From assembly GCA_946553025.1 (NCBI GenBank), contig CAMNRM010000006.1, positions 1-64,000 of the forward strand: a stretch of 64,000 bases of DNA. The letters run 5' to 3'. Positions within the stretch are counted from its first letter, which is position 1, and every line of letters starts with the position of its first letter. Source of the stretch: an uncultured Clostridium sp. Lineage in GTDB: Bacteria; Bacillota; Clostridia; Lachnospirales; Lachnospiraceae. Below, piece after piece: positions 1-64,000 of the stretch. The notes beneath the pieces were generated by a model. It was not told where the DNA came from. It did not search any database and saw nothing but the letters and a program-made list of their open reading frames with translations. Made by a program: the position numbers and the translations under genes.

Positions 1-1
1 T

Positions 2-2431
2 GGCTTTAGTAGGATAATTTTGTGCATTTTTTTAAATTTGCTCATTTATAGTTATCAGCTTAAAATGAGTATGCTCAAAGCCAAAGGAATAGATATTATA
101 GTATCTTTCCTTATGGAATCCGGTATACGAATGATTTTGAATGATATTAGAAATGCTTTGGACAGAGGCGTTCCGGTGCGGATTTTGACGGGGAATTATC
201 TGGGGATTACGCAGCCGTCCGCACTTTACCTGATAAGAAAGGAATTAGGTAATCGAATTGATTTAAGATTCTATAATGATAAAAGAAGATCATTTCATCC
301 TAAAGCGTATATATTTCATTATGAGAATGCAAGTGAAATTTATATAGGTTCATCGAATCTGTCAAGAAGCGCATTAACATCGGGAATTGAATGGAATTAT
401 CGTTTTAACAGTATAGCGGATAATAAAAATTATCAATTATTTTATCATACCTTTGAAGATTTGTTTTTCCATCATTCGATTGTCATTGATGATGATGAGT
501 TGCGTCGATATTCAAAGAACTGGCATAAACCGGCTATCGCTAAGGATTTGGCTAAGTATGATCATTTTGAAGAAGATATTGATACAAAAGTTGAATTATT
601 ATTTCAGCCAAGAGGGATACAGATAGAGGCATTGTGTGCATTAGAAGACAGCAGAGCCGAGGGTGCAAGCAAAGGGCTTGTTCAGGCGGCTACAGGGGTT
701 GGAAAAACATATCTGGCAGCATTTGACTCTGCAAAATTTAACAGGGTTTTGTTTGTTGCACACAGGGAGGAAATATTAAAACAGGCAGCGGCTTCATTTA
801 GAAATGTACGGAAGTCTGAGGATTATGGTTATTTTACTGGGAAACGGAAAGATACGGATAAGTCGGTTATTTTTGCTTCTGTTGCAACATTGGGAAGAGC
901 CGAGTATTTAAAAGAGAAATACTTTTCGGAGGATTATTTTGATTATATTGTTATCGATGAGTTTCATCATGCGGTAAATGAACAATATAGAAAAATCGTA
1001 AACTATTTTAAACCAAAGTTTATGCTGGGGCTTACTGCAACGCCTGAGCGTATGGATGGTAAGAATATTTATGAGATTTGTGATTACAATGTGCCATATG
1101 AAATTTCTTTAAAGGAGGCAATAAACAAAGGTATCTTAGTTCCGTTTCATTATTATGGCGTTTATGATGAAACGGATTATGCCGGACTGCATTTGGTAAA
1201 GGGGAGATATGACGAAAGAGAATTAACGGAGATTTATAGAAATAATGGCAGAAGATATGAATTAATCTATAAGCATTACAGGAAATATCGTTCTAAGAGA
1301 GCATTGGGTTTTTGCTGTTCCAGACAGCATGCAGAAGAAATGGCTAAAGAATTTTGTAATCGGGGAATTGCATCTGTGGCTGTGTACAGTAATGCGGATG
1401 GGGAATTTTCAGAGGATAGAGAAAAAGCCATTGAAAAGTTAAAAAATCAGGAAGTGAATGTGATATTTTCAGTAGATATGTTTAACGAAGGATTAGATAT
1501 TGCTTCGCTTGATTTGGTTATGTTTCTAAGACCCACCGAGTCGCCCATCGTATTTTTGCAGCAGTTAGGACGTGGACTTCGTACATACAAGGGAAAAGAA
1601 TATCTGAATGTTTTGGATTTTATTGGGAATTATGAAAAAGCAGGAAAATCATCGTTTTTGCTTGGGGGAGAAACTGCTGTTAGTAGAAAACAGGATGGAA
1701 GCTGCAGTGATGTCGAGTATCCTGATGATTGTATTGTTGATTTTGATGTTCGATTAATCGATTTATTTAAGGAATTGGATAAAAAATCTTTAACGGTAAA
1801 AGAACGAATCAAGCATGAATATTTTCGTGTAAAAGAACTGTTAGACGGAAAAACTCCTACCAGAATGGAACTGTTCACCTATATGGAAGATGACATTTAT
1901 CAATATTGTATAAAAAATGCGAAGGAAAATCCATTTAGGCATTATTTGGATTATCTGCATGGTTTAAATGAATTATCGGAGGAGGAAAAAGAATTATACG
2001 CAGGAATTGGTAAAGAGTTTTTGACATTAATTGAAACGACAGATATGTCAAAGGTTTATAAAATGCCTGTTTTGTATTCCTTTTATAATCATGGGGATAT
2101 TTTGCTGGAAGTTACAGAAAAGCAGGTTCTTGCGTGCTGGAAAGAGTTTTTTGATAAAAATAAAAATTGGAAGGATTTCTCGGATAATATTACCTATAAG
2201 ACTTATAAAAGTATGACAGATAAGCAGCATCTGGCGAAGGCAAAAACAATGCCAATCAAGTTTTTAAAAGCATCTGGAAAAGGATTTTTTATTGATAAAG
2301 AGGGATATGCATTGGCGCTAAGAGAAGATTTAAAGGCTGTTATTAAAAATTCTGCTTTCTGTGATCATATGAAGGATATTTTAGAGTACAGGACAATGAA
2401 TTATTATCGCAGGCGATATGAGCAAGAATAA
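2..2431 (+). CDS. PLD-domain / SF2 DEAD-DEAH helicase (DUF3427-type), 5' end truncated by window edge
   Basis: Frame is open to the window edge. N-terminal PLD-like HPKAYIFHYENASEIYIGSSNLSRSAL, then helicase motifs ATGVGKT, IDEFHH, GLTATPERMDG, QQLGRGLR. Confidence 0.85.
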   Translation, partial: GFSRIILCIFLNLLIYSYQLKMSMLKAKGIDIIVSFLMESGIRMILNDIRNALDRGVPVRILTGNYLGITQPSALYLIRKELGNRIDLRFYNDKRRSFHPKAYIFHYENASEIYIGSSNLSRSALTSGIEWNYRFNSIADNKNYQLFYHTFEDLFFHHSIVIDDDELRRYSKNWHKPAIAKDLAKYDHFEEDIDTKVELLFQPRGIQIEALCALEDSRAEGASKGLVQAATGVGKTYLAAFDSAKFNRVLFVAHREEILKQAAASFRNVRKSEDYGYFTGKRKDTDKSVIFASVATLGRAEYLKEKYFSEDYFDYIVIDEFHHAVNEQYRKIVNYFKPKFMLGLTATPERMDGKNIYEICDYNVPYEISLKEAINKGILVPFHYYGVYDETDYAGLHLVKGRYDERELTEIYRNNGRRYELIYKHYRKYRSKRALGFCCSRQHAEEMAKEFCNRGIASVAVYSNADGEFSEDREKAIEKLKNQEVNVIFSVDMFNEGLDIASLDLVMFLRPTESPIVFLQQLGRGLRTYKGKEYLNVLDFIGNYEKAGKSSFLLGGETAVSRKQDGSCSDVEYPDDCIVDFDVRLIDLFKELDKKSLTVKERIKHEYFRVKELLDGKTPTRMELFTYMEDDIYQYCIKNAKENPFRHYLDYLHGLNELSEEEKELYAGIGKEFLTLIETTDMSKVYKMPVLYSFYNHGDILLEVTEKQVLACWKEFFDKNKNWKDFSDNITYKTYKSMTDKQHLAKAKTMPIKFLKASGKGFFIDKEGYALALREDLKAVIKNSAFCDHMKDILEYRTMNYYRRRYEQE

Positions 2432-2445
2432 TAGTATTGATACAG

Positions 2446-2568
2446 ATGCATATAATCAGCAGAGTTTTTGCTAAATATAAAATTGATGATTATGTTCACA
2501 TAGTAACGGCATACTATCCAAGTAAAGAAAAATTTGAATCGGACATGAAAACAAGAAGGGAGCGTTGA
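2446..2568 (+). pseudogene. C-terminal remnant of a DUF4258-like toxin
   Basis: Short ORF MHIISRVFAKYKIDDYVHIVTAYYPSKEKFESDMKTRRER overlapping the antitoxin start; resembles only the C-terminus of DUF4258 proteins. Confidence 0.5.
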
Positions 2569-2570
2569 CT

Positions 2571-2795
2571 ATGTGTTTTTATTGTAAAGGCAATATGAAA
2601 TCAAGTGTTACGACACATGTTGTAAATGATAACGGCTGTGTGATCGTAATTAAAAATGTGCCATGCGAGGAATGTGAACAGTGTGGAGAAGTAGAATATT
2701 CGGATGAAGTGATGAAACATTTGGATGATATTGTAAGTCATGTAAAAAAATTTATGCAGGAAATTTCAGTTGTTGATTATTCTAAAGTTGCATAA
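2571..2795 (+). CDS. YgiT-type zinc-finger (MqsA-like) antitoxin
   Basis: CxxC pairs (CFYC, CEECEQC) plus short helical C-terminus. Confidence 0.75.
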   Translation: MCFYCKGNMKSSVTTHVVNDNGCVIVIKNVPCEECEQCGEVEYSDEVMKHLDDIVSHVKKFMQEISVVDYSKVA

Positions 2796-2945
2796 AAGAA
2801 AGATATTTTTAACTCATACCTTATAACTCAGAAAGAATAAATTGGGAAATCACATGATTGGCATATTTTTTGCTATAAATTAAACTATAGTTATGTAAGG
2901 GACATTCATCCCCAATCTATTAATACAGGAAAGCGAGGAAAAACT

Positions 2946-4652
2946 ATGGGAAAAAGAATTATCATTGTAGGCGGAGTTGCCGGCGGGGCTTCGGCGGCAG
3001 CGCGTATCCGCAGGCTGGATGAAGCGGCAGAGATTATTATGTTTGAGCGAGGCGAGCATGTTTCCTTCTCTAATTGCTGCCTTCCCTACCATTTAAGCGG
3101 AACGGTGGAAAACAGCAATGCGCTTGTTCTGATGACGCCCCAGCGCTTTTTAAAGCAGTATGCCATCGAGGCAAGGGTGCAGTCTGAAGTGACGGCGATT
3201 CATCCGGCGGAGAAAACGGTAACGGTTAAAAACCTTCAGACCGGAGAAACCTATACGGAAAGCTATGACCAATTGGTATTAGCGCCGGGGGCAAATCCGG
3301 TTATGCCAAAGAGCATTGCCGGGATTGGACAAAAGCATGTATTTTCGGTGCGGAATGTGACGGATATCCGGGCATTAAAGCTTTATATTGACGTAAACCA
3401 GATAAAAAAGGCGGCGGTTATCGGCGGCGGATTTATCGGCGTGGAAGTGGCAGAAAACCTGAAAATGGCAGGACTTTCGGTGTCGCTTGTCGAGGGAACG
3501 GATCAGATTATGATGCCGTTTGACTACGATATGGTGCAGATCCTTCATAAAGAAATGATGGACAATGGAATCTCTTTATATCTGTCCAGTATGTTGACCG
3601 AAATCAACGCTCGCAGCATCCAAATCAAGCGGCAGGACAAGACGGAAACCGTGGATGCCGATGTGGTGGTTATGGCGATTGGCGTGATCCCGGAAACTTC
3701 GCTGGCACGGGAAGCCGGGCTTGCGATTGGGGAAACCGGCGGGATTTTGGTGAATAAGAATTACCAGACCTCCGACCCGGATATCTATGCCGTGGGGGAC
3801 GCTGTGGAAAGCTTTAACCGTATGCTTCATCGTCCGGGACGTCTGGCGCTTGCAGGTCCGGCGCAGAAGCAGGCCCGCGGTGCAGCCGACCATATGTACG
3901 GGGGCGCAGCGGCAAATAAGGGCTTTATCGGTTCCTCCTGTATCCGCATCTTCGGGCAGAATGCGGCGTGCACGGGCTTAAATGAAAAAACGGCAAAAAG
4001 CGCCGGGATTTCCTGTCAGTTTGCCTATGTGATGTCGCCGGATAAGGTCGGATTAATGCCGGGAAGCCACTATATGAACTTTAAGCTGCTTTTTGAGGTT
4101 CCCACCGGCCGGATTCTCGGTGCGCAGGCGATTGGCAGGGGCAATACCGATAAGCGGATCGACGTGATTGCGGCAATGATCAGCATGGGGGCGATGCTGG
4201 AGGATGTTAAAGACCTGGAACTCTGCTATTCTCCGGTATTCGGCACGGCGAGAGATGTGGTGAACCAGGCGGCATTAGTCGGAACAAACCTGCTGGAAGG
4301 CCGTTATCGCCAGGTTCCGGTAAGCCGGGTTCGCGAACTGGTGGAGTCCGGGGCCTACATTGTCGATGTGCGCGAGGAACCCGAGTATAACGCAGGCCAT
4401 ATCAAAGGTGCCCACCTGATTCCTCTCAGCCAGCTTCGGGAGAGAATGGAGGAGATTCCAAAGGATGTCCCGGTTTATATCCATTGCCGCACAGGACAGC
4501 GCAGCTATAATGCCGTCTGCTGCCTGCAGGGAAATGGCTATAAAAATGTATGGAATATTTCCGGTTCCTTCCTGGGAATCAGCCTGTATGAGTACTTTAA
4601 TGATAAGGCCAATGGGCGTGAGCCGATTGTGACGGAATATAATTTTAAGTAA
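2946..4652 (+). CDS. FAD-dependent CoA-disulfide reductase with C-terminal rhodanese domain
   Basis: GGVAGGASAAARIRR, active-site SFSNCCLPYH, C-terminal VDVREEPEYNAGHIKGA...IHCRTGQRS rhodanese. Confidence 0.9.
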   Translation: MGKRIIIVGGVAGGASAAARIRRLDEAAEIIMFERGEHVSFSNCCLPYHLSGTVENSNALVLMTPQRFLKQYAIEARVQSEVTAIHPAEKTVTVKNLQTGETYTESYDQLVLAPGANPVMPKSIAGIGQKHVFSVRNVTDIRALKLYIDVNQIKKAAVIGGGFIGVEVAENLKMAGLSVSLVEGTDQIMMPFDYDMVQILHKEMMDNGISLYLSSMLTEINARSIQIKRQDKTETVDADVVVMAIGVIPETSLAREAGLAIGETGGILVNKNYQTSDPDIYAVGDAVESFNRMLHRPGRLALAGPAQKQARGAADHMYGGAAANKGFIGSSCIRIFGQNAACTGLNEKTAKSAGISCQFAYVMSPDKVGLMPGSHYMNFKLLFEVPTGRILGAQAIGRGNTDKRIDVIAAMISMGAMLEDVKDLELCYSPVFGTARDVVNQAALVGTNLLEGRYRQVPVSRVRELVESGAYIVDVREEPEYNAGHIKGAHLIPLSQLRERMEEIPKDVPVYIHCRTGQRSYNAVCCLQGNGYKNVWNISGSFLGISLYEYFNDKANGREPIVTEYNFK

Positions 4653-6855
4653 TTTTTTCCCAAAGCTTGCGGCCTTCCAGTGTCAGTTGGCTTCCCCCGC
4701 GTCCCCGGCTGACCCTGGCAAGGCCGTTCTTTGCCATTTCTGCCAGAATATTCCGTATTTCCTGCTGTGAGGTGGGAAGATGGATCTTATGCGCTTTTTC
4801 CAGAATTTTTTCCCGTCCTGTTGCAATTCCCTGCTCCGATGCCGCATAAAGTTCACCCAGGATAAAGAGAAACACCTCGGAATGGCTGTTTGTCACTGAA
4901 TCAGAAACAAGGTTCGCCATTTCTCTGAATTTCCGGTCAGATAAAGCGTCGGAGGACTTCCGGTCAGGTAAAGCGTCGGAGGAGTTACGTTTTGGCAATG
5001 CGTCAGAGAAGTTCTGTTTAGGCAAAGTGTCAGATAACGCATTAGATTCCTCTGTTTTCTCTCCTGACGCAAGCACCGGGCGCAGTTTTGGAAGTTTTTT
5101 GTTCAGTACCGTCGGCGGCAGATCTTCCATGCAAATCTGTTCGTGTCCGGTGTAGATAAAGTATTCCACCACATTGCGCAGTTCCCGGATATTTCCGGGC
5201 CAGGAATATTCTTTTAAAAACCTTTGAACCTCTTCACTCAGGATGAAATTGCCCCCAAGTTCCTCTTTAAACCGCTCAATAATAAGAAACATATCATCAT
5301 CTCTTGCGGCAAGGGGCGGAATCATAATGGGCAGGGTATTTAACCGGTAATATAAATCCCGCCGAAAACTTCCTTCTTCAACCTTCTGCTCCAGCGATTC
5401 ATTTGTTGCCGCCACAATGCGCACGTCTATGCGGATAATCCGGTTTCCGCCCACCCGCATCAGTTCTTTTTCCTGCAGTACCCGCAGAAGCTTGACCTGA
5501 AGAAGAGGACTCATTCCTTCAACCTCATCCAAAAACAGTGTCCCTTTGTGCGCGATTTCCAATAGTCCCGGGTGCCCGCCTTTTTTTGCTCCGGTAAATG
5601 CACCTTCCTCATAACCAAAAAGCTCGCTTTCCAGAAGGTTTTCCGGGAATGCCGCCACGTTAATCGGTACAAAAGGTTCATTTCTGCGCCGGGAAGCCTG
5701 GTGCAGGGCATGGGCAAACAGCTCCTTTCCCGTCCCGGTTTCCCCGATAAGCAGCACCGGGCTTTCACTCATTGCCATGCGTTTTAGAATTTCCTTTGCC
5801 CGAAGAATCACCTCGGATTCCCCGATAATATCCCCAAAATCATACCTCGCATAATGCCCCTTGTGGAAAATCTGTTTTCTTAACTCATTCTGCCGCATTT
5901 CCACGTCATTAAACCGCTGCAAAATCGCAAATGCCCCCACGCAGACATCCTGCCGCAGTACAGGAACCACTTCAACGCTGATATTTGCCCCATGAATCTT
6001 CTTCACCTGGGCTTCTATTCTGCACTTTCCGCTTAAGGCCCGTGAAAAATCAATATAGGGAAAAACCTTCTCCGCCCGCTTTCCCATAGTCAGGCTGCTG
6101 CTCACCCGTGTAATTTCCTCCGCATGGTGACTGCACGCAAAAACCTCTCCGCGCTCATTCACCCCCACAACCCCTTCCGACAAGATTTCCATTAAAATAT
6201 GAAACTGACTTTCCAGACGTATGGATTTGGCAAACATCTGGTCAAAGCTGTAATTATTGGTTGCAATACTTCGGAAATACTCCTGAAATGCCGCTGTTTC
6301 CAATAAAAACTCCAGTTCCAGACGCAGGGCAATTTCAATCATCATCCCCGATGTACAGGAACGCTGCCCCAGATTAATCACCTTATCCATACCCTCCGGC
6401 AAATAGCGCATCTCATCCGGTGTAACCGCCATGTGCACATCCTCATCCAGCACTGCCCCCGGATAAAACGGAATCAGCTGAATATGGTTGATTCCAAACT
6501 GATTCAGCTGTGTAATCGCCTCCCGCGCCATGGTTTGCGTCATATTGACAAACAAAACCTTTGTCCCCTCCGGGATTTCTTTCAGCTTCCGAAGCTCACT
6601 CCACCGGAACGATACCTCGATTGCCATTGTCGGACAATCCACAGGCACATGGCGGGCAACCTCCTCCGCCGAACCATAGGCATCCGTGGAAACCACAAAC
6701 AAATCTGCCCGGGGAAGCACGCCCATCGCTGAACCGTCCTGCACATTGTACACTAAAACTTCCGCATATTTTCCAAACAGCCCTTCCACTTCCCGCCCAT
6801 AAGATTCCCCGGCCCGGGCGTCCAAACTGACAATAGCAATCCGCTTCTTTTCCAT
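4645..6855 (-). CDS. Sigma-54-dependent transcriptional activator (AAA+ EBP)
   Basis: GETGTGKE, GAFTGA loop (EEGAFTGAKKGG), FLDEVEGM; C-terminal winged-helix-like end rather than an obvious Fis HTH. Confidence 0.92.
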   Translation of the reverse strand: MEKKRIAIVSLDARAGESYGREVEGLFGKYAEVLVYNVQDGSAMGVLPRADLFVVSTDAYGSAEEVARHVPVDCPTMAIEVSFRWSELRKLKEIPEGTKVLFVNMTQTMAREAITQLNQFGINHIQLIPFYPGAVLDEDVHMAVTPDEMRYLPEGMDKVINLGQRSCTSGMMIEIALRLELEFLLETAAFQEYFRSIATNNYSFDQMFAKSIRLESQFHILMEILSEGVVGVNERGEVFACSHHAEEITRVSSSLTMGKRAEKVFPYIDFSRALSGKCRIEAQVKKIHGANISVEVVPVLRQDVCVGAFAILQRFNDVEMRQNELRKQIFHKGHYARYDFGDIIGESEVILRAKEILKRMAMSESPVLLIGETGTGKELFAHALHQASRRRNEPFVPINVAAFPENLLESELFGYEEGAFTGAKKGGHPGLLEIAHKGTLFLDEVEGMSPLLQVKLLRVLQEKELMRVGGNRIIRIDVRIVAATNESLEQKVEEGSFRRDLYYRLNTLPIMIPPLAARDDDMFLIIERFKEELGGNFILSEEVQRFLKEYSWPGNIRELRNVVEYFIYTGHEQICMEDLPPTVLNKKLPKLRPVLASGEKTEESNALSDTLPKQNFSDALPKRNSSDALPDRKSSDALSDRKFREMANLVSDSVTNSHSEVFLFILGELYAASEQGIATGREKILEKAHKIHLPTSQQEIRNILAEMAKNGLARVSRGRGGSQLTLEGRKLWEKIT
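4930..5037 (-). repeat. 27-bp x 4 tandem repeat in the linker of the sigma-54 activator
   Basis: Protein SDTLPKQNF/SDALPKRNS/SDALPDRKS/SDALSDRKF. Confidence 0.85.
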
Positions 6856-6935
6856 GTGATTCCTCCAATGATTTTTCCAACTATTCCTCTACTTGTTTTT
6901 TAATTATTTATCACCTATTGTTGTGTGTTAGATTT

Positions 6936-7019
6936 TTAACTATTTGTTTTGACTTTTTAATTATCTATTTTGATTTTTTAACCATTTATTTTAAGTTATT
7001 AACCATTTTCGCATAGATA
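6936..7019. promoter_or_regulatory. Four 21-bp phased TTTTTAAYYATYTRTTTTGA motifs upstream of a sigma-54 promoter (candidate UAS)
   Basis: TTAA cores at 6936, 6957, 6978 and 6999, exactly 21 bp apart; a related motif at 6900. Confidence 0.6.
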
Positions 7020-7097
7020 GCCCAAAAAAGCAAGTAGTTTAACCAATTTTAGATGCAAAGGAATGAAAAAACATAAGCTAATCTAAATCTATGTCAT

Positions 7098-7113
7098 TGG
7101 CACAGTATTTGCT
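7098..7113 (+). promoter_or_regulatory. Sigma-54 (-24/-12) promoter
   Basis: TGGCACAGTATTTGCT; GG-N10-GC spacing exact; 86 nt upstream of the CDS and next to a sigma-54 activator gene. Confidence 0.85.
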
Positions 7114-7199
7114 TAATTAATAGACAGAACGACAAAATACAACTATTACATAAACAAACAAAAGTCCAAAACGTAAAAGCAAAAGAGAGGAGATTTCAC

Positions 7200-8486
7200 A
7201 TGTTAAACAAAACCGAATTATTAACCTTACTCCATCAGGAAGTTGTTCCCGCCCTTGGCTGTACCGAACCGGTCTGTGTTGCCCTTGCCGCCGCAGACGC
7301 CTACCATGCAATCGGCGGAGATATCGTTTCGATTAAAGTTGAGGTAAATCCCGGCATCTATAAAAACGGCATGAGTGTCGGCATCCCTGGATTTGACCGT
7401 GTCGGCTTAAAATATGCCGCTGCCCTGGGTGCCTGTCTTGGAAACCCGGAGAAGAGCCTTCAGCTTTTAGAGGATATTAATGGTTTCATTTCTCAAAAAG
7501 CGATAGAACTTGCCGAAGCCCGTCATGTGATTGTTATGATTAAGCACGATGAAACCCAGCTTTATGCAAGGGCCGAAATCATCACCACCGCCGGAATCGG
7601 AATCAGCGAGATAAGAAATACCCATGCCAACATTATCCTGACCAAAAGAAACCATGAAGTTCTGCTGGAAAAGGAATACACCATAAGTTCTAACGATGAA
7701 CTTCACGAAAAGCTGACGGAAATGTCCGTCGCAGAAATCAAGGCGCTTGTCGATCAGTGCACGGAAGAAGATCTGGCCTATATGACGGATGGTATAGAGA
7801 TGAATGGAAAGCTGGCGGACTATGGCCTGGAACATACCCTGGGCATTGGCATTGCCTCTGCGCTTCAAAAACAGTTAAATGCCGATACCATGGGCGACAA
7901 CCTGTTCAGCCGGGCGATGCTTCGTGTGGCAAGCAGTGCCGAGGGACGGATGAGCGGATGCCCTTATGCTGTAATGAGCAGTGCAGGAAGCGGAAACCAT
8001 GGCATTACCGCAATCCTTCCTGTTGTGGAAATGGCAAAGCACGTTCATGCTTCCAATGAACAGTTAGTTAAGGCCCTTGCCTTCTCTCATACGTTGAATG
8101 TCTATATTAAATCCTTCACCGGAAAGCTTTCGGCGACCTGCGGCTGCGGGGTGTCGGCTGCGACGGCGGCTTCGGCTGCGATGGTCTGGCTTCTTGGCGG
8201 CAGTGACGAGCAGATTGGTCATGCGATTATTAACATGAGCGGAAACCTGACCGGAATGATCTGCGACGGCGGAAAAATCGGCTGCGCCTTAAAGCTTGCC
8301 ACGGCAACCAATGCGGCGATGATGTGTGCTTATCTTGCCGTATCGGATGTTGTATTGCAGGGGACGGACGGAATCTGCGGATTTACGCCCGAAGATGCGA
8401 TCCGCAATATGGGCAGGGTGAGCAACCCGGGCATGACGCAGACCGACCAGACGATTTTGGAGATTATGATGGAGAAGGATGGTTAA
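7200..8486 (+). CDS. cyuA: L-cysteine desulfidase family protein (UPF0597/YhaM/CyuA-like)
   Basis: [21 protein letters not shown]-terminus, [31 protein letters not shown]-terminus. Confidence 0.85.
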
Positions 8487-8568
8487 GTCAAAGGTTAAAG
8501 TGCTAGAGTCAAAGATTAAAGTGCTAGAGTCAAAGGTTAAAACGCTAAAGTTAAAGATTAAAAAGGGA
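8487..8568. repeat. 21-bp x ~4 tandem array directly after stop codon
   Basis: gtcaaaggttaaagtgctaga / gtcaaagattaaagtgctaga / gtcaaaggttaaaacgctaaa / gttaaagattaaaaaggg. Confidence 0.85.
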
Positions 8569-8575
8569 TAAGAAT

Positions 8576-8643
8576 AAAAGCAGAGTTGATGAGTGGTAAG
8601 AATGCTGATAAAACAATTACCATGAAGCGACTTTGCTTTTTTG
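8576..8643 (+). terminator. Probable rho-independent terminator
   Basis: AAAGCAgAGT ... ACTtTGCTTTTTT arms with T-tract. Confidence 0.5.
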
Positions 8644-8816
8644 TATTGGGTGTGTTTTATGAGCAGTTTTGAAAATGCGCTATGGAAAAGCTGTTTTTGA
8701 AAAAAGGCGTATAAAAACTATAGGAAAAAAGAAAAAAGGTACTTGCTTTTTCTAGATGAATATGATAAAGTACATGTGACTAAATTAGAATTTTTAGTCA
8801 TAAAGGAGAGAGGATA

Positions 8817-9395
8817 ATGGCGAGGGGATTTAGTGAGCGGGAAAAGGAAAATATCAGGAGAAGTTTGCAGGAAGCATGTAAACAGTATTGGATGCAGTAC
8901 GGTTATAAAAAGACCAGCGTGGATGAACTTTGCCGGGAAGCGGGTATTTCCAAGGGGGCGTTTTATCTTTTTTTTGCATCTAAGGAAGAACTTTTCTGTG
9001 AAGTGCTGTGTTCTGTCCAGACAGAGATTTGTGAGGCCGCACTGGCAGTAATGGAAGAAAAAAGAAGTAAATATGGCGTGGCAGAGGCGTTAAAGATGGT
9101 TTACCGGGAATATGATAAGAGTAATTTTTTATATGATGCAGACAGCCGGGATTTTACTATTTTGATGAATAAGCTGTCGCCGGAACAGGCAAAAAAACTG
9201 GAAGATGTGAATAATCGAAGTCGGCAGCTTTTTGTAAATCAGCCGTATCTGAATTTGATGGTTAAGCCGGAATTAGCGGTATCGGTGATTTATTCTCTGC
9301 TGATGAATATAAAAAATAAGCATCTGCTTCCCTGCGATCATCCGAGTGTTTTTGATTTTATGGTTGATTCTGTACTGGATCATTTATATCAATAA
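8817..9395 (+). CDS. TetR/AcrR family regulator
   Basis: N-terminal HTH: YGYKKTSVDELCREAGISKGAFYLFFASKEELF. Confidence 0.9.
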   Translation: MARGFSEREKENIRRSLQEACKQYWMQYGYKKTSVDELCREAGISKGAFYLFFASKEELFCEVLCSVQTEICEAALAVMEEKRSKYGVAEALKMVYREYDKSNFLYDADSRDFTILMNKLSPEQAKKLEDVNNRSRQLFVNQPYLNLMVKPELAVSVIYSLLMNIKNKHLLPCDHPSVFDFMVDSVLDHLYQ

Positions 9396-9398
9396 CGT

Positions 9399-9446
9399 GG
9401 GAACAAACATGGCAACAAACATAGCAACAAGCATGGCGGCAATCTT
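9399..9446. repeat. 12-bp x 4 tandem array just after stop codon
   Basis: gggaacaaacat/ggcaacaaacat/agcaacaagcat/ggcggcaatctt. Confidence 0.75.
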
Positions 9447-9544
9447 GAAGAGCCTTAAAGAGAAAACCAAAATAAGATAAAAAATAATCAAGTATGCCAT
9501 AAATCAGGCACAGCCTGGAGAAAAATGGAGGAAAATAAAAGAAA

Positions 9545-9910
9545 ATGAAAACAGAAGTCATAAGAAAAAATAATACAGAGATTGCTGTAATAAGCAGCAA
9601 TGAACTTTTAATTACGGATACACAGTCCGCCTTAGATTTAATGATGACGGTGAAATATGAAACAGGGTGCAGCAATATTGCTATCAATAAAGCGGCTGTT
9701 ACTGAAGATTTTTTTATTTTAAGCACCTGTATGGCTGGGGAAATTTTACAGAAATTTATCAATTATGGGGTAAGACTTGCCATCTATGGGGATTTTTCCG
9801 GTTATACAAGTAAGCCCTTAAAAGATTTTATGTATGAAAGCAATAAGGGAAGGGATATTTATTTTCAGCCGGATGTTTCGCTTGCGGTGGAGAAGCTTGC
9901 CGGGGTTTAG
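9545..9910 (+). CDS. DUF4180-like protein
   Basis: ISSNELLITDTQSALDLMMTVKYETGCSNIAINKAAV...FFILSTCMAGEILQKFINY pattern. Confidence 0.7.
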   Translation: MKTEVIRKNNTEIAVISSNELLITDTQSALDLMMTVKYETGCSNIAINKAAVTEDFFILSTCMAGEILQKFINYGVRLAIYGDFSGYTSKPLKDFMYESNKGRDIYFQPDVSLAVEKLAGV

Positions 9911-10132
9911 GCTGAACGTAATCGTCACCTGTTTTTATTCGCTGTGCTTTACATCTTTTATTTATGTTTTACATCTCCTGGATATGCTTTATAGGTATGG
10001 AAGATTATAGAATCAAAGTATTTGCTATATTTGAAAAAAGAAGCTACAATACAAAAAGAACAAAATGCAGTCTGTAAGGAACATATATAAACAGAATTTG
10101 TTGGATAAACGAGCAGAAAGGGGATTAACAGG

Positions 10133-10984
10133 ATGAAAGTGATAGAAAATAAGACGTTTGACATGGAACGGGCATTGTATGGAAGTCAGGATATTGCGGC
10201 AAGGAACTGCAGGTTTGACGGGCCGGCGGACGGGGAGAGTGCGTTTAAGGAAAGCCGGGATATTGAAGCGGAGAACTGCTTTTTCAACCTGCGCTACCCG
10301 TTCTGGCATGACCACGGACTGAAAATTTCCGGTTCGCAGATGACGGAGAAATGCCGTGCGGCATTGTGGTATTCGGAAGGGATTGAGATTCGGGACAGCA
10401 AACTTTATGGAATTAAGGCGCTGCGGGAATGCAGTAAGATTGTGATGGAAAATTGCGATGTGATTTCGCCGGAGTTTGGCTGGTTTGTCCATGATGTGAA
10501 GATGAACGACTGTGTGGTGGAGAGCGAGTATTTTATGATGCGGTCAACGCATTTAAACTTCCGTCATGTTTCGCTGAAGGGGAAATATTCGTTCCAGTAT
10601 CTTGAGGATTCCGTATTTGAAAACTGCAATTTTGATACCAAGGATGCTTTTTGGCACGCGAAGAATGTCATTGTCCGCAACAGTACGATTAAAGGGGAGT
10701 ACTTAGCTTGGTACTGCGAAAATATTACGTTTGAAAACTGCAGGATTATCGGAACGCAGCCGCTCTGCTACTGTAAAAATCTGAAATTAATTAACTGTGA
10801 AATGGTGGAAACCGATTTGGCATTTGAAAAGTCGGAGGTTGAGGCATGTGTTACTACGCCGGTTGTCAGCATTAAAAACCCGCTGTCCGGGCATATCTAT
10901 GTACCTTGTGTGGGAGAGATTATCCGCGATGATGAGAACAGCCGGGGAGAGATTATTGTGCAGGAGAACTGCAGGTGTGCGTAA
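10133..10984 (+). CDS. DUF3737-like right-handed beta-helix protein
   Basis: Repeated xENCxF/xNCxI strands; family recognised by pattern. Confidence 0.75.
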   Translation: MKVIENKTFDMERALYGSQDIAARNCRFDGPADGESAFKESRDIEAENCFFNLRYPFWHDHGLKISGSQMTEKCRAALWYSEGIEIRDSKLYGIKALRECSKIVMENCDVISPEFGWFVHDVKMNDCVVESEYFMMRSTHLNFRHVSLKGKYSFQYLEDSVFENCNFDTKDAFWHAKNVIVRNSTIKGEYLAWYCENITFENCRIIGTQPLCYCKNLKLINCEMVETDLAFEKSEVEACVTTPVVSIKNPLSGHIYVPCVGEIIRDDENSRGEIIVQENCRCA

Positions 10985-11020
10985 ATCGTTTTTGGTTTTG
11001 TGTTTGATAAATATTTTTGG

Positions 11021-11065
11021 GGGATGCCGCAGAGGATAATTGGATTGAGCAGCATCCCTTTATTT
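11021..11065 (+). terminator. Probable terminator
   Basis: GGGATGC ... GCATCCC stem followed by T-rich tract. Confidence 0.5.
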
Positions 11066-11173
11066 ATTGCTGCTAATGCAGAGGGGATGAAACAAAAAAT
11101 ATTTGATGGTAACGGATAAGAAGAATTGTAAAAAGGTTAAAATAATAACATAAATAAATAGAATAATTAAAAA

Positions 11174-11248
11174 ATGTTATAGAATCATAACATTTACCTT
11201 GACAATGTAAAATTTTGTGGTATAATAAAGAAATCAGAACATTTGTTC
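11174..11248 (+). promoter_or_regulatory. Promoter with two palindromes: ATGTTAT-N6-ATAACAT, TTGACA-16-TATAAT, and LexA-like GAACATTTGTTC
   Basis: Palindrome 11174-11193; -35 at 11199-11204; -10 at 11221-11226; GAAC-N4-GTTC at 11237-11248. Confidence 0.7.
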
Positions 11249-11298
11249 GTGTCAAATGGCAGGCTATGCTACAAACCGTGAGCAGAATGGAGGCAAGA

Positions 11299-11631
11299 AT
11301 GAACGAATTACTGGGAGGTCGGATTAAGGCATTAAGAAATGCAAGGCAATATACGCAGGAACAGGTGGCAGAACAGATAGGGGTGAGCAGGCAAAAGTAT
11401 GCAAGAATTGAAAATGGAGCAAATACGATTACTTTTGAATTGCTTTCTAAGATAGCAAACGTTTTGGATGTGACTGTAGAAGATATTACAGGTATATTGC
11501 ATGAAACATCTGCGGTTGTATATAGAACAGGCAGTGGATATAATTCTGCGGAAAAAATATTTGATATGTTAGATTTATTTTATGCGAATAAACATTTATA
11601 TACAAAAATAAAACATGATACAGGTATTTAG
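11299..11631 (+). CDS. XRE-family HTH regulator
   Basis: IKALRNARQYTQEQVAEQIGVSRQKYARIENGANTITFELLSKIANVL; GGAGG SD before ATG 11299. Confidence 0.9.
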   Translation: MNELLGGRIKALRNARQYTQEQVAEQIGVSRQKYARIENGANTITFELLSKIANVLDVTVEDITGILHETSAVVYRTGSGYNSAEKIFDMLDLFYANKHLYTKIKHDTGI

Positions 11632-11636
11632 GGGAA

Positions 11637-12461
11637 ATGGTGATGCAGAAAGAGCAAAAGAAAGACATCAGGATTAGGGCAGAGCGGTTTCGTGAAAATT
11701 GTAAGATAAACCGCTATGGAATTATTGATTTGTTTAAAGAATGCGAGCGATGTGGATATAAACTGCTGCGTTATCCCTTGGGTGAAGAGGCTGCTTTAGG
11801 GTTTGTTACAAAAAAAGATACAGATATGATTATTTTTACCAATACCAGTGTGCGTTTATCCAGAGAGTTATTTACGTTAGCGCATGAAATTGGTCATATC
11901 CTTTTACACATGGAAAATATGGATTCTTTTGTTGATGATAAGAAAACGATTTTTGGAAAAGGGATGGATGAAAGGGAACGGGAAGCGAATTATTTTGCAG
12001 CCTGTCTTTTGATGCCGGAAGACGAAGTGGAAAAGTTTCTTGATTTAGAACTTGACAGCTTTGAAAAATATGGTTTATCTGCAATTGATATTGCAAGAAT
12101 AATGTCCGAATTTAACGTAAGTTTTGATATGGCGTTAAATCGTCTGGAAAATCTTCATAAGATTAATAGCGATGAACGATTAAAGCTGGATAGTGAGCGC
12201 AATCGGGTGCGTGTGGGTAATTTACTGAAAAGTGTTGGAGGAAACAGTCGGTTAAATGTGGCCAGTATGGAGATGGATATTCCCTATGAGTATATGAATT
12301 ATGTTATTTATAATTATAACCATCATGCGATCCCTCTGGAAACACTAGAAAGAGCATTGGGATACTATAACCTGTCCATTGAAGATATTCACGATAAGAT
12401 AGTTTCACATTTACCAGAAGAGGAAGAACTTGATGCTTTGATAGGGGGGCTGGATGATTGA
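11637..12461 (+). CDS. ImmA/IrrE family metallopeptidase
   Basis: FTLAHEIGHILLHM (HExxH) and downstream EREANYFAACLLMP. Confidence 0.92.
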   Translation: MVMQKEQKKDIRIRAERFRENCKINRYGIIDLFKECERCGYKLLRYPLGEEAALGFVTKKDTDMIIFTNTSVRLSRELFTLAHEIGHILLHMENMDSFVDDKKTIFGKGMDEREREANYFAACLLMPEDEVEKFLDLELDSFEKYGLSAIDIARIMSEFNVSFDMALNRLENLHKINSDERLKLDSERNRVRVGNLLKSVGGNSRLNVASMEMDIPYEYMNYVIYNYNHHAIPLETLERALGYYNLSIEDIHDKIVSHLPEEEELDALIGGLDD

Positions 12462-13114
12462 AGGCTTCTTTAGATACGAATGCTGTGATTCATTTTTATC
12501 GTGCAGACCTGCAGGAAATATTATTTGATTTTTTTCATGATGGTGTTTTTATCTATGAACAAATCAGAAATATAGAACTTAAAAACCATGGGCAGGATGT
12601 GCTGGATCAAATTGACACAGATATAGAAAAAGGGAAAATAGAACTGTATACGGATGAAAAACTAAAAAGTCAATTTGTGTTTTCGATGTTTATGTATAAT
12701 GTTAAGGAAAATCGTCAGTTATATGGAAGTGGGGATTTAGGAGAAGTATATGCTATTTCATTGGCACAGACGATTGGTGCATATTCATTGGTTACTGATG
12801 ATATTAAACAGGGTGGGCCGTATATGTCACTGCTGCAATTTGAAGATGAAGTTATGCCATTTACTTTTGCAGATGTATTGCTTTTGCGGTATTTGACAGG
12901 TGATGCAGACGAGTATCAGACAGTAGATGATTTTAATGCGATTAATACGGCATCCGATTTACATTGGACTTTGAAGAGTCAGGTGGCTAATTTTATTCGA
13001 CGATTTTTTAAATCTCCTTATAAGGATGAGGATAAGCGGTGGATACAGAAATTGATTGCTGAGAAAAATATTAAGGTTAAGCATAAGTTTGTTTTGTTAA
13101 GTAAATTGCTATAG
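12458..13114 (+). CDS. PIN-like domain protein (TTG start overlapping immA stop)
   Basis: N-terminal LDTNAVIHFY, acidic SGDLGEVYAISLA, LVTDD arrangement typical of PIN nucleases. Confidence 0.7.
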   Translation: MKASLDTNAVIHFYRADLQEILFDFFHDGVFIYEQIRNIELKNHGQDVLDQIDTDIEKGKIELYTDEKLKSQFVFSMFMYNVKENRQLYGSGDLGEVYAISLAQTIGAYSLVTDDIKQGGPYMSLLQFEDEVMPFTFADVLLLRYLTGDADEYQTVDDFNAINTASDLHWTLKSQVANFIRRFFKSPYKDEDKRWIQKLIAEKNIKVKHKFVLLSKLL

Positions 13115-13146
13115 TTTATCTAAACATTATTGAACCCGAATATTCA

Positions 13147-13181
13147 CCTTCCGGGTGTTGAACAATGGATGCCCCGGAAGG
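13147..13181. terminator. Stem-loop after PIN gene
   Basis: CCTTCCGGG ... CCCGGAAGG perfect 9-bp stem; no clear T-tract. Confidence 0.4.
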
Positions 13182-13300
13182 CTGCATTTCCTGTTTATTG
13201 ATGGAATGAAAAAGGCATTTGTTCAAAAATTATATTTAAAAATCATATTCTAAAAATCATATCTAAGATTTCATTTTGAACTGTTTAAGTGAAAAACGTC

Positions 13301-14179
13301 TTAAGAAATTGTTTCTAAAAATTTCTCCAAAAACTTCTGTACAGCCTTGGAGAAGAACTGATATTTTTTCCAGACCAGGCACATCCCGACTTCTAAGTTT
13401 GGGGAGAGGGGGACGAAGCAGAGATTGCTGCCTTCGGGGAGTTTGATAATTTTATCCAGGGCAAAGGCATAGCCCAGTCCTTCTTCCACCATCAAAGAAG
13501 CATTAAACAGCAGATTGTAGGTTGCTGCGATATGGATTTCGGATCGGCTTTTCTGCAGCCAGGACATCAGCACATCGCCGTCGCGGGTGTTGCGGTTAAA
13601 CATCAGGGGTTTGTCCCATAAGTCCTGCGGGGTAATCCTTGTTTTACTGGCCAGAGGACTGTCCTTGCGCATAAGGATTCCGTAAGTATCTTTGACAGGG
13701 AAATTGACATATTCGTATTTGGAGGTGTCCGCAGTGCCAAAGAGAAGGCCGAAATCAATCAGCCCCTTGTCAAGACTTTCCAGCACATCGATGGTATCGC
13801 CGCTGGAGATATGGTAATGGATATCGGGGTAATCTTCCTGAATCTGCCGCGCTGCGCGGGCTAGGTAGCGCACGGCTTCGGTTTCTCCGGCACCGATATA
13901 GACATCGCCGCTGACGGCATAGTCCGTGGAGGAAATTTCTCTTTCGGTTTTCTGAATCAGTTCAACCACTTCTTCTGCCCGTTTGCGCAAAATCATCCCT
14001 TCTTCGGTCAGAATAATTTTTCGGTTTCCCCGGATAAAAAGCTGTTTTCCCAATTCGTCTTCCAGTTCTTTAAGCTGGCGGGAGAGGGTGGGTTGGGACA
14101 GGTGCAGGGACTGTGCCGCGCCGGAGATGCTCTGTTCCCGTGTTACGGCAAGAAAATATTGTAAAACTCTTAATTCCAT
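13301..14179 (-). CDS. LysR family regulator
   Basis: MELRVLQYFLAVTREQSISGAAQSLHLSQPTLSRQLKELEDELGKQLF. Confidence 0.92.
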   Translation of the reverse strand: MELRVLQYFLAVTREQSISGAAQSLHLSQPTLSRQLKELEDELGKQLFIRGNRKIILTEEGMILRKRAEEVVELIQKTEREISSTDYAVSGDVYIGAGETEAVRYLARAARQIQEDYPDIHYHISSGDTIDVLESLDKGLIDFGLLFGTADTSKYEYVNFPVKDTYGILMRKDSPLASKTRITPQDLWDKPLMFNRNTRDGDVLMSWLQKSRSEIHIAATYNLLFNASLMVEEGLGYAFALDKIIKLPEGSNLCFVPLSPNLEVGMCLVWKKYQFFSKAVQKFLEKFLETIS

Positions 14180-14321
14180 GTGGTTTCCTTTCCTGGAGCG
14201 GTAAATTTGTCTGGTTATTTGTATCATTGATTTGCCTGGCTTTAGTATAACGGCAAATGCTATAGCTGTCAAGCATGGATAACTATTGTATATAAGTATT
14301 TGCTATTGAAAGACGGTGATG

Positions 14322-14440
14322 TTAAAATCGAAACATCAAAACACCAAGAAATCGAAATACAAAAAAATGAAATATCAAAAAATTAGAACATCAAATAATT
14401 GAAACAGCAGAAAACCGAAACATGAAAAAAACGAAAGATT
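14322..14440. repeat. Imperfect ~16-20 bp A-rich tandem repeat
   Basis: Repeated (a)atcGAAACATCAAAA-type units; last three units about 16 bp (gaaacagcagaaaacc/gaaacatgaaaaaaac/gaaagatt). Confidence 0.5.
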
Positions 14441-14488
14441 AAACAGTACAAGAAAATACAGGAAAAATGGTCCGGGAGGGATGATTGC

Positions 14489-15835
14489 ATGGGGAGTTTG
14501 TCCTTATTGTGGAATTTATTTCAGCTAAAGCAAAATGAACATAAGACAAGAGAACAACTAGAGGAAATACGGGAAAAGAAGCTGCGCAGGGTATTGAAAA
14601 CGGCCTATGAAAAGTCGCCGTATTATCGCCGGGCATTTGAAGAGGCGGGGATTGACGGGGAGAATTTGACGGAACTTCCGCTGTCTGCCTTTCCGGTGAT
14701 GGATAAGGATGTGCTGATGCAGCATTTTGAAGAGATTGTTACCGTTTCGGATTTGACCCAGGAGGGGCTTCGGCAGTTTGATGCGGATGGAAGGGACAGC
14801 AAAGGGAAGTATCTGGGAAAATATCATGTTGTGCATTCTTCCGGCAGTACGGGGATTCCCAGGTATTTTGTCTATGACGATAAGGCATGGGGGCAGATGC
14901 TTCTTGGAATAATCCGCGGGGCATTGTGGGATATGTCCATGCCGCAGATACTCCGGCTTTTGTCCGGAGGACTTAGGATTCTCTATATTGCCGCAACCGA
15001 CGGGCGTTATGGCGGGGCAATGGCTGTGGGCGACGGGATTGACGGTGTGGGTGCAAAACAGTTATTTTTAGATATCAAAACGCCGCTTTCCCAGTGGATT
15101 TCAAGCATACGTGCATTTGGGCCAAACCTGGTTATAGGTTATCCCTCGGCAATTAAGATTCTGGGGGAATTGGTGGAAAAGGGTGAAGTGCAGGCGCAGG
15201 TGTGCCGTGTGATTTCCTGCGGGGAGCCGCTTTCACCGGGGTTAAGGTCCTATCTGGAAAAGGTATTTCAGGCGGTTGTCGTAAACTTTTACGGTGCCAG
15301 CGAATCTTTGGCTCTGGGGGTGGAAACGGACGGATCGGAAGGAATGTATCTGTTCGATGACATGAATTATATTGAGGTTTTGGACGGAAAAATGTATCTG
15401 ACCTGTCTTTATAATCTGGTGCAGCCGTTGATTCGCTATCGTATTTCCGACCAACTGACCTTAAAGGCTTCCGAAGCCGGGGCGCGTTATCCATTTACCC
15501 GGACAGAGATTCTTTTGGGAAGGAATGAGGATTTGCTTTGGTTCGAGGACCCGGACGGAAAGCGGGAATTTCTCCATCCTCTGGCAATTGAAGGGTTTTG
15601 TATCGAGGGCCTTTTAGATTATCAGTTTCGGCAGACGGATGTCGATGCCTTTGAAATGCTGGCTGAGGTTTCCGAAAAGGATAAGGAAGCCGTGGTGCGA
15701 AGGGAAATGCTGGCACAGATGAAGGCGATTTTAAAAGAAAAAAGGCTGGACTATGTACGGTTTTTTGTGGTATTTGTCCGGGAAATCCTGCCCGATCCCA
15801 GGACGGGAAAGAAGCCGTTGATTGTGTCTTTTTAG
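14489..15835 (+). CDS. Phenylacetate-CoA-ligase-like adenylate-forming enzyme
   Basis: HSSGSTGIPRYFVYD P-loop-like motif, SCGEPLSPG, FYGASES. Confidence 0.8.
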   Translation: MGSLSLLWNLFQLKQNEHKTREQLEEIREKKLRRVLKTAYEKSPYYRRAFEEAGIDGENLTELPLSAFPVMDKDVLMQHFEEIVTVSDLTQEGLRQFDADGRDSKGKYLGKYHVVHSSGSTGIPRYFVYDDKAWGQMLLGIIRGALWDMSMPQILRLLSGGLRILYIAATDGRYGGAMAVGDGIDGVGAKQLFLDIKTPLSQWISSIRAFGPNLVIGYPSAIKILGELVEKGEVQAQVCRVISCGEPLSPGLRSYLEKVFQAVVVNFYGASESLALGVETDGSEGMYLFDDMNYIEVLDGKMYLTCLYNLVQPLIRYRISDQLTLKASEAGARYPFTRTEILLGRNEDLLWFEDPDGKREFLHPLAIEGFCIEGLLDYQFRQTDVDAFEMLAEVSEKDKEAVVRREMLAQMKAILKEKRLDYVRFFVVFVREILPDPRTGKKPLIVSF

Positions 15836-15912
15836 GAAGCAGGGGGCGCTGTTTGTGTCTTAATTGCAGGAAGTAGAGGGCTGTGGATTGTATCTTTTTA
15901 GGAAGCAGAGGC
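15818..15912. repeat. ~35-bp x 3 imperfect tandem repeat starting in the 3' end of the CDS
   Basis: ttgtgtctttttaggaagcagggggcgctgt / ttgtgtcttaattgcaggaagtagagggctgtgga / ttgtatctttttaggaagcagaggctgtggt. Confidence 0.75.
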
Positions 15913-15980
15913 TGTGGTTTACAAAGAGAGCCAAAGGAATGAAGGAAGAAGAAAAAAGGATAGAGAAAGGAATTGCATGG

Positions 15981-17201
15981 ATGAAACAGAGCCGAAAAGG
16001 GAAGAATTTGGCGCGAATCATGCCGGTAATGTTTTTGCTGATCATGGCAGTGCTGGGGATGTCCGGCTGTGGAAGAATGGAACGGTTTTTGGAAAATATG
16101 CGAGGTGGAGAAAGCAGCAAGATGGGCAGAAGTGGGGCAGAGGCAAAAGCAGGAGATATGGACGGAGCAGAAAATATAGATGAAGCAGGAAATGCAGCAG
16201 GAAATGGAAGCACGAAGGATATGGACATGACAGAGGCGATTGTAATTCCTTTATCGGGAATACGGGAACTGGAAAATGGTTTTTCTGCTGCGCGGGTTGA
16301 CGGTGATTATCGGTTTGATGATTTTTTAGCGCAGGGCGGGGCGGCTTCGGATGGAGAAGTGGTTCGGTTTTTAGCTTCATCTCTGCTTTTTGGTGCGGAT
16401 GTAAAGTTTTCGGGCACTGTGTTTGGATGCAGCACCATTGCCGCGGAAAATGAAGAGGGGGAAAGGCTGTTTGGGAGAAATTTTGATTGGAACCGATGTG
16501 AAGCGCTGGTTTTGGAAGCGCACCCCGAAAACGGTTTTTCTTCGATTTCCACGGTTAATACGGACTTTATCCGTCAGGGGGCAGGCGGGGCTGCGGGGCG
16601 GATTTTAAGCCAGGAGGAGATTTTAAAGCTGGCGGCGGTGTATGCACCGTTAGACGGGATGAACGAAATGGGACTTGCGGTGTCGGTGAACATGATTCAG
16701 GATTCGGCGTCCATTGAACAGAATACAGAAAAACCGGATTTAACCACGACAACGCTTGTACGTTTGCTTTTGGATAAGGCTGCCGATGTGGAAGCGGCAC
16801 TGGAACTGCTGCGCTCCTATGATCTGCACGGGTCAATGGGGATGATGGTTCATTTTGCGCTGGCGGATCGGAGCGGGCGAAGTGTCGTGGTGGAATATAT
16901 TGATAATGAAATGGTGGTTATCGATACGCCGGTGGTGACGAATTTTTATCTTGCTGAGGGTGAAAAACAGGGAATCGGCACGGCGCAGTCACATGAGCGC
17001 TATGAAATCCTGACGGAAAAGCTGACAGAAAATCCGGTGATGGATATGACGGAAATGCGGGATGTCCTGGACCGTGTGAGCAAGGATAATTTTAATGAGT
17101 TTGCATCAACCGAGTGGAGTATCGTCTTTAACCTGGAGTCCGGGGAAGCGCATTATTATCATCGGGAGAATTATCAGAAGCTTTATGTTTTTCGCCTGTG
17201 A
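15981..17201 (+). CDS. Lipoprotein, linear amide C-N hydrolase (choloylglycine hydrolase-like Ntn fold)
   Basis: Lipobox LGMSGC; FGCSTIAAENEEGERLFGRNFDW; VSVNMIQD; THxxxHYYxR-like end. Start codon uncertain. Confidence 0.75.
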   Translation: MKQSRKGKNLARIMPVMFLLIMAVLGMSGCGRMERFLENMRGGESSKMGRSGAEAKAGDMDGAENIDEAGNAAGNGSTKDMDMTEAIVIPLSGIRELENGFSAARVDGDYRFDDFLAQGGAASDGEVVRFLASSLLFGADVKFSGTVFGCSTIAAENEEGERLFGRNFDWNRCEALVLEAHPENGFSSISTVNTDFIRQGAGGAAGRILSQEEILKLAAVYAPLDGMNEMGLAVSVNMIQDSASIEQNTEKPDLTTTTLVRLLLDKAADVEAALELLRSYDLHGSMGMMVHFALADRSGRSVVVEYIDNEMVVIDTPVVTNFYLAEGEKQGIGTAQSHERYEILTEKLTENPVMDMTEMRDVLDRVSKDNFNEFASTEWSIVFNLESGEAHYYHRENYQKLYVFRL

Positions 17202-17249
17202 AAAGCAGCCGGGCGGCTTTAATAAAGAGGGTAGTTTGCGAAAAAGGAT

Positions 17250-17385
17250 AGTTTATGCCAAACGATAAAAAGACAGAAAGTACAGTTTATGGCAAACGGT
17301 AAAAAGGCAGAAAGTACAGTTTATGGCAAACGGTGAAAAGACAGAAAGTACAGTTTATGCCAAACGGTGAAACGACAGCGGATGT
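17250..17385. repeat. 34-bp x 4 tandem array
   Basis: agtttatgscaaacggtaaaaaggcagaaagtac units begin at 17250, 17284, 17318, 17352. Confidence 0.9.
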
Positions 17386-17406
17386 CCGGCGCTGGGAGAG
17401 GATGTT

Positions 17407-18252
17407 ATGAATGATGTATTGCTTGCAGGAAAGCATATGACGAAAAGTTTTGTCCAGGGAAATAAGCGGACAGAGGTCCTTTCGGATATTTCGGTAAATT
17501 TGTATTCCGGGGATTTTACGATGATTATGGGCCCTTCAGGTGCCGGAAAATCCACACTGCTCTATGCACTTAGCGGGATGGACAGAATAAATGAGGGAAG
17601 CGTGGAATATCAGGGGCGGGAACTCTGTCGGCTTTCCGATAAAGAGATGGCAGGACTTCGGGCAAAGGAGTTTGGATTTGTATTTCAGCAATGCCATCTG
17701 ATAAGTTATCTGACGCTGTATGAGAATGTGGCGGTGGCAGGTTATCTTGGGAAAAAGGAGAAGGCTCTAAAGGATAACTTTATGCCGTTGGACAGAAATA
17801 AGAAAACCCTGAAGGATAGTTTTACGCCGTGCGGCAGAAATAAGGCAGGGACGGTAATTCCCGAACGGGTGGAAAAGCTGATGCGGGAAATGGGCGTATG
17901 GGCAGTAAGAAATCAGCTTCCGGCACAGGCTTCCGGCGGAGAACAGCAGAGAACAGCCATTGCCCGTGCCGTTATTCATCAGCCGAATCTGCTGTTTTGC
18001 GATGAACCCAGCGGCGCTTTAAATAAAGCGAATACCGAAGAAGTGCTCACTCTTTTAAGTCAGTTGAATCGGCAGGGGCAGAGTATTCTGATGGTAACAC
18101 ATGATTTGCGGGCGGCGATTTACGGCAATCGGATTTTATATCTGGAGGACGGGAAAATCCTGGATGAATTGGTGCTTCCGGCTTATCGTAAGGAAGAAGA
18201 AAAAGCGCGGGAAGACAAGGTTAATCAATGGCTGGTAAAGCTTCGGTGGTAG
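17407..18252 (+). CDS. ABC transporter ATP-binding protein (MacB/LolD-like)
   Basis: GPSGAGKST, QASGGEQQRTAIARA, LLFCDEPSGAL. Confidence 0.93.
   Translation: MNDVLLAGKHMTKSFVQGNKRTEVLSDISVNLYSGDFTMIMGPSGAGKSTLLYALSGMDRINEGSVEYQGRELCRLSDKEMAGLRAKEFGFVFQQCHLISYLTLYENVAVAGYLGKKEKALKDNFMPLDRNKKTLKDSFTPCGRNKAGTVIPERVEKLMREMGVWAVRNQLPAQASGGEQQRTAIARAVIHQPNLLFCDEPSGALNKANTEEVLTLLSQLNRQGQSILMVTHDLRAAIYGNRILYLEDGKILDELVLPAYRKEEEKAREDKVNQWLVKLRW
17767..17850 (+). repeat. 42-bp x 2 in-frame duplication within the ABC ATPase
   Basis: LKDNFMPLDRNKKT / LKDSFTPCGRNKAG between the Q-loop and signature motif. Confidence 0.8.
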
Positions 18253-18263
18253 ATATGGCTTGG

Positions 18264-18353
18264 GTGACAGATAAAGCTACGGCAGCAGGCAAGGCTTAGG
18301 TGCTGGGCAAAGTTTAGGTACTGGGCAAAATTTAGGCAGCAGACAAAGCTTAG
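18264..18353. repeat. 18-bp x 5 tandem array between ABC ATPase and permease genes
   Basis: gcagcaggcaaggcttag/gtgctgggcaaagtttag/gtactgggcaaaatttag/gcagcagacaaagcttag, preceded by a divergent unit. Confidence 0.85.
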
Positions 18354-18395
18354 ACGGCAGAGCGCGTATGCAGAGGGCAAAGGGAAAGGAAAATT

Positions 18396-20924
18396 ATGGA
18401 AGATAGAATTATACTTCATGCGAATATAAAGCGCCATCGGGGGACAATGGCGGGGATTATCCTTTTGACTGCGGCAGTATCCTTTGCGCTTGCGGCAGTG
18501 CTGACCCTCTGGATAAATTCTCAAATGTATATTCGATCGGAGATTAAACGTGCAGGTTACGGCGCATTAACGATGTGGGTGTCTGGGGTGCCGGAAACGG
18601 AAGCTGCCAGGCAAAAGAAAAATTCCGGTGCAGCAATGCTTTCTCAGGAGATGGAGGCGCTTCCCCAAGTGGAGCGGGTATCGGCCCAGACCGTGATTTT
18701 TGCTGATTATGAGATAAATGGGAAGGAATCCGACAGTGAAGGACAGTTGATTTTTTATGAAGCAGGCAAGGCTGACGTTCAGGACATAAGGATAGGCAAA
18801 GTGAAAGAAGGTAATGTTCAGAACCCGGATGCAGGCAAAGCGGAAAATAGCCGCTATCGTTTTTTTACGGATAATTTAGACGGCTATCAGAAAGATGCCC
18901 CCATGAATTTGCCAGGAGAAGTTTATGTATCCCCTTCGATGATTTCCATGTTTGATGCAAAAATAGGTGACAGCATTATCTTTCCCATGGCCCGGGGAGG
19001 GAAGAAAAAGGAATTTCGGATAAAAGGTTATTATGAGGACCCGTTTATGGGAAGCTCCATGATTGGGATGAAAGGATTTTTAGTCTGTGCGGAAGATATG
19101 CAGGCTATGCAGGAACAGATCCGAAGTGCCGGAATTGATGCGCTGGCAAGGGATGGGGCGATGCTGCATATTTTTCCTGAAGCGGAGGGCTCTGCTAAAG
19201 AAAAGGCATTTTTCCAAAGTACAGAAACCAAAGACAGAAAAAACGAAATTACGGCGTCCGCGTTAAGCACGGTTTTAGCAGAAAAGACAGGAGTTTCCCC
19301 GTTTTTGGAATTTGCGCACAGTGAAAATGCCATTGCCGGGTTTATGCTGGTGCTGCAGACGGCGTATTGCGGATTGTTTCTGGCCTTTGTGCTGGTATTG
19401 CTTGTGGTTGTGCTGGTTGTTCTGCGTCACAGCATTGGCGGGAACATCGAACTGGAATGGAAGGAACTGGGAATTTATAAAACCATGGGATTTACTGCCG
19501 GAAAGCTTCGCCGGATGATGGCTGTCCAGTATTTATCGGGAATTGTTTTCGGGATGCTGGCAGGGATTTTTGCGGCCGCAGGGCTGGGCGGATTTTTAGG
19601 GCGGGCGACGCTTTATGCCACGGGAATCCTGATACCGGGACAATTGCCGCTAAAGCAATGTCTTCTGGTTTATCTGTGGATGGTATTGCTGCTTTTCTGG
19701 TTTATCTGGAGAAAAACGAGGGCGATTGGAAGAGTATCGCCCATGGAAGCCATACGGGGAGAGATGAGAAGCGTAAGAAGCCGGGATATTAAGGGAAAAC
19801 GAAGCCTTCCCGTCATCCATGGAAATGCCCTGCTGGCTTCGCTTGCCCTCAGGCAGCTTGTGTCCGGGCGGCGCAGGTATTTTGCAGCGGGAATGACAGC
19901 AATGTTTCTGGTGTTTATTGCCTCGCTTACCGGTCGGATGAATACCTGGCTGGGGGCGGACGGCAAGGGGATGATGGATGCGTTTAACCCGGCAGACCAT
20001 GATCTGGGCATACAGGCATTGGGGAGAGTTCCGCTTTCCGAGATGGTGGATCTGGCGGCTTCGTTTACTAAAATTACAGATCAGTACGCGCTGGCGATGC
20101 CCAATGTAACTGTAGAAGGAAGTGTCTATACGGCTAATGTTATCACTGAGCCCGGGCGTTTTCACATCCTTTTCGGGAAGACTGCGGCAAAGAAAGACGA
20201 GATTGTCATAACGGAAACCGTGGCAAAAGACTTAGGGGTGGCTGTGGGGGAATCGGTAAGGATTCAGGGAAATCAGGGAAGTACTACCTACCGCATTTCC
20301 GGCATTTACCAGTGTGCCAATGCCATGGGTGCCAATATCGGCATGAACCGGGAAGGCTATCTTTTGATTGGCGGGGACGATGAAAGGCTCTGGTGTTCTC
20401 ATCTCTTCCTTGAAGATGCATCAAAAAAGGCCGAAATCCGGGAAGCACTGGAGAAGAGATACGGCGGTGATGTCCATGTCCATGAAAACTCCTGGCCAGG
20501 GCTTCTTGGGATTATTGCGGCAATGAAAATACTTCTGGCGCTTTTGTCGGTTGGAATAATGCTTTTTATCGCTGTCGTTACCGGAATGACCGCGGGCAAG
20601 GTATTGCGGGCGGAGCAGAGGGAACTTGGCATATTAAAAGCCATTGGTTTTTCCGAAGAGAAGCTGCGGCTGGTATTTGCCCTGCGCTTTATCTTTGCTG
20701 CGGGGGCGGGGGCGGTTTTGGGTCTGGGAATGGCGGCCGCATTAACCGATCCTCTGGTGGGTGCCGTGATGCGGCTTGCAGGAATCAGCGATTTTGCCTC
20801 CCATATGACTATAGAAAACGGGCTGCTAATCTGGGCGGCGGTGGTTGCCTTATTCGGCGGCTTTGCCTGGATATTTTCCGGGAAAATCCGAAGGGTGGAG
20901 CTGGCGGTGCTGGTGGCGGAATAA
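18396..20924 (+). CDS. FtsX-like ABC transporter permease
   Basis: Two FtsX-type TM modules (ELEWKELGIYKTMGFTAGKLRRM; LRAEQRELGILKAIGFSEEKLRLVF). Confidence 0.9.
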   Translation: MEDRIILHANIKRHRGTMAGIILLTAAVSFALAAVLTLWINSQMYIRSEIKRAGYGALTMWVSGVPETEAARQKKNSGAAMLSQEMEALPQVERVSAQTVIFADYEINGKESDSEGQLIFYEAGKADVQDIRIGKVKEGNVQNPDAGKAENSRYRFFTDNLDGYQKDAPMNLPGEVYVSPSMISMFDAKIGDSIIFPMARGGKKKEFRIKGYYEDPFMGSSMIGMKGFLVCAEDMQAMQEQIRSAGIDALARDGAMLHIFPEAEGSAKEKAFFQSTETKDRKNEITASALSTVLAEKTGVSPFLEFAHSENAIAGFMLVLQTAYCGLFLAFVLVLLVVVLVVLRHSIGGNIELEWKELGIYKTMGFTAGKLRRMMAVQYLSGIVFGMLAGIFAAAGLGGFLGRATLYATGILIPGQLPLKQCLLVYLWMVLLLFWFIWRKTRAIGRVSPMEAIRGEMRSVRSRDIKGKRSLPVIHGNALLASLALRQLVSGRRRYFAAGMTAMFLVFIASLTGRMNTWLGADGKGMMDAFNPADHDLGIQALGRVPLSEMVDLAASFTKITDQYALAMPNVTVEGSVYTANVITEPGRFHILFGKTAAKKDEIVITETVAKDLGVAVGESVRIQGNQGSTTYRISGIYQCANAMGANIGMNREGYLLIGGDDERLWCSHLFLEDASKKAEIREALEKRYGGDVHVHENSWPGLLGIIAAMKILLALLSVGIMLFIAVVTGMTAGKVLRAEQRELGILKAIGFSEEKLRLVFALRFIFAAGAGAVLGLGMAAALTDPLVGAVMRLAGISDFASHMTIENGLLIWAAVVALFGGFAWIFSGKIRRVELAVLVAE

Positions 20925-20986
20925 AAATCTATAAACAAAAAGCGGAAGAAAACTTGCATAAAGAAAATTTGTGTTAAAAAAAAATC

Positions 20987-21658
20987 ATGAAAATCATAAA
21001 AAGCAGAAAGGAATTAATCATGAAAACAAAAAAAGAGAACAAAATGCAGAAAAAAACAGGAAGATTGGTTTTAACTATGCTGGCGCTGGGAACTTTAGTT
21101 TCCGCAGGGGTAACAGGATGCAGTAAGGCAGCAGCGCAGAATCCGCAGTCGGGCGGTACGCAGCAGATAAGCACAGAAGAAAGCCAGGCAGACGGTAACT
21201 CCAGTAATTTTTCGGGAGTGGGAAGCGGAGAGGAAAGTTCTGGAAATGAAGAATCTGCCGGAGAACTGAGCGTTTCGTTCGGTGATAACGGCGAAGCATT
21301 CACCCTGCATTTATACGATAATGATACGGCGAAAGCCATTGCAAGGCATGTGGGGACAGCCGAGTGGCGTCTTCCGATTTATCACTATGATGACTATGAA
21401 GGTTGGGAATATATGCAGTATTATGATATTCCCAGCCGCTATGAAATTCCGTCGCTGCCGGAAACGGTGACCAGTGTTAAAGCGGGTGAGGTGTATTATT
21501 CTGACCCTAACCGTATCGTGCTGTTTTACCAGGATGCCGAAATGCAGGGAGAATACAGCCGTGTAGGTTATTTTGATGCTTCCGAAGCCTTTGTTTCTGC
21601 CGTGGAGAATAATCCGGTGCTTGAGGGCTGGGGGAATAAGATTGTGGTTATCCGGTGA
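20987..21658 (+). CDS. Lipoprotein with cyclophilin-like fold domain
   Basis: Lipobox SAGVTGCS; FTLHLYDNDTAKAIARHV...AGEVYYSDPNRIVLFYQDAEM...YSRVGYFD. Confidence 0.65.
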   Translation: MKIIKSRKELIMKTKKENKMQKKTGRLVLTMLALGTLVSAGVTGCSKAAAQNPQSGGTQQISTEESQADGNSSNFSGVGSGEESSGNEESAGELSVSFGDNGEAFTLHLYDNDTAKAIARHVGTAEWRLPIYHYDDYEGWEYMQYYDIPSRYEIPSLPETVTSVKAGEVYYSDPNRIVLFYQDAEMQGEYSRVGYFDASEAFVSAVENNPVLEGWGNKIVVIR

Positions 21659-21740
21659 TTTTGGCAGGATATTGGGCAAAACAGGAGCAAGCCTGCATTA
21701 GCCCAAGCTAAATTCAGAAGGAAGAAAGGAAGGGAACACC

Positions 21741-21962
21741 ATGAAAAAGCGGGAAGAAGCAGTAATTCAAAATCTTAAAGATGCTGGCTGTGACAGCGAC
21801 ACTATAGCCTGCTTTATGCTTTATTTTGAAGCGGGCGAGATAAAAAAGGAGCAGCAGTTATTGTCCAGACACCGAAGGAATCTTTTAGACGCCCTGCATA
21901 TGTGCCAGAAACAGATAGATTGTCTGGATTATCTGTCCTGGCAGATTGAAGGCAGGGCGTGA
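21741..21962 (+). CDS. Small conserved-type helical protein, function unknown
   Basis: 73-aa ORF with GGAAGG-like SD; ALHMCQKQIDCLDYLSWQIE helix. Confidence 0.55.
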   Translation: MKKREEAVIQNLKDAGCDSDTIACFMLYFEAGEIKKEQQLLSRHRRNLLDALHMCQKQIDCLDYLSWQIEGRA

Positions 21963-22026
21963 AGGGATAAGGAGGAGGGATGTGCAACAGGAAAGAGGGA
22001 AGAGCAGAGGGTAAATTCCGGAGAGT

Positions 22027-23637
22027 TTAGAAGGCGGGGGAATCCATCTCCCTCATCCTTTTCATGCAAATCCAGTAGTTTTTCTCGCTTGCATAACGTG
22101 CACTGTTTATTCTTATTTCCAGATCATCGATTTCCCTTTTCCAGTCCGCCCGGACGATGCCTTTTTGCAGGCAGCGCCGGGCTTCTTTTTGTTGTTCTTC
22201 CCCTTGCTTTTCGTTCCCTCGTTGTTTTTCCCTTCGTTTTTCTTCCCTGTGCTTTTCTGACTGCAGGCGTTCAAGCAGCCGTTCGGCTTTTTCCTGGTAT
22301 TCTTTGCAGGAAAATTCTCCGGTGTCCGGATGGTATTTAAGGTCAAAAAGCCGGATATCCTTGCTGTCCGGTAAAAATACGTTATCCTCGGCGCTTTCTT
22401 CGATGTGCAGGTAGTACAGTGACGCCCGTTCCTTTCCTTCGTTTTTCCGAATAATTCTTCCCAGCCGCTGTATTCGCTGCCGCTGTGCGGATGTGCTTGA
22501 TAAAATAATACCGACTGCCGCATCCGGGACATCTACACCTTCATCCATAGCCTTGCAGGAAACAAGGATACGGAGATCTCCTGCGCGGAAGCGTTCCAGG
22601 GTGTTTTTATTGGCCTGTGCTCCCATCTGTGAGTGGATTCTGCCCACCCGCTGCGGATACTTCCGGTGCAGAAGATGGTAGAGTTCATCCGCTTGGGCAA
22701 TGCGTTCGCCAAAAATGATAATTTTCTCTCCGGGTTCAAGGCGGCTAATCAGTGCGCACACACAGGAAAGCCGCGAGGATGCCAGGCAGATCAGACTTTT
22801 TCTCTGATAGGTAAGCGCCATATAAGAAGCAGCCATATCGGCAATTCTTAAATTTTTACCGGCAGAAAGCTCACGAAGCAGGGTAAAGCGCTCAGTTTGG
22901 GTAATATGGCGCAGCTCTGGGCAAAGCTTTAAGAGATTGCTGTAGATACGGTTCATTTTATCGGTAAGATCGTTATAGTCCATTTGTTCTTTCCAGGTAA
23001 AGGGCAGGGCGATGTGGAAGATATCGTAGGGGCACACGGTCTGCAGCGCCAGGGCTTTTTCCATCCCGTAGCTGTAGATTTTTTTGCCAAGAACCGAACA
23101 AAGGTAGTGCCCCTCCTCCCCGGCAGGAAGCGTTGCGGAAAGGCCAAGGGAGAAAAAATGCCGGGAATAAGGCTTGCTCCGGGGCAGAAATTCAAAAATC
23201 AGCCGATTCTGTCCGCTTTGATAATGATGACATTCGTCGGCAATCAGAAGAATTGTTTCGCCTTTTTGCAGTTCGCTTAAAATCTGGCGAGCAAGTTCGT
23301 AGCGGGCGGAATTGATGACATAAATCATATAGGGGCAGTCCGTCCGATCTTTAAAGCCGCCGCCGCGAAGGCCGATTTTTTGTGCCGGGAGCGCCGCGGC
23401 AATGCGGAATTCTTTGACAGCTCGTTCCCACTGCCGCATTAAGGCTGATGTGGGTACGACGATTTTTACCTTTAATTTCTTCCCGGATTTAGCGAGTTTA
23501 TTTTCCAGTCTGCGGGCGGCTTCCAGCGCCAAAAGAGTCTTTCCGGAGCCGGTGACTGCCTGTACGATGCCCCGGCAGCGGTTATTAAACCACGCAGACA
23601 AACATTCTTCCTGCCATAGATAAAGGGGAGTGTTCAT
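22027..23637 (-). CDS. SF2 DEAD/DEAH helicase (XPB/SSL2-like)
   Basis: TGSGKTLLALEAA, IADECHHYQS, GLSATLPAG, IQRLGRIIRKNEGK. Confidence 0.9.
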   Translation of the reverse strand: MNTPLYLWQEECLSAWFNNRCRGIVQAVTGSGKTLLALEAARRLENKLAKSGKKLKVKIVVPTSALMRQWERAVKEFRIAAALPAQKIGLRGGGFKDRTDCPYMIYVINSARYELARQILSELQKGETILLIADECHHYQSGQNRLIFEFLPRSKPYSRHFFSLGLSATLPAGEEGHYLCSVLGKKIYSYGMEKALALQTVCPYDIFHIALPFTWKEQMDYNDLTDKMNRIYSNLLKLCPELRHITQTERFTLLRELSAGKNLRIADMAASYMALTYQRKSLICLASSRLSCVCALISRLEPGEKIIIFGERIAQADELYHLLHRKYPQRVGRIHSQMGAQANKNTLERFRAGDLRILVSCKAMDEGVDVPDAAVGIILSSTSAQRQRIQRLGRIIRKNEGKERASLYYLHIEESAEDNVFLPDSKDIRLFDLKYHPDTGEFSCKEYQEKAERLLERLQSEKHREEKRREKQRGNEKQGEEQQKEARRCLQKGIVRADWKREIDDLEIRINSARYASEKNYWICMKRMREMDSPAF

Positions 23638-23788
23638 GGTTTCCTTTCCTTAATATTCATAAGTCGCAGGACGGCAGTACGGAGGGCCGTCTGGCGGTTC
23701 GTACAAGCCGTTAATTGTTGGTTTTAGGGATTATAACATATTTCGGCGGTTCATGAAAACAATTTCTGATAAATGATTCTCCAAATGA

Positions 23789-23817
23789 TTGAATTTTTGG
23801 AAGATTTACTATATACT
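23789..23817 (+). promoter_or_regulatory. Sigma-A-type promoter of the DUF2791 operon
   Basis: TTGAAT-17-TATACT, 57 nt upstream of CDS. Confidence 0.6.
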
Positions 23818-23874
23818 TTCAATAGTTTACACAGTAAAAGGTTAAAGGCGCAAAGGTAAAGAACGGAGGATTGT

Positions 23875-24660
23875 ATGAATTACGAAGATTTATATGAGGA
23901 ATTAAAAGGGAAGGAAAAACTGGTAAAGGACGGGCTTTCTTCTCTGCAAAAGTACATAAAACTTATTTCCCGGGAGAATGAAGGCGGGGACGTGAAGGGG
24001 CTTTTGCGGGACTTGGACGGGATGGCGGATGCCGCGGATACGATGATTAAGACGCTGGAATCCATGCTTGAACGGGTAAATGCATTTGATACAAAAGAGT
24101 ATTTTGAGCAGGGGGATTTTGTCCGTCAGATGCTTGATGCCTGCAAGGAAAAGGGGATTGATGTGCAGGGCGAATTTCCGGTGTTTGAGATGTTTCCTTA
24201 CCGGGTAAAGATTGATGCGGAAAATCAGGATGTTTACCTGGATCGGAAGAAGGTTTCGTGTATGCGCCCGAAGAGTTTCGTGGAAACCGTCTATAAGGGC
24301 CAGGAAAAATTAAATAAAGCCAATTTTAATGCGCTTACCTTTGCCAATGAACTTGAGGAAGCCTATGACCTTGCGGTATTAAAGCTGAAAAAGCATCCGG
24401 GAGCCGATATTTACCTGAACAGTTTGTATAAATTTTTAGCGCCGATGAGCCGTTTCCGCAAAGATTACGATCAGCAGAGTTTTGCCTTTGATCTGGCAAG
24501 GCTGTATTGTTCGGATGTGGAAGCTGCAAAGGACGGAAGAAAGTTCCAGTTTGGTCCCAGCAGGATTAGCGGGCGGTCTATACGTATTTTAGATAAAGAC
24601 GGGGTTGAGCGGTACCTTGCAACCATTCGTTTCTTTGAAGATGAAAGTGAAGAGAAATGA
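23875..24660 (+). CDS. Hypothetical protein, first gene of the BrxD-like ATPase operon
   Basis: 261-aa ORF with SD, coiled-coil N-terminal region. Confidence 0.75.
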   Translation: MNYEDLYEELKGKEKLVKDGLSSLQKYIKLISRENEGGDVKGLLRDLDGMADAADTMIKTLESMLERVNAFDTKEYFEQGDFVRQMLDACKEKGIDVQGEFPVFEMFPYRVKIDAENQDVYLDRKKVSCMRPKSFVETVYKGQEKLNKANFNALTFANELEEAYDLAVLKLKKHPGADIYLNSLYKFLAPMSRFRKDYDQQSFAFDLARLYCSDVEAAKDGRKFQFGPSRISGRSIRILDKDGVERYLATIRFFEDESEEK

Positions 24661-24752
24661 ACCGCTGAAGATAAAAGTGAAATCCGTACATTGTCCGGTC
24701 AGTGATGTGCAAAGCAATGTACAGGGCAGCAAGACCAAAGATGGAGGAAAAT

Positions 24753-25961
24753 ATGGGGACAGAAAATAATGAATTGCTGGACGGACAGCAATCCGATGAT
24801 GCAGGTGTTTTTGAAGAAGCCCTTGCTGACGGGATGGGCTTTCTTACCCGGTTCTGGGAAGAAAAATACCTTAAAGAATACATCCGCGACGGCGGAAGCA
24901 AGATAAAATTTATCACCGGGCGGCCGGGAAGCGGAAAGACCTATTTTCTGCGGCAGATGATAAAGCTTGCCCAGCAGGAAAATTATAAGACGGTATGGTT
25001 TTCGGCAAAGGATATCTGGATGCATGATTTTAAAGAGATTTATGTGGAAATTTTCCACCAGTGCGATATTTTAGAGTGTCTGGAGAAAATCAGCCATACA
25101 TTGATTGCAGAGATGGGATTTGATTCCCGCGATATTCCGGCAGGGATGCGCTTTATTGATTATCTTTCGCAGAACGGCATGGGGGATGCTCTGACCAAGC
25201 GGGAGATCCGCGCCCAGTTAAAGCAGATATTTCTGGACAATCCGCTGCTGGATAATAACTTTGCCCTTGCCTGCAGTATGCTGACCGGAGGTATCCTGGG
25301 CTATCCGGTTCTGGAGGCAAAAAACAGGGATATGCTTCTGGCCTGGCTGGAAGGGGATCGCATGGTCAAGCTGTCGCAGCTTCGCGCCCTGGGCTTTTTC
25401 CCGAACCGCATTACAAAATTTAATGCCCGGCACATGCTTCGATCTCTGGCAGAAATTGTCCGCCTGGGCGGGGATTCCGGGATATTTGTGACGATTGACG
25501 ATCTGGAGATGTTAATCAGCCGTTCCAGCTTAGAAGCCGTGCACTATACAAAGATGAAACGCGAAGATACCTATGAGAGCATCCGCCAGCTGATTGATGA
25601 TATTGACAGCATGAAAAATATTATGTTTGTCTATGCTTTTGACCGGGAACTGATGGACAATGAAAACGCGGGCTTAAAATCCTACCAGGCCCTGTGGATG
25701 CGGATACAGAACGAGATTGTGGGCGAACGCTTTAACCGGTTTGCCGATATGGTGGATCTGGATCGGCTGGCTGCGCAGGAGTATACGCCAAAAGTGATTA
25801 TAGAGATTTCCAAAAACCTTGCCAGCGCACAGAACCAGGTTTCCGTGCAGGCGTTAGATTACAGGAAGGCGGAAGAAATCGCAGAGATGGCACACACCGG
25901 AGCGGTGGGGATTCCCCGCTTAATTCAGATGGCAATGCAGGAGGTGAAGGAAGATGTATGA
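24753..25961 (+). CDS. P-loop ATPase, BREX BrxD/DUF2791-like (paralog 1)
   Basis: FITGRPGSGKTYFLRQM Walker A, IFVTIDDLEML Walker B, HTGAVGIPRLIQMAMQE end; GGAGG SD. Confidence 0.75.
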   Translation: MGTENNELLDGQQSDDAGVFEEALADGMGFLTRFWEEKYLKEYIRDGGSKIKFITGRPGSGKTYFLRQMIKLAQQENYKTVWFSAKDIWMHDFKEIYVEIFHQCDILECLEKISHTLIAEMGFDSRDIPAGMRFIDYLSQNGMGDALTKREIRAQLKQIFLDNPLLDNNFALACSMLTGGILGYPVLEAKNRDMLLAWLEGDRMVKLSQLRALGFFPNRITKFNARHMLRSLAEIVRLGGDSGIFVTIDDLEMLISRSSLEAVHYTKMKREDTYESIRQLIDDIDSMKNIMFVYAFDRELMDNENAGLKSYQALWMRIQNEIVGERFNRFADMVDLDRLAAQEYTPKVIIEISKNLASAQNQVSVQALDYRKAEEIAEMAHTGAVGIPRLIQMAMQEVKEDV

Positions 25962-27144
25962 TAGGGAAGCCAGGCACATTATCGAGGCTCTGCGGTCGGG
26001 GATTCCGTCCCGTGCGGTAGGGCAGTATTTTTCCGAGGCACGCCCCAGGATGATGAAGGAGATTTCCGCCCGTCTGGATATGGTGTGCAATGAGGGCAAG
26101 TCAAGCGGCATGGTTGTCTGCGGAAAGTACGGAGAGGGGAAAACCCATCTTTTAAATACCGTGTTTAATCTGGCCCATTCCAATCATATGGTGGTTTCCC
26201 TGCTTTCGCTGAGCAAGGAAACACCGATGGATAAGCTGTATTTGATTTATCAGAAAATTATCCAGAATACCTACCTTCCCATGCGGCAGCAGCCCGGTTT
26301 TATGCACGAACTTGAAAAGCTGTCCGCAAACAGCCCCATTGCCAATGAAATGCAGCTTTACGCGGCAAAGCAGTTGGAAACCGATAAGCTGTATTATCTG
26401 TTCCGGTCGTACTTAAATACCGAAGATTCCGATGAAAAGTTCTTGCTGCAGGCGGATCTGGAAGGAGATTTTGTCGCGAATGCGCCGCTGAAAAAGATTT
26501 ATCGCCGGATATTTAACCAGCCGGTCAAGTATAATGTGAACTTTACCAAGACCAAGCACTGCGGGGATTATTTTTCGTTTATGAGTCATTTATTTACGCA
26601 GATGGGCTATCACGGGTGGGTTATTTTAATTGATGAAACGGAACTGATGGGAAGGCTGGGAAAAAAGGCGAGGCTGAATGCTTACCGGAATATGGCGCGT
26701 TTCTTACTGCCGGAGCCGTCCTTAGAAGCTGTATTCAGCATCTTTGCGCTGAGCGCGTCCTATGTGGAGGATGTGATTGAGGGCAAGCGGGAACATGAAA
26801 ACCTGGAAGCGGTTTACCCGGAAGAACCGGAGCCCATAAGGACGGTGCTGGATCTTTTGGTAAAAGCCCCGCAGCTTGCACCGCTGACCAAGGAAGAAAT
26901 CCAGCAGGTACTGTATAAAATCCAGGAATTTCACGGGAAAGCTTATGCATGGACGCCGAACCTCTCCCCGGCAACCCTTCTTGGGGCCACCCAGTCCGGC
27001 GGCTATCTGCTCCGCACAAAGATTCGGGCAGCGATTGAATTTTTAGATCAGCTGTATCAGTATGGGAAGGCGGGAAAGACCGTGATTAATGAACTGGGGG
27101 AGGAAACCTTTACGGAGGATGTGCCGCTTTTGGAGGATGTGTAA
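25954..27144 (+). CDS. BREX system ATP-binding-domain protein (DUF2791/BrxD-like, paralog 2)
   Basis: EALRSGIPSRAVGQYFSEARP; VCGKYGEGKTHLL Walker A; WVILIDETELMGRL Walker B. Confidence 0.85.
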   Translation: MYDREARHIIEALRSGIPSRAVGQYFSEARPRMMKEISARLDMVCNEGKSSGMVVCGKYGEGKTHLLNTVFNLAHSNHMVVSLLSLSKETPMDKLYLIYQKIIQNTYLPMRQQPGFMHELEKLSANSPIANEMQLYAAKQLETDKLYYLFRSYLNTEDSDEKFLLQADLEGDFVANAPLKKIYRRIFNQPVKYNVNFTKTKHCGDYFSFMSHLFTQMGYHGWVILIDETELMGRLGKKARLNAYRNMARFLLPEPSLEAVFSIFALSASYVEDVIEGKREHENLEAVYPEEPEPIRTVLDLLVKAPQLAPLTKEEIQQVLYKIQEFHGKAYAWTPNLSPATLLGATQSGGYLLRTKIRAAIEFLDQLYQYGKAGKTVINELGEETFTEDVPLLEDV

Positions 27145-27258
27145 GGAGGACGGTTTGCGGGCAGGGAAGAAACGCTGTTATTGTTCGCACAGGTCTGTGT
27201 ATTTGTGGTGAATGTGTGAAAAGTGACGAAGTTTCCTGCCCAAAAACGGATAAATCTC

Positions 27259-27308
27259 TTGCATTTTATGTGTATCTATGGTAAGATAAACAAAACAAAC
27301 ATATGTTC
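27259..27308 (+). promoter_or_regulatory. Promoter with LexA-like box
   Basis: TTGCAT-17-TAAGAT (27259-27287), then AAACATATGTTC (27297-27308), one mismatch to GAAC-N4-GTTC. Confidence 0.6.
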
Positions 27309-27333
27309 TATAAGTAAAAAGTGAGGTGAGAAT

Positions 27334-27846
27334 GTGGACAGTACAACCAGGAATATGATAAATTCGCTGACCGAAGATATTTTGCAGCTGCTTCATGTCC
27401 AGACTCCGGTCGAAAACATGGATGAACTTGTCTGTTCACTGGGGGGGAGGATTGAAGAGGATATAAAGTATTCGGATGGAGCGGTCCAAAAAGAGGGAGA
27501 TGCATTTATCATATGGGTATCACCGCTTCAGGATGAGAAAAGACGCAGGTTTACGATTGCTCATGAATTGGGACATTTATTTTTGCACATGGGTTATCTG
27601 ACGAATCATGAACTGTGGGAAAAGCAGGAGAATAAGATTTATCAAAGAATAGGAAATTCTGAAAAAGAATATCAGGCGAATGAATTTGCGGCTGCGTTTT
27701 TAATGCCTAAGAAGGAATATTTCAAAGTAATGAATGAAAATCTGGATGGAAATAAGGTAATGACAAGCAAGATAGCAGAGCATTTTCATGTGTCTGTAGA
27801 GGCTGCATCTAATCGGGGAAAATTTTTGGGATATTTAAAATGGTAG
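27334..27846 (+). CDS. ImmA/IrrE family metallopeptidase
   Basis: FTIAHELGHLFLHMGY (HExxH), EYQANEFAAAFLMP; GTG start with SD. Confidence 0.9.
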   Translation: MDSTTRNMINSLTEDILQLLHVQTPVENMDELVCSLGGRIEEDIKYSDGAVQKEGDAFIIWVSPLQDEKRRRFTIAHELGHLFLHMGYLTNHELWEKQENKIYQRIGNSEKEYQANEFAAAFLMPKKEYFKVMNENLDGNKVMTSKIAEHFHVSVEAASNRGKFLGYLKW

Positions 27847-29282
27847 ATAAGCGATTTACAAAAACACTTCAAAAGTACAGCGAGCAGATTCAAAATCTAA
27901 ATAAGGAAAAGGAAAAATTACAAAAACGACGCAGTGTTGAGATGTTTTTTTCTTTTGATATTGTAAATTCTTCTTCTTATAAAACTGTGAATTTTACCGG
28001 ATGGTCGCAGGTCATTATCACATTATTTGCCCGGATTCAGGAAAAGGTTGCCAAGAAGATTCCCAGTGCGGAAATGTGGAAAATCTTGGGCGATGAAGTG
28101 ATTTTTATTGTGCCGGTTCTTGAAAAACAGGATATTTTTATCTACATCAGCAATGTTTTTGAAATATTGAATCAAACGGTTTTTCAATTAAAGACAGGGA
28201 CATTTTTTGAGGATCAGGAGCTGCAGGGATTAGATCAGGATTTTTTGAAGATGCAAAATATTATTTCCCTGAAGGCGGCGGCCTGGATGGCGATTATAGG
28301 AGAAGAGATAAAGCCGGAAAAGTACGATAACCTGATGAAGCGTTTTAAATTGCAGGAAGGCTATGAAATTTTTGAGTTTTTGGGCAATGATATTGACACA
28401 GGTTTTAGGATTAAAGCTAATACGCAGGATAAAAGGCTGGTGATTAGTTATGAACTGGCATATATTTTGTCGAGAAATACGGATTCCCTAAAAAATATTT
28501 ACATTGTTACCTATAAACGTTTAAAGGGAATTTGGCAGAATCATTTATATCCGATAATCTGGTATCATGATGAAAAATTTGCGGAAGGAATATCTTTGGA
28601 AGACAGTTTTTATTATGATGAGCGGGAAAACAGCGAACTGGTCGATGAATATTTTAAAAACAGAAAAGATCCTGTGCTGCAAAGTAAAATGTATGAAGAT
28701 GTAGATTATGCATTGAATAAAATTTTAACGGATCGGAAGTTAGCGGATAAGTTTGAAAAGATTGATAAGGTGATTGAGGAATCGCAGAATGATATAAAGC
28801 ATTTATTAGATCCGAAGTTTTTGCTGCGGCTGCATTGCGTGGCGGTATGTTTTGATCAAAGCAAGAAAAAGATACTTATTATGAAAAGGTCAGAGCACAG
28901 AAAAAAGCTGGCAGGACTTTGGGAGTTTGGATGTGCCAAGGGAAGCCTGGAAAAATCATTGGTGGAACAGATTGAAGAAGATTATTGGCTGGATTTTGGA
29001 ATACGAATTAAGGTTATCTGTAATAAAAGCCGGAACGATGTGCAGCCTGTTCCACTGGCGATTTATGAAGTAGAGGGAGAACAGGGAAAAGACAAAGGAA
29101 TCATTACATTGGCAGAGATTATTGGAAATGTGGATATAGAAGGATTTCAGGGCGATAAACATTCTCAGATTCGCTGGATAGAAGAAGATGAAGCAAAGCA
29201 GTTTTTCGAGCCGACTGTAGATGACTTTCAAAATACGTTAAATATGGTGTTTTGCTGGCTGAAGGAAAATCCTATAGGCTGA
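27840..29282 (+). CDS. Class III nucleotide cyclase-like domain fused to a degenerate Nudix domain
   Basis: MFFSFDIVNSSSYK and WKILGDEVIFIV (two metal-Asp motifs), FLGNDIDTGFRIKANTQDKRLVIS; C-terminal WEFGCAKGSLEKSLVEQIEEDYWLDFGI aligns to a Nudix box without gaps. Confidence 0.7.
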   Translation: MVDKRFTKTLQKYSEQIQNLNKEKEKLQKRRSVEMFFSFDIVNSSSYKTVNFTGWSQVIITLFARIQEKVAKKIPSAEMWKILGDEVIFIVPVLEKQDIFIYISNVFEILNQTVFQLKTGTFFEDQELQGLDQDFLKMQNIISLKAAAWMAIIGEEIKPEKYDNLMKRFKLQEGYEIFEFLGNDIDTGFRIKANTQDKRLVISYELAYILSRNTDSLKNIYIVTYKRLKGIWQNHLYPIIWYHDEKFAEGISLEDSFYYDERENSELVDEYFKNRKDPVLQSKMYEDVDYALNKILTDRKLADKFEKIDKVIEESQNDIKHLLDPKFLLRLHCVAVCFDQSKKKILIMKRSEHRKKLAGLWEFGCAKGSLEKSLVEQIEEDYWLDFGIRIKVICNKSRNDVQPVPLAIYEVEGEQGKDKGIITLAEIIGNVDIEGFQGDKHSQIRWIEEDEAKQFFEPTVDDFQNTLNMVFCWLKENPIG

Positions 29283-29384
29283 AGAAAATGCGGGCTGTAG
29301 ATAGAGCGTGGCGGCGAAAGAAAGCACTGGCGAAAAAAGGAAGCATGAACATAAGATAGTCCTGACGGAGAGAAGGAAGAGCAA

Positions 29385-30539
29385 ATGAACGGAAAAAAAT
29401 ATCAGGAATCGGATCGGATATCTGCGGGCTTTATACTGGCGGGGATGGTGTTTTTTGGACTGACCAATAGCTTTCCTCTTTGCGTGCTTCTTTTTATGGG
29501 AATAGGACTGATAAGCGCAGTGATTTTTATAGGAGGGCCTGTACCTTACCAAAACATTAGAGAACAAAAAGCAGCAAATCTGCGGCTGGCGATGACTGCG
29601 GGGTGCTGCCTTTGCATTGCGGCAGTCAGCTATAATCTGGTGGTTAGCCTGTGGCGTATGATAGAGGGGGGGATGCTTTCCTTTGCTTATTTTATTATGC
29701 TGGAGGCTGGCCGGGAATTATTCCATGTGGGAATGCTTATTTGTGTGATTTTATCGTTTCACCGGGGATGGTGTAAATTTACAGGAAGTTTTTTTGCCGG
29801 AGGTTATTTCTTTCTGCGGGTAGTTTCCACTTCCTGGTATGTTCTTGTCTGGGAACTCCCTGTGCCTTTGGAAAGAAAGCTGTTATTTTTTCTGCGGGAA
29901 GGATGTTTGTTTCTTTATTGTGTCGGTATGGTGCTGTTTTTTCAGCGGAGATTTCGCCGGACATCGTCGGAGGAGGAAGCTTTTGGTGCTGAGGATGCAG
30001 GTACAGTAAGACAGGAAGAGGCCGGAGATGAAGGCAGCATGAACCCGGAGGAATCTGGCTATAAAAGAAGTGTGCAGCAGGAGGATTGCGGATATAAAGG
30101 AAATACATGGCTGACGGTTTCCAGTGTAATTTATACGGTTTTGGCGATAATAGGTGCAGGTTTTTCTTCGTTTATCTTTGCTGCGCATTATCTGGATACG
30201 GGAGATGGAAATATAACGCTGTATAAGGGTCAGCTTTTTTCACTTTTTATTGCGGCCTGTTCACTGTTTGATAATCTTTTTTACCTGTATGTTGGTTTAT
30301 ATGGAAGCTGTTATGCAAATCGACCTGAAAAAGCAAAAACCTGTATGCTTCTGGGCTGGATTTTGCTTGCCGGAGCAGTTATTATGTTTGCGGGAGGTTG
30401 TATCGTGATCGTAAGAAGCGCGTGGCTGTTGGTGGAACGCATAGGAATATTGGTGATTTTACCGGCATTGTTTCGGTCTGCACTTGCCGGAATCTATCTT
30501 AAAGGAGGAAAAGAATTATGGAAGAAAAGAAGAAAATAA
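29385..30539 (+). CDS. Polytopic membrane protein, unknown function
   Basis: Multiple hydrophobic segments. Confidence 0.7.
   Translation: MNGKKYQESDRISAGFILAGMVFFGLTNSFPLCVLLFMGIGLISAVIFIGGPVPYQNIREQKAANLRLAMTAGCCLCIAAVSYNLVVSLWRMIEGGMLSFAYFIMLEAGRELFHVGMLICVILSFHRGWCKFTGSFFAGGYFFLRVVSTSWYVLVWELPVPLERKLLFFLREGCLFLYCVGMVLFFQRRFRRTSSEEEAFGAEDAGTVRQEEAGDEGSMNPEESGYKRSVQQEDCGYKGNTWLTVSSVIYTVLAIIGAGFSSFIFAAHYLDTGDGNITLYKGQLFSLFIAACSLFDNLFYLYVGLYGSCYANRPEKAKTCMLLGWILLAGAVIMFAGGCIVIVRSAWLLVERIGILVILPALFRSALAGIYLKGGKELWKKRRK
30012..30110 (+). repeat. 33-bp x 3 in-frame repeat in a cytosolic loop
   Basis: QEEAGDEGSMN/PEESGYKRSVQ/QEDCGYKGNTW. Confidence 0.65.
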
Positions 30540-30886
30540 CGGTGCTGTGCTATCAGAAATGCACTACCTGCCAGAAGGCGTTAAAATGGCTGGATGAGCA
30601 TCATATTGCGTACACGGCACGGCCGATTAAGGAGGAAAACCCGTCAAAAGAGGAATTAAAAACATGGTTTCAGAAGAGCGGGCTTCCGTTAAAACGATTT
30701 TTCAATACCAGCGGAAATCTGTATAAGGAAATGCAGTTAAAGGATAAGCTGGGAGAGATGTCCGAGGATGAACAGTTAGCCCTGTTAGCCACAGACGGGA
30801 TGCTGGTCAAGCGGCCTTTGGTGGTGGCCGATGGTTTTGTACTGACGGGATTTAAAGAAAAAGAGTGGGAAGAAAAGGATTGGTAA
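30518..30886 (+). CDS. ArsC/Spx-family reductase
   Basis: YQKCTTCQKALKWLDEHHI; KRPLVVADGFVLTGFKEKEWEE. Confidence 0.9.
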   Translation: MEEKKKITVLCYQKCTTCQKALKWLDEHHIAYTARPIKEENPSKEELKTWFQKSGLPLKRFFNTSGNLYKEMQLKDKLGEMSEDEQLALLATDGMLVKRPLVVADGFVLTGFKEKEWEEKDW

Positions 30887-30892
30887 TTACAC

Positions 30893-31372
30893 ATGTCAAT
30901 CATTGGAAATTTTGGGTTATGTTCACGAAAAGATTATCATTGTCTTGTGGATTTTATAAAAAATAATCAGTTGGAAGAAGCCGAAAATTTGATGCAGAAG
31001 ATTGCTGAGGGCTTTGAAGAGTCGGCTAAACTGTTAAACGATAGTCGGTGTTCAGGGGAAGTATATATTGCAGTATTTGACTATCTTAAGGAAAGAGAAG
31101 GTATAGATGTCAGAAAAAATGAAGATGTAAAAAAGGTAAGTGAACTTTGGCGTAAAGTTATTGGCGGTTACGAAATGATAGCTTTTGCAGAAGAAGAAAA
31201 AGAGCAGTTATTATCCCGGGAAAATACGATAAATTATCCGGGTGTTATTCAATATGTCAATGACTTTTTTGCGTATGATTATGAGGATTTTGGACAGGCT
31301 GCCTGTGAAGATCTTCTGGGAAATCTTAGAAAGACAGAAGAAGGAAATGTCCTTATTTGGTGGGCATGTTAA
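30893..31372 (+). CDS. Hypothetical protein (AT-rich accessory)
   Basis: 159-aa ORF; no recognised family. Confidence 0.6.
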   Translation: MSIIGNFGLCSRKDYHCLVDFIKNNQLEEAENLMQKIAEGFEESAKLLNDSRCSGEVYIAVFDYLKEREGIDVRKNEDVKKVSELWRKVIGGYEMIAFAEEEKEQLLSRENTINYPGVIQYVNDFFAYDYEDFGQAACEDLLGNLRKTEEGNVLIWWAC

Positions 31373-31434
31373 TGGAATGTTGCCTGCATATTTTAAGAGG
31401 GTATTAAATATCTGACAGAAAAGGAGTTGAAGAT

Positions 31435-34400
31435 TTGTCTAAACTAGAAGTTATCGAAGAACTGCAACAAATGCTTCAAAGTATGAGAACCATAACTAAA
31501 AATTTAGATAATAGCATTTTATGCCTGAAGGAAGTACTTGATGCAGAGGTGTTTATTCCAACGGGGTTAATTAATGAAATTAGAGATTGCTTGACTCAGA
31601 TTAGCAAAAAGCAGATAGAGTTTAATGAAAAGTATCAGAAGTTAAATAATCATGATCCAACTACAAAATACGCAGTTCTTGAAAGTGAATTTGAGGAGAT
31701 ACACCGAATTTTAGAAGAAAAAAGTAAGCAAATTAGTGTGATCCATTTCTTCTTATCTCTACATTCGGAAGACGAAGTAACAGAACATGTTCTGCAGAAA
31801 CGGAAAGAGAGCTTAATTGGCCTAGATTTTGATAATATTGATACAAAGAAATTAGAGTCAGTTGCTGAACCATATGTATTATTACAGAAAGCATTTTTAG
31901 AAGAGGACATTAAGAAAAAATTTTCTTTTGAATATCGATTGGCCTCATATTTTGAGGAGGAAATTGTAACTGGTATTCACTTTTCGACATTGTCTTTCCG
32001 GGATGAAACGATAAGTTCATCATCAGGCATTTTAGATGAAAAGGAAACTATTGAACAGAACCAGCAAAAACTTTTTTCTGATACTGGAAAAAGTAAAAAC
32101 AAAGAAGTTGCAGTGAGTGAAGATGTAGAGAATGATTCACAGAAGTTGTCGGATGAGGAATCTTTGACAGATAAGGAATTAGAGGCTCTTTATACAGAAG
32201 AAAACTCTCATACTTTAGCCGTACAGGAAACTGAAAAATCAAAAAAAGGATTTGGCGCAAAAGAGTTTAAGAGTGACATTGCAAAGCAATATCAAGAAGA
32301 AAAAATAGCATGTCTTGTAGAAGTCGTAAGAAATTGTGGGTATTCAATCGAAGGAATTTCTGCAAAGAAAAATGCTGATATAAAGCTTTATGAGATTGCT
32401 ACTGAAAAACTTTTACAAGCTGGATATTTGAAAAAGTATATCATTAAGAATTTAGGTGAATTTTTCACTTTATCAATACGAGGTGAGAGTGCTTTTAAAA
32501 CAAAAGCATCATTATCCTTTATTAATCAGCATTGCAGAAAAAATATTTCATTGCAAGATATCGGAGAGCATATAAAAGATTCAGCTAATTCAGCTATTGT
32601 ACGTCTTATGGCGTTTAACAGTATCGTTAAGCAGCGCTCTATTTTACCCCATTATATTTTTTTAAATGCTAAAAATATAATGGGAACAGACTATTTCCTA
32701 ATTGGTTATCCTATGTTACGTAAGGATATGATTTGGCATATTGGAGTTGTAAGTGAAAATCCAAAAAAATTTTATGAATTAAGAGAACGGTTAAATGAAG
32801 TTATTAGCGAGAATGATGTCTTAATTGTATATGGATTGACATTAGAAAATGCGAAGTCGGTAAAAAATTGGCTGGTCAGTGAACTCAATATTGAGAGCAG
32901 TATTGTTGGAATTACTGCTTTATCTGAGAAGGCAGTAGTTGATGCAGATACAAAAGAAGTATTAGTGTTGGATGATTTAGAGGAGGAATACGCGGAATCT
33001 TCTGTAAAAACGGTAAATGAAGAACGGGAAAGTGCGAATACAAAGGAGTTTTCATTTGAGTCAGAGGAAGTTGATGAAGATCTGATCAAGTCAATTGATA
33101 TTGAAAAAAATCAAGTAAATGATATAGAAGAGCCAGATATAGGACAGAATTTTGAAAAGGATGATAGCGAGAATACATTTTCTGCAACCGATGAACTTGC
33201 AGCTACTGTGGAAATCGAAAATCATAGATTGCCAGAAAATGATACCGAACTCGAGGAAACTTCTGAAAATGATATTCAACAGGCAGCTATATTATTATCA
33301 GATGAAGAAAAAGAAGCATATATTGAACAGTATTATAACTTTATTATTTCAGGAAAAACGTATGCTGCATCAGCTTATTTAAAGGTATTAACACGAAGAT
33401 ATTTTTGTTTTGAGCCTCATTATCGACAGTTAGCCTATGCCATAAATGATCCAATGGAAGGATGTACATATAGCTCTGATACAATTTTTAATGTATATTA
33501 TGGGGAATTTGCACCGATATCGGATTATTATATTGTAGCGGCGGCAATACGTAATTTCTTTTTTGATCAGTATAGTTATGATTATTCTATTCAGCAGGTT
33601 TATGCAATGTTAAGCGGAAATCGGTTATTCGCAAATAATCCATCACTTGAAAAAGTCGTTTATGATTTGATGACATTTAAAAAGGAACGACATATTGGAA
33701 TGGATCGTTATGCGGATTATAGAGAGAAGGAAAGAAATTCTCTTGAAAAGCGTTTGCTGGAAATCCGTTGTGAAGCAAAAGGATATTATGATAATTACGG
33801 AAATGGTAATCTGAAAGAAAATGCTTCACACAAGAGATTTATTGAAACTACTAAGCTTATTTTAGGTGCTGGAAGCGATTTATGTGAATATTTAAAAATT
33901 GTTGCTGATAATGATGAAGATATGCTGGACATGCTGACAGAATTTTTAACCAGTACTTATGTAAAAGATCAGGCTGTTATTAGTGAAGAAAATATTGATC
34001 CTGCGAAGATTAACAAGTCGTTAGATTATTTTTGGGACCGTGCTGGTCAGAATATGAGATTGGTGAAAAAAACATCTGATCTGATGAGCAGTCTTAGAAT
34101 GAATCTTTATAAGAAAGTTTATAAAGTTGTATCTGTACTTTGCAATTATGTTTCTGCTATGAAGTATTCTATGGAAAATACGGATGATGAATCGTGGCAT
34201 GTATACAAAAAAATCAGGACACCTTTATTGAATTCTTTAAAGGAATCTTTAGATGAAGTTTCACAAATTGATTCCAATTCATTGAATGAAAAGGCAGGTA
34301 GAGTTGTATTGCTGCAGACACTACATGAAGTGGAATTACGGTTGTCAGGTGATTATCAGGAGGGTAATTACAAATATTATTATATTGATTTCTTAAAGAA

Positions 34401-36867
34401 TGATAAGGTTTTACTGGATGAGGACTATTTGCCAATTTTGGATGAAGTTCCAGAAATTGAAGAGTTTTCTATTTTGTCAAGAATTCAGTTGCATTGCGAA
34501 CAGGATGAAATAGAATTTCCTGAAAGATTACAGAATATCTTTTCTGGTGGTGATGATTATGGAAGTGCGGCATTAATTCTTAAATATTTGCAGCACGAGG
34601 GAATTGTTTTATCGCCTGAAGAATCAAAAAAATATAATGTAGAAAAAGCTATCGTATATTCTTTAAGAGATCTGGAAAATAAGCGAAAAGGATTCATCGA
34701 GGATATTGAATTGGCTCAAAGCTATGGACAGGTTGATAATACTGTTGAGAATAGTAAAGAATTAATTCTTCAAATAATAGAGTCTTGGTATATCTGGGCT
34801 GTGGAAACAAAAAACTACGGATTCTTTGTTAAAATCCTGGAAGAGTTTAGAAAGAAAATCAAGAAGGATGCACAGAGCAGAGCTCAGGACTTACAGAAGA
34901 GTTTAGATGTATATCTTAATGAAAATAGTTCATGGGCAGAAGATGAATTAGTCAACAAAGCTGTAATTCAGATACAGGATCGTATTGAACAACAAAATTA
35001 TGCAGCTGCTGAAGATTTGTTAAATAGAGTTGTTACAAATGATCTTGAACTTGAGAATTCGGTTGAACAAGAAGATTATTTGGCTTGCTTCCTTGATGAA
35101 TATGATGTTCATTATAGAAAGACTGCAAAACCTGGGGCAACACTCAAATCATTAGTAAATACATCTAAGAACAATAAAGATATCAGAGGCGGTAATAGAT
35201 TATTAGAAAGTTGGCTTCGAGGTGCAGGGGTTAGTGAAACTACATTAAAAACGCTGTTAAGCGTACTTGGTTTTAATGTGGATTCTGTACATGTTGAAGA
35301 ACCAATTCAAGGAAAAATTGAGAATTATACGATACTTTTAAAACGACCTCAAAATGGAAGAAAGAGTAATTATAAACATCCGATCTCCGCATTCGGATCA
35401 GAAGCAGAAATAAAAGGTTTTAGAGTTATTTGCGTTTTCGGAAAGGCAGATGCAACAAGATTGATTGACATTTTTAAGGAAGTTGGTAATGCCAAAAATA
35501 CGCTTGTATTACTTGATTACGCATTGTCTTTAGCGGATCGAAGAACTTTAGCTAGAAAAACTAAGACGGATATGAGTGGAAAAGTATTCGCTGTAATTGA
35601 TAGAGTTGTTCTTTTATATCTGGCTAAACATTATAATGAAACAGCGATAAGTAGAATGCTTATGTCTATTGTGATACCTTTTGCGGCATATCAGCCGTAT
35701 GTTGAAAAATCAGCAGACGTTATGCCACAAGAAATCTTTATCGGCCGCAAATACGAACTCGAAAAGATTGAGTCCCCTACTGGTGTCAATATTGTATATG
35801 GTGGTCGTCAGTTGGGAAAATCTGCATTACTTAGAATGGCTAAAAAAGATATTGATCAGAATGAAAATGGTGATAGAGCAATTCTTGTTGATATCAAGAA
35901 AATTGATTATAAGGCTGCTGCAAAAAAAATCTCAGCAGCATTGTATGATGAAAAGATATTGGATAAAGAACATATTACAGATGATTGGACCGAACTTGCC
36001 AGAGATATAAAAAATCGACTGCGCAGTAAGATAAATCCTATTCCATATCTTTTGCTGTTAATGGATGAAGCTGATACTTTTATTGAAAGTTGTGAAGGCA
36101 TAGGTTATCAACCATTTGATGCGCTTAAGGACATTCAGAGTATTGGCTCCGGAAGATTTAAATTTGTTGTCGCTGGTTTGAGAAATATTGTGCGATTTAA
36201 GAGAGAGGCTGCATTAGGAAATAACAGTGTTCTTACGCATTTGAAATCATTAACAGTAACTCCTTTTAAGGCAATGGAAGCAAGAGAGTTGCTGGAAGTA
36301 CCATTATCATATTTGGGATTTAGATTTCCTAAGGATAACGAAACAGATGTTCTGGTTTCAACCATTTTTGGAACAACTAATTATTTCCCGGGATTATTAC
36401 AGTTATATTGTGCAAAGCTTATTGAGGCAATGCGTCGGGACTATGCAGGATATTCAGAAAGCGAAACACCGCCTTATATTGTAAAGAAGGATCACATTAA
36501 GAAAGTCCTTGCAGAACAGTCATTGCAGCAGGATATTCGTGAAAAATTCTTTATTACATTAAAAGAAGGTGAAGATGATTATTATTATATTATTGCTTTG
36601 CTTGTGGCTTACCACTATCATGAAAATAAATCTCAAAATGGCTCTAGCGTTGTAGAACTTCTGAATATGTCTAATACATTTTCTATTGGAAAGATTGCAG
36701 CGCTCAATTTAGGAAAGTTGGAAGCCCTAATGGAAGAAATGTGTGAATTAAATGTTCTGCAGCATACCGGAGATGGACGCTATAGATTTACAAGACATAG
36801 TTTTTGCCAGATGATGGGAACGGTCCAACAGATTGACGATGAACTTATGAACTATATGGAGGATTAG
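31435..36867 (+). CDS. Giant (1810-aa) protein with C-terminal STAND-like AAA ATPase
   Basis: IFIGRKYELEKIESPTGVNIVYGGRQLGKSALL (Walker A about 35800-35823), YLLLLMDEADTFI Walker B; acidic/coiled N-terminal and helical-repeat middle. TTG start. Confidence 0.8.
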   Translation: MSKLEVIEELQQMLQSMRTITKNLDNSILCLKEVLDAEVFIPTGLINEIRDCLTQISKKQIEFNEKYQKLNNHDPTTKYAVLESEFEEIHRILEEKSKQISVIHFFLSLHSEDEVTEHVLQKRKESLIGLDFDNIDTKKLESVAEPYVLLQKAFLEEDIKKKFSFEYRLASYFEEEIVTGIHFSTLSFRDETISSSSGILDEKETIEQNQQKLFSDTGKSKNKEVAVSEDVENDSQKLSDEESLTDKELEALYTEENSHTLAVQETEKSKKGFGAKEFKSDIAKQYQEEKIACLVEVVRNCGYSIEGISAKKNADIKLYEIATEKLLQAGYLKKYIIKNLGEFFTLSIRGESAFKTKASLSFINQHCRKNISLQDIGEHIKDSANSAIVRLMAFNSIVKQRSILPHYIFLNAKNIMGTDYFLIGYPMLRKDMIWHIGVVSENPKKFYELRERLNEVISENDVLIVYGLTLENAKSVKNWLVSELNIESSIVGITALSEKAVVDADTKEVLVLDDLEEEYAESSVKTVNEERESANTKEFSFESEEVDEDLIKSIDIEKNQVNDIEEPDIGQNFEKDDSENTFSATDELAATVEIENHRLPENDTELEETSENDIQQAAILLSDEEKEAYIEQYYNFIISGKTYAASAYLKVLTRRYFCFEPHYRQLAYAINDPMEGCTYSSDTIFNVYYGEFAPISDYYIVAAAIRNFFFDQYSYDYSIQQVYAMLSGNRLFANNPSLEKVVYDLMTFKKERHIGMDRYADYREKERNSLEKRLLEIRCEAKGYYDNYGNGNLKENASHKRFIETTKLILGAGSDLCEYLKIVADNDEDMLDMLTEFLTSTYVKDQAVISEENIDPAKINKSLDYFWDRAGQNMRLVKKTSDLMSSLRMNLYKKVYKVVSVLCNYVSAMKYSMENTDDESWHVYKKIRTPLLNSLKESLDEVSQIDSNSLNEKAGRVVLLQTLHEVELRLSGDYQEGNYKYYYIDFLKNDKVLLDEDYLPILDEVPEIEEFSILSRIQLHCEQDEIEFPERLQNIFSGGDDYGSAALILKYLQHEGIVLSPEESKKYNVEKAIVYSLRDLENKRKGFIEDIELAQSYGQVDNTVENSKELILQIIESWYIWAVETKNYGFFVKILEEFRKKIKKDAQSRAQDLQKSLDVYLNENSSWAEDELVNKAVIQIQDRIEQQNYAAAEDLLNRVVTNDLELENSVEQEDYLACFLDEYDVHYRKTAKPGATLKSLVNTSKNNKDIRGGNRLLESWLRGAGVSETTLKTLLSVLGFNVDSVHVEEPIQGKIENYTILLKRPQNGRKSNYKHPISAFGSEAEIKGFRVICVFGKADATRLIDIFKEVGNAKNTLVLLDYALSLADRRTLARKTKTDMSGKVFAVIDRVVLLYLAKHYNETAISRMLMSIVIPFAAYQPYVEKSADVMPQEIFIGRKYELEKIESPTGVNIVYGGRQLGKSALLRMAKKDIDQNENGDRAILVDIKKIDYKAAAKKISAALYDEKILDKEHITDDWTELARDIKNRLRSKINPIPYLLLLMDEADTFIESCEGIGYQPFDALKDIQSIGSGRFKFVVAGLRNIVRFKREAALGNNSVLTHLKSLTVTPFKAMEARELLEVPLSYLGFRFPKDNETDVLVSTIFGTTNYFPGLLQLYCAKLIEAMRRDYAGYSESETPPYIVKKDHIKKVLAEQSLQQDIREKFFITLKEGEDDYYYIIALLVAYHYHENKSQNGSSVVELLNMSNTFSIGKIAALNLGKLEALMEEMCELNVLQHTGDGRYRFTRHSFCQMMGTVQQIDDELMNYMED

Positions 36868-36869
36868 TG

Positions 36870-37952
36870 ATGGATCATGTATGGTGGAATCACATCATTA
36901 AAGCCCATTCATTTCTTGAAGAAATTGTATCAGAAACTGTTAAGGGGGGCAGTATTTTGCTCTCCTTACCTGATACTATTCCATGGAGAAATACACTGAT
37001 AGATATTGTTAGTGAACGGCTTCGAGTAGAAAACTCAAAGAATAAGTTGGAAGTAATTGAATGTCCCGATATAGATCCAGGGGAATATTTACTTGAACAA
37101 TATTGTAAAAAAGAAATACGTGCAACATACCGTTATGGTGTTAGCTATGCAAAGTTTCTTGGTCTGTGTCAGGAAACTGTTTTGAATGATAGGTACCTTT
37201 GGGTATCTAATATATCTTCGGAAAAAATTGAAAAATGGATGGATTTTGTATCAGAATATCAAAAAAATGTAAAGGATAAAACCCCGGGAATATTTATATT
37301 AGAAGTTCATGATGATAATTTGATGAAAAAGAGTAAAAAAGGTATTAAGAGCCTAGTATTTAATCAAAGTATCGGTGCATATGATAAATATGCATTTTGT
37401 GCATTAGCGGCTTCGCAAACAACATGCAAAGAGTACTTACGTCCATTTTTAGCAGAAACAGTATCATCAATTTGTGGAGATGATGTTGAGTTATGTGCAG
37501 CATGTGTTTCTTGCGGAAAAGAATTTTTAGAATCTCCAATTGTTGTAATTAATAGAATAATTCAGAATAATTATCGAAGCAGTGGAGAAAAATATACTTT
37601 TAATAAAAATTTTGATAATATTGAAGGAGCGATATGGGAAAGTCAATTAAAGTATATTTTTCCTCTCATAGAGGATTATAGGAAATATTTTATTAGCAGA
37701 TATTCTAGCGCAATAAAAAATGTACTTCCGCTTACTACTAGCTATGGCGAAAAAGTAACAAGTCCCGAAGATGTGGAACTAGGTACTTTGATTTACATGG
37801 TTGGCAAAGGAAACCTAAATATCTCTTCTAGAGAATATTCAGAATTAGAACGCTATAGGAAGGCTAGAAATAAGCTGGCTCATATGAACTTGTTGGATAT
37901 TGATGAACTGGATATTATTCTAAGAACAGGTAAGCACACCTTATATAAATGA
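36870..37952 (+). CDS. Partner protein with C-terminal HEPN-like RNxxxH motif
   Basis: Starts at the overlapping stop of the giant gene (TAGTGATG); RYRKARNKLAHMNLLDIDELDIIL near C-terminus (RNKLAH at 37866-37883). Confidence 0.7.
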   Translation: MDHVWWNHIIKAHSFLEEIVSETVKGGSILLSLPDTIPWRNTLIDIVSERLRVENSKNKLEVIECPDIDPGEYLLEQYCKKEIRATYRYGVSYAKFLGLCQETVLNDRYLWVSNISSEKIEKWMDFVSEYQKNVKDKTPGIFILEVHDDNLMKKSKKGIKSLVFNQSIGAYDKYAFCALAASQTTCKEYLRPFLAETVSSICGDDVELCAACVSCGKEFLESPIVVINRIIQNNYRSSGEKYTFNKNFDNIEGAIWESQLKYIFPLIEDYRKYFISRYSSAIKNVLPLTTSYGEKVTSPEDVELGTLIYMVGKGNLNISSREYSELERYRKARNKLAHMNLLDIDELDIILRTGKHTLYK

Positions 37953-38028
37953 AATACATGATATTTAATTGAAAAACATGCGGCGGTTCTGGATATTAAG
38001 CATCTCCCAGAGCCGCCTGATTATTTAG

Positions 38029-38256
38029 ATGGAAACAACTTTTGATGGTGATACAGTTTGGATATTCATTGACCAAGTGGCGGAACTGTTTCAGCGAGAT
38101 AGAAGTGTCATCGGTAAGCATATAAGAAATATTTTCAAAGAAGGCGAATTGCAGAAAGAATCAGTGTGGGCAAAATTTACCTACACTGTCATTGACGGAA
38201 AAGTATATGATGTGGATTCGATTAAAATCTTGGAGCAGAGGACTGAGAATAAATAA
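38029..38256 (+). pseudogene. N-terminal fragment of a RhuM-family virulence protein
   Basis: TVWIFIDQVAELFQRDRSVIGKHIRNIFKEGELQKESVWAKF; ends soon after, far shorter than RhuM proteins. Confidence 0.7.
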
Positions 38257-38346
38257 ACCGATATCCAAGGCGATATTACAGTTATAGTCTGATGCATACG
38301 AGTCTGATAGATACGAGGATAGTAAGACAAAAAGGAGAATATAGCG

Positions 38347-38724
38347 ATGAAAGAACGCAAAGAAGTGCTTGATTACGGAATGACCCTTGAGGATGTGTAC
38401 ATAGATACTCCTTTTCATGATGACAACTGGGTTTTGCTCCGCTATAAGAAGAACAAGCGGGCTTTTGCCTGGACTTACGAACGAAATGGGAAAATATGGG
38501 TGAATGTAAAGGTTGATCCGCAGTGGCGGGATTTCTGGCGTAGTACTTATGCCTCCGTTTTGCCAGGCTATCATCAGAACAAGGAGCATTGGAACTCGAT
38601 TATTCTGGATGGTACGATACCAGATCGCGACATAAAACGTATGATTGCGGAAAGTTATGATTTGATTGTGAAAAACCAGAAAACCCCAAAATCAAAAAAA
38701 GCAGCAAAAAAAGAAAAAAATTAA
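38347..38724 (+). CDS. MmcQ/YjbR family protein
   Basis: RNGKIWVNVKVDPQWRDFWRSTYASVLPGYHQNKEHWNSIILDGTIPD. Confidence 0.8.
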   Translation: MKERKEVLDYGMTLEDVYIDTPFHDDNWVLLRYKKNKRAFAWTYERNGKIWVNVKVDPQWRDFWRSTYASVLPGYHQNKEHWNSIILDGTIPDRDIKRMIAESYDLIVKNQKTPKSKKAAKKEKN

Positions 38725-38793
38725 TTTTTTACCATAAATTTTCCTTTCTGGGACGTATAGAAGGTATAAGGAGGAAGCAAAGAGGGCATTGGC

Positions 38794-39324
38794 ATGGAGG
38801 AATGGCGGTTTGATGAAAATGTAAGCCGAATTTGCAGGAACGATAAAGAGGGGCTTCGGGAGATTTATGAAGATTATTGTCCCTTGATTTATTCGGTTGT
38901 GGAGGGGATTCTTGTCAATCGGGAGGATGCAGAGGATGTCACATCGGAGTTTTTTATTCGCTTGTGGGATATTGCCCCTGCATACCGGTCGGGGAAAGGG
39001 CACAGGGCATGGATGATTACCATTGCCCACAATATGGCGGTGGATTATCTGCGCAGGAGGAAAAGGGAGATACCCGTGGAGGAGCATGATGAGGATTTGC
39101 ATCATTCCCAGCCGTCCTGTGAGGTAAGGATTTGCGATAGGCTGAGTTTAGAGCAGGCGATGAAGACCTTAAAGCGGGAGGAACGGCAGATTGTCAATTT
39201 AAAAATCATGGGTGAATTAACTTTTCGGGAAATTGCAGAAATCCTGAAAAAACCGCAGGGAACTGTGGCATGGTGTTACCAGAAAGCGATGCAGAAGTTA
39301 AGGGAGGGAAAGCTTAATGGATGA
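38794..39324 (+). CDS. ECF sigma-70 factor
   Basis: YEDYCPLIYSVVEGILVNREDAEDVTSEFFIRLWD region 2; LTFREIAEILKKPQGTVAWCYQKAMQKLRE region 4. Confidence 0.92.
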   Translation: MEEWRFDENVSRICRNDKEGLREIYEDYCPLIYSVVEGILVNREDAEDVTSEFFIRLWDIAPAYRSGKGHRAWMITIAHNMAVDYLRRRKREIPVEEHDEDLHHSQPSCEVRICDRLSLEQAMKTLKREERQIVNLKIMGELTFREIAEILKKPQGTVAWCYQKAMQKLREGKLNG

Positions 39325-40360
39325 GAAACAATTTGAGCAGGATTACCGAAACTGGAAGCGTCAGGCCGCACCGGATCTGTGGGAGAGAATTGAAGGAAGG
39401 CTTAAGGATTATCCGGAGAGGGAGGAGTCTGCAACAGCACACCCGCTGCAAGAGCCAAAACTCCACCCGGACAAGATAAGAATAAACGCTAAAAAAAGGA
39501 TGTATGCATTGGCCGCAGGCTGTGCCGCTGTAATTTGCCTGGTAGTAGTTATTCCTGGTTTATTCTTTAAAAATTCAGGATTAACCGGCTTAAAAGGCAG
39601 TACGTCGGACAGCAAAAGCCCTGACTATGTGTCCGGCAGTATAATCGCACAGGAAACCACGGCTGCGGAAGAATTCGGTGAAACATTTGACGAAACGTTT
39701 TTGGCCGGTGATTTTCAGGAAAGTATTTCTCCGGAAGCGGTCCATGACAAAGCCGGTCAGACAGAAGCCGGCCAGCCTAAAGCCATTCCAGATAACCATA
39801 CGGACGGAGGGGTAATACAAACCAAAACCCGCTTAACCGTCCCGGAAGACGCCCTTACTTTGTCTTCGGATACGGCCTATTTTTCACAGGCCATTCTTCA
39901 GGACACGGAACTTTTATGTACGGGTACGGTGAAAGATGCGTCGTTTGTGTATGATGACAGCGGCAGGGCTGTTGGGGTAAGCTATCAGCTTTCTTTAAGC
40001 CAGATTCATTACGCGCAGGATTATATTGCCCAAACCGACCAGATTACGGTGAACAGTCCGATTGTCCGGGCCGAAGGTGATGAAGCCTGGCTTCTGTACC
40101 AGATGGAGCCGGGGAAAACCTATCTGCTTCCTCTTAAAAAAACCGAAGGAAACTGGGAGTTGCTCTATCCTTTTGCCCCGCAGATTCAGCTTACGGGCAA
40201 GCAGGGCTATCTCTTTCATTCCGGCTACACCAGCCTGATTAATGAAACAACACAGGTAACGGCAGGTGTGCAGGAAGGGGAGAATGATTATTTTTATGAT
40301 CGTATGCTTCTGCGGGAGGATGAGGGTTTTCTTTCGGACTTTTTGGAACTGATCCCTTAG
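39317..40360 (+). CDS. Putative membrane-anchored anti-sigma/regulatory partner
   Basis: Overlaps sigma gene; cytosolic N-terminus, single TM (AAGCAAVICLVVVIPGLFF). Confidence 0.6.
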   Translation: MDEKQFEQDYRNWKRQAAPDLWERIEGRLKDYPEREESATAHPLQEPKLHPDKIRINAKKRMYALAAGCAAVICLVVVIPGLFFKNSGLTGLKGSTSDSKSPDYVSGSIIAQETTAAEEFGETFDETFLAGDFQESISPEAVHDKAGQTEAGQPKAIPDNHTDGGVIQTKTRLTVPEDALTLSSDTAYFSQAILQDTELLCTGTVKDASFVYDDSGRAVGVSYQLSLSQIHYAQDYIAQTDQITVNSPIVRAEGDEAWLLYQMEPGKTYLLPLKKTEGNWELLYPFAPQIQLTGKQGYLFHSGYTSLINETTQVTAGVQEGENDYFYDRMLLREDEGFLSDFLELIP

Positions 40361-40383
40361 TGTATTTGCGTGGAGGAAGAATT

Positions 40384-42144
40384 ATGAAGAATATGGTAAA
40401 AGTGGTAAGCATGAAAAAAACAAAAAATGTAAAAAAAATCCAAAAAACAGCCCTGTTCATGGCTTCGGTAGTTATGGGGGCAGCGATATTTAGCGGCTGC
40501 GGCGGTCCGGGCGGAGCAGCATCGGCAACAACCGCTGGTGCAGATGCGGGCGCAGCGCAGGCAACCATGCCGTATAATGCAGCACAGGAAACTGCGGCGG
40601 CAATGGATGAGGGGTTTGCGCTTACGGAAGGTGCAGCAGCCGAAGCCGCAGATGACGGAGGTTATGAAGGCGGTTACGAGTATGAGCAGAAAAATGCAGC
40701 TTCGGGACTGTCCGGGCAGTATGACGCTTTGTATGGCCCGGAGGAATACCAGGCAGAGGAATACAGCTACATTGAAGAAAACGGCTATAAGAAAGTGGCC
40801 GACGAGCCGCTCTCTACGTTCTCGGTGGATGTGGACACGGCTTCTTACGGGAATATCCGGCGTTTTATCCGCAACGGGCAGACGATTCCGGCAGATGCCG
40901 TGCGCATTGAAGAGATGATTAACTATTTTAACTATGATTATCCGGAACCGGCAGGAGATGCGCCGTTCTCGGTGACTACGGAATACGCGCCCTGTCCGTG
41001 GAATGAAAAGAGCAGGCTTTTGCTTATCGGTCTGCAGGCAAAGGAAATTGATTTTGACGATCGCCCGGCGTCCAACCTGGTATTTTTGCTGGATGTGTCC
41101 GGCTCCATGTACTCGGCGGATAAGCTTCCCCTGGTGCAGAAGGCATTTACCATGCTGACTGAAAATCTGGACGAACGGGATCGGGTGTCCATCGTTACCT
41201 ATGCCGGTTATGAGTCTGTGGTGCTGGACGGGGTTTCCGGCAGGCAGAAGGCAAAGATTGCCGCGGCGCTTGACGATCTGGAGGCCGGAGGTTCTACCGC
41301 AGGGGCAGCCGGGATTGAGCGGGCCTATGAGCTTGCGCAGAAGAATTTTATCCAGGGCGGGAATAATCGGGTGATTTTGGCAACGGACGGGGATTTGAAT
41401 GTGGGCATAACCAGTGAGGGCGCATTAACCCGGCTGATTCAGAAAAAGCGGGAAAGCGGGGTGCACTTATCGGTTCTCGGCGTGGGAACAGGCAATATCA
41501 AGGATAATAAGATGGAAGCCCTCGCAGATAACGGAAACGGAAACTATAATTATCTGGACAGTATTTACGAGGCCAAAAAAGTGCTGGTGGACGAGATGGG
41601 CGGAACCTTGATTACGGTGGCAAAGGATGTGAAAATCCAGGTGGAATTTAACCCGGCACAGGTTGCGGGCTACCGTCTGGTGGGTTATGAAAACCGTCTT
41701 TTAAATCAGGAGGATTTTGATGATGACCGGGTGGACGCCGGGGAAATCGGTTCGGGACACAGTGTGACGGCATTATATGAGATTATTCCGACAGGAGGGC
41801 AGGTACCGCAGCCGCAGTTAAAATACCAGACCTCCGGCACGGCGACGGGAAGCAGTGAACTTTTAACGGTAAAGCTGCGCTATAAGGCACCGAACGGCAA
41901 TACAAGCAAGCTCCTGGAATATCCGGTAGAGTCTGCCGCTTTTCAGGCGGAACTTTCCGAAAACCTGACCTTTGCCAGCGCCGTGGCAGAGTTTGGTATG
42001 CTTTTGCGGGACAGCGAATTTAAGGGAAGCGCGGACTATGATCAGGTTATTGCTCTGGCAGAATCCTGTATTGGGCGGGATACGGACGATTACCGGAAGG
42101 AATTTCTGGAACTGGTAACAGAGGCGGCAGAACTGTATCCCTAA
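40384..42144 (+). CDS. vWA-domain lipoprotein (YfbK-like)
   Basis: Lipobox IFSGCGG; FLLDVSGSMYSADKLPLVQKAF; ATDGDLNVGITSEGAL. Confidence 0.88.
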   Translation: MKNMVKVVSMKKTKNVKKIQKTALFMASVVMGAAIFSGCGGPGGAASATTAGADAGAAQATMPYNAAQETAAAMDEGFALTEGAAAEAADDGGYEGGYEYEQKNAASGLSGQYDALYGPEEYQAEEYSYIEENGYKKVADEPLSTFSVDVDTASYGNIRRFIRNGQTIPADAVRIEEMINYFNYDYPEPAGDAPFSVTTEYAPCPWNEKSRLLLIGLQAKEIDFDDRPASNLVFLLDVSGSMYSADKLPLVQKAFTMLTENLDERDRVSIVTYAGYESVVLDGVSGRQKAKIAAALDDLEAGGSTAGAAGIERAYELAQKNFIQGGNNRVILATDGDLNVGITSEGALTRLIQKKRESGVHLSVLGVGTGNIKDNKMEALADNGNGNYNYLDSIYEAKKVLVDEMGGTLITVAKDVKIQVEFNPAQVAGYRLVGYENRLLNQEDFDDDRVDAGEIGSGHSVTALYEIIPTGGQVPQPQLKYQTSGTATGSSELLTVKLRYKAPNGNTSKLLEYPVESAAFQAELSENLTFASAVAEFGMLLRDSEFKGSADYDQVIALAESCIGRDTDDYRKEFLELVTEAAELYP

Positions 42145-42231
42145 AATCAGGAAATTCTTTGAAAATATTGTAAATAAATTGGAAAATTCAGACAAAATTC
42201 ATAAAAATGGACGAAAAATCAAAAGAATAAT

Positions 42232-42260
42232 TTGACGAATTGCCCAAAAATCCGTATAAT
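42232..42260 (+). promoter_or_regulatory. Sigma-A promoter
   Basis: TTGACG-17-TATAAT. Confidence 0.75.
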
Positions 42261-42362
42261 AAAAGAAGAAGCGTTACTGTTCATGGGTGAGGGGTAACGA
42301 GAAAACCGGTTGAGGATAGGTAAGTTCTTTTGCTGCTGTTGTTACAGATAAGGAGGCTGGCT

Positions 42363-44516
42363 TTGAAATTTTATTCGCGGAAAAATACGTTAGACTATCC
42401 TGTATCGGTTAGTCCTATGGGGGAGATTGCAGGGCACCCTGTAGGGCCGGGTATGTTTGACGTCAATGGGGCAATGGCTCTGCAGTGCGGGGTGAACTTT
42501 ACGGTTCACACCCATTTTGGAACCAGCTGTGAACTTCTGCTTTTCCACAGGGGAGAAGAAGAACCTTATGCGGTGCTTCCCTTCCCTGACGCTTATAAAA
42601 TCGGAGATGTCTATTCGATGATTGTATTTGGGCTGAATATCGAAGATTTTGAGTATGCATACCGTATTGACGGCCCCCACAGCCCGAAAAACGGAATGCT
42701 GTATAATAAAAAATCGATACTTTTAGACCCTTATGCCCGGGCGGTTGCCGGATACAGAAGCTGGGGAAAAAAGAAGGTAGGTTTTTATCACGGACGGGTG
42801 GTGCGGGATACATTTAACTGGGGAGAGATGCCGCAGTCCACCAGGGAATTAAGCGATTTGGTGATTTATGAACTTCATGTCAAGGGGTTTACTTATCATC
42901 CGTCTTCCGGCGTAAAAAACCGGGGAACCTTTGCCGGACTGATGGAAAAAATCCCTTATTTAAAAGAACTGGGAATTAATGCTGTAGAATTAATGCCGGT
43001 TTTTGAATTCGATGAAACGATGAATGCAAGGGAGGTGGACGGAGAAGTTCTGCTGGATTACTGGGGTTATAATTCGGTGAGTTTTTTTGCGCCGAAGGGC
43101 AGTTATGCGGCTTCGGAGGAGTATAACCAGGAAGGAACGGAACTGAAACGGTTAATCAAGGCTCTCCACGATCATGGAATTGAAGTGATCCTTGATGTGG
43201 TGTTCAACCATACGGCGGAAGGGAATGAGCATGGTTCGACGTTTTGCTTTAAAGGCTTTGATAATAAGGTTTACTACATGCTTACGCCGGAGGGGAATTA
43301 TTATAATTTCAGCGGCTGCGGGAACACCTTAAACTGCAATCATCCCATTGTCCGCCAGATGATTTTGGAGTGCCTGCGCTACTGGACGGTGAGTTACCGG
43401 GTGGACGGTTTCCGCTTTGATCTGGCGAGTATCCTGGGAAGGAATGAAGACGGTTCACCCATGAATAACCCGCCCCTGCTCGAAAGCCTGGCTTACGATC
43501 CTGTACTCAGCAGGGTGAAGCTGATTGCCGAAGCCTGGGACGCCGGAGGAATGTACCAGGTGGGCAGCTTTCCGGCCAACCGGCGCTGGGCAGAATGGAA
43601 CGGGAGATACCGGGACGCGGTCCGTTCGTTTTTAAAAGGCGATTATTGGGAAGCCCGGGGTGCGGCCTGGAGCATCGGCGGTTCCGGAGATTTATACGGG
43701 GGCTATTATTCAGATTACGACGGAAGCTATGCCGGGTATAATTCCTGTGTGAATTTTTTAACCTGCCACGACGGATTTACCATGTATGATTTATATTCTT
43801 ATAATGAAAAGCATAACCGAAATAACGGATGGGGAAATACGGACGGGGCGGATGATAACCGAAGCTGGAACTGCGGGGCAGAAGGAGAAACGAAAGATCC
43901 GGAAGTTTTAAACCTGCGCTGGCGCATGATTAGAAATGCCTGTGCAGTCTTAATGTGCAGCCGGGGAACCCCCATGTTTTTTGCCGGGGATGAATTTGGG
44001 AATACACAGTATGGAAATAATAACAGCTACTGCCAGGACAATGAGATTTCCTGGCTGAACTGGGAGAATCTGGAAACACATCAGGATTTATTTGCATTTT
44101 TCCGGTTTATGATTGCCTATCGCTTCCGTCATCCGGTGATCCGCAAAGAACTTCCCGGTGCAGTCTGCGGTATGGACCCCATCCGTGTCTACGATGTTCG
44201 GGCCGAGAAGGTGGAACTGTTAAAGGAAACATGGACATTTTCGCTCTGCTTTGCCGGATATGACAGGGAACGCGGAGAAGACGATTTGGTGTATATTTCC
44301 GTAAATACTTACTGGGAAGACGTGACCATTATGCTGCCGCGGTTTCACAATCAGGTTGCCTGGTATCTCAGCGTAAATACCTACGGTGACAATGAAGGAC
44401 GCTATACCTATCCCGAGGGCAGCGGTGTTCGGATTGACCATGAGTTTATTATGCGTCCGCGGTCGGTGGCAGTATTTACCGGAAGAAGCACAAAAACCAG
44501 TTCATCACAGATATAA
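42363..44516 (+). CDS. glgX: Glycogen debranching enzyme / isoamylase-type GH13
   Basis: IYELHVKGFTYHPSSGV, VILDVVFNHTAEGNEHG, VDGFRFDLASILGR, AEAWDAGG, FLTCHDGF; AGGAGG SD before TTG 42363. Confidence 0.9.
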   Translation: MKFYSRKNTLDYPVSVSPMGEIAGHPVGPGMFDVNGAMALQCGVNFTVHTHFGTSCELLLFHRGEEEPYAVLPFPDAYKIGDVYSMIVFGLNIEDFEYAYRIDGPHSPKNGMLYNKKSILLDPYARAVAGYRSWGKKKVGFYHGRVVRDTFNWGEMPQSTRELSDLVIYELHVKGFTYHPSSGVKNRGTFAGLMEKIPYLKELGINAVELMPVFEFDETMNAREVDGEVLLDYWGYNSVSFFAPKGSYAASEEYNQEGTELKRLIKALHDHGIEVILDVVFNHTAEGNEHGSTFCFKGFDNKVYYMLTPEGNYYNFSGCGNTLNCNHPIVRQMILECLRYWTVSYRVDGFRFDLASILGRNEDGSPMNNPPLLESLAYDPVLSRVKLIAEAWDAGGMYQVGSFPANRRWAEWNGRYRDAVRSFLKGDYWEARGAAWSIGGSGDLYGGYYSDYDGSYAGYNSCVNFLTCHDGFTMYDLYSYNEKHNRNNGWGNTDGADDNRSWNCGAEGETKDPEVLNLRWRMIRNACAVLMCSRGTPMFFAGDEFGNTQYGNNNSYCQDNEISWLNWENLETHQDLFAFFRFMIAYRFRHPVIRKELPGAVCGMDPIRVYDVRAEKVELLKETWTFSLCFAGYDRERGEDDLVYISVNTYWEDVTIMLPRFHNQVAWYLSVNTYGDNEGRYTYPEGSGVRIDHEFIMRPRSVAVFTGRSTKTSSSQI

Positions 44517-44521
44517 TGATC

Positions 44522-44765
44522 GTTACAGTTCACAGGGCTGCTGCGGTGGGGGCATATTCCGTCGTCACCGCGCTCTCGCTCCGCAAAAGAACACAGCGGA
44601 CGCTAAACTCGATATTAGGAAGTTCCTCTTCTCTTTGTTCAGAGGAACCACTTTCGCACTAAGCTCGAAAAAACCTCGCTAAGTGCTCAATGCGAAGCGC
44701 CGGTGTTTTTTGAGGGGATTCCTCACGGAACATGCCCCCGCCTACGCAGCCCTATGAACAGTAAC
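44522..44765. mobile_element. MITE-like 244-bp element with imperfect terminal inverted repeats and 8-bp TSD
   Basis: TIRs GTTACAGTTCACAGGGCTGC / GTTACTGTTCATAGGGCTGC (inverted), continuing to GGGGGCAT; TSD TAATGATC at 44514-44521 and 44766-44773. Confidence 0.8.
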
Positions 44766-44951
44766 TAATGATCGAAAGAAAATAGAAAGAAGTTACAGGG
44801 ATATTGCAAAAAACACCTTTTTGTATTATGCTGTAGTCAATGTCCGCCCTGGTTGATGGATAATGCGGGGACGGATGACCGACGGCAGGCAAGGAGCAGC
44901 AGTATCCCTGTTTTTGTATGTTTGCAGGGCAGATAAAGGAGAGATGAAGAG

Positions 44952-46172
44952 ATGAAAATTCTGGTAATTAACAGCGGGAGTTCTTCGTTAAAGTTTCAGG
45001 TAATTGATTCGGACAGCGAACAGGTTATGGCAAGGGGCGTGTGCGAGAGGATTGGTATTGACGGAATTTTTAATTATAAAACGGATAAAGGGATTGCACT
45101 TAAAGAGGAAGTTTCCATGCCGGATCATAAGGCGGCGGTTAATGTGCTGTTAAAAACCCTGGTGGATAAGGAAAAGGGTGTGCTTTCGGATTACCGGGAA
45201 ATCGATGTGATCGGTCATCGTCTGGTGCACGGAGGCGAAAAATTTACCGGTTCTGTGGTGGTGACGGATGAGGTTATCCAGGCCATGACCGAGTGCAATG
45301 ACCTGGCACCCCTTCATAATCCGGCAAACCTTGTGGGTGTAGCCGCCTGCCGGGAACTGATGCCGGATACATTGATGGTGGGGGTTTTTGACACGGCGTT
45401 TAACCAGACTATGGAACCCAAGGCATTTTTATACGGCCTGCCTTACCAGTATTATGAAAAATACAAAATCCGCCGTTATGGTTTTCATGGAATCAGCCAT
45501 AAGTATGTATCTTACCGGGCAGCCCAGTTTCTGGGGCAGGACCCGAAACGGGTGAAGACCATCGTCTGCCATCTGGGGAACGGGGCAAGCATCAGCGCGG
45601 TAAAATACGGCCGGGTCATTGACAATTCCATGGGATTTACACCTTTAGAGGGGCTGGTTATGGGCACCCGCTGCGGGGACGTCGATCCGGGTGCATTAGA
45701 ATACCTTGCCAAGAAGGAAAACCTGGATTTTCCGCAGATTATGATGATCTTAAACCAGGAGTCCGGGGTTTTGGGTATTTCTAAAAATTATTCCAGTGAT
45801 TTTCGTGAGTTAAAAGACGCTGAAATTAAATATAATGAAAAAGCAGCCCTGGCCCGGGAAATTTTTGCCTATAAGGTGGCAAAATACGTCGGCAGCTACG
45901 CGGCGGCGATGAACGGTGTGGATAATATCGTTTTTACTGCGGGCGTGGGGGAAAATGATTCCGATATCCGGGAGGAAATCTGCAGTTATCTGGAGTTTTT
46001 AGGGATTACAATCGATGAAGTGAAAAACCGGGATCGTAAGGAAGCCTTTAAGATTTCCGACGGCGCTTCCCGGGTGAATGTCTTAGTGGTGCAGACCAAT
46101 GAGGAACTGGAAATCGCCAGGGAAACGGCAGAGGTTGCCCGCCAGAATAAGGCTTTGGAAAAGAAGGACTGA
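44952..46172 (+). CDS. ackA: Acetate kinase
   Basis: MKILVINSGSSSLKFQVID; HRLVHGGEKFTGS; FHGISHKYVS; HLGNGASISAV. Confidence 0.98.
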   Translation: MKILVINSGSSSLKFQVIDSDSEQVMARGVCERIGIDGIFNYKTDKGIALKEEVSMPDHKAAVNVLLKTLVDKEKGVLSDYREIDVIGHRLVHGGEKFTGSVVVTDEVIQAMTECNDLAPLHNPANLVGVAACRELMPDTLMVGVFDTAFNQTMEPKAFLYGLPYQYYEKYKIRRYGFHGISHKYVSYRAAQFLGQDPKRVKTIVCHLGNGASISAVKYGRVIDNSMGFTPLEGLVMGTRCGDVDPGALEYLAKKENLDFPQIMMILNQESGVLGISKNYSSDFRELKDAEIKYNEKAALAREIFAYKVAKYVGSYAAAMNGVDNIVFTAGVGENDSDIREEICSYLEFLGITIDEVKNRDRKEAFKISDGASRVNVLVVQTNEELEIARETAEVARQNKALEKKD

Positions 46173-46187
46173 CAGGGAGGATGGAAA

Positions 46188-46835
46188 ATGACCAAGGAGA
46201 AGCTGGCGCTGGAGGTTATCCGGCGTCTGAAAAAACAGTATCCGCTGGCGGAATGTACCCTGGATTATAATGAAGCCTGGAAGCTTTTGGTCAGTGTGCG
46301 CCTGGCTGCGCAGTGCACGGATGCCCGGGTCAATGTTATTGTGGAAAAACTTTATAAGAAATTTCCGGATGTGAATGCCCTGGCCGAAGCGCCGGTGAGT
46401 GAGATTGAAGCGATTGTGCGTCCCTGCGGGCTGGGAAGGACGAAGGCCAGGGATATCAGCGCCTGCATGAAGGTGATCCGGGATAAATATAAGGGAAAGG
46501 TTCCCGACCAGTTTAAGCAGCTTCTTGCTCTGCCGGGAGTCGGGAGAAAAAGTGCAAACCTGATTATGGGCGATGTGTTTGGAAAGCCGGCTATTGTTAC
46601 GGATACGCACTGTATACGGCTGACGAACCGGATTGGCCTGGTGGAAGATCTTAAGGAGCCGAAAAAGGTGGAGATGGCCCTGTGGAAGATTATTCCGCCC
46701 AAGGAGGGAAGCGACTTCTGCCATCGCCTGGTTTTTCACGGGCGGGAGGTCTGCACCGCCAGGACAAAGCCTTTTTGCAGCGAGTGCTGCCTTTTGGATA
46801 TCTGTGCACGAAACGGGGTTGAAACGGAGGGATGA
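46188..46835 (+). CDS. nth: Endonuclease III
   Basis: LPGVGRKSANLIMGDVFG HhH; VTDTHCIRLTNRIGLV; C-terminal FeS cysteines. Confidence 0.97.
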   Translation: MTKEKLALEVIRRLKKQYPLAECTLDYNEAWKLLVSVRLAAQCTDARVNVIVEKLYKKFPDVNALAEAPVSEIEAIVRPCGLGRTKARDISACMKVIRDKYKGKVPDQFKQLLALPGVGRKSANLIMGDVFGKPAIVTDTHCIRLTNRIGLVEDLKEPKKVEMALWKIIPPKEGSDFCHRLVFHGREVCTARTKPFCSECCLLDICARNGVETEG

Positions 46836-46837
46836 AG

Positions 46838-48259
46838 ATGAAAAGGACAGGTTTAATTGTTTTGGGGATCATGCTTGCCGCAGCCAATATCGGCGGCTGT
46901 GCGTCGGTTGCAAAGGAAGTGGTGAAGCAGGTACTGCAAGACCAGGAGGATGAAGACGAAGATAAGAAAGAAGATAAAAAAAGCCGTGGAGATTCTGAAA
47001 AGGAAGACGAGGGCGATAAAACATCCGCCGAAGATGGCGATAAGAGCAGTGCAGACGGCGCTTTGGGCGGTGAAGGAAGCGAACCGGAGAGCCAGGCCCG
47101 GGATTTTGATTCATTTATTAAAAACGAACTGGAGCCTCGCCTGGGAACCGCGAAAAACAGTCAGTTTTCCTATGGATTTGAACGAAGGAATTATGCCGGA
47201 AGCAATGATTTTTTTGCGGCACCGATGACTGCGCCTCTGGATTCCGGAATTGTCAGCACTTACCGCCGGGATTTGAACAAGGACGGGCGGGATGAACTTC
47301 TGGTCATTTACATCGAAGGAAGTAAATTAAGCGGCGACGGTAAAAATCATTTCCTGATGGGGGTTTATGGAGATTCGGGCAATGGGATAGCCGAGTGGGG
47401 CAGGCTTGGATTTGACGAGTGCTTTTCCGGGTACAACGGCGAAGAGTATTTGTTCGGCTTAAAGGATGTGGGCAGCCGGCAGATGATTTATACCGGGGGA
47501 AGCGGTCATGTATGGAGCTGGGCGGACGGAAGCAATCCGCAGATTCATCTGTACCAGCTTGAAAATAACCAGATAAAAGAAATTTACCATGTTTCTGAAG
47601 CTGGTTCGGATAATTCCTGGATGCCGCGGTGGAGGAGCGAACTTCAGGGTTTTGGCTTTGATCTTTTGGATAATTCCTGGGGGGAAACGCAGCTGGCGGG
47701 TGAGTCCGGATTTGAAGTTCTGGCTTACGGGGAATGTTACACGAAAGACCAGGGAAACGGCCGAACCAACGGCCAGCAGCAGTACTGGATTGACAACGGG
47801 CTTGTCGTAGGAGGAATCTACGGGCCGGATACCCAGATGGTGATGCAGATGAACAGGACAATGCAGCCTTATGCGGGCGGAAGTTCTCCTGCTTCTTCCG
47901 CAGGGTCGGGAAATGCTTATTCCGGACAGGCGGCAGCTTCCGGTCAGGCGGCATTTCCCGGACAGGCGGCTTCCGGTCAGGCAGCGGTTTTAGGCAATGG
48001 GGATTACATCCTTCCAAACAGCAGCACCACCTATCTGACCAGGGCGGATCTGGCCGGGTTAAGCCAGGAACAGCTTCGCCTTGCCAGGAATGAGATTTAT
48101 GCACGTCATGGGAGGAAATTTAAGACGAAAGAAATTCAGGAGTATTTTAACGGCAAGTCCTGGTACACGGGAACGATTGAGTCCAATGCGTTTAAAGACG
48201 AGTACTTAAACAGCTACGAAAAAGAAAATATCAAGCTGATTCAAAGCCTGGAAAAATAA
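46838..48259 (+). CDS. YARHG-domain lipoprotein
   Basis: Lipobox ANIGGCAS; LARNEIYARHGRKFKTKEIQEYFNGKSWYTG. Confidence 0.85.
   Translation: MKRTGLIVLGIMLAAANIGGCASVAKEVVKQVLQDQEDEDEDKKEDKKSRGDSEKEDEGDKTSAEDGDKSSADGALGGEGSEPESQARDFDSFIKNELEPRLGTAKNSQFSYGFERRNYAGSNDFFAAPMTAPLDSGIVSTYRRDLNKDGRDELLVIYIEGSKLSGDGKNHFLMGVYGDSGNGIAEWGRLGFDECFSGYNGEEYLFGLKDVGSRQMIYTGGSGHVWSWADGSNPQIHLYQLENNQIKEIYHVSEAGSDNSWMPRWRSELQGFGFDLLDNSWGETQLAGESGFEVLAYGECYTKDQGNGRTNGQQQYWIDNGLVVGGIYGPDTQMVMQMNRTMQPYAGGSSPASSAGSGNAYSGQAAASGQAAFPGQAASGQAAVLGNGDYILPNSSTTYLTRADLAGLSQEQLRLARNEIYARHGRKFKTKEIQEYFNGKSWYTGTIESNAFKDEYLNSYEKENIKLIQSLEK
47921..47989 (+). repeat. ~18-bp x 4 in-frame repeat in YARHG lipoprotein linker
   Basis: SGQAAA/SGQAAF/PGQAA/SGQAAV. 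Confidence 0.75.
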
Positions 48260-48308
48260 CTGAAGAAAAGCATAATGATGGGACAGATTAGGGAGATGGA
48301 ATAAAGGA

Positions 48309-49418
48309 ATGCAGGAAATTGTAGCAGTAGCAAAGCGGGAAAATAATCCCAGGAGGAATTACCTGGTGCTGAACCGCCTCCAGGCAAAGCATGTTCCGGC
48401 AAGCCCTAAAAGAGCGCTGGACTACTTTGAGGAACTGGCAGAGCGGGTAAAAGAGAAATTTTTGGGGGAAAGGCTGCTGCTGATTGGTTTTGCGGAAACC
48501 GCTACGGGGATCGGCGCGGCTCTGGCGGTAAAATTAAAGACGGCTTATATGCAGACGACCAGGGAAGAGATCGACGGGGTGGATTTTCTGAATTTTACCG
48601 AAGTCCACAGCCATGCTGTCCAGCAGAAGCTTGTCCGGGATGACTTGGAGGAAATAATTGGAAAAATTGACCGGATTGTGTTTGTGGAAGATGAACTGAC
48701 TACAGGGAATACCATTGGAAATATCGTGTCGCTGATCCGGGAAAACTTTTCCTGTCCGGTAAAATTTGCAGCAGCCTCACTGATTAACGGTATGGATGAT
48801 AAGGGACTGGAAAAGTTTTCTAGAGAAAGCATTGCACTTTGTTTTCTGCAGAAGGTGGATTACCGTGATTTCCCGCGCCGTGCCGAAGCGGTGAAGGGTG
48901 ACGGGGAATATTTTCTGGCACATACTCTGGGGGAAGTGCAGCAGAGGAAAGCGCTGGATGTGGAATCCTGGAAGGCATCGGATTACATTAATGCACGCAG
49001 GCTGACGGACGGCGTTTCTTATGCGCAGGCGTGTGAATCGCTCTGGAAGCAGTTTTTGTCTGTAAATGGAAGGATTTGTCAAAAAAAGATTTTGGTTCTG
49101 GGAACGGAAGAGATGATGTATCCGGCCCTGTTTCTGGGGAAGTGTCTGGAGGAGGATAACGAAGTGATCTGCCACGGCACGACCCGCAGTCCGATTTTGG
49201 TCAGCCGGGAGCCGGACTACCTGCTTTACCGCCGTTATGAACTGGTCAGCCTTTATGCGCCGGAGAGAAAAACCTTTGTCTATAACCTTAAAGCTTACGA
49301 TCAGGTTTTTGTTGTGACGGATACGCCTGTTTTAAACCGGGAAGGGTGGAACGGTCTGGTCTGGGCACTCCGGCAGAGCGGGAACCGGAAAATCCAGTTG
49401 ATAAGGTGGTGTTGTTAA
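48309..49418 (+). CDS. Phosphoribosyltransferase with TRSP domain (ter-associated biosynthetic family)
   Basis: IVFVEDELTTGNTIGNIV PRPP loop; CHGTTRSPILVS TRSP motif. Confidence 0.8.
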   Translation: MQEIVAVAKRENNPRRNYLVLNRLQAKHVPASPKRALDYFEELAERVKEKFLGERLLLIGFAETATGIGAALAVKLKTAYMQTTREEIDGVDFLNFTEVHSHAVQQKLVRDDLEEIIGKIDRIVFVEDELTTGNTIGNIVSLIRENFSCPVKFAAASLINGMDDKGLEKFSRESIALCFLQKVDYRDFPRRAEAVKGDGEYFLAHTLGEVQQRKALDVESWKASDYINARRLTDGVSYAQACESLWKQFLSVNGRICQKKILVLGTEEMMYPALFLGKCLEEDNEVICHGTTRSPILVSREPDYLLYRRYELVSLYAPERKTFVYNLKAYDQVFVVTDTPVLNREGWNGLVWALRQSGNRKIQLIRWCC

Positions 49419-49419
49419 G

Positions 49420-50559
49420 ATGGAGTCCGCGATGAGAACTTCTTACGCTAAAGAAGATGTCTGCTTTTTGCTCAAGGATATCACCGGGCTGGTGGAGCCT
49501 CTGCCGGCAAAGGAGCGGGAAAAGCTTATTCAGAAGGGGATGCATTACTGTGAAATGCTTCCCGTAGAGTACGAGCCGGGAAAAGCCTACATGGAAGCCT
49601 ATGATAAGGCTTTGGAAAGCTATGCGGGGGCGGTTGCCCGGGCGGTGGGCGTGCTGGCTGATAAAATCATTGCCCGGAAGGGAAAGGATGTCGTGCTGGT
49701 GTCCCTGGCGCGTGCCGGAACGCCGATAGGAATTTTGTTAAAACGCTATCTGCAGAAAAAATATGGGTGTTCGGTGATGCATTATTCGATTTCTATTATC
49801 CGCGGCCGGGGAATTGATCAAAATGCCATGGCTTATCTTCTGGCGCATTATAAGCCCCGGCAGCTGCAGTTTGTGGATGGCTGGATAGGAAAGGGAGCAA
49901 TTCTTGAAGAGCTTAGCCTTGCCCTGCGTCCCTATCCCGGGGTATCGAAAGAACTTGGGGTGGTGGCTGATCCGGCCCGTGCAACCGGTCTTTGCGGAAC
50001 CCATGAGGATCTGCTCATTCCCAGTTCCTGCTTAAACTGCACGGTTTCCGGCCTGATCAGCAGAACCTTTCTGCGGGGGGATATTATCGGCGAGCATGAT
50101 TTTCACGGTGCCGTGTATTATGAAAACCTGAAAGATAAAGATTTATCCTATGCTTTTATTGATGCGATAGAGAAGGAATTTCGATTTGTGCGGGAAGAGG
50201 ATGCTGCACAGGAAAAAAGTTTTGCCCAGGAAGAATGTTTTGTGTCAAAAGAGGATTTTGTCCGGGACGGCGAGGAACAATACGGGAGCGGGGAAAATCC
50301 GGGGATGTGTGAGGTGAAAGCCCTTGCCGAAAAATTTGGCGTGGAAAATATTTACCTGATAAAGCCCGGAATCGGGGAAACAACCCGGGTGCTTCTGCGC
50401 CGGGTGCCCTGGAAGGTGTTTATAGACCCTCGTTATCTTCATGATCCTGCCGTTGCGCATATTATTCGTCTGGCAAGGGATAAGAATGTTCCTGTGGAAG
50501 AATATCCTTTGCTTCACTATAAAACCTGCGGAATTATTGAATCGATGGCAGATACATAG
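49420..50559 (+). CDS. StiP-like/PRTase protein with C-terminal PELOTA-type RNA-binding domain
   Basis: VVLVSLARAGTPIGILLKRYL...HYSISIIRGRGID...FVDGWIGKGAI; C-terminal L7Ae/Pelota-like region. Confidence 0.75.
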   Translation: MESAMRTSYAKEDVCFLLKDITGLVEPLPAKEREKLIQKGMHYCEMLPVEYEPGKAYMEAYDKALESYAGAVARAVGVLADKIIARKGKDVVLVSLARAGTPIGILLKRYLQKKYGCSVMHYSISIIRGRGIDQNAMAYLLAHYKPRQLQFVDGWIGKGAILEELSLALRPYPGVSKELGVVADPARATGLCGTHEDLLIPSSCLNCTVSGLISRTFLRGDIIGEHDFHGAVYYENLKDKDLSYAFIDAIEKEFRFVREEDAAQEKSFAQEECFVSKEDFVRDGEEQYGSGENPGMCEVKALAEKFGVENIYLIKPGIGETTRVLLRRVPWKVFIDPRYLHDPAVAHIIRLARDKNVPVEEYPLLHYKTCGIIESMADT

Positions 50560-50647
50560 ACTGCGGGGAATGAATGCAGGCCGCAGCGTTATCGCCGGCA
50601 ATGAATTTATAGCAACGACAGTCTGTATAAAAAAGGAGAAGAATATT

Positions 50648-51142
50648 ATGTCACAGAAGAGAGAAGATTATATTACCTGGGATGAGTATTTTATGGGGGT
50701 TGCGGAGCTTTCCGGGAAGCGATCGAAAGATCCCAGTACACAGGTTGGTGCCTGCATTGTCAGTGAAGATAATAAGATTTTATCCATGGGCTATAACGGC
50801 TTTCCCAAAGGGTGTTCGGATGATGAATTTCCCTGGGGAAAGGAATGTGAGGAAACCGATCCTTACAATGCAAAGTACTTTTACACGACCCACAGCGAAC
50901 TGAATGCGATATTAAACTACCGGGGCGGAAGCTTGGAGGGAAGTAAACTCTATGTTACCCTTTTTCCCTGTAATGAGTGCGCCAAGGCGATTATCCAGGC
51001 CGGGATTAAGACGGTGATTTACGCCTGTGATAAATACGCCCAGACCCCGGCGGTTAAGGCGTCAAAGCGGATGCTTAATGCCGCAGGGGTAAGGTATTAT
51101 CACTATGAACCCAGTGGGCGGGTGATTAAGATTCAGGTATGA
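50648..51142 (+). CDS. dCMP deaminase family protein
   Basis: THSELNAILN and PCNECAKAIIQAGI zinc motifs. Confidence 0.92.
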   Translation: MSQKREDYITWDEYFMGVAELSGKRSKDPSTQVGACIVSEDNKILSMGYNGFPKGCSDDEFPWGKECEETDPYNAKYFYTTHSELNAILNYRGGSLEGSKLYVTLFPCNECAKAIIQAGIKTVIYACDKYAQTPAVKASKRMLNAAGVRYYHYEPSGRVIKIQV

Positions 51143-51207
51143 TGAAGATGCAGGCCGGATGAAGATGCAGGTCTGCTGAAGCTTTAAGTTTGATTAAGAT
51201 GCAGTTC
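51123..51207. repeat. 17-bp x 5 tandem array seeded in the dCMP deaminase 3' end
   Basis: tgattaagattcaggta/tgatgaagatgcaggcc/ggatgaagatgcaggtc/tgctgaagctttaagtt/tgattaagatgcagttc. Confidence 0.85.
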
Positions 51208-52992
51208 CAGCGAGGTACAGCCGTGAAATTTCTTCTCGTAGCAATTAATGCAAAATATATTCATTCCAACCTGGCCGTATATAGCTTAAAAGCCTATGCC
51301 GAGCAATATGTTCTTTCGGCAGAGGCTCTGCCGTGTCCGGTGGAGATTGAACTGGGTGAATATACGATTAATCACTCCTGTCCGAAGATTTTAGGAGATA
51401 TTTTTGAAAAAAAGCCGGATGTTGTGGGATTTTCCTGCTATATCTGGAATATGGAATATGTAAGGCAGCTTCTTTGGGATCTTCCTAAAGTTCTTCCCGG
51501 GGTGAACATCTGGCTGGGCGGGCCGGAGGTTTCTTTTTGTGCGGAAAAACTTATGGGAGAGTTTCCCTGTCTGGAAGGGGTGATGCGGGGAGAAGGCGAG
51601 AGGGCATTTGCCGGGTTAGTGCGCTGCTATGCACAGGGGCCAAAGAGGGCGTCCGGGGAAAGTGCCGGATGGGAGAAGATTCCGGGCATTGTCTGGCGGG
51701 ATCGGGAAAGCCGTATAGTAAGCAATCCGATAGAGCCTGCGATGAATCTGTCAGAGATTCCGTTTCCCTATGCGCAGGAATGGATGAAGGATCTGGATTT
51801 TTCGCACCGGATTATCTACTATGAGAGCAGCCGGGGCTGCCCGTTTTCCTGCAGCTACTGTCTGTCCTCGGTGGATAAGCAGGTGCGGTTTCGGGATTTG
51901 GATCTGGTCTTTAAGGAACTGCAGTTTTTTCTGGATCGGAAGGTTTTGCAGGTAAAGTTTGTGGATCGCACCTTTAATGCGAAACGAAGCCATTCGGCAG
52001 CGATCTGGAACTATCTTCTGGCGCACGATAACGGGGTGACAAATTTTCACTTTGAAATCGGCGCAGACCTTTTACAGGAAGAAGATTTGGATATACTGAA
52101 AAAGATGAGGCCGGGGCTGATACAGCTGGAAATCGGCGTACAGACGGCAAATCCACGGACGATTCAGGAAATTCGACGGACGATGGATATCGATGTGCTG
52201 GAACGGGTGGTTGCCGGGATTAGGGCCGGAAAAAACATCCATCAGCACCTGGATTTAATTGCAGGGCTTCCCTATGAAGATCTGGAAAGCTTCAGGTCGT
52301 CTTTTGACCGGGTCTATATGATGCATCCGGATCAGCTTCAGCTTGGCTTTTTAAAAGTTTTGCAGGGGTCGCGGATGGAGGCGTGCAAAGAAGATTACGG
52401 GCTTTCCTTTACGGCCCTGCCGCCCTATGAGGTGCTGGGCACAAACTGGTTAAGCTACAGCGATATCCGGCAGTTAAAAGCTGTGGAAGAAATGGTGGAG
52501 GTTTACTATAACAGCGGTCAGTTTGTGTGGACGATGAAATGTCTGGAGGGCTTATTTTCCCGTCCGGTGGAGATATTTGAAGCATTGGCCGGATGGTATA
52601 AGCAGGAAGGGTTGCCGGAAGTAAACCACAGCCGCCAGACCCGGTATGCGGCTTTATTTGCCTTTATCTGCCAGAATTTTCCCAAAGAAACGGAGCGGTT
52701 TCGGGACAGCCTGACCGTAGATTTATATCTGCGGGAGAAGGTGAAAACAAGGCCGGATTTTGCCAGGGATCTGCGTCCTTACCGGGAAGAGATAAGAAAG
52801 ATTTACCAGCAGGAAGAAAGAGAACGCCGTTATCTTCCGGACTATACCGAATTTGATTCCCGGCAGATGGAGCGTATAACCCATCTGGAGGTGCTTGAAG
52901 ACGGAAGAATGCTTCTTTTTGATTACAGAAACCGCGATCCGCTGTCATACAATGCCCGGGTGGTTTTATACAGGGGAGAAAAAAAGCAATGA
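51190..52992 (+). CDS. B12-binding-domain radical SAM protein (DUF4080-type)
   Basis: ESSRGCPFSCSYCLSS CxxxCxxC; N-terminal cobalamin-binding-like domain. Start likely at a downstream codon. Confidence 0.9.
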   Translation: MIKMQFQRGTAVKFLLVAINAKYIHSNLAVYSLKAYAEQYVLSAEALPCPVEIELGEYTINHSCPKILGDIFEKKPDVVGFSCYIWNMEYVRQLLWDLPKVLPGVNIWLGGPEVSFCAEKLMGEFPCLEGVMRGEGERAFAGLVRCYAQGPKRASGESAGWEKIPGIVWRDRESRIVSNPIEPAMNLSEIPFPYAQEWMKDLDFSHRIIYYESSRGCPFSCSYCLSSVDKQVRFRDLDLVFKELQFFLDRKVLQVKFVDRTFNAKRSHSAAIWNYLLAHDNGVTNFHFEIGADLLQEEDLDILKKMRPGLIQLEIGVQTANPRTIQEIRRTMDIDVLERVVAGIRAGKNIHQHLDLIAGLPYEDLESFRSSFDRVYMMHPDQLQLGFLKVLQGSRMEACKEDYGLSFTALPPYEVLGTNWLSYSDIRQLKAVEEMVEVYYNSGQFVWTMKCLEGLFSRPVEIFEALAGWYKQEGLPEVNHSRQTRYAALFAFICQNFPKETERFRDSLTVDLYLREKVKTRPDFARDLRPYREEIRKIYQQEERERRYLPDYTEFDSRQMERITHLEVLEDGRMLLFDYRNRDPLSYNARVVLYRGEKKQ

Positions 52993-53846
52993 TAAATTCG
53001 TATATTTCCATCGATCTGGAAACAACCGGGCTAAATCCGAAGAAGGAGAGGATTATTGAAATCGGTGCCCTGCGGGTGGTGGAGGGGGAGGTTTTGGAAA
53101 CATTTCATACGCTGGTGAATCCCTACCGCCCTCTGCCGCCCCAGATTCAGGAACTGACCGGGATAACGGATGCAATGCTGCAATCCTGTCCGGATACGGC
53201 GCAGGTTATCCCCAAACTCCTTGATTTTTGCCAGGAACTTCCTCTTCTGGGGCACAAGATTTTATTTGACTATGCCTTTATAAAGCGGGCAGCCGTGAAT
53301 ATGGGGAGGGAATGGGAGCGGGACGGTGTGGATACACTTGTCCTGGCCCGCCGCTTTATGCCGCGGGAGGAGAAAAAAAGCCTGGCTGCGGCCTGCGCCT
53401 TCTACGGGGTGGAAGGGGAGGGCTGGCACCGGGCCCTGGCGGACGCCTGCCGTACTCACAGGCTTTACCAGAAATTAAAAACATTGTACGGGGAAGCAAA
53501 TAAGGACGCTTTTATGGCAAAAAGACTTGTGTATAAGAGCAAGAAGGAGCAGCCTGCGGCAAAAAGGCAAAAAGAACGCTTGCAGGAATTGCTAAAATAT
53601 CATAGAATAGAAGCACCTGTGCAAATGGATGATTTAACGAGGAATGAAGCCTCCAGGCTTACCGACCGGATATTGTCAGCTTATGGAAGACCCGGCACAG
53701 GGGGAAACCGTATGTTTGTCGGCGGTAATAAGGAAATCCGATGGGATAGCAGTATATTATTTGGCAGCAACAGGGAAACCCCGGAGGCAGAACAGAATGC
53801 AGGGATGAAAAAAGAGGTGAAAGTCAATGATGAATCTGCGCGATAA
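52989..53846 (+). CDS. DnaQ-like 3'-5' exonuclease
   Basis: SIDLETTGLNPKKERIIEIGALRV; GHKILFDYAFIKRA; HRALADACRTHRLY. Confidence 0.9.
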   Translation: MINSYISIDLETTGLNPKKERIIEIGALRVVEGEVLETFHTLVNPYRPLPPQIQELTGITDAMLQSCPDTAQVIPKLLDFCQELPLLGHKILFDYAFIKRAAVNMGREWERDGVDTLVLARRFMPREEKKSLAAACAFYGVEGEGWHRALADACRTHRLYQKLKTLYGEANKDAFMAKRLVYKSKKEQPAAKRQKERLQELLKYHRIEAPVQMDDLTRNEASRLTDRILSAYGRPGTGGNRMFVGGNKEIRWDSSILFGSNRETPEAEQNAGMKKEVKVNDESAR

Positions 53847-53931
53847 TAAGACCAGGAAAATTGTATCCACGATTATTGTGGTTTTGCTGATTGCGGCGAT
53901 GGTGGCACCCATGCTTCCTATGCTGCGTTAG
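53827..53931 (+). CDS. 34-aa single-pass membrane microprotein
   Basis: MMNLRDNKTRKIVSTIIVVLLIAAMVAPMLPMLR; overlaps dnaQ-like gene end, AAAGAGGTGA SD. Confidence 0.6.
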   Translation: MMNLRDNKTRKIVSTIIVVLLIAAMVAPMLPMLR

Positions 53932-53945
53932 CTTTGAGGAGTAGT

Positions 53946-55475
53946 ATGAGGAAAAGATGGTTGCAGGCAGGGCCGTTTTTGATGGCAGCTGCTTTTAGTT
54001 TATTTGGAGTTTCGCCGGCTGCCGGGGCGGTTCGTCTTCCGGCGGGGCTTTTTGTCGAAGGACAGAGTTTATCCGGCTTTACCAGAGAGGAGGCAAAGCA
54101 GGCAGTTTCGGCGTGGGTTGCCCTGCTGAGCGGCCAGATTATTATATTAAATATTCAGGGAAATCCTGCGGCGGCAACCGCGGGGGATCTCGGTGTCTAC
54201 TGGAATAATGAAGCGGCAATCGATCAGGTGATTGACGACTATGAAAACAGCAGCCTTTTAAAGCGCTACCTGAGCGCGGCTGACTGGCAAAAAGAGCCGC
54301 TGACCCTTCCGGTGGAGATGGTGGTGCCGGACGGAGCCGTGCAGCTTTTTGTGGAGCAGAGCTGCCAGAACCAGGGTGTTGCCAGCCAGGACGCGACGAT
54401 TACCCGGGAAAACGGTCAGTTCATCGTTACGCCGGAGGTTGCAGGGCTGGAAGTCGATATCGAGGCGACACAAAATGCCTTAAAGGATGCGCTTGCGGGG
54501 GGACTTGGGCAGGAGATTATCGTTGATGCGGTGATCCGGGAAAGCCAGCCGATGATTACGGCAGCGCAGCTGGGGATGATTCAGGATGTTCTGGGAACGT
54601 TTTCCACGGATTTTTCCAGCAGCGGGAGTGCGCGATCGACGAACCTCTCCGTAGGCGCTGAAAAAATCAACGGCCATGTGCTGATGCCGGGGCAAACTTT
54701 ATCCGGCTATGCCTGTCTGCAGCCGTTTACGGTGGAAAACGGCTACCGCACGGCCGCCGCCTACGAAAACGGGCAGGTGGTGGACAGCATCGGCGGCGGG
54801 GTGTGCCAGATTGCAACGACACTTTATAACGCGGCGCTTTTAGCGGAACTCGAGATTACCCAGAGGCAGAACCATTCGATGATTGTGGGCTATGTCAAGC
54901 CCTCGCAGGATGCAGCCATTGCCGGAACATTTAAGGATATCAAGGTGACCAATCCCTACAGCACGCCGATTTATATCGAGGGCTATACGAAGGGGAGGAC
55001 GCTGACCTTTACCATATACGGGCTGGAGGTTCGGCCGCAGAACCGGCAGATTCGGTTTGAATCCGAAACCTTAAGCACTGTAAACCCGGGAAATCCCAAG
55101 GAAGTGCTGAATCCCGCCCTTCCGCCGGGCACGCGAAAACAGGTGCAGTCGGCGCATCGCGGATTAAAATCGCGGTTGTGGAAGATTGTAACGATAGACG
55201 GCGTGGAAACCGAACGGCAGCTTTTAAGTACGGATACGTACAATGCTTCGCCGGCGATTGTCCAGGTAGGCCCGGCGGTGCATGTTCCTCTGCCTCAGGT
55301 GCCGCAGGTTACTGTGCCGGTGCTGCCTCTTCCGGAAACGCTTCCGGCACTTCCCCAGGAAACTCCGGCTGTACAGCCTGGCGCGGCACAGGAGAGCACA
55401 GCGACGCCTTTTGCAGGAATTCCGGTTCCGGCGGTTCCGGTAATTCCTCAGATTCCAGGAAATGGGATGGAATAA
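53946..55475 (+). CDS. VanW family protein
   Basis: NGHVLMPGQTLSGYACLQPFTVENGYRTAAAYENGQVVDSIGGGVCQIATTLYNAALLAELEITQRQNHS. Confidence 0.93.
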   Translation: MRKRWLQAGPFLMAAAFSLFGVSPAAGAVRLPAGLFVEGQSLSGFTREEAKQAVSAWVALLSGQIIILNIQGNPAAATAGDLGVYWNNEAAIDQVIDDYENSSLLKRYLSAADWQKEPLTLPVEMVVPDGAVQLFVEQSCQNQGVASQDATITRENGQFIVTPEVAGLEVDIEATQNALKDALAGGLGQEIIVDAVIRESQPMITAAQLGMIQDVLGTFSTDFSSSGSARSTNLSVGAEKINGHVLMPGQTLSGYACLQPFTVENGYRTAAAYENGQVVDSIGGGVCQIATTLYNAALLAELEITQRQNHSMIVGYVKPSQDAAIAGTFKDIKVTNPYSTPIYIEGYTKGRTLTFTIYGLEVRPQNRQIRFESETLSTVNPGNPKEVLNPALPPGTRKQVQSAHRGLKSRLWKIVTIDGVETERQLLSTDTYNASPAIVQVGPAVHVPLPQVPQVTVPVLPLPETLPALPQETPAVQPGAAQESTATPFAGIPVPAVPVIPQIPGNGME

Positions 55476-55480
55476 GCAGG

Positions 55481-56110
55481 ATGAAGACAGGAAAAAACAC
55501 AGGAAAAGAAGGAAAGATCATCGAAGATAAGAAGGTAAGGCCGGGAGAACTTTTTGTGGTGGCAGGTTCCATCGGGCAAATCGGCATCCGGACGCTTTTA
55601 GCGGAAAAACCGGACTGGTTTAGCCCCTGGTTTTCTGCCTCGTATCTGGAACGTATTTTGCAGGAAGAGGAACCGTATTTATTCGATGAGGAGAAGCCGT
55701 TAAAGGAGCTTGCCGATCGCTTTGGGATAACCGGGTGGAGGGCCGTGGGGGAAGGAGGAATCCTTAAGGCTGTCTGGGATTTCTCGGGGGAGCAGGGGAT
55801 TGGCTTGTCTTTTGGCCTTCGCCGGATTCCGGTGAAGCAGCATGTGATTGAACTCTGCGAGCAGTGCGGTGCAAACCCCTATGCGCTCTGGTGCGGAAGA
55901 TGTCTTTTGCTGACGGCAAAAGAGGGCTGGCAGCTTGCCCAAAACCTGCGGGAGCAGGGTATGGAAGCCGAAGTGATTGGCGCAGCCGAAGCGGGCATTG
56001 CCCGAAGAATCTGCCACGGGGAAGACGGGACGGGCTACCTGGAACGGCCGAGAGAAGACGAACTTTACCGTCTGCTGGGAAGGGACGGGTTAAAGCCGGC
56101 GGGTCAGTAA
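55481..56110 (+). CDS. AIR synthase/HypE-related C-terminal domain protein
   Basis: VKQHVIELCEQCGANPYALWCGRCLLLTAKEGWQLAQNLREQGMEAEVIGA. Confidence 0.55.
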   Translation: MKTGKNTGKEGKIIEDKKVRPGELFVVAGSIGQIGIRTLLAEKPDWFSPWFSASYLERILQEEEPYLFDEEKPLKELADRFGITGWRAVGEGGILKAVWDFSGEQGIGLSFGLRRIPVKQHVIELCEQCGANPYALWCGRCLLLTAKEGWQLAQNLREQGMEAEVIGAAEAGIARRICHGEDGTGYLERPREDELYRLLGRDGLKPAGQ

Positions 56111-56159
56111 AGGAATTAAAACGATAAAACATACGCAGGAAAATAAAGGAGGAACGACT

Positions 56160-56642
56160 ATGCGGGAAAAGATTCTGGCAGTTATTGAGAAAAACAGCCG
56201 GATTGATCTTAAGGATCTGGCGATTCTTTTAGGAGAAAGTGAAGTTGCCGTGGCGAATGAAATTGCCCAGATGGAAAAGGAACATATTATCTGCGGCTAC
56301 CACACCCTGATCAACTGGGACAATACAAGTGACGAAAAGGTGGTTGCCTTAATTGAAGTTAAAGTAACACCGCAGCGAGGGATGGGGTTTGATAAGATTG
56401 CCGAGAGGATTTATCAGTACAGCGAGGTGAATGCCGTGTACCTGATGTCCGGCGCGTTTGACTTTACGGTATTTATCGAGGGAAAGACCATGCGTCAGGT
56501 GGCGCAGTTTGTTTCGGAGCGGCTCTCCCCGATGGAATCCGTGCTGAGCACGGCGACCCATTTTGTACTGAAAAAATACAAGGATCATGGAACGGTAATT
56601 GCTGCTCCGGTCCAGGATGAAAGGATGCTGATTACCCCATGA
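56160..56642 (+). CDS. Lrp/AsnC family regulator
   Basis: Short HTH plus RAM domain (ALIEVKVTPQRGMGFDKIAERIYQY). Confidence 0.9.
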   Translation: MREKILAVIEKNSRIDLKDLAILLGESEVAVANEIAQMEKEHIICGYHTLINWDNTSDEKVVALIEVKVTPQRGMGFDKIAERIYQYSEVNAVYLMSGAFDFTVFIEGKTMRQVAQFVSERLSPMESVLSTATHFVLKKYKDHGTVIAAPVQDERMLITP

Positions 56643-57820
56643 GAAATCCCTTATCTGATAAAGTAACCGCTATTGAGCCGTCGGGAATCCGGAAGTTTTT
56701 TGATATTGTCAGCGAGATGAAGGATGCCGTTTCCCTGGGTGTGGGCGAGCCGGATTTTGACACGCCCTGGCATATCCGGGAGGAGGGTATTTACTCTCTG
56801 GAAAAGGGACGCACCTTTTATACGTCCAATGCCGGGTTAAAGGAACTGCGTGAGGAAATCTGCAGATATCTGAGCCGGCGCATGAATTTAAGCTATGATC
56901 CCCTGCATGAGGTTATGGTAACGGTGGGCGGAAGCGAAGCCATCGACGCGGCGCTTCGGGCGATGATTAACCCCGGCGATGAGGTTTTGATTCCCCAGCC
57001 AAGCTTTGTATCCTATGTGCCGTGTACGATTATGGCGGACGGAAAGCCGGTGATTATCGAGCTGGAGGAAAAGGATCAGTTTAAACTGACGAAAGAAAAA
57101 CTTCTGGAAAAGATAACGCCGAAGACAAAGATTTTAGTTATGCCTTTCCCGAACAATCCGACCGGGGCAATTATGGAAAAGGAAGAACTGGCCGAGATTG
57201 CCGAGATTGTGGAAGAAAAAGATTTATTTGTGATTTCGGATGAGATTTATTCGGAACTCTGTTATCTTGGAGAGCCGGTATCGATTGCGTCTTTTCCGGG
57301 AATGCGGGAGAGAACCGTAGTGATTAACGGTTTTTCCAAAGCCTATGCGATGACCGGATGGCGTCTTGGCTATGCCTGCGCCCCTGCCAATATCCTTGCG
57401 CAGATGTTAAAAATCCATCAGTTTGCCATTATGTGCGCACCGACCACCAGCCAGTATGCGGCAGTTTCCGCCCTGAAAAACGGGGATAAGGATGTGGAAA
57501 TCATGCGTGAATCCTACAACCAGCGCCGCCGTTATCTTCTCCACGCCTTTAAGGAGATGGGCCTGGACTGCTTTGAACCCTTTGGGGCCTTCTATGCCTT
57601 CCCCAGTATTAAGCGTTTTGGCATGAGTTCGGATGAATTTGCCAACCGTCTTCTGCGGGAGGAAAAGGTGGCGGTCGTTCCCGGTACGGCTTTTGGAAGC
57701 TGCGGTGAAGGCTACCTTCGTATTTCCTACGCCTATTCCTTAGAGAGCCTGAAAGAGGCATTAGGGCGGCTGGAGCGCTTTGTAAAGAAGCTGGACGGCT
57801 GCAGTGAGGGCGTAAGATGA
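56639..57820 (+). CDS. PLP-dependent aminotransferase class I/II
   Basis: FPNNPTGAIM; SDEIYSELCY; NGFSKAYAMTGWRLGY. Confidence 0.95.
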   Translation: MRNPLSDKVTAIEPSGIRKFFDIVSEMKDAVSLGVGEPDFDTPWHIREEGIYSLEKGRTFYTSNAGLKELREEICRYLSRRMNLSYDPLHEVMVTVGGSEAIDAALRAMINPGDEVLIPQPSFVSYVPCTIMADGKPVIIELEEKDQFKLTKEKLLEKITPKTKILVMPFPNNPTGAIMEKEELAEIAEIVEEKDLFVISDEIYSELCYLGEPVSIASFPGMRERTVVINGFSKAYAMTGWRLGYACAPANILAQMLKIHQFAIMCAPTTSQYAAVSALKNGDKDVEIMRESYNQRRRYLLHAFKEMGLDCFEPFGAFYAFPSIKRFGMSSDEFANRLLREEKVAVVPGTAFGSCGEGYLRISYAYSLESLKEALGRLERFVKKLDGCSEGVR

Positions 57821-58305
57821 ATATTGTCCTCTACGAACCGGAGATGCCGGCAAATACCGGAAATATCGGCCGAACCTGTGTAGCCACAAAGACCTGCCTG
57901 CACCTGATTGAACCCCTGGGCTTTAAGCTGAATGAAAAGGCGGTAAAGAAGGCAGGGCTGGATTACTGGGATAAGCTGGAATTAAAGGTCTACTGTAATT
58001 TTGAAGAATTTTTGGAGAAAAATCCAGGTGCAAAACTCTACCTGGCGACAACCAAGGCCAAAAAAGTCTATACCGAGGTTTCCTATGCGCCGGACGATTA
58101 TCTGATGTTCGGTCCGGAAAGCCGGGGCATACCCGAAGAGATCCTGATTCGCTATCCGGATTCCTGTATCCGGATTCCCATGTGGGGCGATATCCGTTCG
58201 CTGAACCTGTCCAATTCTGCCGCTGTCGTTCTCTACGAGGCCCTGCGCCAGAACCGCTTTCAGGGAATGACCATGGAAGGAAACCTGCATCATCTTCAGT
58301 GGTGA
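57817..58305 (+). CDS. trmL: tRNA (cytidine(34)-2'-O)-methyltransferase
   Basis: NIVLYEPEMPANTGNIGRTC; FGPESRGIPEE; IPMWGDIRSLNLSNSAAVVLYE. Confidence 0.95.
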   Translation: MNIVLYEPEMPANTGNIGRTCVATKTCLHLIEPLGFKLNEKAVKKAGLDYWDKLELKVYCNFEEFLEKNPGAKLYLATTKAKKVYTEVSYAPDDYLMFGPESRGIPEEILIRYPDSCIRIPMWGDIRSLNLSNSAAVVLYEALRQNRFQGMTMEGNLHHLQW

Positions 58306-58339
58306 AACACACACAGAATAAAGGAAATAATGAATAAAT

Positions 58340-58391
58340 AACCTGCCAGGTGCCTATAATAGAAGCAAAAAAGGTACAGGCAGGTTTTTTA
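58340..58391 (+). terminator. Terminator-like hairpin whose T-tract abuts the yyaC start codon
   Basis: AACCTGCC (58340-58347) / GGCAGGTT (58379-58386) then TTTT-ATG. Confidence 0.65.
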
Positions 58392-59002
58392 TGAGCGTTT
58401 TTGAGTATTTTGGTGTCCGGTCCAGACCGGAAATCTTTTATTATAATACACGGCCGGAATATAAACCGCGGGCGCTGGCGATAAAACTGGCAGAACTGAT
58501 CCGGGAGGAGATGAAGGGCGGAAAAAAGGGTATCGTTTTTCTCTGTATCGGAACCGATCGATCAACGGGCGACAGCCTGGGACCGTTAATCGGACATAAG
58601 CTTTTGGAGCGGGGACTCAAAGGAAAAGCTTTTCGCCAGGCTGCGGTGTTCGGCACCCTGGATCGGCCCGTCCATGCGATGAATCTGGAGCAGTATCATG
58701 CGTTTGTCCTGAAAAATTTTCCTGACCGCGTCGTGGTGGCTATCGACGCATCGGTGGGAAACCGCGAGCACGTCGGCTATGTGACCCTGGGAAAAGGTGC
58801 CTTAAAGCCCGGGCTTGGCGTGAGCAAGAATTTAAGCGAGGTGGGCGATATCTTTATCACGGGAATTGTGGGCGGTTGTACAAGCTTTGACCCGGTGATG
58901 CTTCAGAGCATCCGCCTTTCGGTGGTTATGCATCTGGCGGACTGCATCTGTGAAAGCATAGGGCTTGTCGAAAACTTATGGGATTTTCCACCAGTGATTT
59001 GA
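58391..59002 (+). CDS. yyaC: Spore protease YyaC family
   Basis: FLCIGTDRSTGDSLGPLIGHKL; GTLDRPVHAMNLEQY; VAIDASVGNREHVGYV. Confidence 0.93.
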   Translation: MSVFEYFGVRSRPEIFYYNTRPEYKPRALAIKLAELIREEMKGGKKGIVFLCIGTDRSTGDSLGPLIGHKLLERGLKGKAFRQAAVFGTLDRPVHAMNLEQYHAFVLKNFPDRVVVAIDASVGNREHVGYVTLGKGALKPGLGVSKNLSEVGDIFITGIVGGCTSFDPVMLQSIRLSVVMHLADCICESIGLVENLWDFPPVI

Positions 59003-59103
59003 CAATTTTTTCAATTTACCTGTGCTATGCTGTTTTCTAATCCTTACGTGCAATCGTGTGCGCACTGCGCTGCGGCTGTAATCTTAAGAAAGCAGGTGAA
59101 TCT

Positions 59104-60720
59104 ATGGGTGAGTTATATGAGCCGTATCCAAAACTGCCGAAAAATATCCGGCAGATTGGCGAGCGGGATGATATTGTCAGGGTCTATGCCGAGGATTATG
59201 TCAATACGTATTTAAAACGGCTGTTTCCGGCTGCGGGACAAGATCTGCGGGCAGGGCTTTTACTGGGGAATATCGAAGAGCACGGGGGTGTTCCCTATGT
59301 TTTTATCGATGGTGCCATGGAAATGGAAGGCGTTACCGAAGAGGGGGAAAAGGTCAATTTTTCCGAAGAAGCCTGGAAACGCGCCTACCAGACCATTGAA
59401 GAAATGTTTCCCAAACGAACTGTGCAGGGCTGGTTTCTCTGCGGTGCTCCCGGCAGCCAGCTAAGTCCCCTAAATTACTGGAAACAGCACGGTCAGTATT
59501 TTAACGGCAAACATAAACTGATGTATTTAAACAGCGGACTGGAGGGAGAGGAAGCCCTTTATATTACCTCCAGCGACGGTTTTTACCGGCTCCGCGGCTA
59601 CTGCATCTATTACGAGCGCAATCAGATGATGCAGGATTACATGGTGATGCGGAAAGAAAACCGCAGAGTCGAGGACGGCGGAAGCGATCCTGTTATACGG
59701 AATTTCCGGCGGAAAATGGAGCAGAAAAAAGAGCACGCCGACGATCAGAGCCGCACGATTCAGTTTTTAAAGGGAATGTGCGGATGCCTGGCGGTTTTAA
59801 CCCTGGCCGGGGGCGTGGCAGCGTTTAACAGCGCCGAAAAGATGAAAGATATGGAAGCGGTTATGGCCTCCGTTCTTCCGGAAGCAGAATCGCTGTGGGA
59901 TTCCGGAAAATCCCGGCTGTTAAACCAGGCAGAAGGAAGCGCACAGAAAGGCCAGACCCGGGCATCGGCAGAGAAAAACACAGAAAAGCAGGAAAAAGAA
60001 TTGTCCGGGAATGCTAAAACCTCTTCCGGACTGATTATCGAAGAAGCAGCAGGAGATGTTTTCCCGTTAGCCAATGCGCAGGGAGATGAGGAAGCGCAGA
60101 CGAAAGCCCCGGCGGAAGCTGCATCCCAAGCACAGCCCCAAACTCCGGCAGAGAATGCATCCCAGACACAGGCCAAAACTCCGGCGGAAGCTGCATCCCA
60201 AGCACAGGCGCAAACTCCGGCAGAGAATGTATCCCAGAATCAGACCAAAACTCCGGCGGAAGCTGCATCCCAAGCACAGACGCAAACTCCGGAAGAAGGT
60301 GCATCCCAGAATCAGACCAAAACTTCGGCGGAAGGTGCATCCCAGAATCAGACCAAAGCCCCGGCAGAAGGTGCATCCCAGAATCAGACCAAAGCCCCGG
60401 CAGAAGATGATTCTCAATCCCAGGAAAATGCGCAGACGGAGGGGACAAGCCCTTCCTCGGAAAATATCGATGACGGAACGGAACAGAAAAAAGACGGGGA
60501 CGGGCAGGCAGAGGCGGCAAATTCCACACAGGCTAAACCGGTTCGCCAGAAGGAACCAAAGCCGGGACAGGGGGTTTATGTTGTTCAGCAGGGAGAAACC
60601 CTGTATGGAATCTGCTTTAAGCTTTACCAGAATATTAACCGGGTGGATGAGATCTGCGAAATCAATGGAATTACCGATGTCAATATGCTGGAAGCGGGTT
60701 TTCGCTTAATTGTCCCGTAA
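59104..60720 (+). CDS. LysM-domain membrane protein with repetitive linker
   Basis: YVVQQGETLYGICFKLYQNINRVDEICEINGITDVNMLEAGFRLIVP; TM GMCGCLAVLTLAGGVAAF. Confidence 0.9.
   Translation: MGELYEPYPKLPKNIRQIGERDDIVRVYAEDYVNTYLKRLFPAAGQDLRAGLLLGNIEEHGGVPYVFIDGAMEMEGVTEEGEKVNFSEEAWKRAYQTIEEMFPKRTVQGWFLCGAPGSQLSPLNYWKQHGQYFNGKHKLMYLNSGLEGEEALYITSSDGFYRLRGYCIYYERNQMMQDYMVMRKENRRVEDGGSDPVIRNFRRKMEQKKEHADDQSRTIQFLKGMCGCLAVLTLAGGVAAFNSAEKMKDMEAVMASVLPEAESLWDSGKSRLLNQAEGSAQKGQTRASAEKNTEKQEKELSGNAKTSSGLIIEEAAGDVFPLANAQGDEEAQTKAPAEAASQAQPQTPAENASQTQAKTPAEAASQAQAQTPAENVSQNQTKTPAEAASQAQTQTPEEGASQNQTKTSAEGASQNQTKAPAEGASQNQTKAPAEDDSQSQENAQTEGTSPSSENIDDGTEQKKDGDGQAEAANSTQAKPVRQKEPKPGQGVYVVQQGETLYGICFKLYQNINRVDEICEINGITDVNMLEAGFRLIVP
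60112..60430 (+). repeat. 36-bp (12-aa) x ~8.5 tandem repeat
   Basis: AEAASQAQPQTP...AEGASQNQTKAP units. Confidence 0.95.
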
Positions 60721-60850
60721 ATAGCCCGCAGAATGAAAAACTTAGTGCACTTCGGTTAAAAATGTTGTATACTGAATCTAATGACAAAATCGTCAAAAAT
60801 CTTTAATGAACGATTCCTGATCAGGATCTTACCTAAGGAGCAGCTTACGC

Positions 60851-62146
60851 ATGGATGACATGAAACTTTTAAACCGGGAAATGAAGAAGCAGCAGCTTCG
60901 GCGGCAGATTGTTCCGAATCCCGCAGATGTACATATAAAGAATGTTCCCCCGCCGGAGGAAGAGCGAAAAGGAGGGGTATTTTCCTTTCTTTTCCGCCAT
61001 AAAATTGTTTTTCTTTTCTTTATCCTGCTCATCCTTGCAGCGGCAGGAAGCTTGTTTTACTGGCAGCGCTATCACCAGTACACGGAGTATGCCGTTTCCT
61101 GGGAGGAAGAGCTTTTAGGCGGGGAGAATGATATTGCCGCGGAAAGCAGTTTTGCCGCCTACATCCAGTTTGGTGCCAATGTTGTTAAATACACAAAGGA
61201 CGGTGCAACCTACATTGATTCCCGGGGAAAAAAGGTCTGGACCCAGCCTTATGAGATGAAATCGCCCATGGCGGCGGTAAACGGGGATTATATTGCCATT
61301 GCCGATCAGCAGGGGAACAGCATCGTTATCTGTGACCGCACCGGATGCCAGGGGACGGCGACAACCCTTCTTCCCATTATCAAGGCCAGTATTTCTGCGC
61401 AGGGTGTGGTTGTGGCTATCCTGGAGGACTCCAAGTCCAATTATCTGTACTGGTTCCGCAAGGATGGTGTGCCTCTGGATATCTCGGTTAAGGCCCGCCT
61501 GGCCGGGGACGGTTATCCATTGGATGTGAGTGTGTCGCCCTCCGGAGAACAGGTGCTCTGTTCTTACGTCTATATGAATAACGGTATGCTGGACAGCAAG
61601 GTTATTTTTTATGACTTCTCCGAAATCGGAAAAAATGTGTCTGCCAAGCGAATTGTCGGCGGTTTTGAGGAGCCCTTTGCCGGGGCGCTGGTTCCGCGGG
61701 TGCGTTTTTTAACGGATACCTATTCCTTTGCCTGTTCGGATAAGGGGCTTACCTTTTTCAGTTCAAAAAATCTGGCCTCCCCCGAAATTCTTTCGCAGGT
61801 GGAAATCGCAGGGGAGATCAATACCCTTTTTTATTCAGAAAATTATGTCGGCGTTATTGCCCTGAACGGAGAGGGGGACGACCCTTACCGTATGGAAATT
61901 TTCCGTCAGGACGGAAGCCCGGTGCTGAAAAAGGAATTAGACTTTTCTTACCGTCATGCGTCCTTTGGCGGAGATCAGATTTTTTTGTGGAATGAAAACA
62001 GCTTTCAGGTCTATAACCTGGCAGGGACGAAGCGCTATGACGGTGCTTTTGAAGACAGCATAGAATATATTGCTGCCGGAAGATTTTCCAACAGCTATAT
62101 TTTAACCAGTCCGCAGATTATGCGGGAAATTACATTACAGAGGTAG
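60851..62146 (+). CDS. DUF5711-like membrane-anchored protein
   Basis: Single TM (IVFLFFILLILAAAGSLFYW) followed by beta-propeller-like extracellular domain. Confidence 0.7.
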   Translation: MDDMKLLNREMKKQQLRRQIVPNPADVHIKNVPPPEEERKGGVFSFLFRHKIVFLFFILLILAAAGSLFYWQRYHQYTEYAVSWEEELLGGENDIAAESSFAAYIQFGANVVKYTKDGATYIDSRGKKVWTQPYEMKSPMAAVNGDYIAIADQQGNSIVICDRTGCQGTATTLLPIIKASISAQGVVVAILEDSKSNYLYWFRKDGVPLDISVKARLAGDGYPLDVSVSPSGEQVLCSYVYMNNGMLDSKVIFYDFSEIGKNVSAKRIVGGFEEPFAGALVPRVRFLTDTYSFACSDKGLTFFSSKNLASPEILSQVEIAGEINTLFYSENYVGVIALNGEGDDPYRMEIFRQDGSPVLKKELDFSYRHASFGGDQIFLWNENSFQVYNLAGTKRYDGAFEDSIEYIAAGRFSNSYILTSPQIMREITLQR

Positions 62147-62160
62147 GAGGAAAAGAAACC

Positions 62161-63102
62161 ATGGGAAAAAAATGCATTGGAATTGATGTGGGAGGAACAA
62201 CCGTAAAAATCGGTATTTTTGGAATCGACGGAAGTTTACTTGAGAAATGGGAGGTTCCCACCAGAAAAGAAGAAAACGGAAAGTACATCCTTTCCGATGT
62301 TGCCGCCTCCATTCAGGAAAAACTGCGGGAACAAAATATTTCCATAGAAGATGTCGAGGGTGCAGGGATCGGCGTTCCCGGCCCGGTTATGCCGGATGGC
62401 TATGTCGAAGTCTGTGTCAACCTTGGCTGGAGGGATAAAAACCCTCAGGAAGAACTTCAAAAGCTGTTAGGTATTCCCGTGTGCAGCGGAAATGATGCCA
62501 ATGTAGCGGCACTGGGTGAAATGTGGCAGGGCGGCGGAAAAGGCTATAAGGATATTGTGATGGTAACTCTGGGAACCGGCGTGGGCGGCGGCGTTATCCT
62601 GAACGAAAAGATTATTTCCGGAAAACACGGCCTGGGCGGAGAGATCGGCCACATCCATGTGCGGGACGAGGAGAAGGAATACTGCAACTGCGGCGGACAG
62701 GGCTGTTTAGAGCAGGTGGCCTCGGCGACCGGAATTGCCAGAGAAGCAAGAAGGGTACTTGCAGCAAGAAAGGAAGAATCCAGTATGCGTACCTTTGGCG
62801 ATGCAATTACGGCAAAGGATGTGCTGGACTGTGCAAAAGCAGGGGACGAGCTGGCCGGCGCTGTGATGGAAACCGTGAGCCGCTATCTGGGACTGGTGCT
62901 GGCACAGGTGGCGCTGACCATCGATCCCGAGGCATTCGTTATCGGCGGCGGCGTATCGAAAGCAGGCCCGTTTTTGCTGGAAGGAATTCAGAAATACTAC
63001 GATAAGTACACGGCAATATCGGCAAATAAAGCAATCATCACCCTGGCCAAACTGGGCAATGACGCCGGAATTTACGGCTCTGCCCGCCTGGTTTTAGGGT
63101 AG
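62161..63102 (+). CDS. glk: ROK-family glucokinase
   Basis: GIDVGGTTVKIGIF; VTLGTGVGGGVI; CNCGGQGCLEQVAS. Confidence 0.95.
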   Translation: MGKKCIGIDVGGTTVKIGIFGIDGSLLEKWEVPTRKEENGKYILSDVAASIQEKLREQNISIEDVEGAGIGVPGPVMPDGYVEVCVNLGWRDKNPQEELQKLLGIPVCSGNDANVAALGEMWQGGGKGYKDIVMVTLGTGVGGGVILNEKIISGKHGLGGEIGHIHVRDEEKEYCNCGGQGCLEQVASATGIAREARRVLAARKEESSMRTFGDAITAKDVLDCAKAGDELAGAVMETVSRYLGLVLAQVALTIDPEAFVIGGGVSKAGPFLLEGIQKYYDKYTAISANKAIITLAKLGNDAGIYGSARLVLG

Positions 63103-63129
63103 GCAAGACGGCGAAACATTGATGCATAT

Positions 63130-63182
63130 AAAAAGAGCAGATCAGGCGGAGGTTTTAGGTTTTCCGCTTGGCTGCTCTTTTT
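63130..63182. terminator. Bidirectional rho-independent terminator
   Basis: AAAAAGAGCAG ... CTGCTCTTTTT between convergent genes. Confidence 0.85.
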
Positions 63183-63228
63183 GCGTGGCCGTGTTTTATC
63201 GTTTTTTCTGCACGTTGTCCCGGTAAGC

Positions 63229-64000
63229 TTACTTCGGTGCCCAGGCACCGTTTTCATCGACATAGTGGCCGTCGGGAGTTAAGGTGTCTTTAAGCATCTT
63301 TCCGTTGCTTCCCACATAGTAGCGGACATCTACCCACTGATCCGTCACGATATAGCCGAGTTCATTGAAATAATACCAGTCGCCGTCGATTTCCTGCCAT
63401 CCGGCGGCGGGAATTTCACCGGTAACAAACTGATACCAGCGGCCGCCTTCATCCTCGAACCACTGGCCAAGGACGCCAAGATCGGGGGAGGCATGTTCCT
63501 TGATGAAGGCAAGGCGGTTTTCATCGACCGTGAAAACCGGTGAACTTACCCAGTCGCTGTTTTTCGTTTTCCTGTACATGCCGTTAGCACGTATCTGGAA
63601 GACATAGTCCCCGGTTTTGGTAATCTTTGAGGACAGATTAAACAGGGACAGTGTTGTTTTTGGAGGATTGGCAATGCTCATATTTTCCCCGTTATAGCGG
63701 ATACGAACCGAATAGTCGCCCGCCCCGTTTACCGGCTGCCAGCTGGCTACGCCGTTTTCATGCCAGGTTAAGCCTGTCGGGTCATCCAGTTCCCCCTCAC
63801 CTAAATTTCTAAGGCGGACGGACAGGGTCATCGTCGTATTGCTGTTGGAGCGGGCAGCTTCGTTAAAGGAGGCACCTTCGCCCTGCAGCGTAAAATATTT
63901 GTTTTTAATGCTGGAAAAATAATATTCCTCCGTGGCGTTTAATTCAATCACCGCATAGGGATAAGGTGAACTTTCTCCCCCGCTGGGAAAGAGCGTTACC
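63229..64000 (-). CDS. Cell-wall-binding (choline-binding-like) repeat protein, N-terminus beyond window
   Basis: WYQFVTGEIPAAGWQEIDGDWYYFNELGYIVTDQWVDVRYYVGSNGKM. Confidence 0.8.
   Translation of the reverse strand, partial: VTLFPSGGESSPYPYAVIELNATEEYYFSSIKNKYFTLQGEGASFNEAARSNSNTTMTLSVRLRNLGEGELDDPTGLTWHENGVASWQPVNGAGDYSVRIRYNGENMSIANPPKTTLSLFNLSSKITKTGDYVFQIRANGMYRKTKNSDWVSSPVFTVDENRLAFIKEHASPDLGVLGQWFEDEGGRWYQFVTGEIPAAGWQEIDGDWYYFNELGYIVTDQWVDVRYYVGSNGKMLKDTLTPDGHYVDENGAWAPK

Follow-up and report, generated by a model that had tools for sequence, protein, structure and literature searches.

A giant STAND ATPase and an inactive STAND-HEPN protein encoded as an obligate gene pair: a candidate two-gene immune module in an uncultured Clostridium

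What might a bacterium gain from a protein of 1,810 amino acids with recognisable ATPase motifs only at its C-terminal end, whose gene is followed directly by that of a small protein with a ribonuclease-like motif? The question is raised by a locus within the window, by which we mean the whole stretch of 64,000 nucleotides analysed here, from an uncultured Clostridium of the Lachnospiraceae. A sequence-only reading had proposed a STAND-like ATPase coupled to a HEPN-type ribonuclease, as a candidate for abortive infection. Both genes proved to be real and, like all of their features given below, lie on the + strand. The giant gene (31435..36867, 1810 aa, by its open reading frame and its relatives) starts with TTG, 8 nt after the Shine-Dalgarno sequence AAGGAG (31421..31426). 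The RNKLAH-bearing partner gene (36870..37952) follows directly, with 360 aa when read from ATG and 361 aa when read from GTG at 36867. The ATG at 36870 is most likely the start, because a Shine-Dalgarno sequence, GGAGG (36858..36862), lies within the last codons of the giant gene and because homologs begin with M-x-x-x-W-W. The two genes are therefore separated by 2 nt (TAG-TG-ATG), and the overlap with a 361-aa partner claimed earlier does not hold in the window. It does hold for most relatives: when starts were assigned mechanically in 89 complete pairs, 58 overlapped, 26 had a gap of 0 to 15 nt and 5 a larger gap. Both genes are AT-rich, as had been claimed for the giant, with a GC content of 0.337 for the giant and 0.327 for the partner, whereas the genes on either side have 0.446 and 0.465.

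In the giant protein, Walker A (GGRQLGKS, aa 1456-1463, 35800..35823) and Walker B (LLLLMDEAD, aa 1539-1547, 36049..36075) occur once each, at the C-terminal end where they had first been noticed. Walker A takes this form in 90/90 giants, and the Walker B pattern is found in 87 of the 90. These motifs lie within an active AAA+ ATPase core of the STAND/ORC-Cdc6 type (aa 1430-1690, 35722..36504), recognised by its alignment invariants and by Foldseek matches to the archaeal Walker-type ATPase 2qen (E=1.3e-5) and to archaeal ORC2/Cdc6 proteins, 1w5t among them. The giant thus combines both Walker motifs with the fold of this clade, and the description of it as STAND-like is supported. An invariant arginine past the sensor-1 strand, R1587 (36193..36195), is a candidate arginine finger. 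The last part of the chain (aa 1700-1810, 36532..36864) is probably winged-helix-like, judging from the secondary structure of the model, and in more distant giants the chain runs about 300 residues past this region. Before the P-loop, the alignment and the AlphaFold model delimit an alpha/beta domain (about aa 1282-1400, 35278..35634) with conserved FGS, RR and D, which matched no Pfam family.

The remainder of the giant consists of a long helical middle of about 600 residues (aa 641-1270, 33355..35244; mean pLDDT 85.9 in an AlphaFold model that covers aa 625-1810) and of a hypervariable N-terminal region with acidic patches (aa 1-640, 31435..33354), a putative sensor. Identity to the giant of Eubacterium ramulus (L039) falls from 85% in the ATPase to 73% in the middle and 42% in the N-terminus, and mean column identity over the first 640 residues is 13% among 44 relatives. 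Such a drop in conservation from the ATPase towards the N-terminus is expected if the latter is a sensor. The N-terminus had been described as very long, acidic and helical. The helices are found in the model of aa 641-1270 and the acidity is confined to patches: D and E make up 31% of aa 526-640, and aa 281-525 are near neutral. Pfam returned only scattered TPR (3/44) and coiled-coil matches for 44 N-terminal regions, and a Cep57 match was dismissed as coiled-coil noise. Pfam, NCBIfam and PADLOC assigned neither the giant nor the partner to a family, and annotation pipelines relying on them therefore miss the pair. In particular, neither a housekeeping family nor a named defence family in these collections matched the giant, in agreement with the earlier view of it as novel. 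A weak PADLOC match to mad8 (E=0.021) was rejected as mere P-loop resemblance, and a sequence search of the PDB gave no match for the giant, the partner or the HEPN profile.

The partner has a feature that the sequence-only reading had missed. In an AlphaFold model built with 79 sequences (pLDDT 96), its first 235 residues (36870..37574) form an alpha/beta domain, which we read as a STAND/ORC-like AAA+ fold without Walker motifs, that is, as an inactive STAND-type fold occupying the N-terminal two thirds of the chain. The best PDB matches of the whole chain in Foldseek were plant NRC NB-ARC proteins, Apaf-1 and ORC/Cdc6 (best E 5e-6, with a low TM of about 0.36), and a search against a viral library gave the AAA+ result again. 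No P-loop or Walker A was found across the partner family, apart from one chance pattern match that falls in a helix. The STAND part of the partner has no detectable sequence similarity to that of the giant, and a conserved basic residue or invariant arginine, sought in aa 1-235, was not found, a result that depends on the alignment.

Since Foldseek aligns the entire partner chain to STAND/ORC proteins, its C-terminal helices could in principle be the lid and winged helix of the same fold, with the ribonuclease-like motif a coincidence, and no HEPN structure was among the 50 matches listed for the partner. We regard this as extremely improbable in view of the profile evidence. HEPN_Swt1 was the commonest Pfam family among 39 partner members (12/39, best E=0.0033), and RiboL-PSP-HEPN, HepT, pEK499_p136, Abi_2 and DUF4145 were also listed, although the HEPN domain of the window's own partner, submitted alone, had no HEPN match in Pfam. 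Alignment by hhalign to Swt1-type HEPN domains of other genomes reached 93% (E=4e-8) across the full domain, and neither shuffled nor helical controls exceeded 0.5%; masking the motif lowered the 93% to about 18% and left the register unchanged. Together with the place of the motif in the AlphaFold model, these results identify the C-terminal domain of the partner (aa 240-360, 37587..37949) as a Swt1-like HEPN domain, and the HEPN signature reported earlier is borne out.

The catalytic motif R333-N-K-L-A-H338 (37866..37883) lies near the C-terminus, as had been stated, and the protein does not end in it: about 20 of the 360 residues still follow. HEPN motifs are characterised by Rx4-6H with a polar residue after the arginine, and by a position at the end of a helix and the start of the next loop, with the histidine just past the third helix (PMC3710099). 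In the partner model, a helix spans residues 320-337, H338 is in a loop and another helix spans 344-357, an arrangement derived from secondary structure alone (pLDDT 96) in which H338 falls just past the third helix, in agreement with that review. The domain also has an invariant acidic/basic pair in the partner alignment, E268...R271 (37671..37682), resembling the Ex3[KR] element of the same review (PMC3710099). All 89 complete partners have RNxLxH and hence the Rx4-6H pattern with its polar residue. This invariance bears on whether the domain may be a non-catalytic module for RNA binding or dimerisation, as some HEPN families, eukaryotic Swt1 among them, no longer have the motif and are regarded as RNA binders (PMC3710099). 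Non-catalytic members usually lose the very R, N and H that are invariant in 89/89 partners here, and we consider such a role very unlikely.

How tightly are the two genes associated? We scanned the alignment of the giant's ATPase against one genome per species, which returned at least 479 relatives, and kept 80 loci. The partner lies immediately downstream of the giant in all 78 loci with room for it; the remaining two run into a contig end within 142-211 nt. The coupling proposed from the window is thus supported by these loci, and giant and partner form an obligate pair. A chance motif or a chance pairing is unlikely because the motif is invariant in all complete partners and linkage is complete. 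The two proteins have also diverged together, as distances between partners correlate with those between giant ATPases (Mantel r=0.885, 0/999 permutations as high).

The anatomy of the two proteins suggests a sensor-switch, the giant, and an effector arm, the partner. We consider it probable that they constitute a mobile two-gene immune module, in which the giant STAND sensor-switch activates a HEPN RNase via the inactive STAND partner. The giant would act as an ATPase switch of the STAND class, and its rapidly evolving N-terminus would recognise a product of the invader. Binding of this product would free the switch and ATP would drive assembly, which the partner would enter through its own STAND fold, predicted to be unable to bind ATP. 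Two HEPN domains brought together in this way would turn on a metal-independent RNase, and through the cutting of host RNA, phage RNA or both the infected cell could become dormant or die. A STAND ATPase likewise serves as sensor-switch in Avs and in other proteins of STAND-based defence; Avs, however, has its effector N-terminal in one chain with the ATPase, whereas here the effector is a separate subunit. Against the immune reading stand the low TM of the partner (about 0.36) and the lack of HEPN structures among its 50 listed matches, the motif-masked profile match of about 18%, the invariant arginine that was sought and not found in the partner's STAND part, and nearest neighbours that are mostly housekeeping genes (see below).

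The same components could follow the logic of a toxin-antitoxin pair, in which the giant is mainly an ATP-dependent inhibitor and any loss, degradation or blockage of it sets the RNase free, with a role in maintenance or stress and phage defence as a secondary effect. The order of the genes, regulator first and RNase second, their tight translational spacing and their strict pairing all fit this arrangement, and HEPN domains are frequent in toxin-antitoxin pairs (PMC3710099). We nevertheless judge it unlikely, as a protein of 1,800 residues that has both an ATPase and a hypervariable N-terminus is far larger than an antitoxin needs to be, and it is this N-terminus that diverges fastest.

Further evidence comes from the distribution of the pair, which is sporadic. 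The partner was found in 7 of 299 genomes of the family, with the giant directly upstream in all six besides that of the window, and in 1 of 11 genomes of the genus. When the flanks were compared within the genus, the upstream ArsC gene was present in 11/11 genomes, and the downstream flank matched in three of the ten others, at different places. Further copies of the pair were found in distant Bacillota and on Salinibacter, Thiodictyon and Methylocystis plasmids, and one IMG/VR contig carries it beside phage tail genes; annotated phage records contained no match to the giant. In the Methylocystis record (L011:11340-12413) the partner reading frame is only partly annotated, with a CDS from 11820, and the pair is hidden as a result.

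The survey for defence neighbourhoods proposed earlier gave a mixed answer. The 136 nearest neighbours of the pair are mostly housekeeping genes, and only a minority match MADS, Cas10, AriA or Vsr models. The next layer of 124 genes includes type III and I-G CRISPR, Druantia DruE and more MADS and AriA matches. Overall, some relatives adjoin CRISPR of types I-G, II and III, MADS, Druantia and PARIS-type genes. By inspection, the Eubacterium ramulus locus adjoins an apparent Cas9 and Cas1, and directly behind the pair on the Ti plasmid of an Agrobacterium come CBASS-type genes (L145:11045-15290) for MBL-fold, ThiF/E2-like and patatin proteins. A recurrent third gene beside the pair was sought in these loci and none was found. 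We infer a defence role from the sporadic distribution and from those relatives that lie beside known defence genes.

The sequence-only reading had not recognised the arrangement as a named system. This stands as far as PADLOC, NCBIfam and Pfam are concerned, but the general design was predicted in 2021. According to the passages on nSTAND2 in Kaur et al. (eLife 2021; PMC8195603, Fig. 6C), this predicted two-gene counter-invader system is a mobile operon for two STAND proteins, one of them eroded, with GT4 or HEPN as its most frequent fusion domains. The pair shares with it the mobile two-gene operon, the STAND modules in both products and the erosion and HEPN fusion of one of them. It differs in that those passages give both proteins an arginine finger (PMC8195603), whereas here the candidate R1587 is in the giant and none is conserved in the STAND part of the partner. 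They also report GT4 partners (PMC8195603), none of which was seen here, several distant plasmid loci included, and they make no mention of a 1400-aa variable N-terminal region such as that of the giant (PMC8195603). Our search of the open literature on nSTAND2 found no further relevant paper. We therefore call the pair a variant of the predicted nSTAND2-type design, likened by the design outlined in those passages and not by sequence.

Two other systems are comparable. In BREX, BrxB/iSTAND likewise places a Walker-less STAND fold beside an active STAND/ORC ATPase (PMC12839542), but the inactive STAND of the present pair carries a HEPN nuclease domain, and PglZ, BrxC, BrxX and other BREX core genes were not among the nearest neighbours listed. 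DUF499 (HmaC-type) ATPases of BREX-related Type-1 defence loci combine a STAND/ORC ATPase with an N-terminal Swt1-like HEPN domain (PMC3710099, PMC12839542). There, HEPN and active ATPase share one protein with a methylase and a helicase alongside, whereas here HEPN is on a separate inactive STAND protein and neither methylase nor helicase is recurrent.

More distant relatives of the giant have other types of partner. On three alphaproteobacterial plasmids, the partner combines inactive STAND, HEPN and a C-terminal AAA_33 (polynucleotide-kinase-like) domain (L144:9250-10869, L145:9277-10866 and L010:11556-13133). The motif of the L010 partner reads RRGMAH, and the L144 and L010 giants are longer than 3000 aa and bear the annotation of RNaseH domain proteins. 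A passage in PMC10942766 describes cooperation between HEPN and polynucleotide kinase in Las1-Grc3 RNA processing. This parallel (PMC10942766, same passage) is among the points in favour of the immune reading, but both it and the predominance of housekeeping neighbours would also suit a regulated nuclease outside immunity, acting in tRNA or mRNA processing or in a stress response. We rate this explanation as quite improbable, given the sporadic presence of the pair (7/299 in the family, 1/11 in the genus), its occurrence on plasmids and one phage-type contig, and the lack of recurrent operon mates.

In Burkholderia and Cupriavidus, the relative of the giant is followed by a protein of 922-933 aa (L141:9415-12183 and L143:9532-12333). 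These proteins look mutually related by eye, and that of Burkholderia (L141) has a DISARM DrmE_C domain; the ATPase module of the giant may thus also occur in DISARM-type loci. At L143, a helicase-like protein comes after the protein of this class. In Euzebya (L142:9424-12114), the relative of the giant precedes a protein of 896 aa that matches TPR weakly and represents a different partner type; no HEPN motif was seen in it. In Brasilonema (L012:4777-15036) there is no HEPN partner, and the next gene encodes a PLD-SNF2 helicase.

A broader proposal, which we put forward tentatively and hold to be somewhat doubtful, is that these loci form a hitherto undescribed immune family apart from nSTAND2. 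Its inactive STAND would dock a HEPN RNase on an ATP-driven STAND assembly, and its giant ATPase would be a common sensor platform, joined to HEPN partners in most lineages, to HEPN-kinase partners in alphaproteobacteria and to DISARM-type or helicase partners elsewhere. If the immune reading of the pair is true, it would provide a concrete example of a compact and widespread immune switch that joins an active STAND subunit to an inactive one, the spread being that of the at least 479 ATPase relatives at one genome per species, and a published prediction could be put to a direct test on just two genes and a handful of point mutants.

Two smaller features flank the pair in the window. Directly 3' of the partner, a remnant-like reading frame of 75 codons (38029-38256) was considered as a RhuM-type fragment and set aside when Pfam did not confirm it. 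About 2 kb upstream of the giant, positions 27334-29282 hold two AT-rich genes with a GC content of 0.374. The first encodes an ImmA/IrrE-type metallopeptidase (PADLOC capP, E=9e-28) and the second a protein of 480 aa with an N-terminus that looks nucleotide-cyclase-like by eye and a weak C-terminal NUDIX match (PADLOC PDC-S07, E=5e-6). These two genes are possibly a second conflict module.
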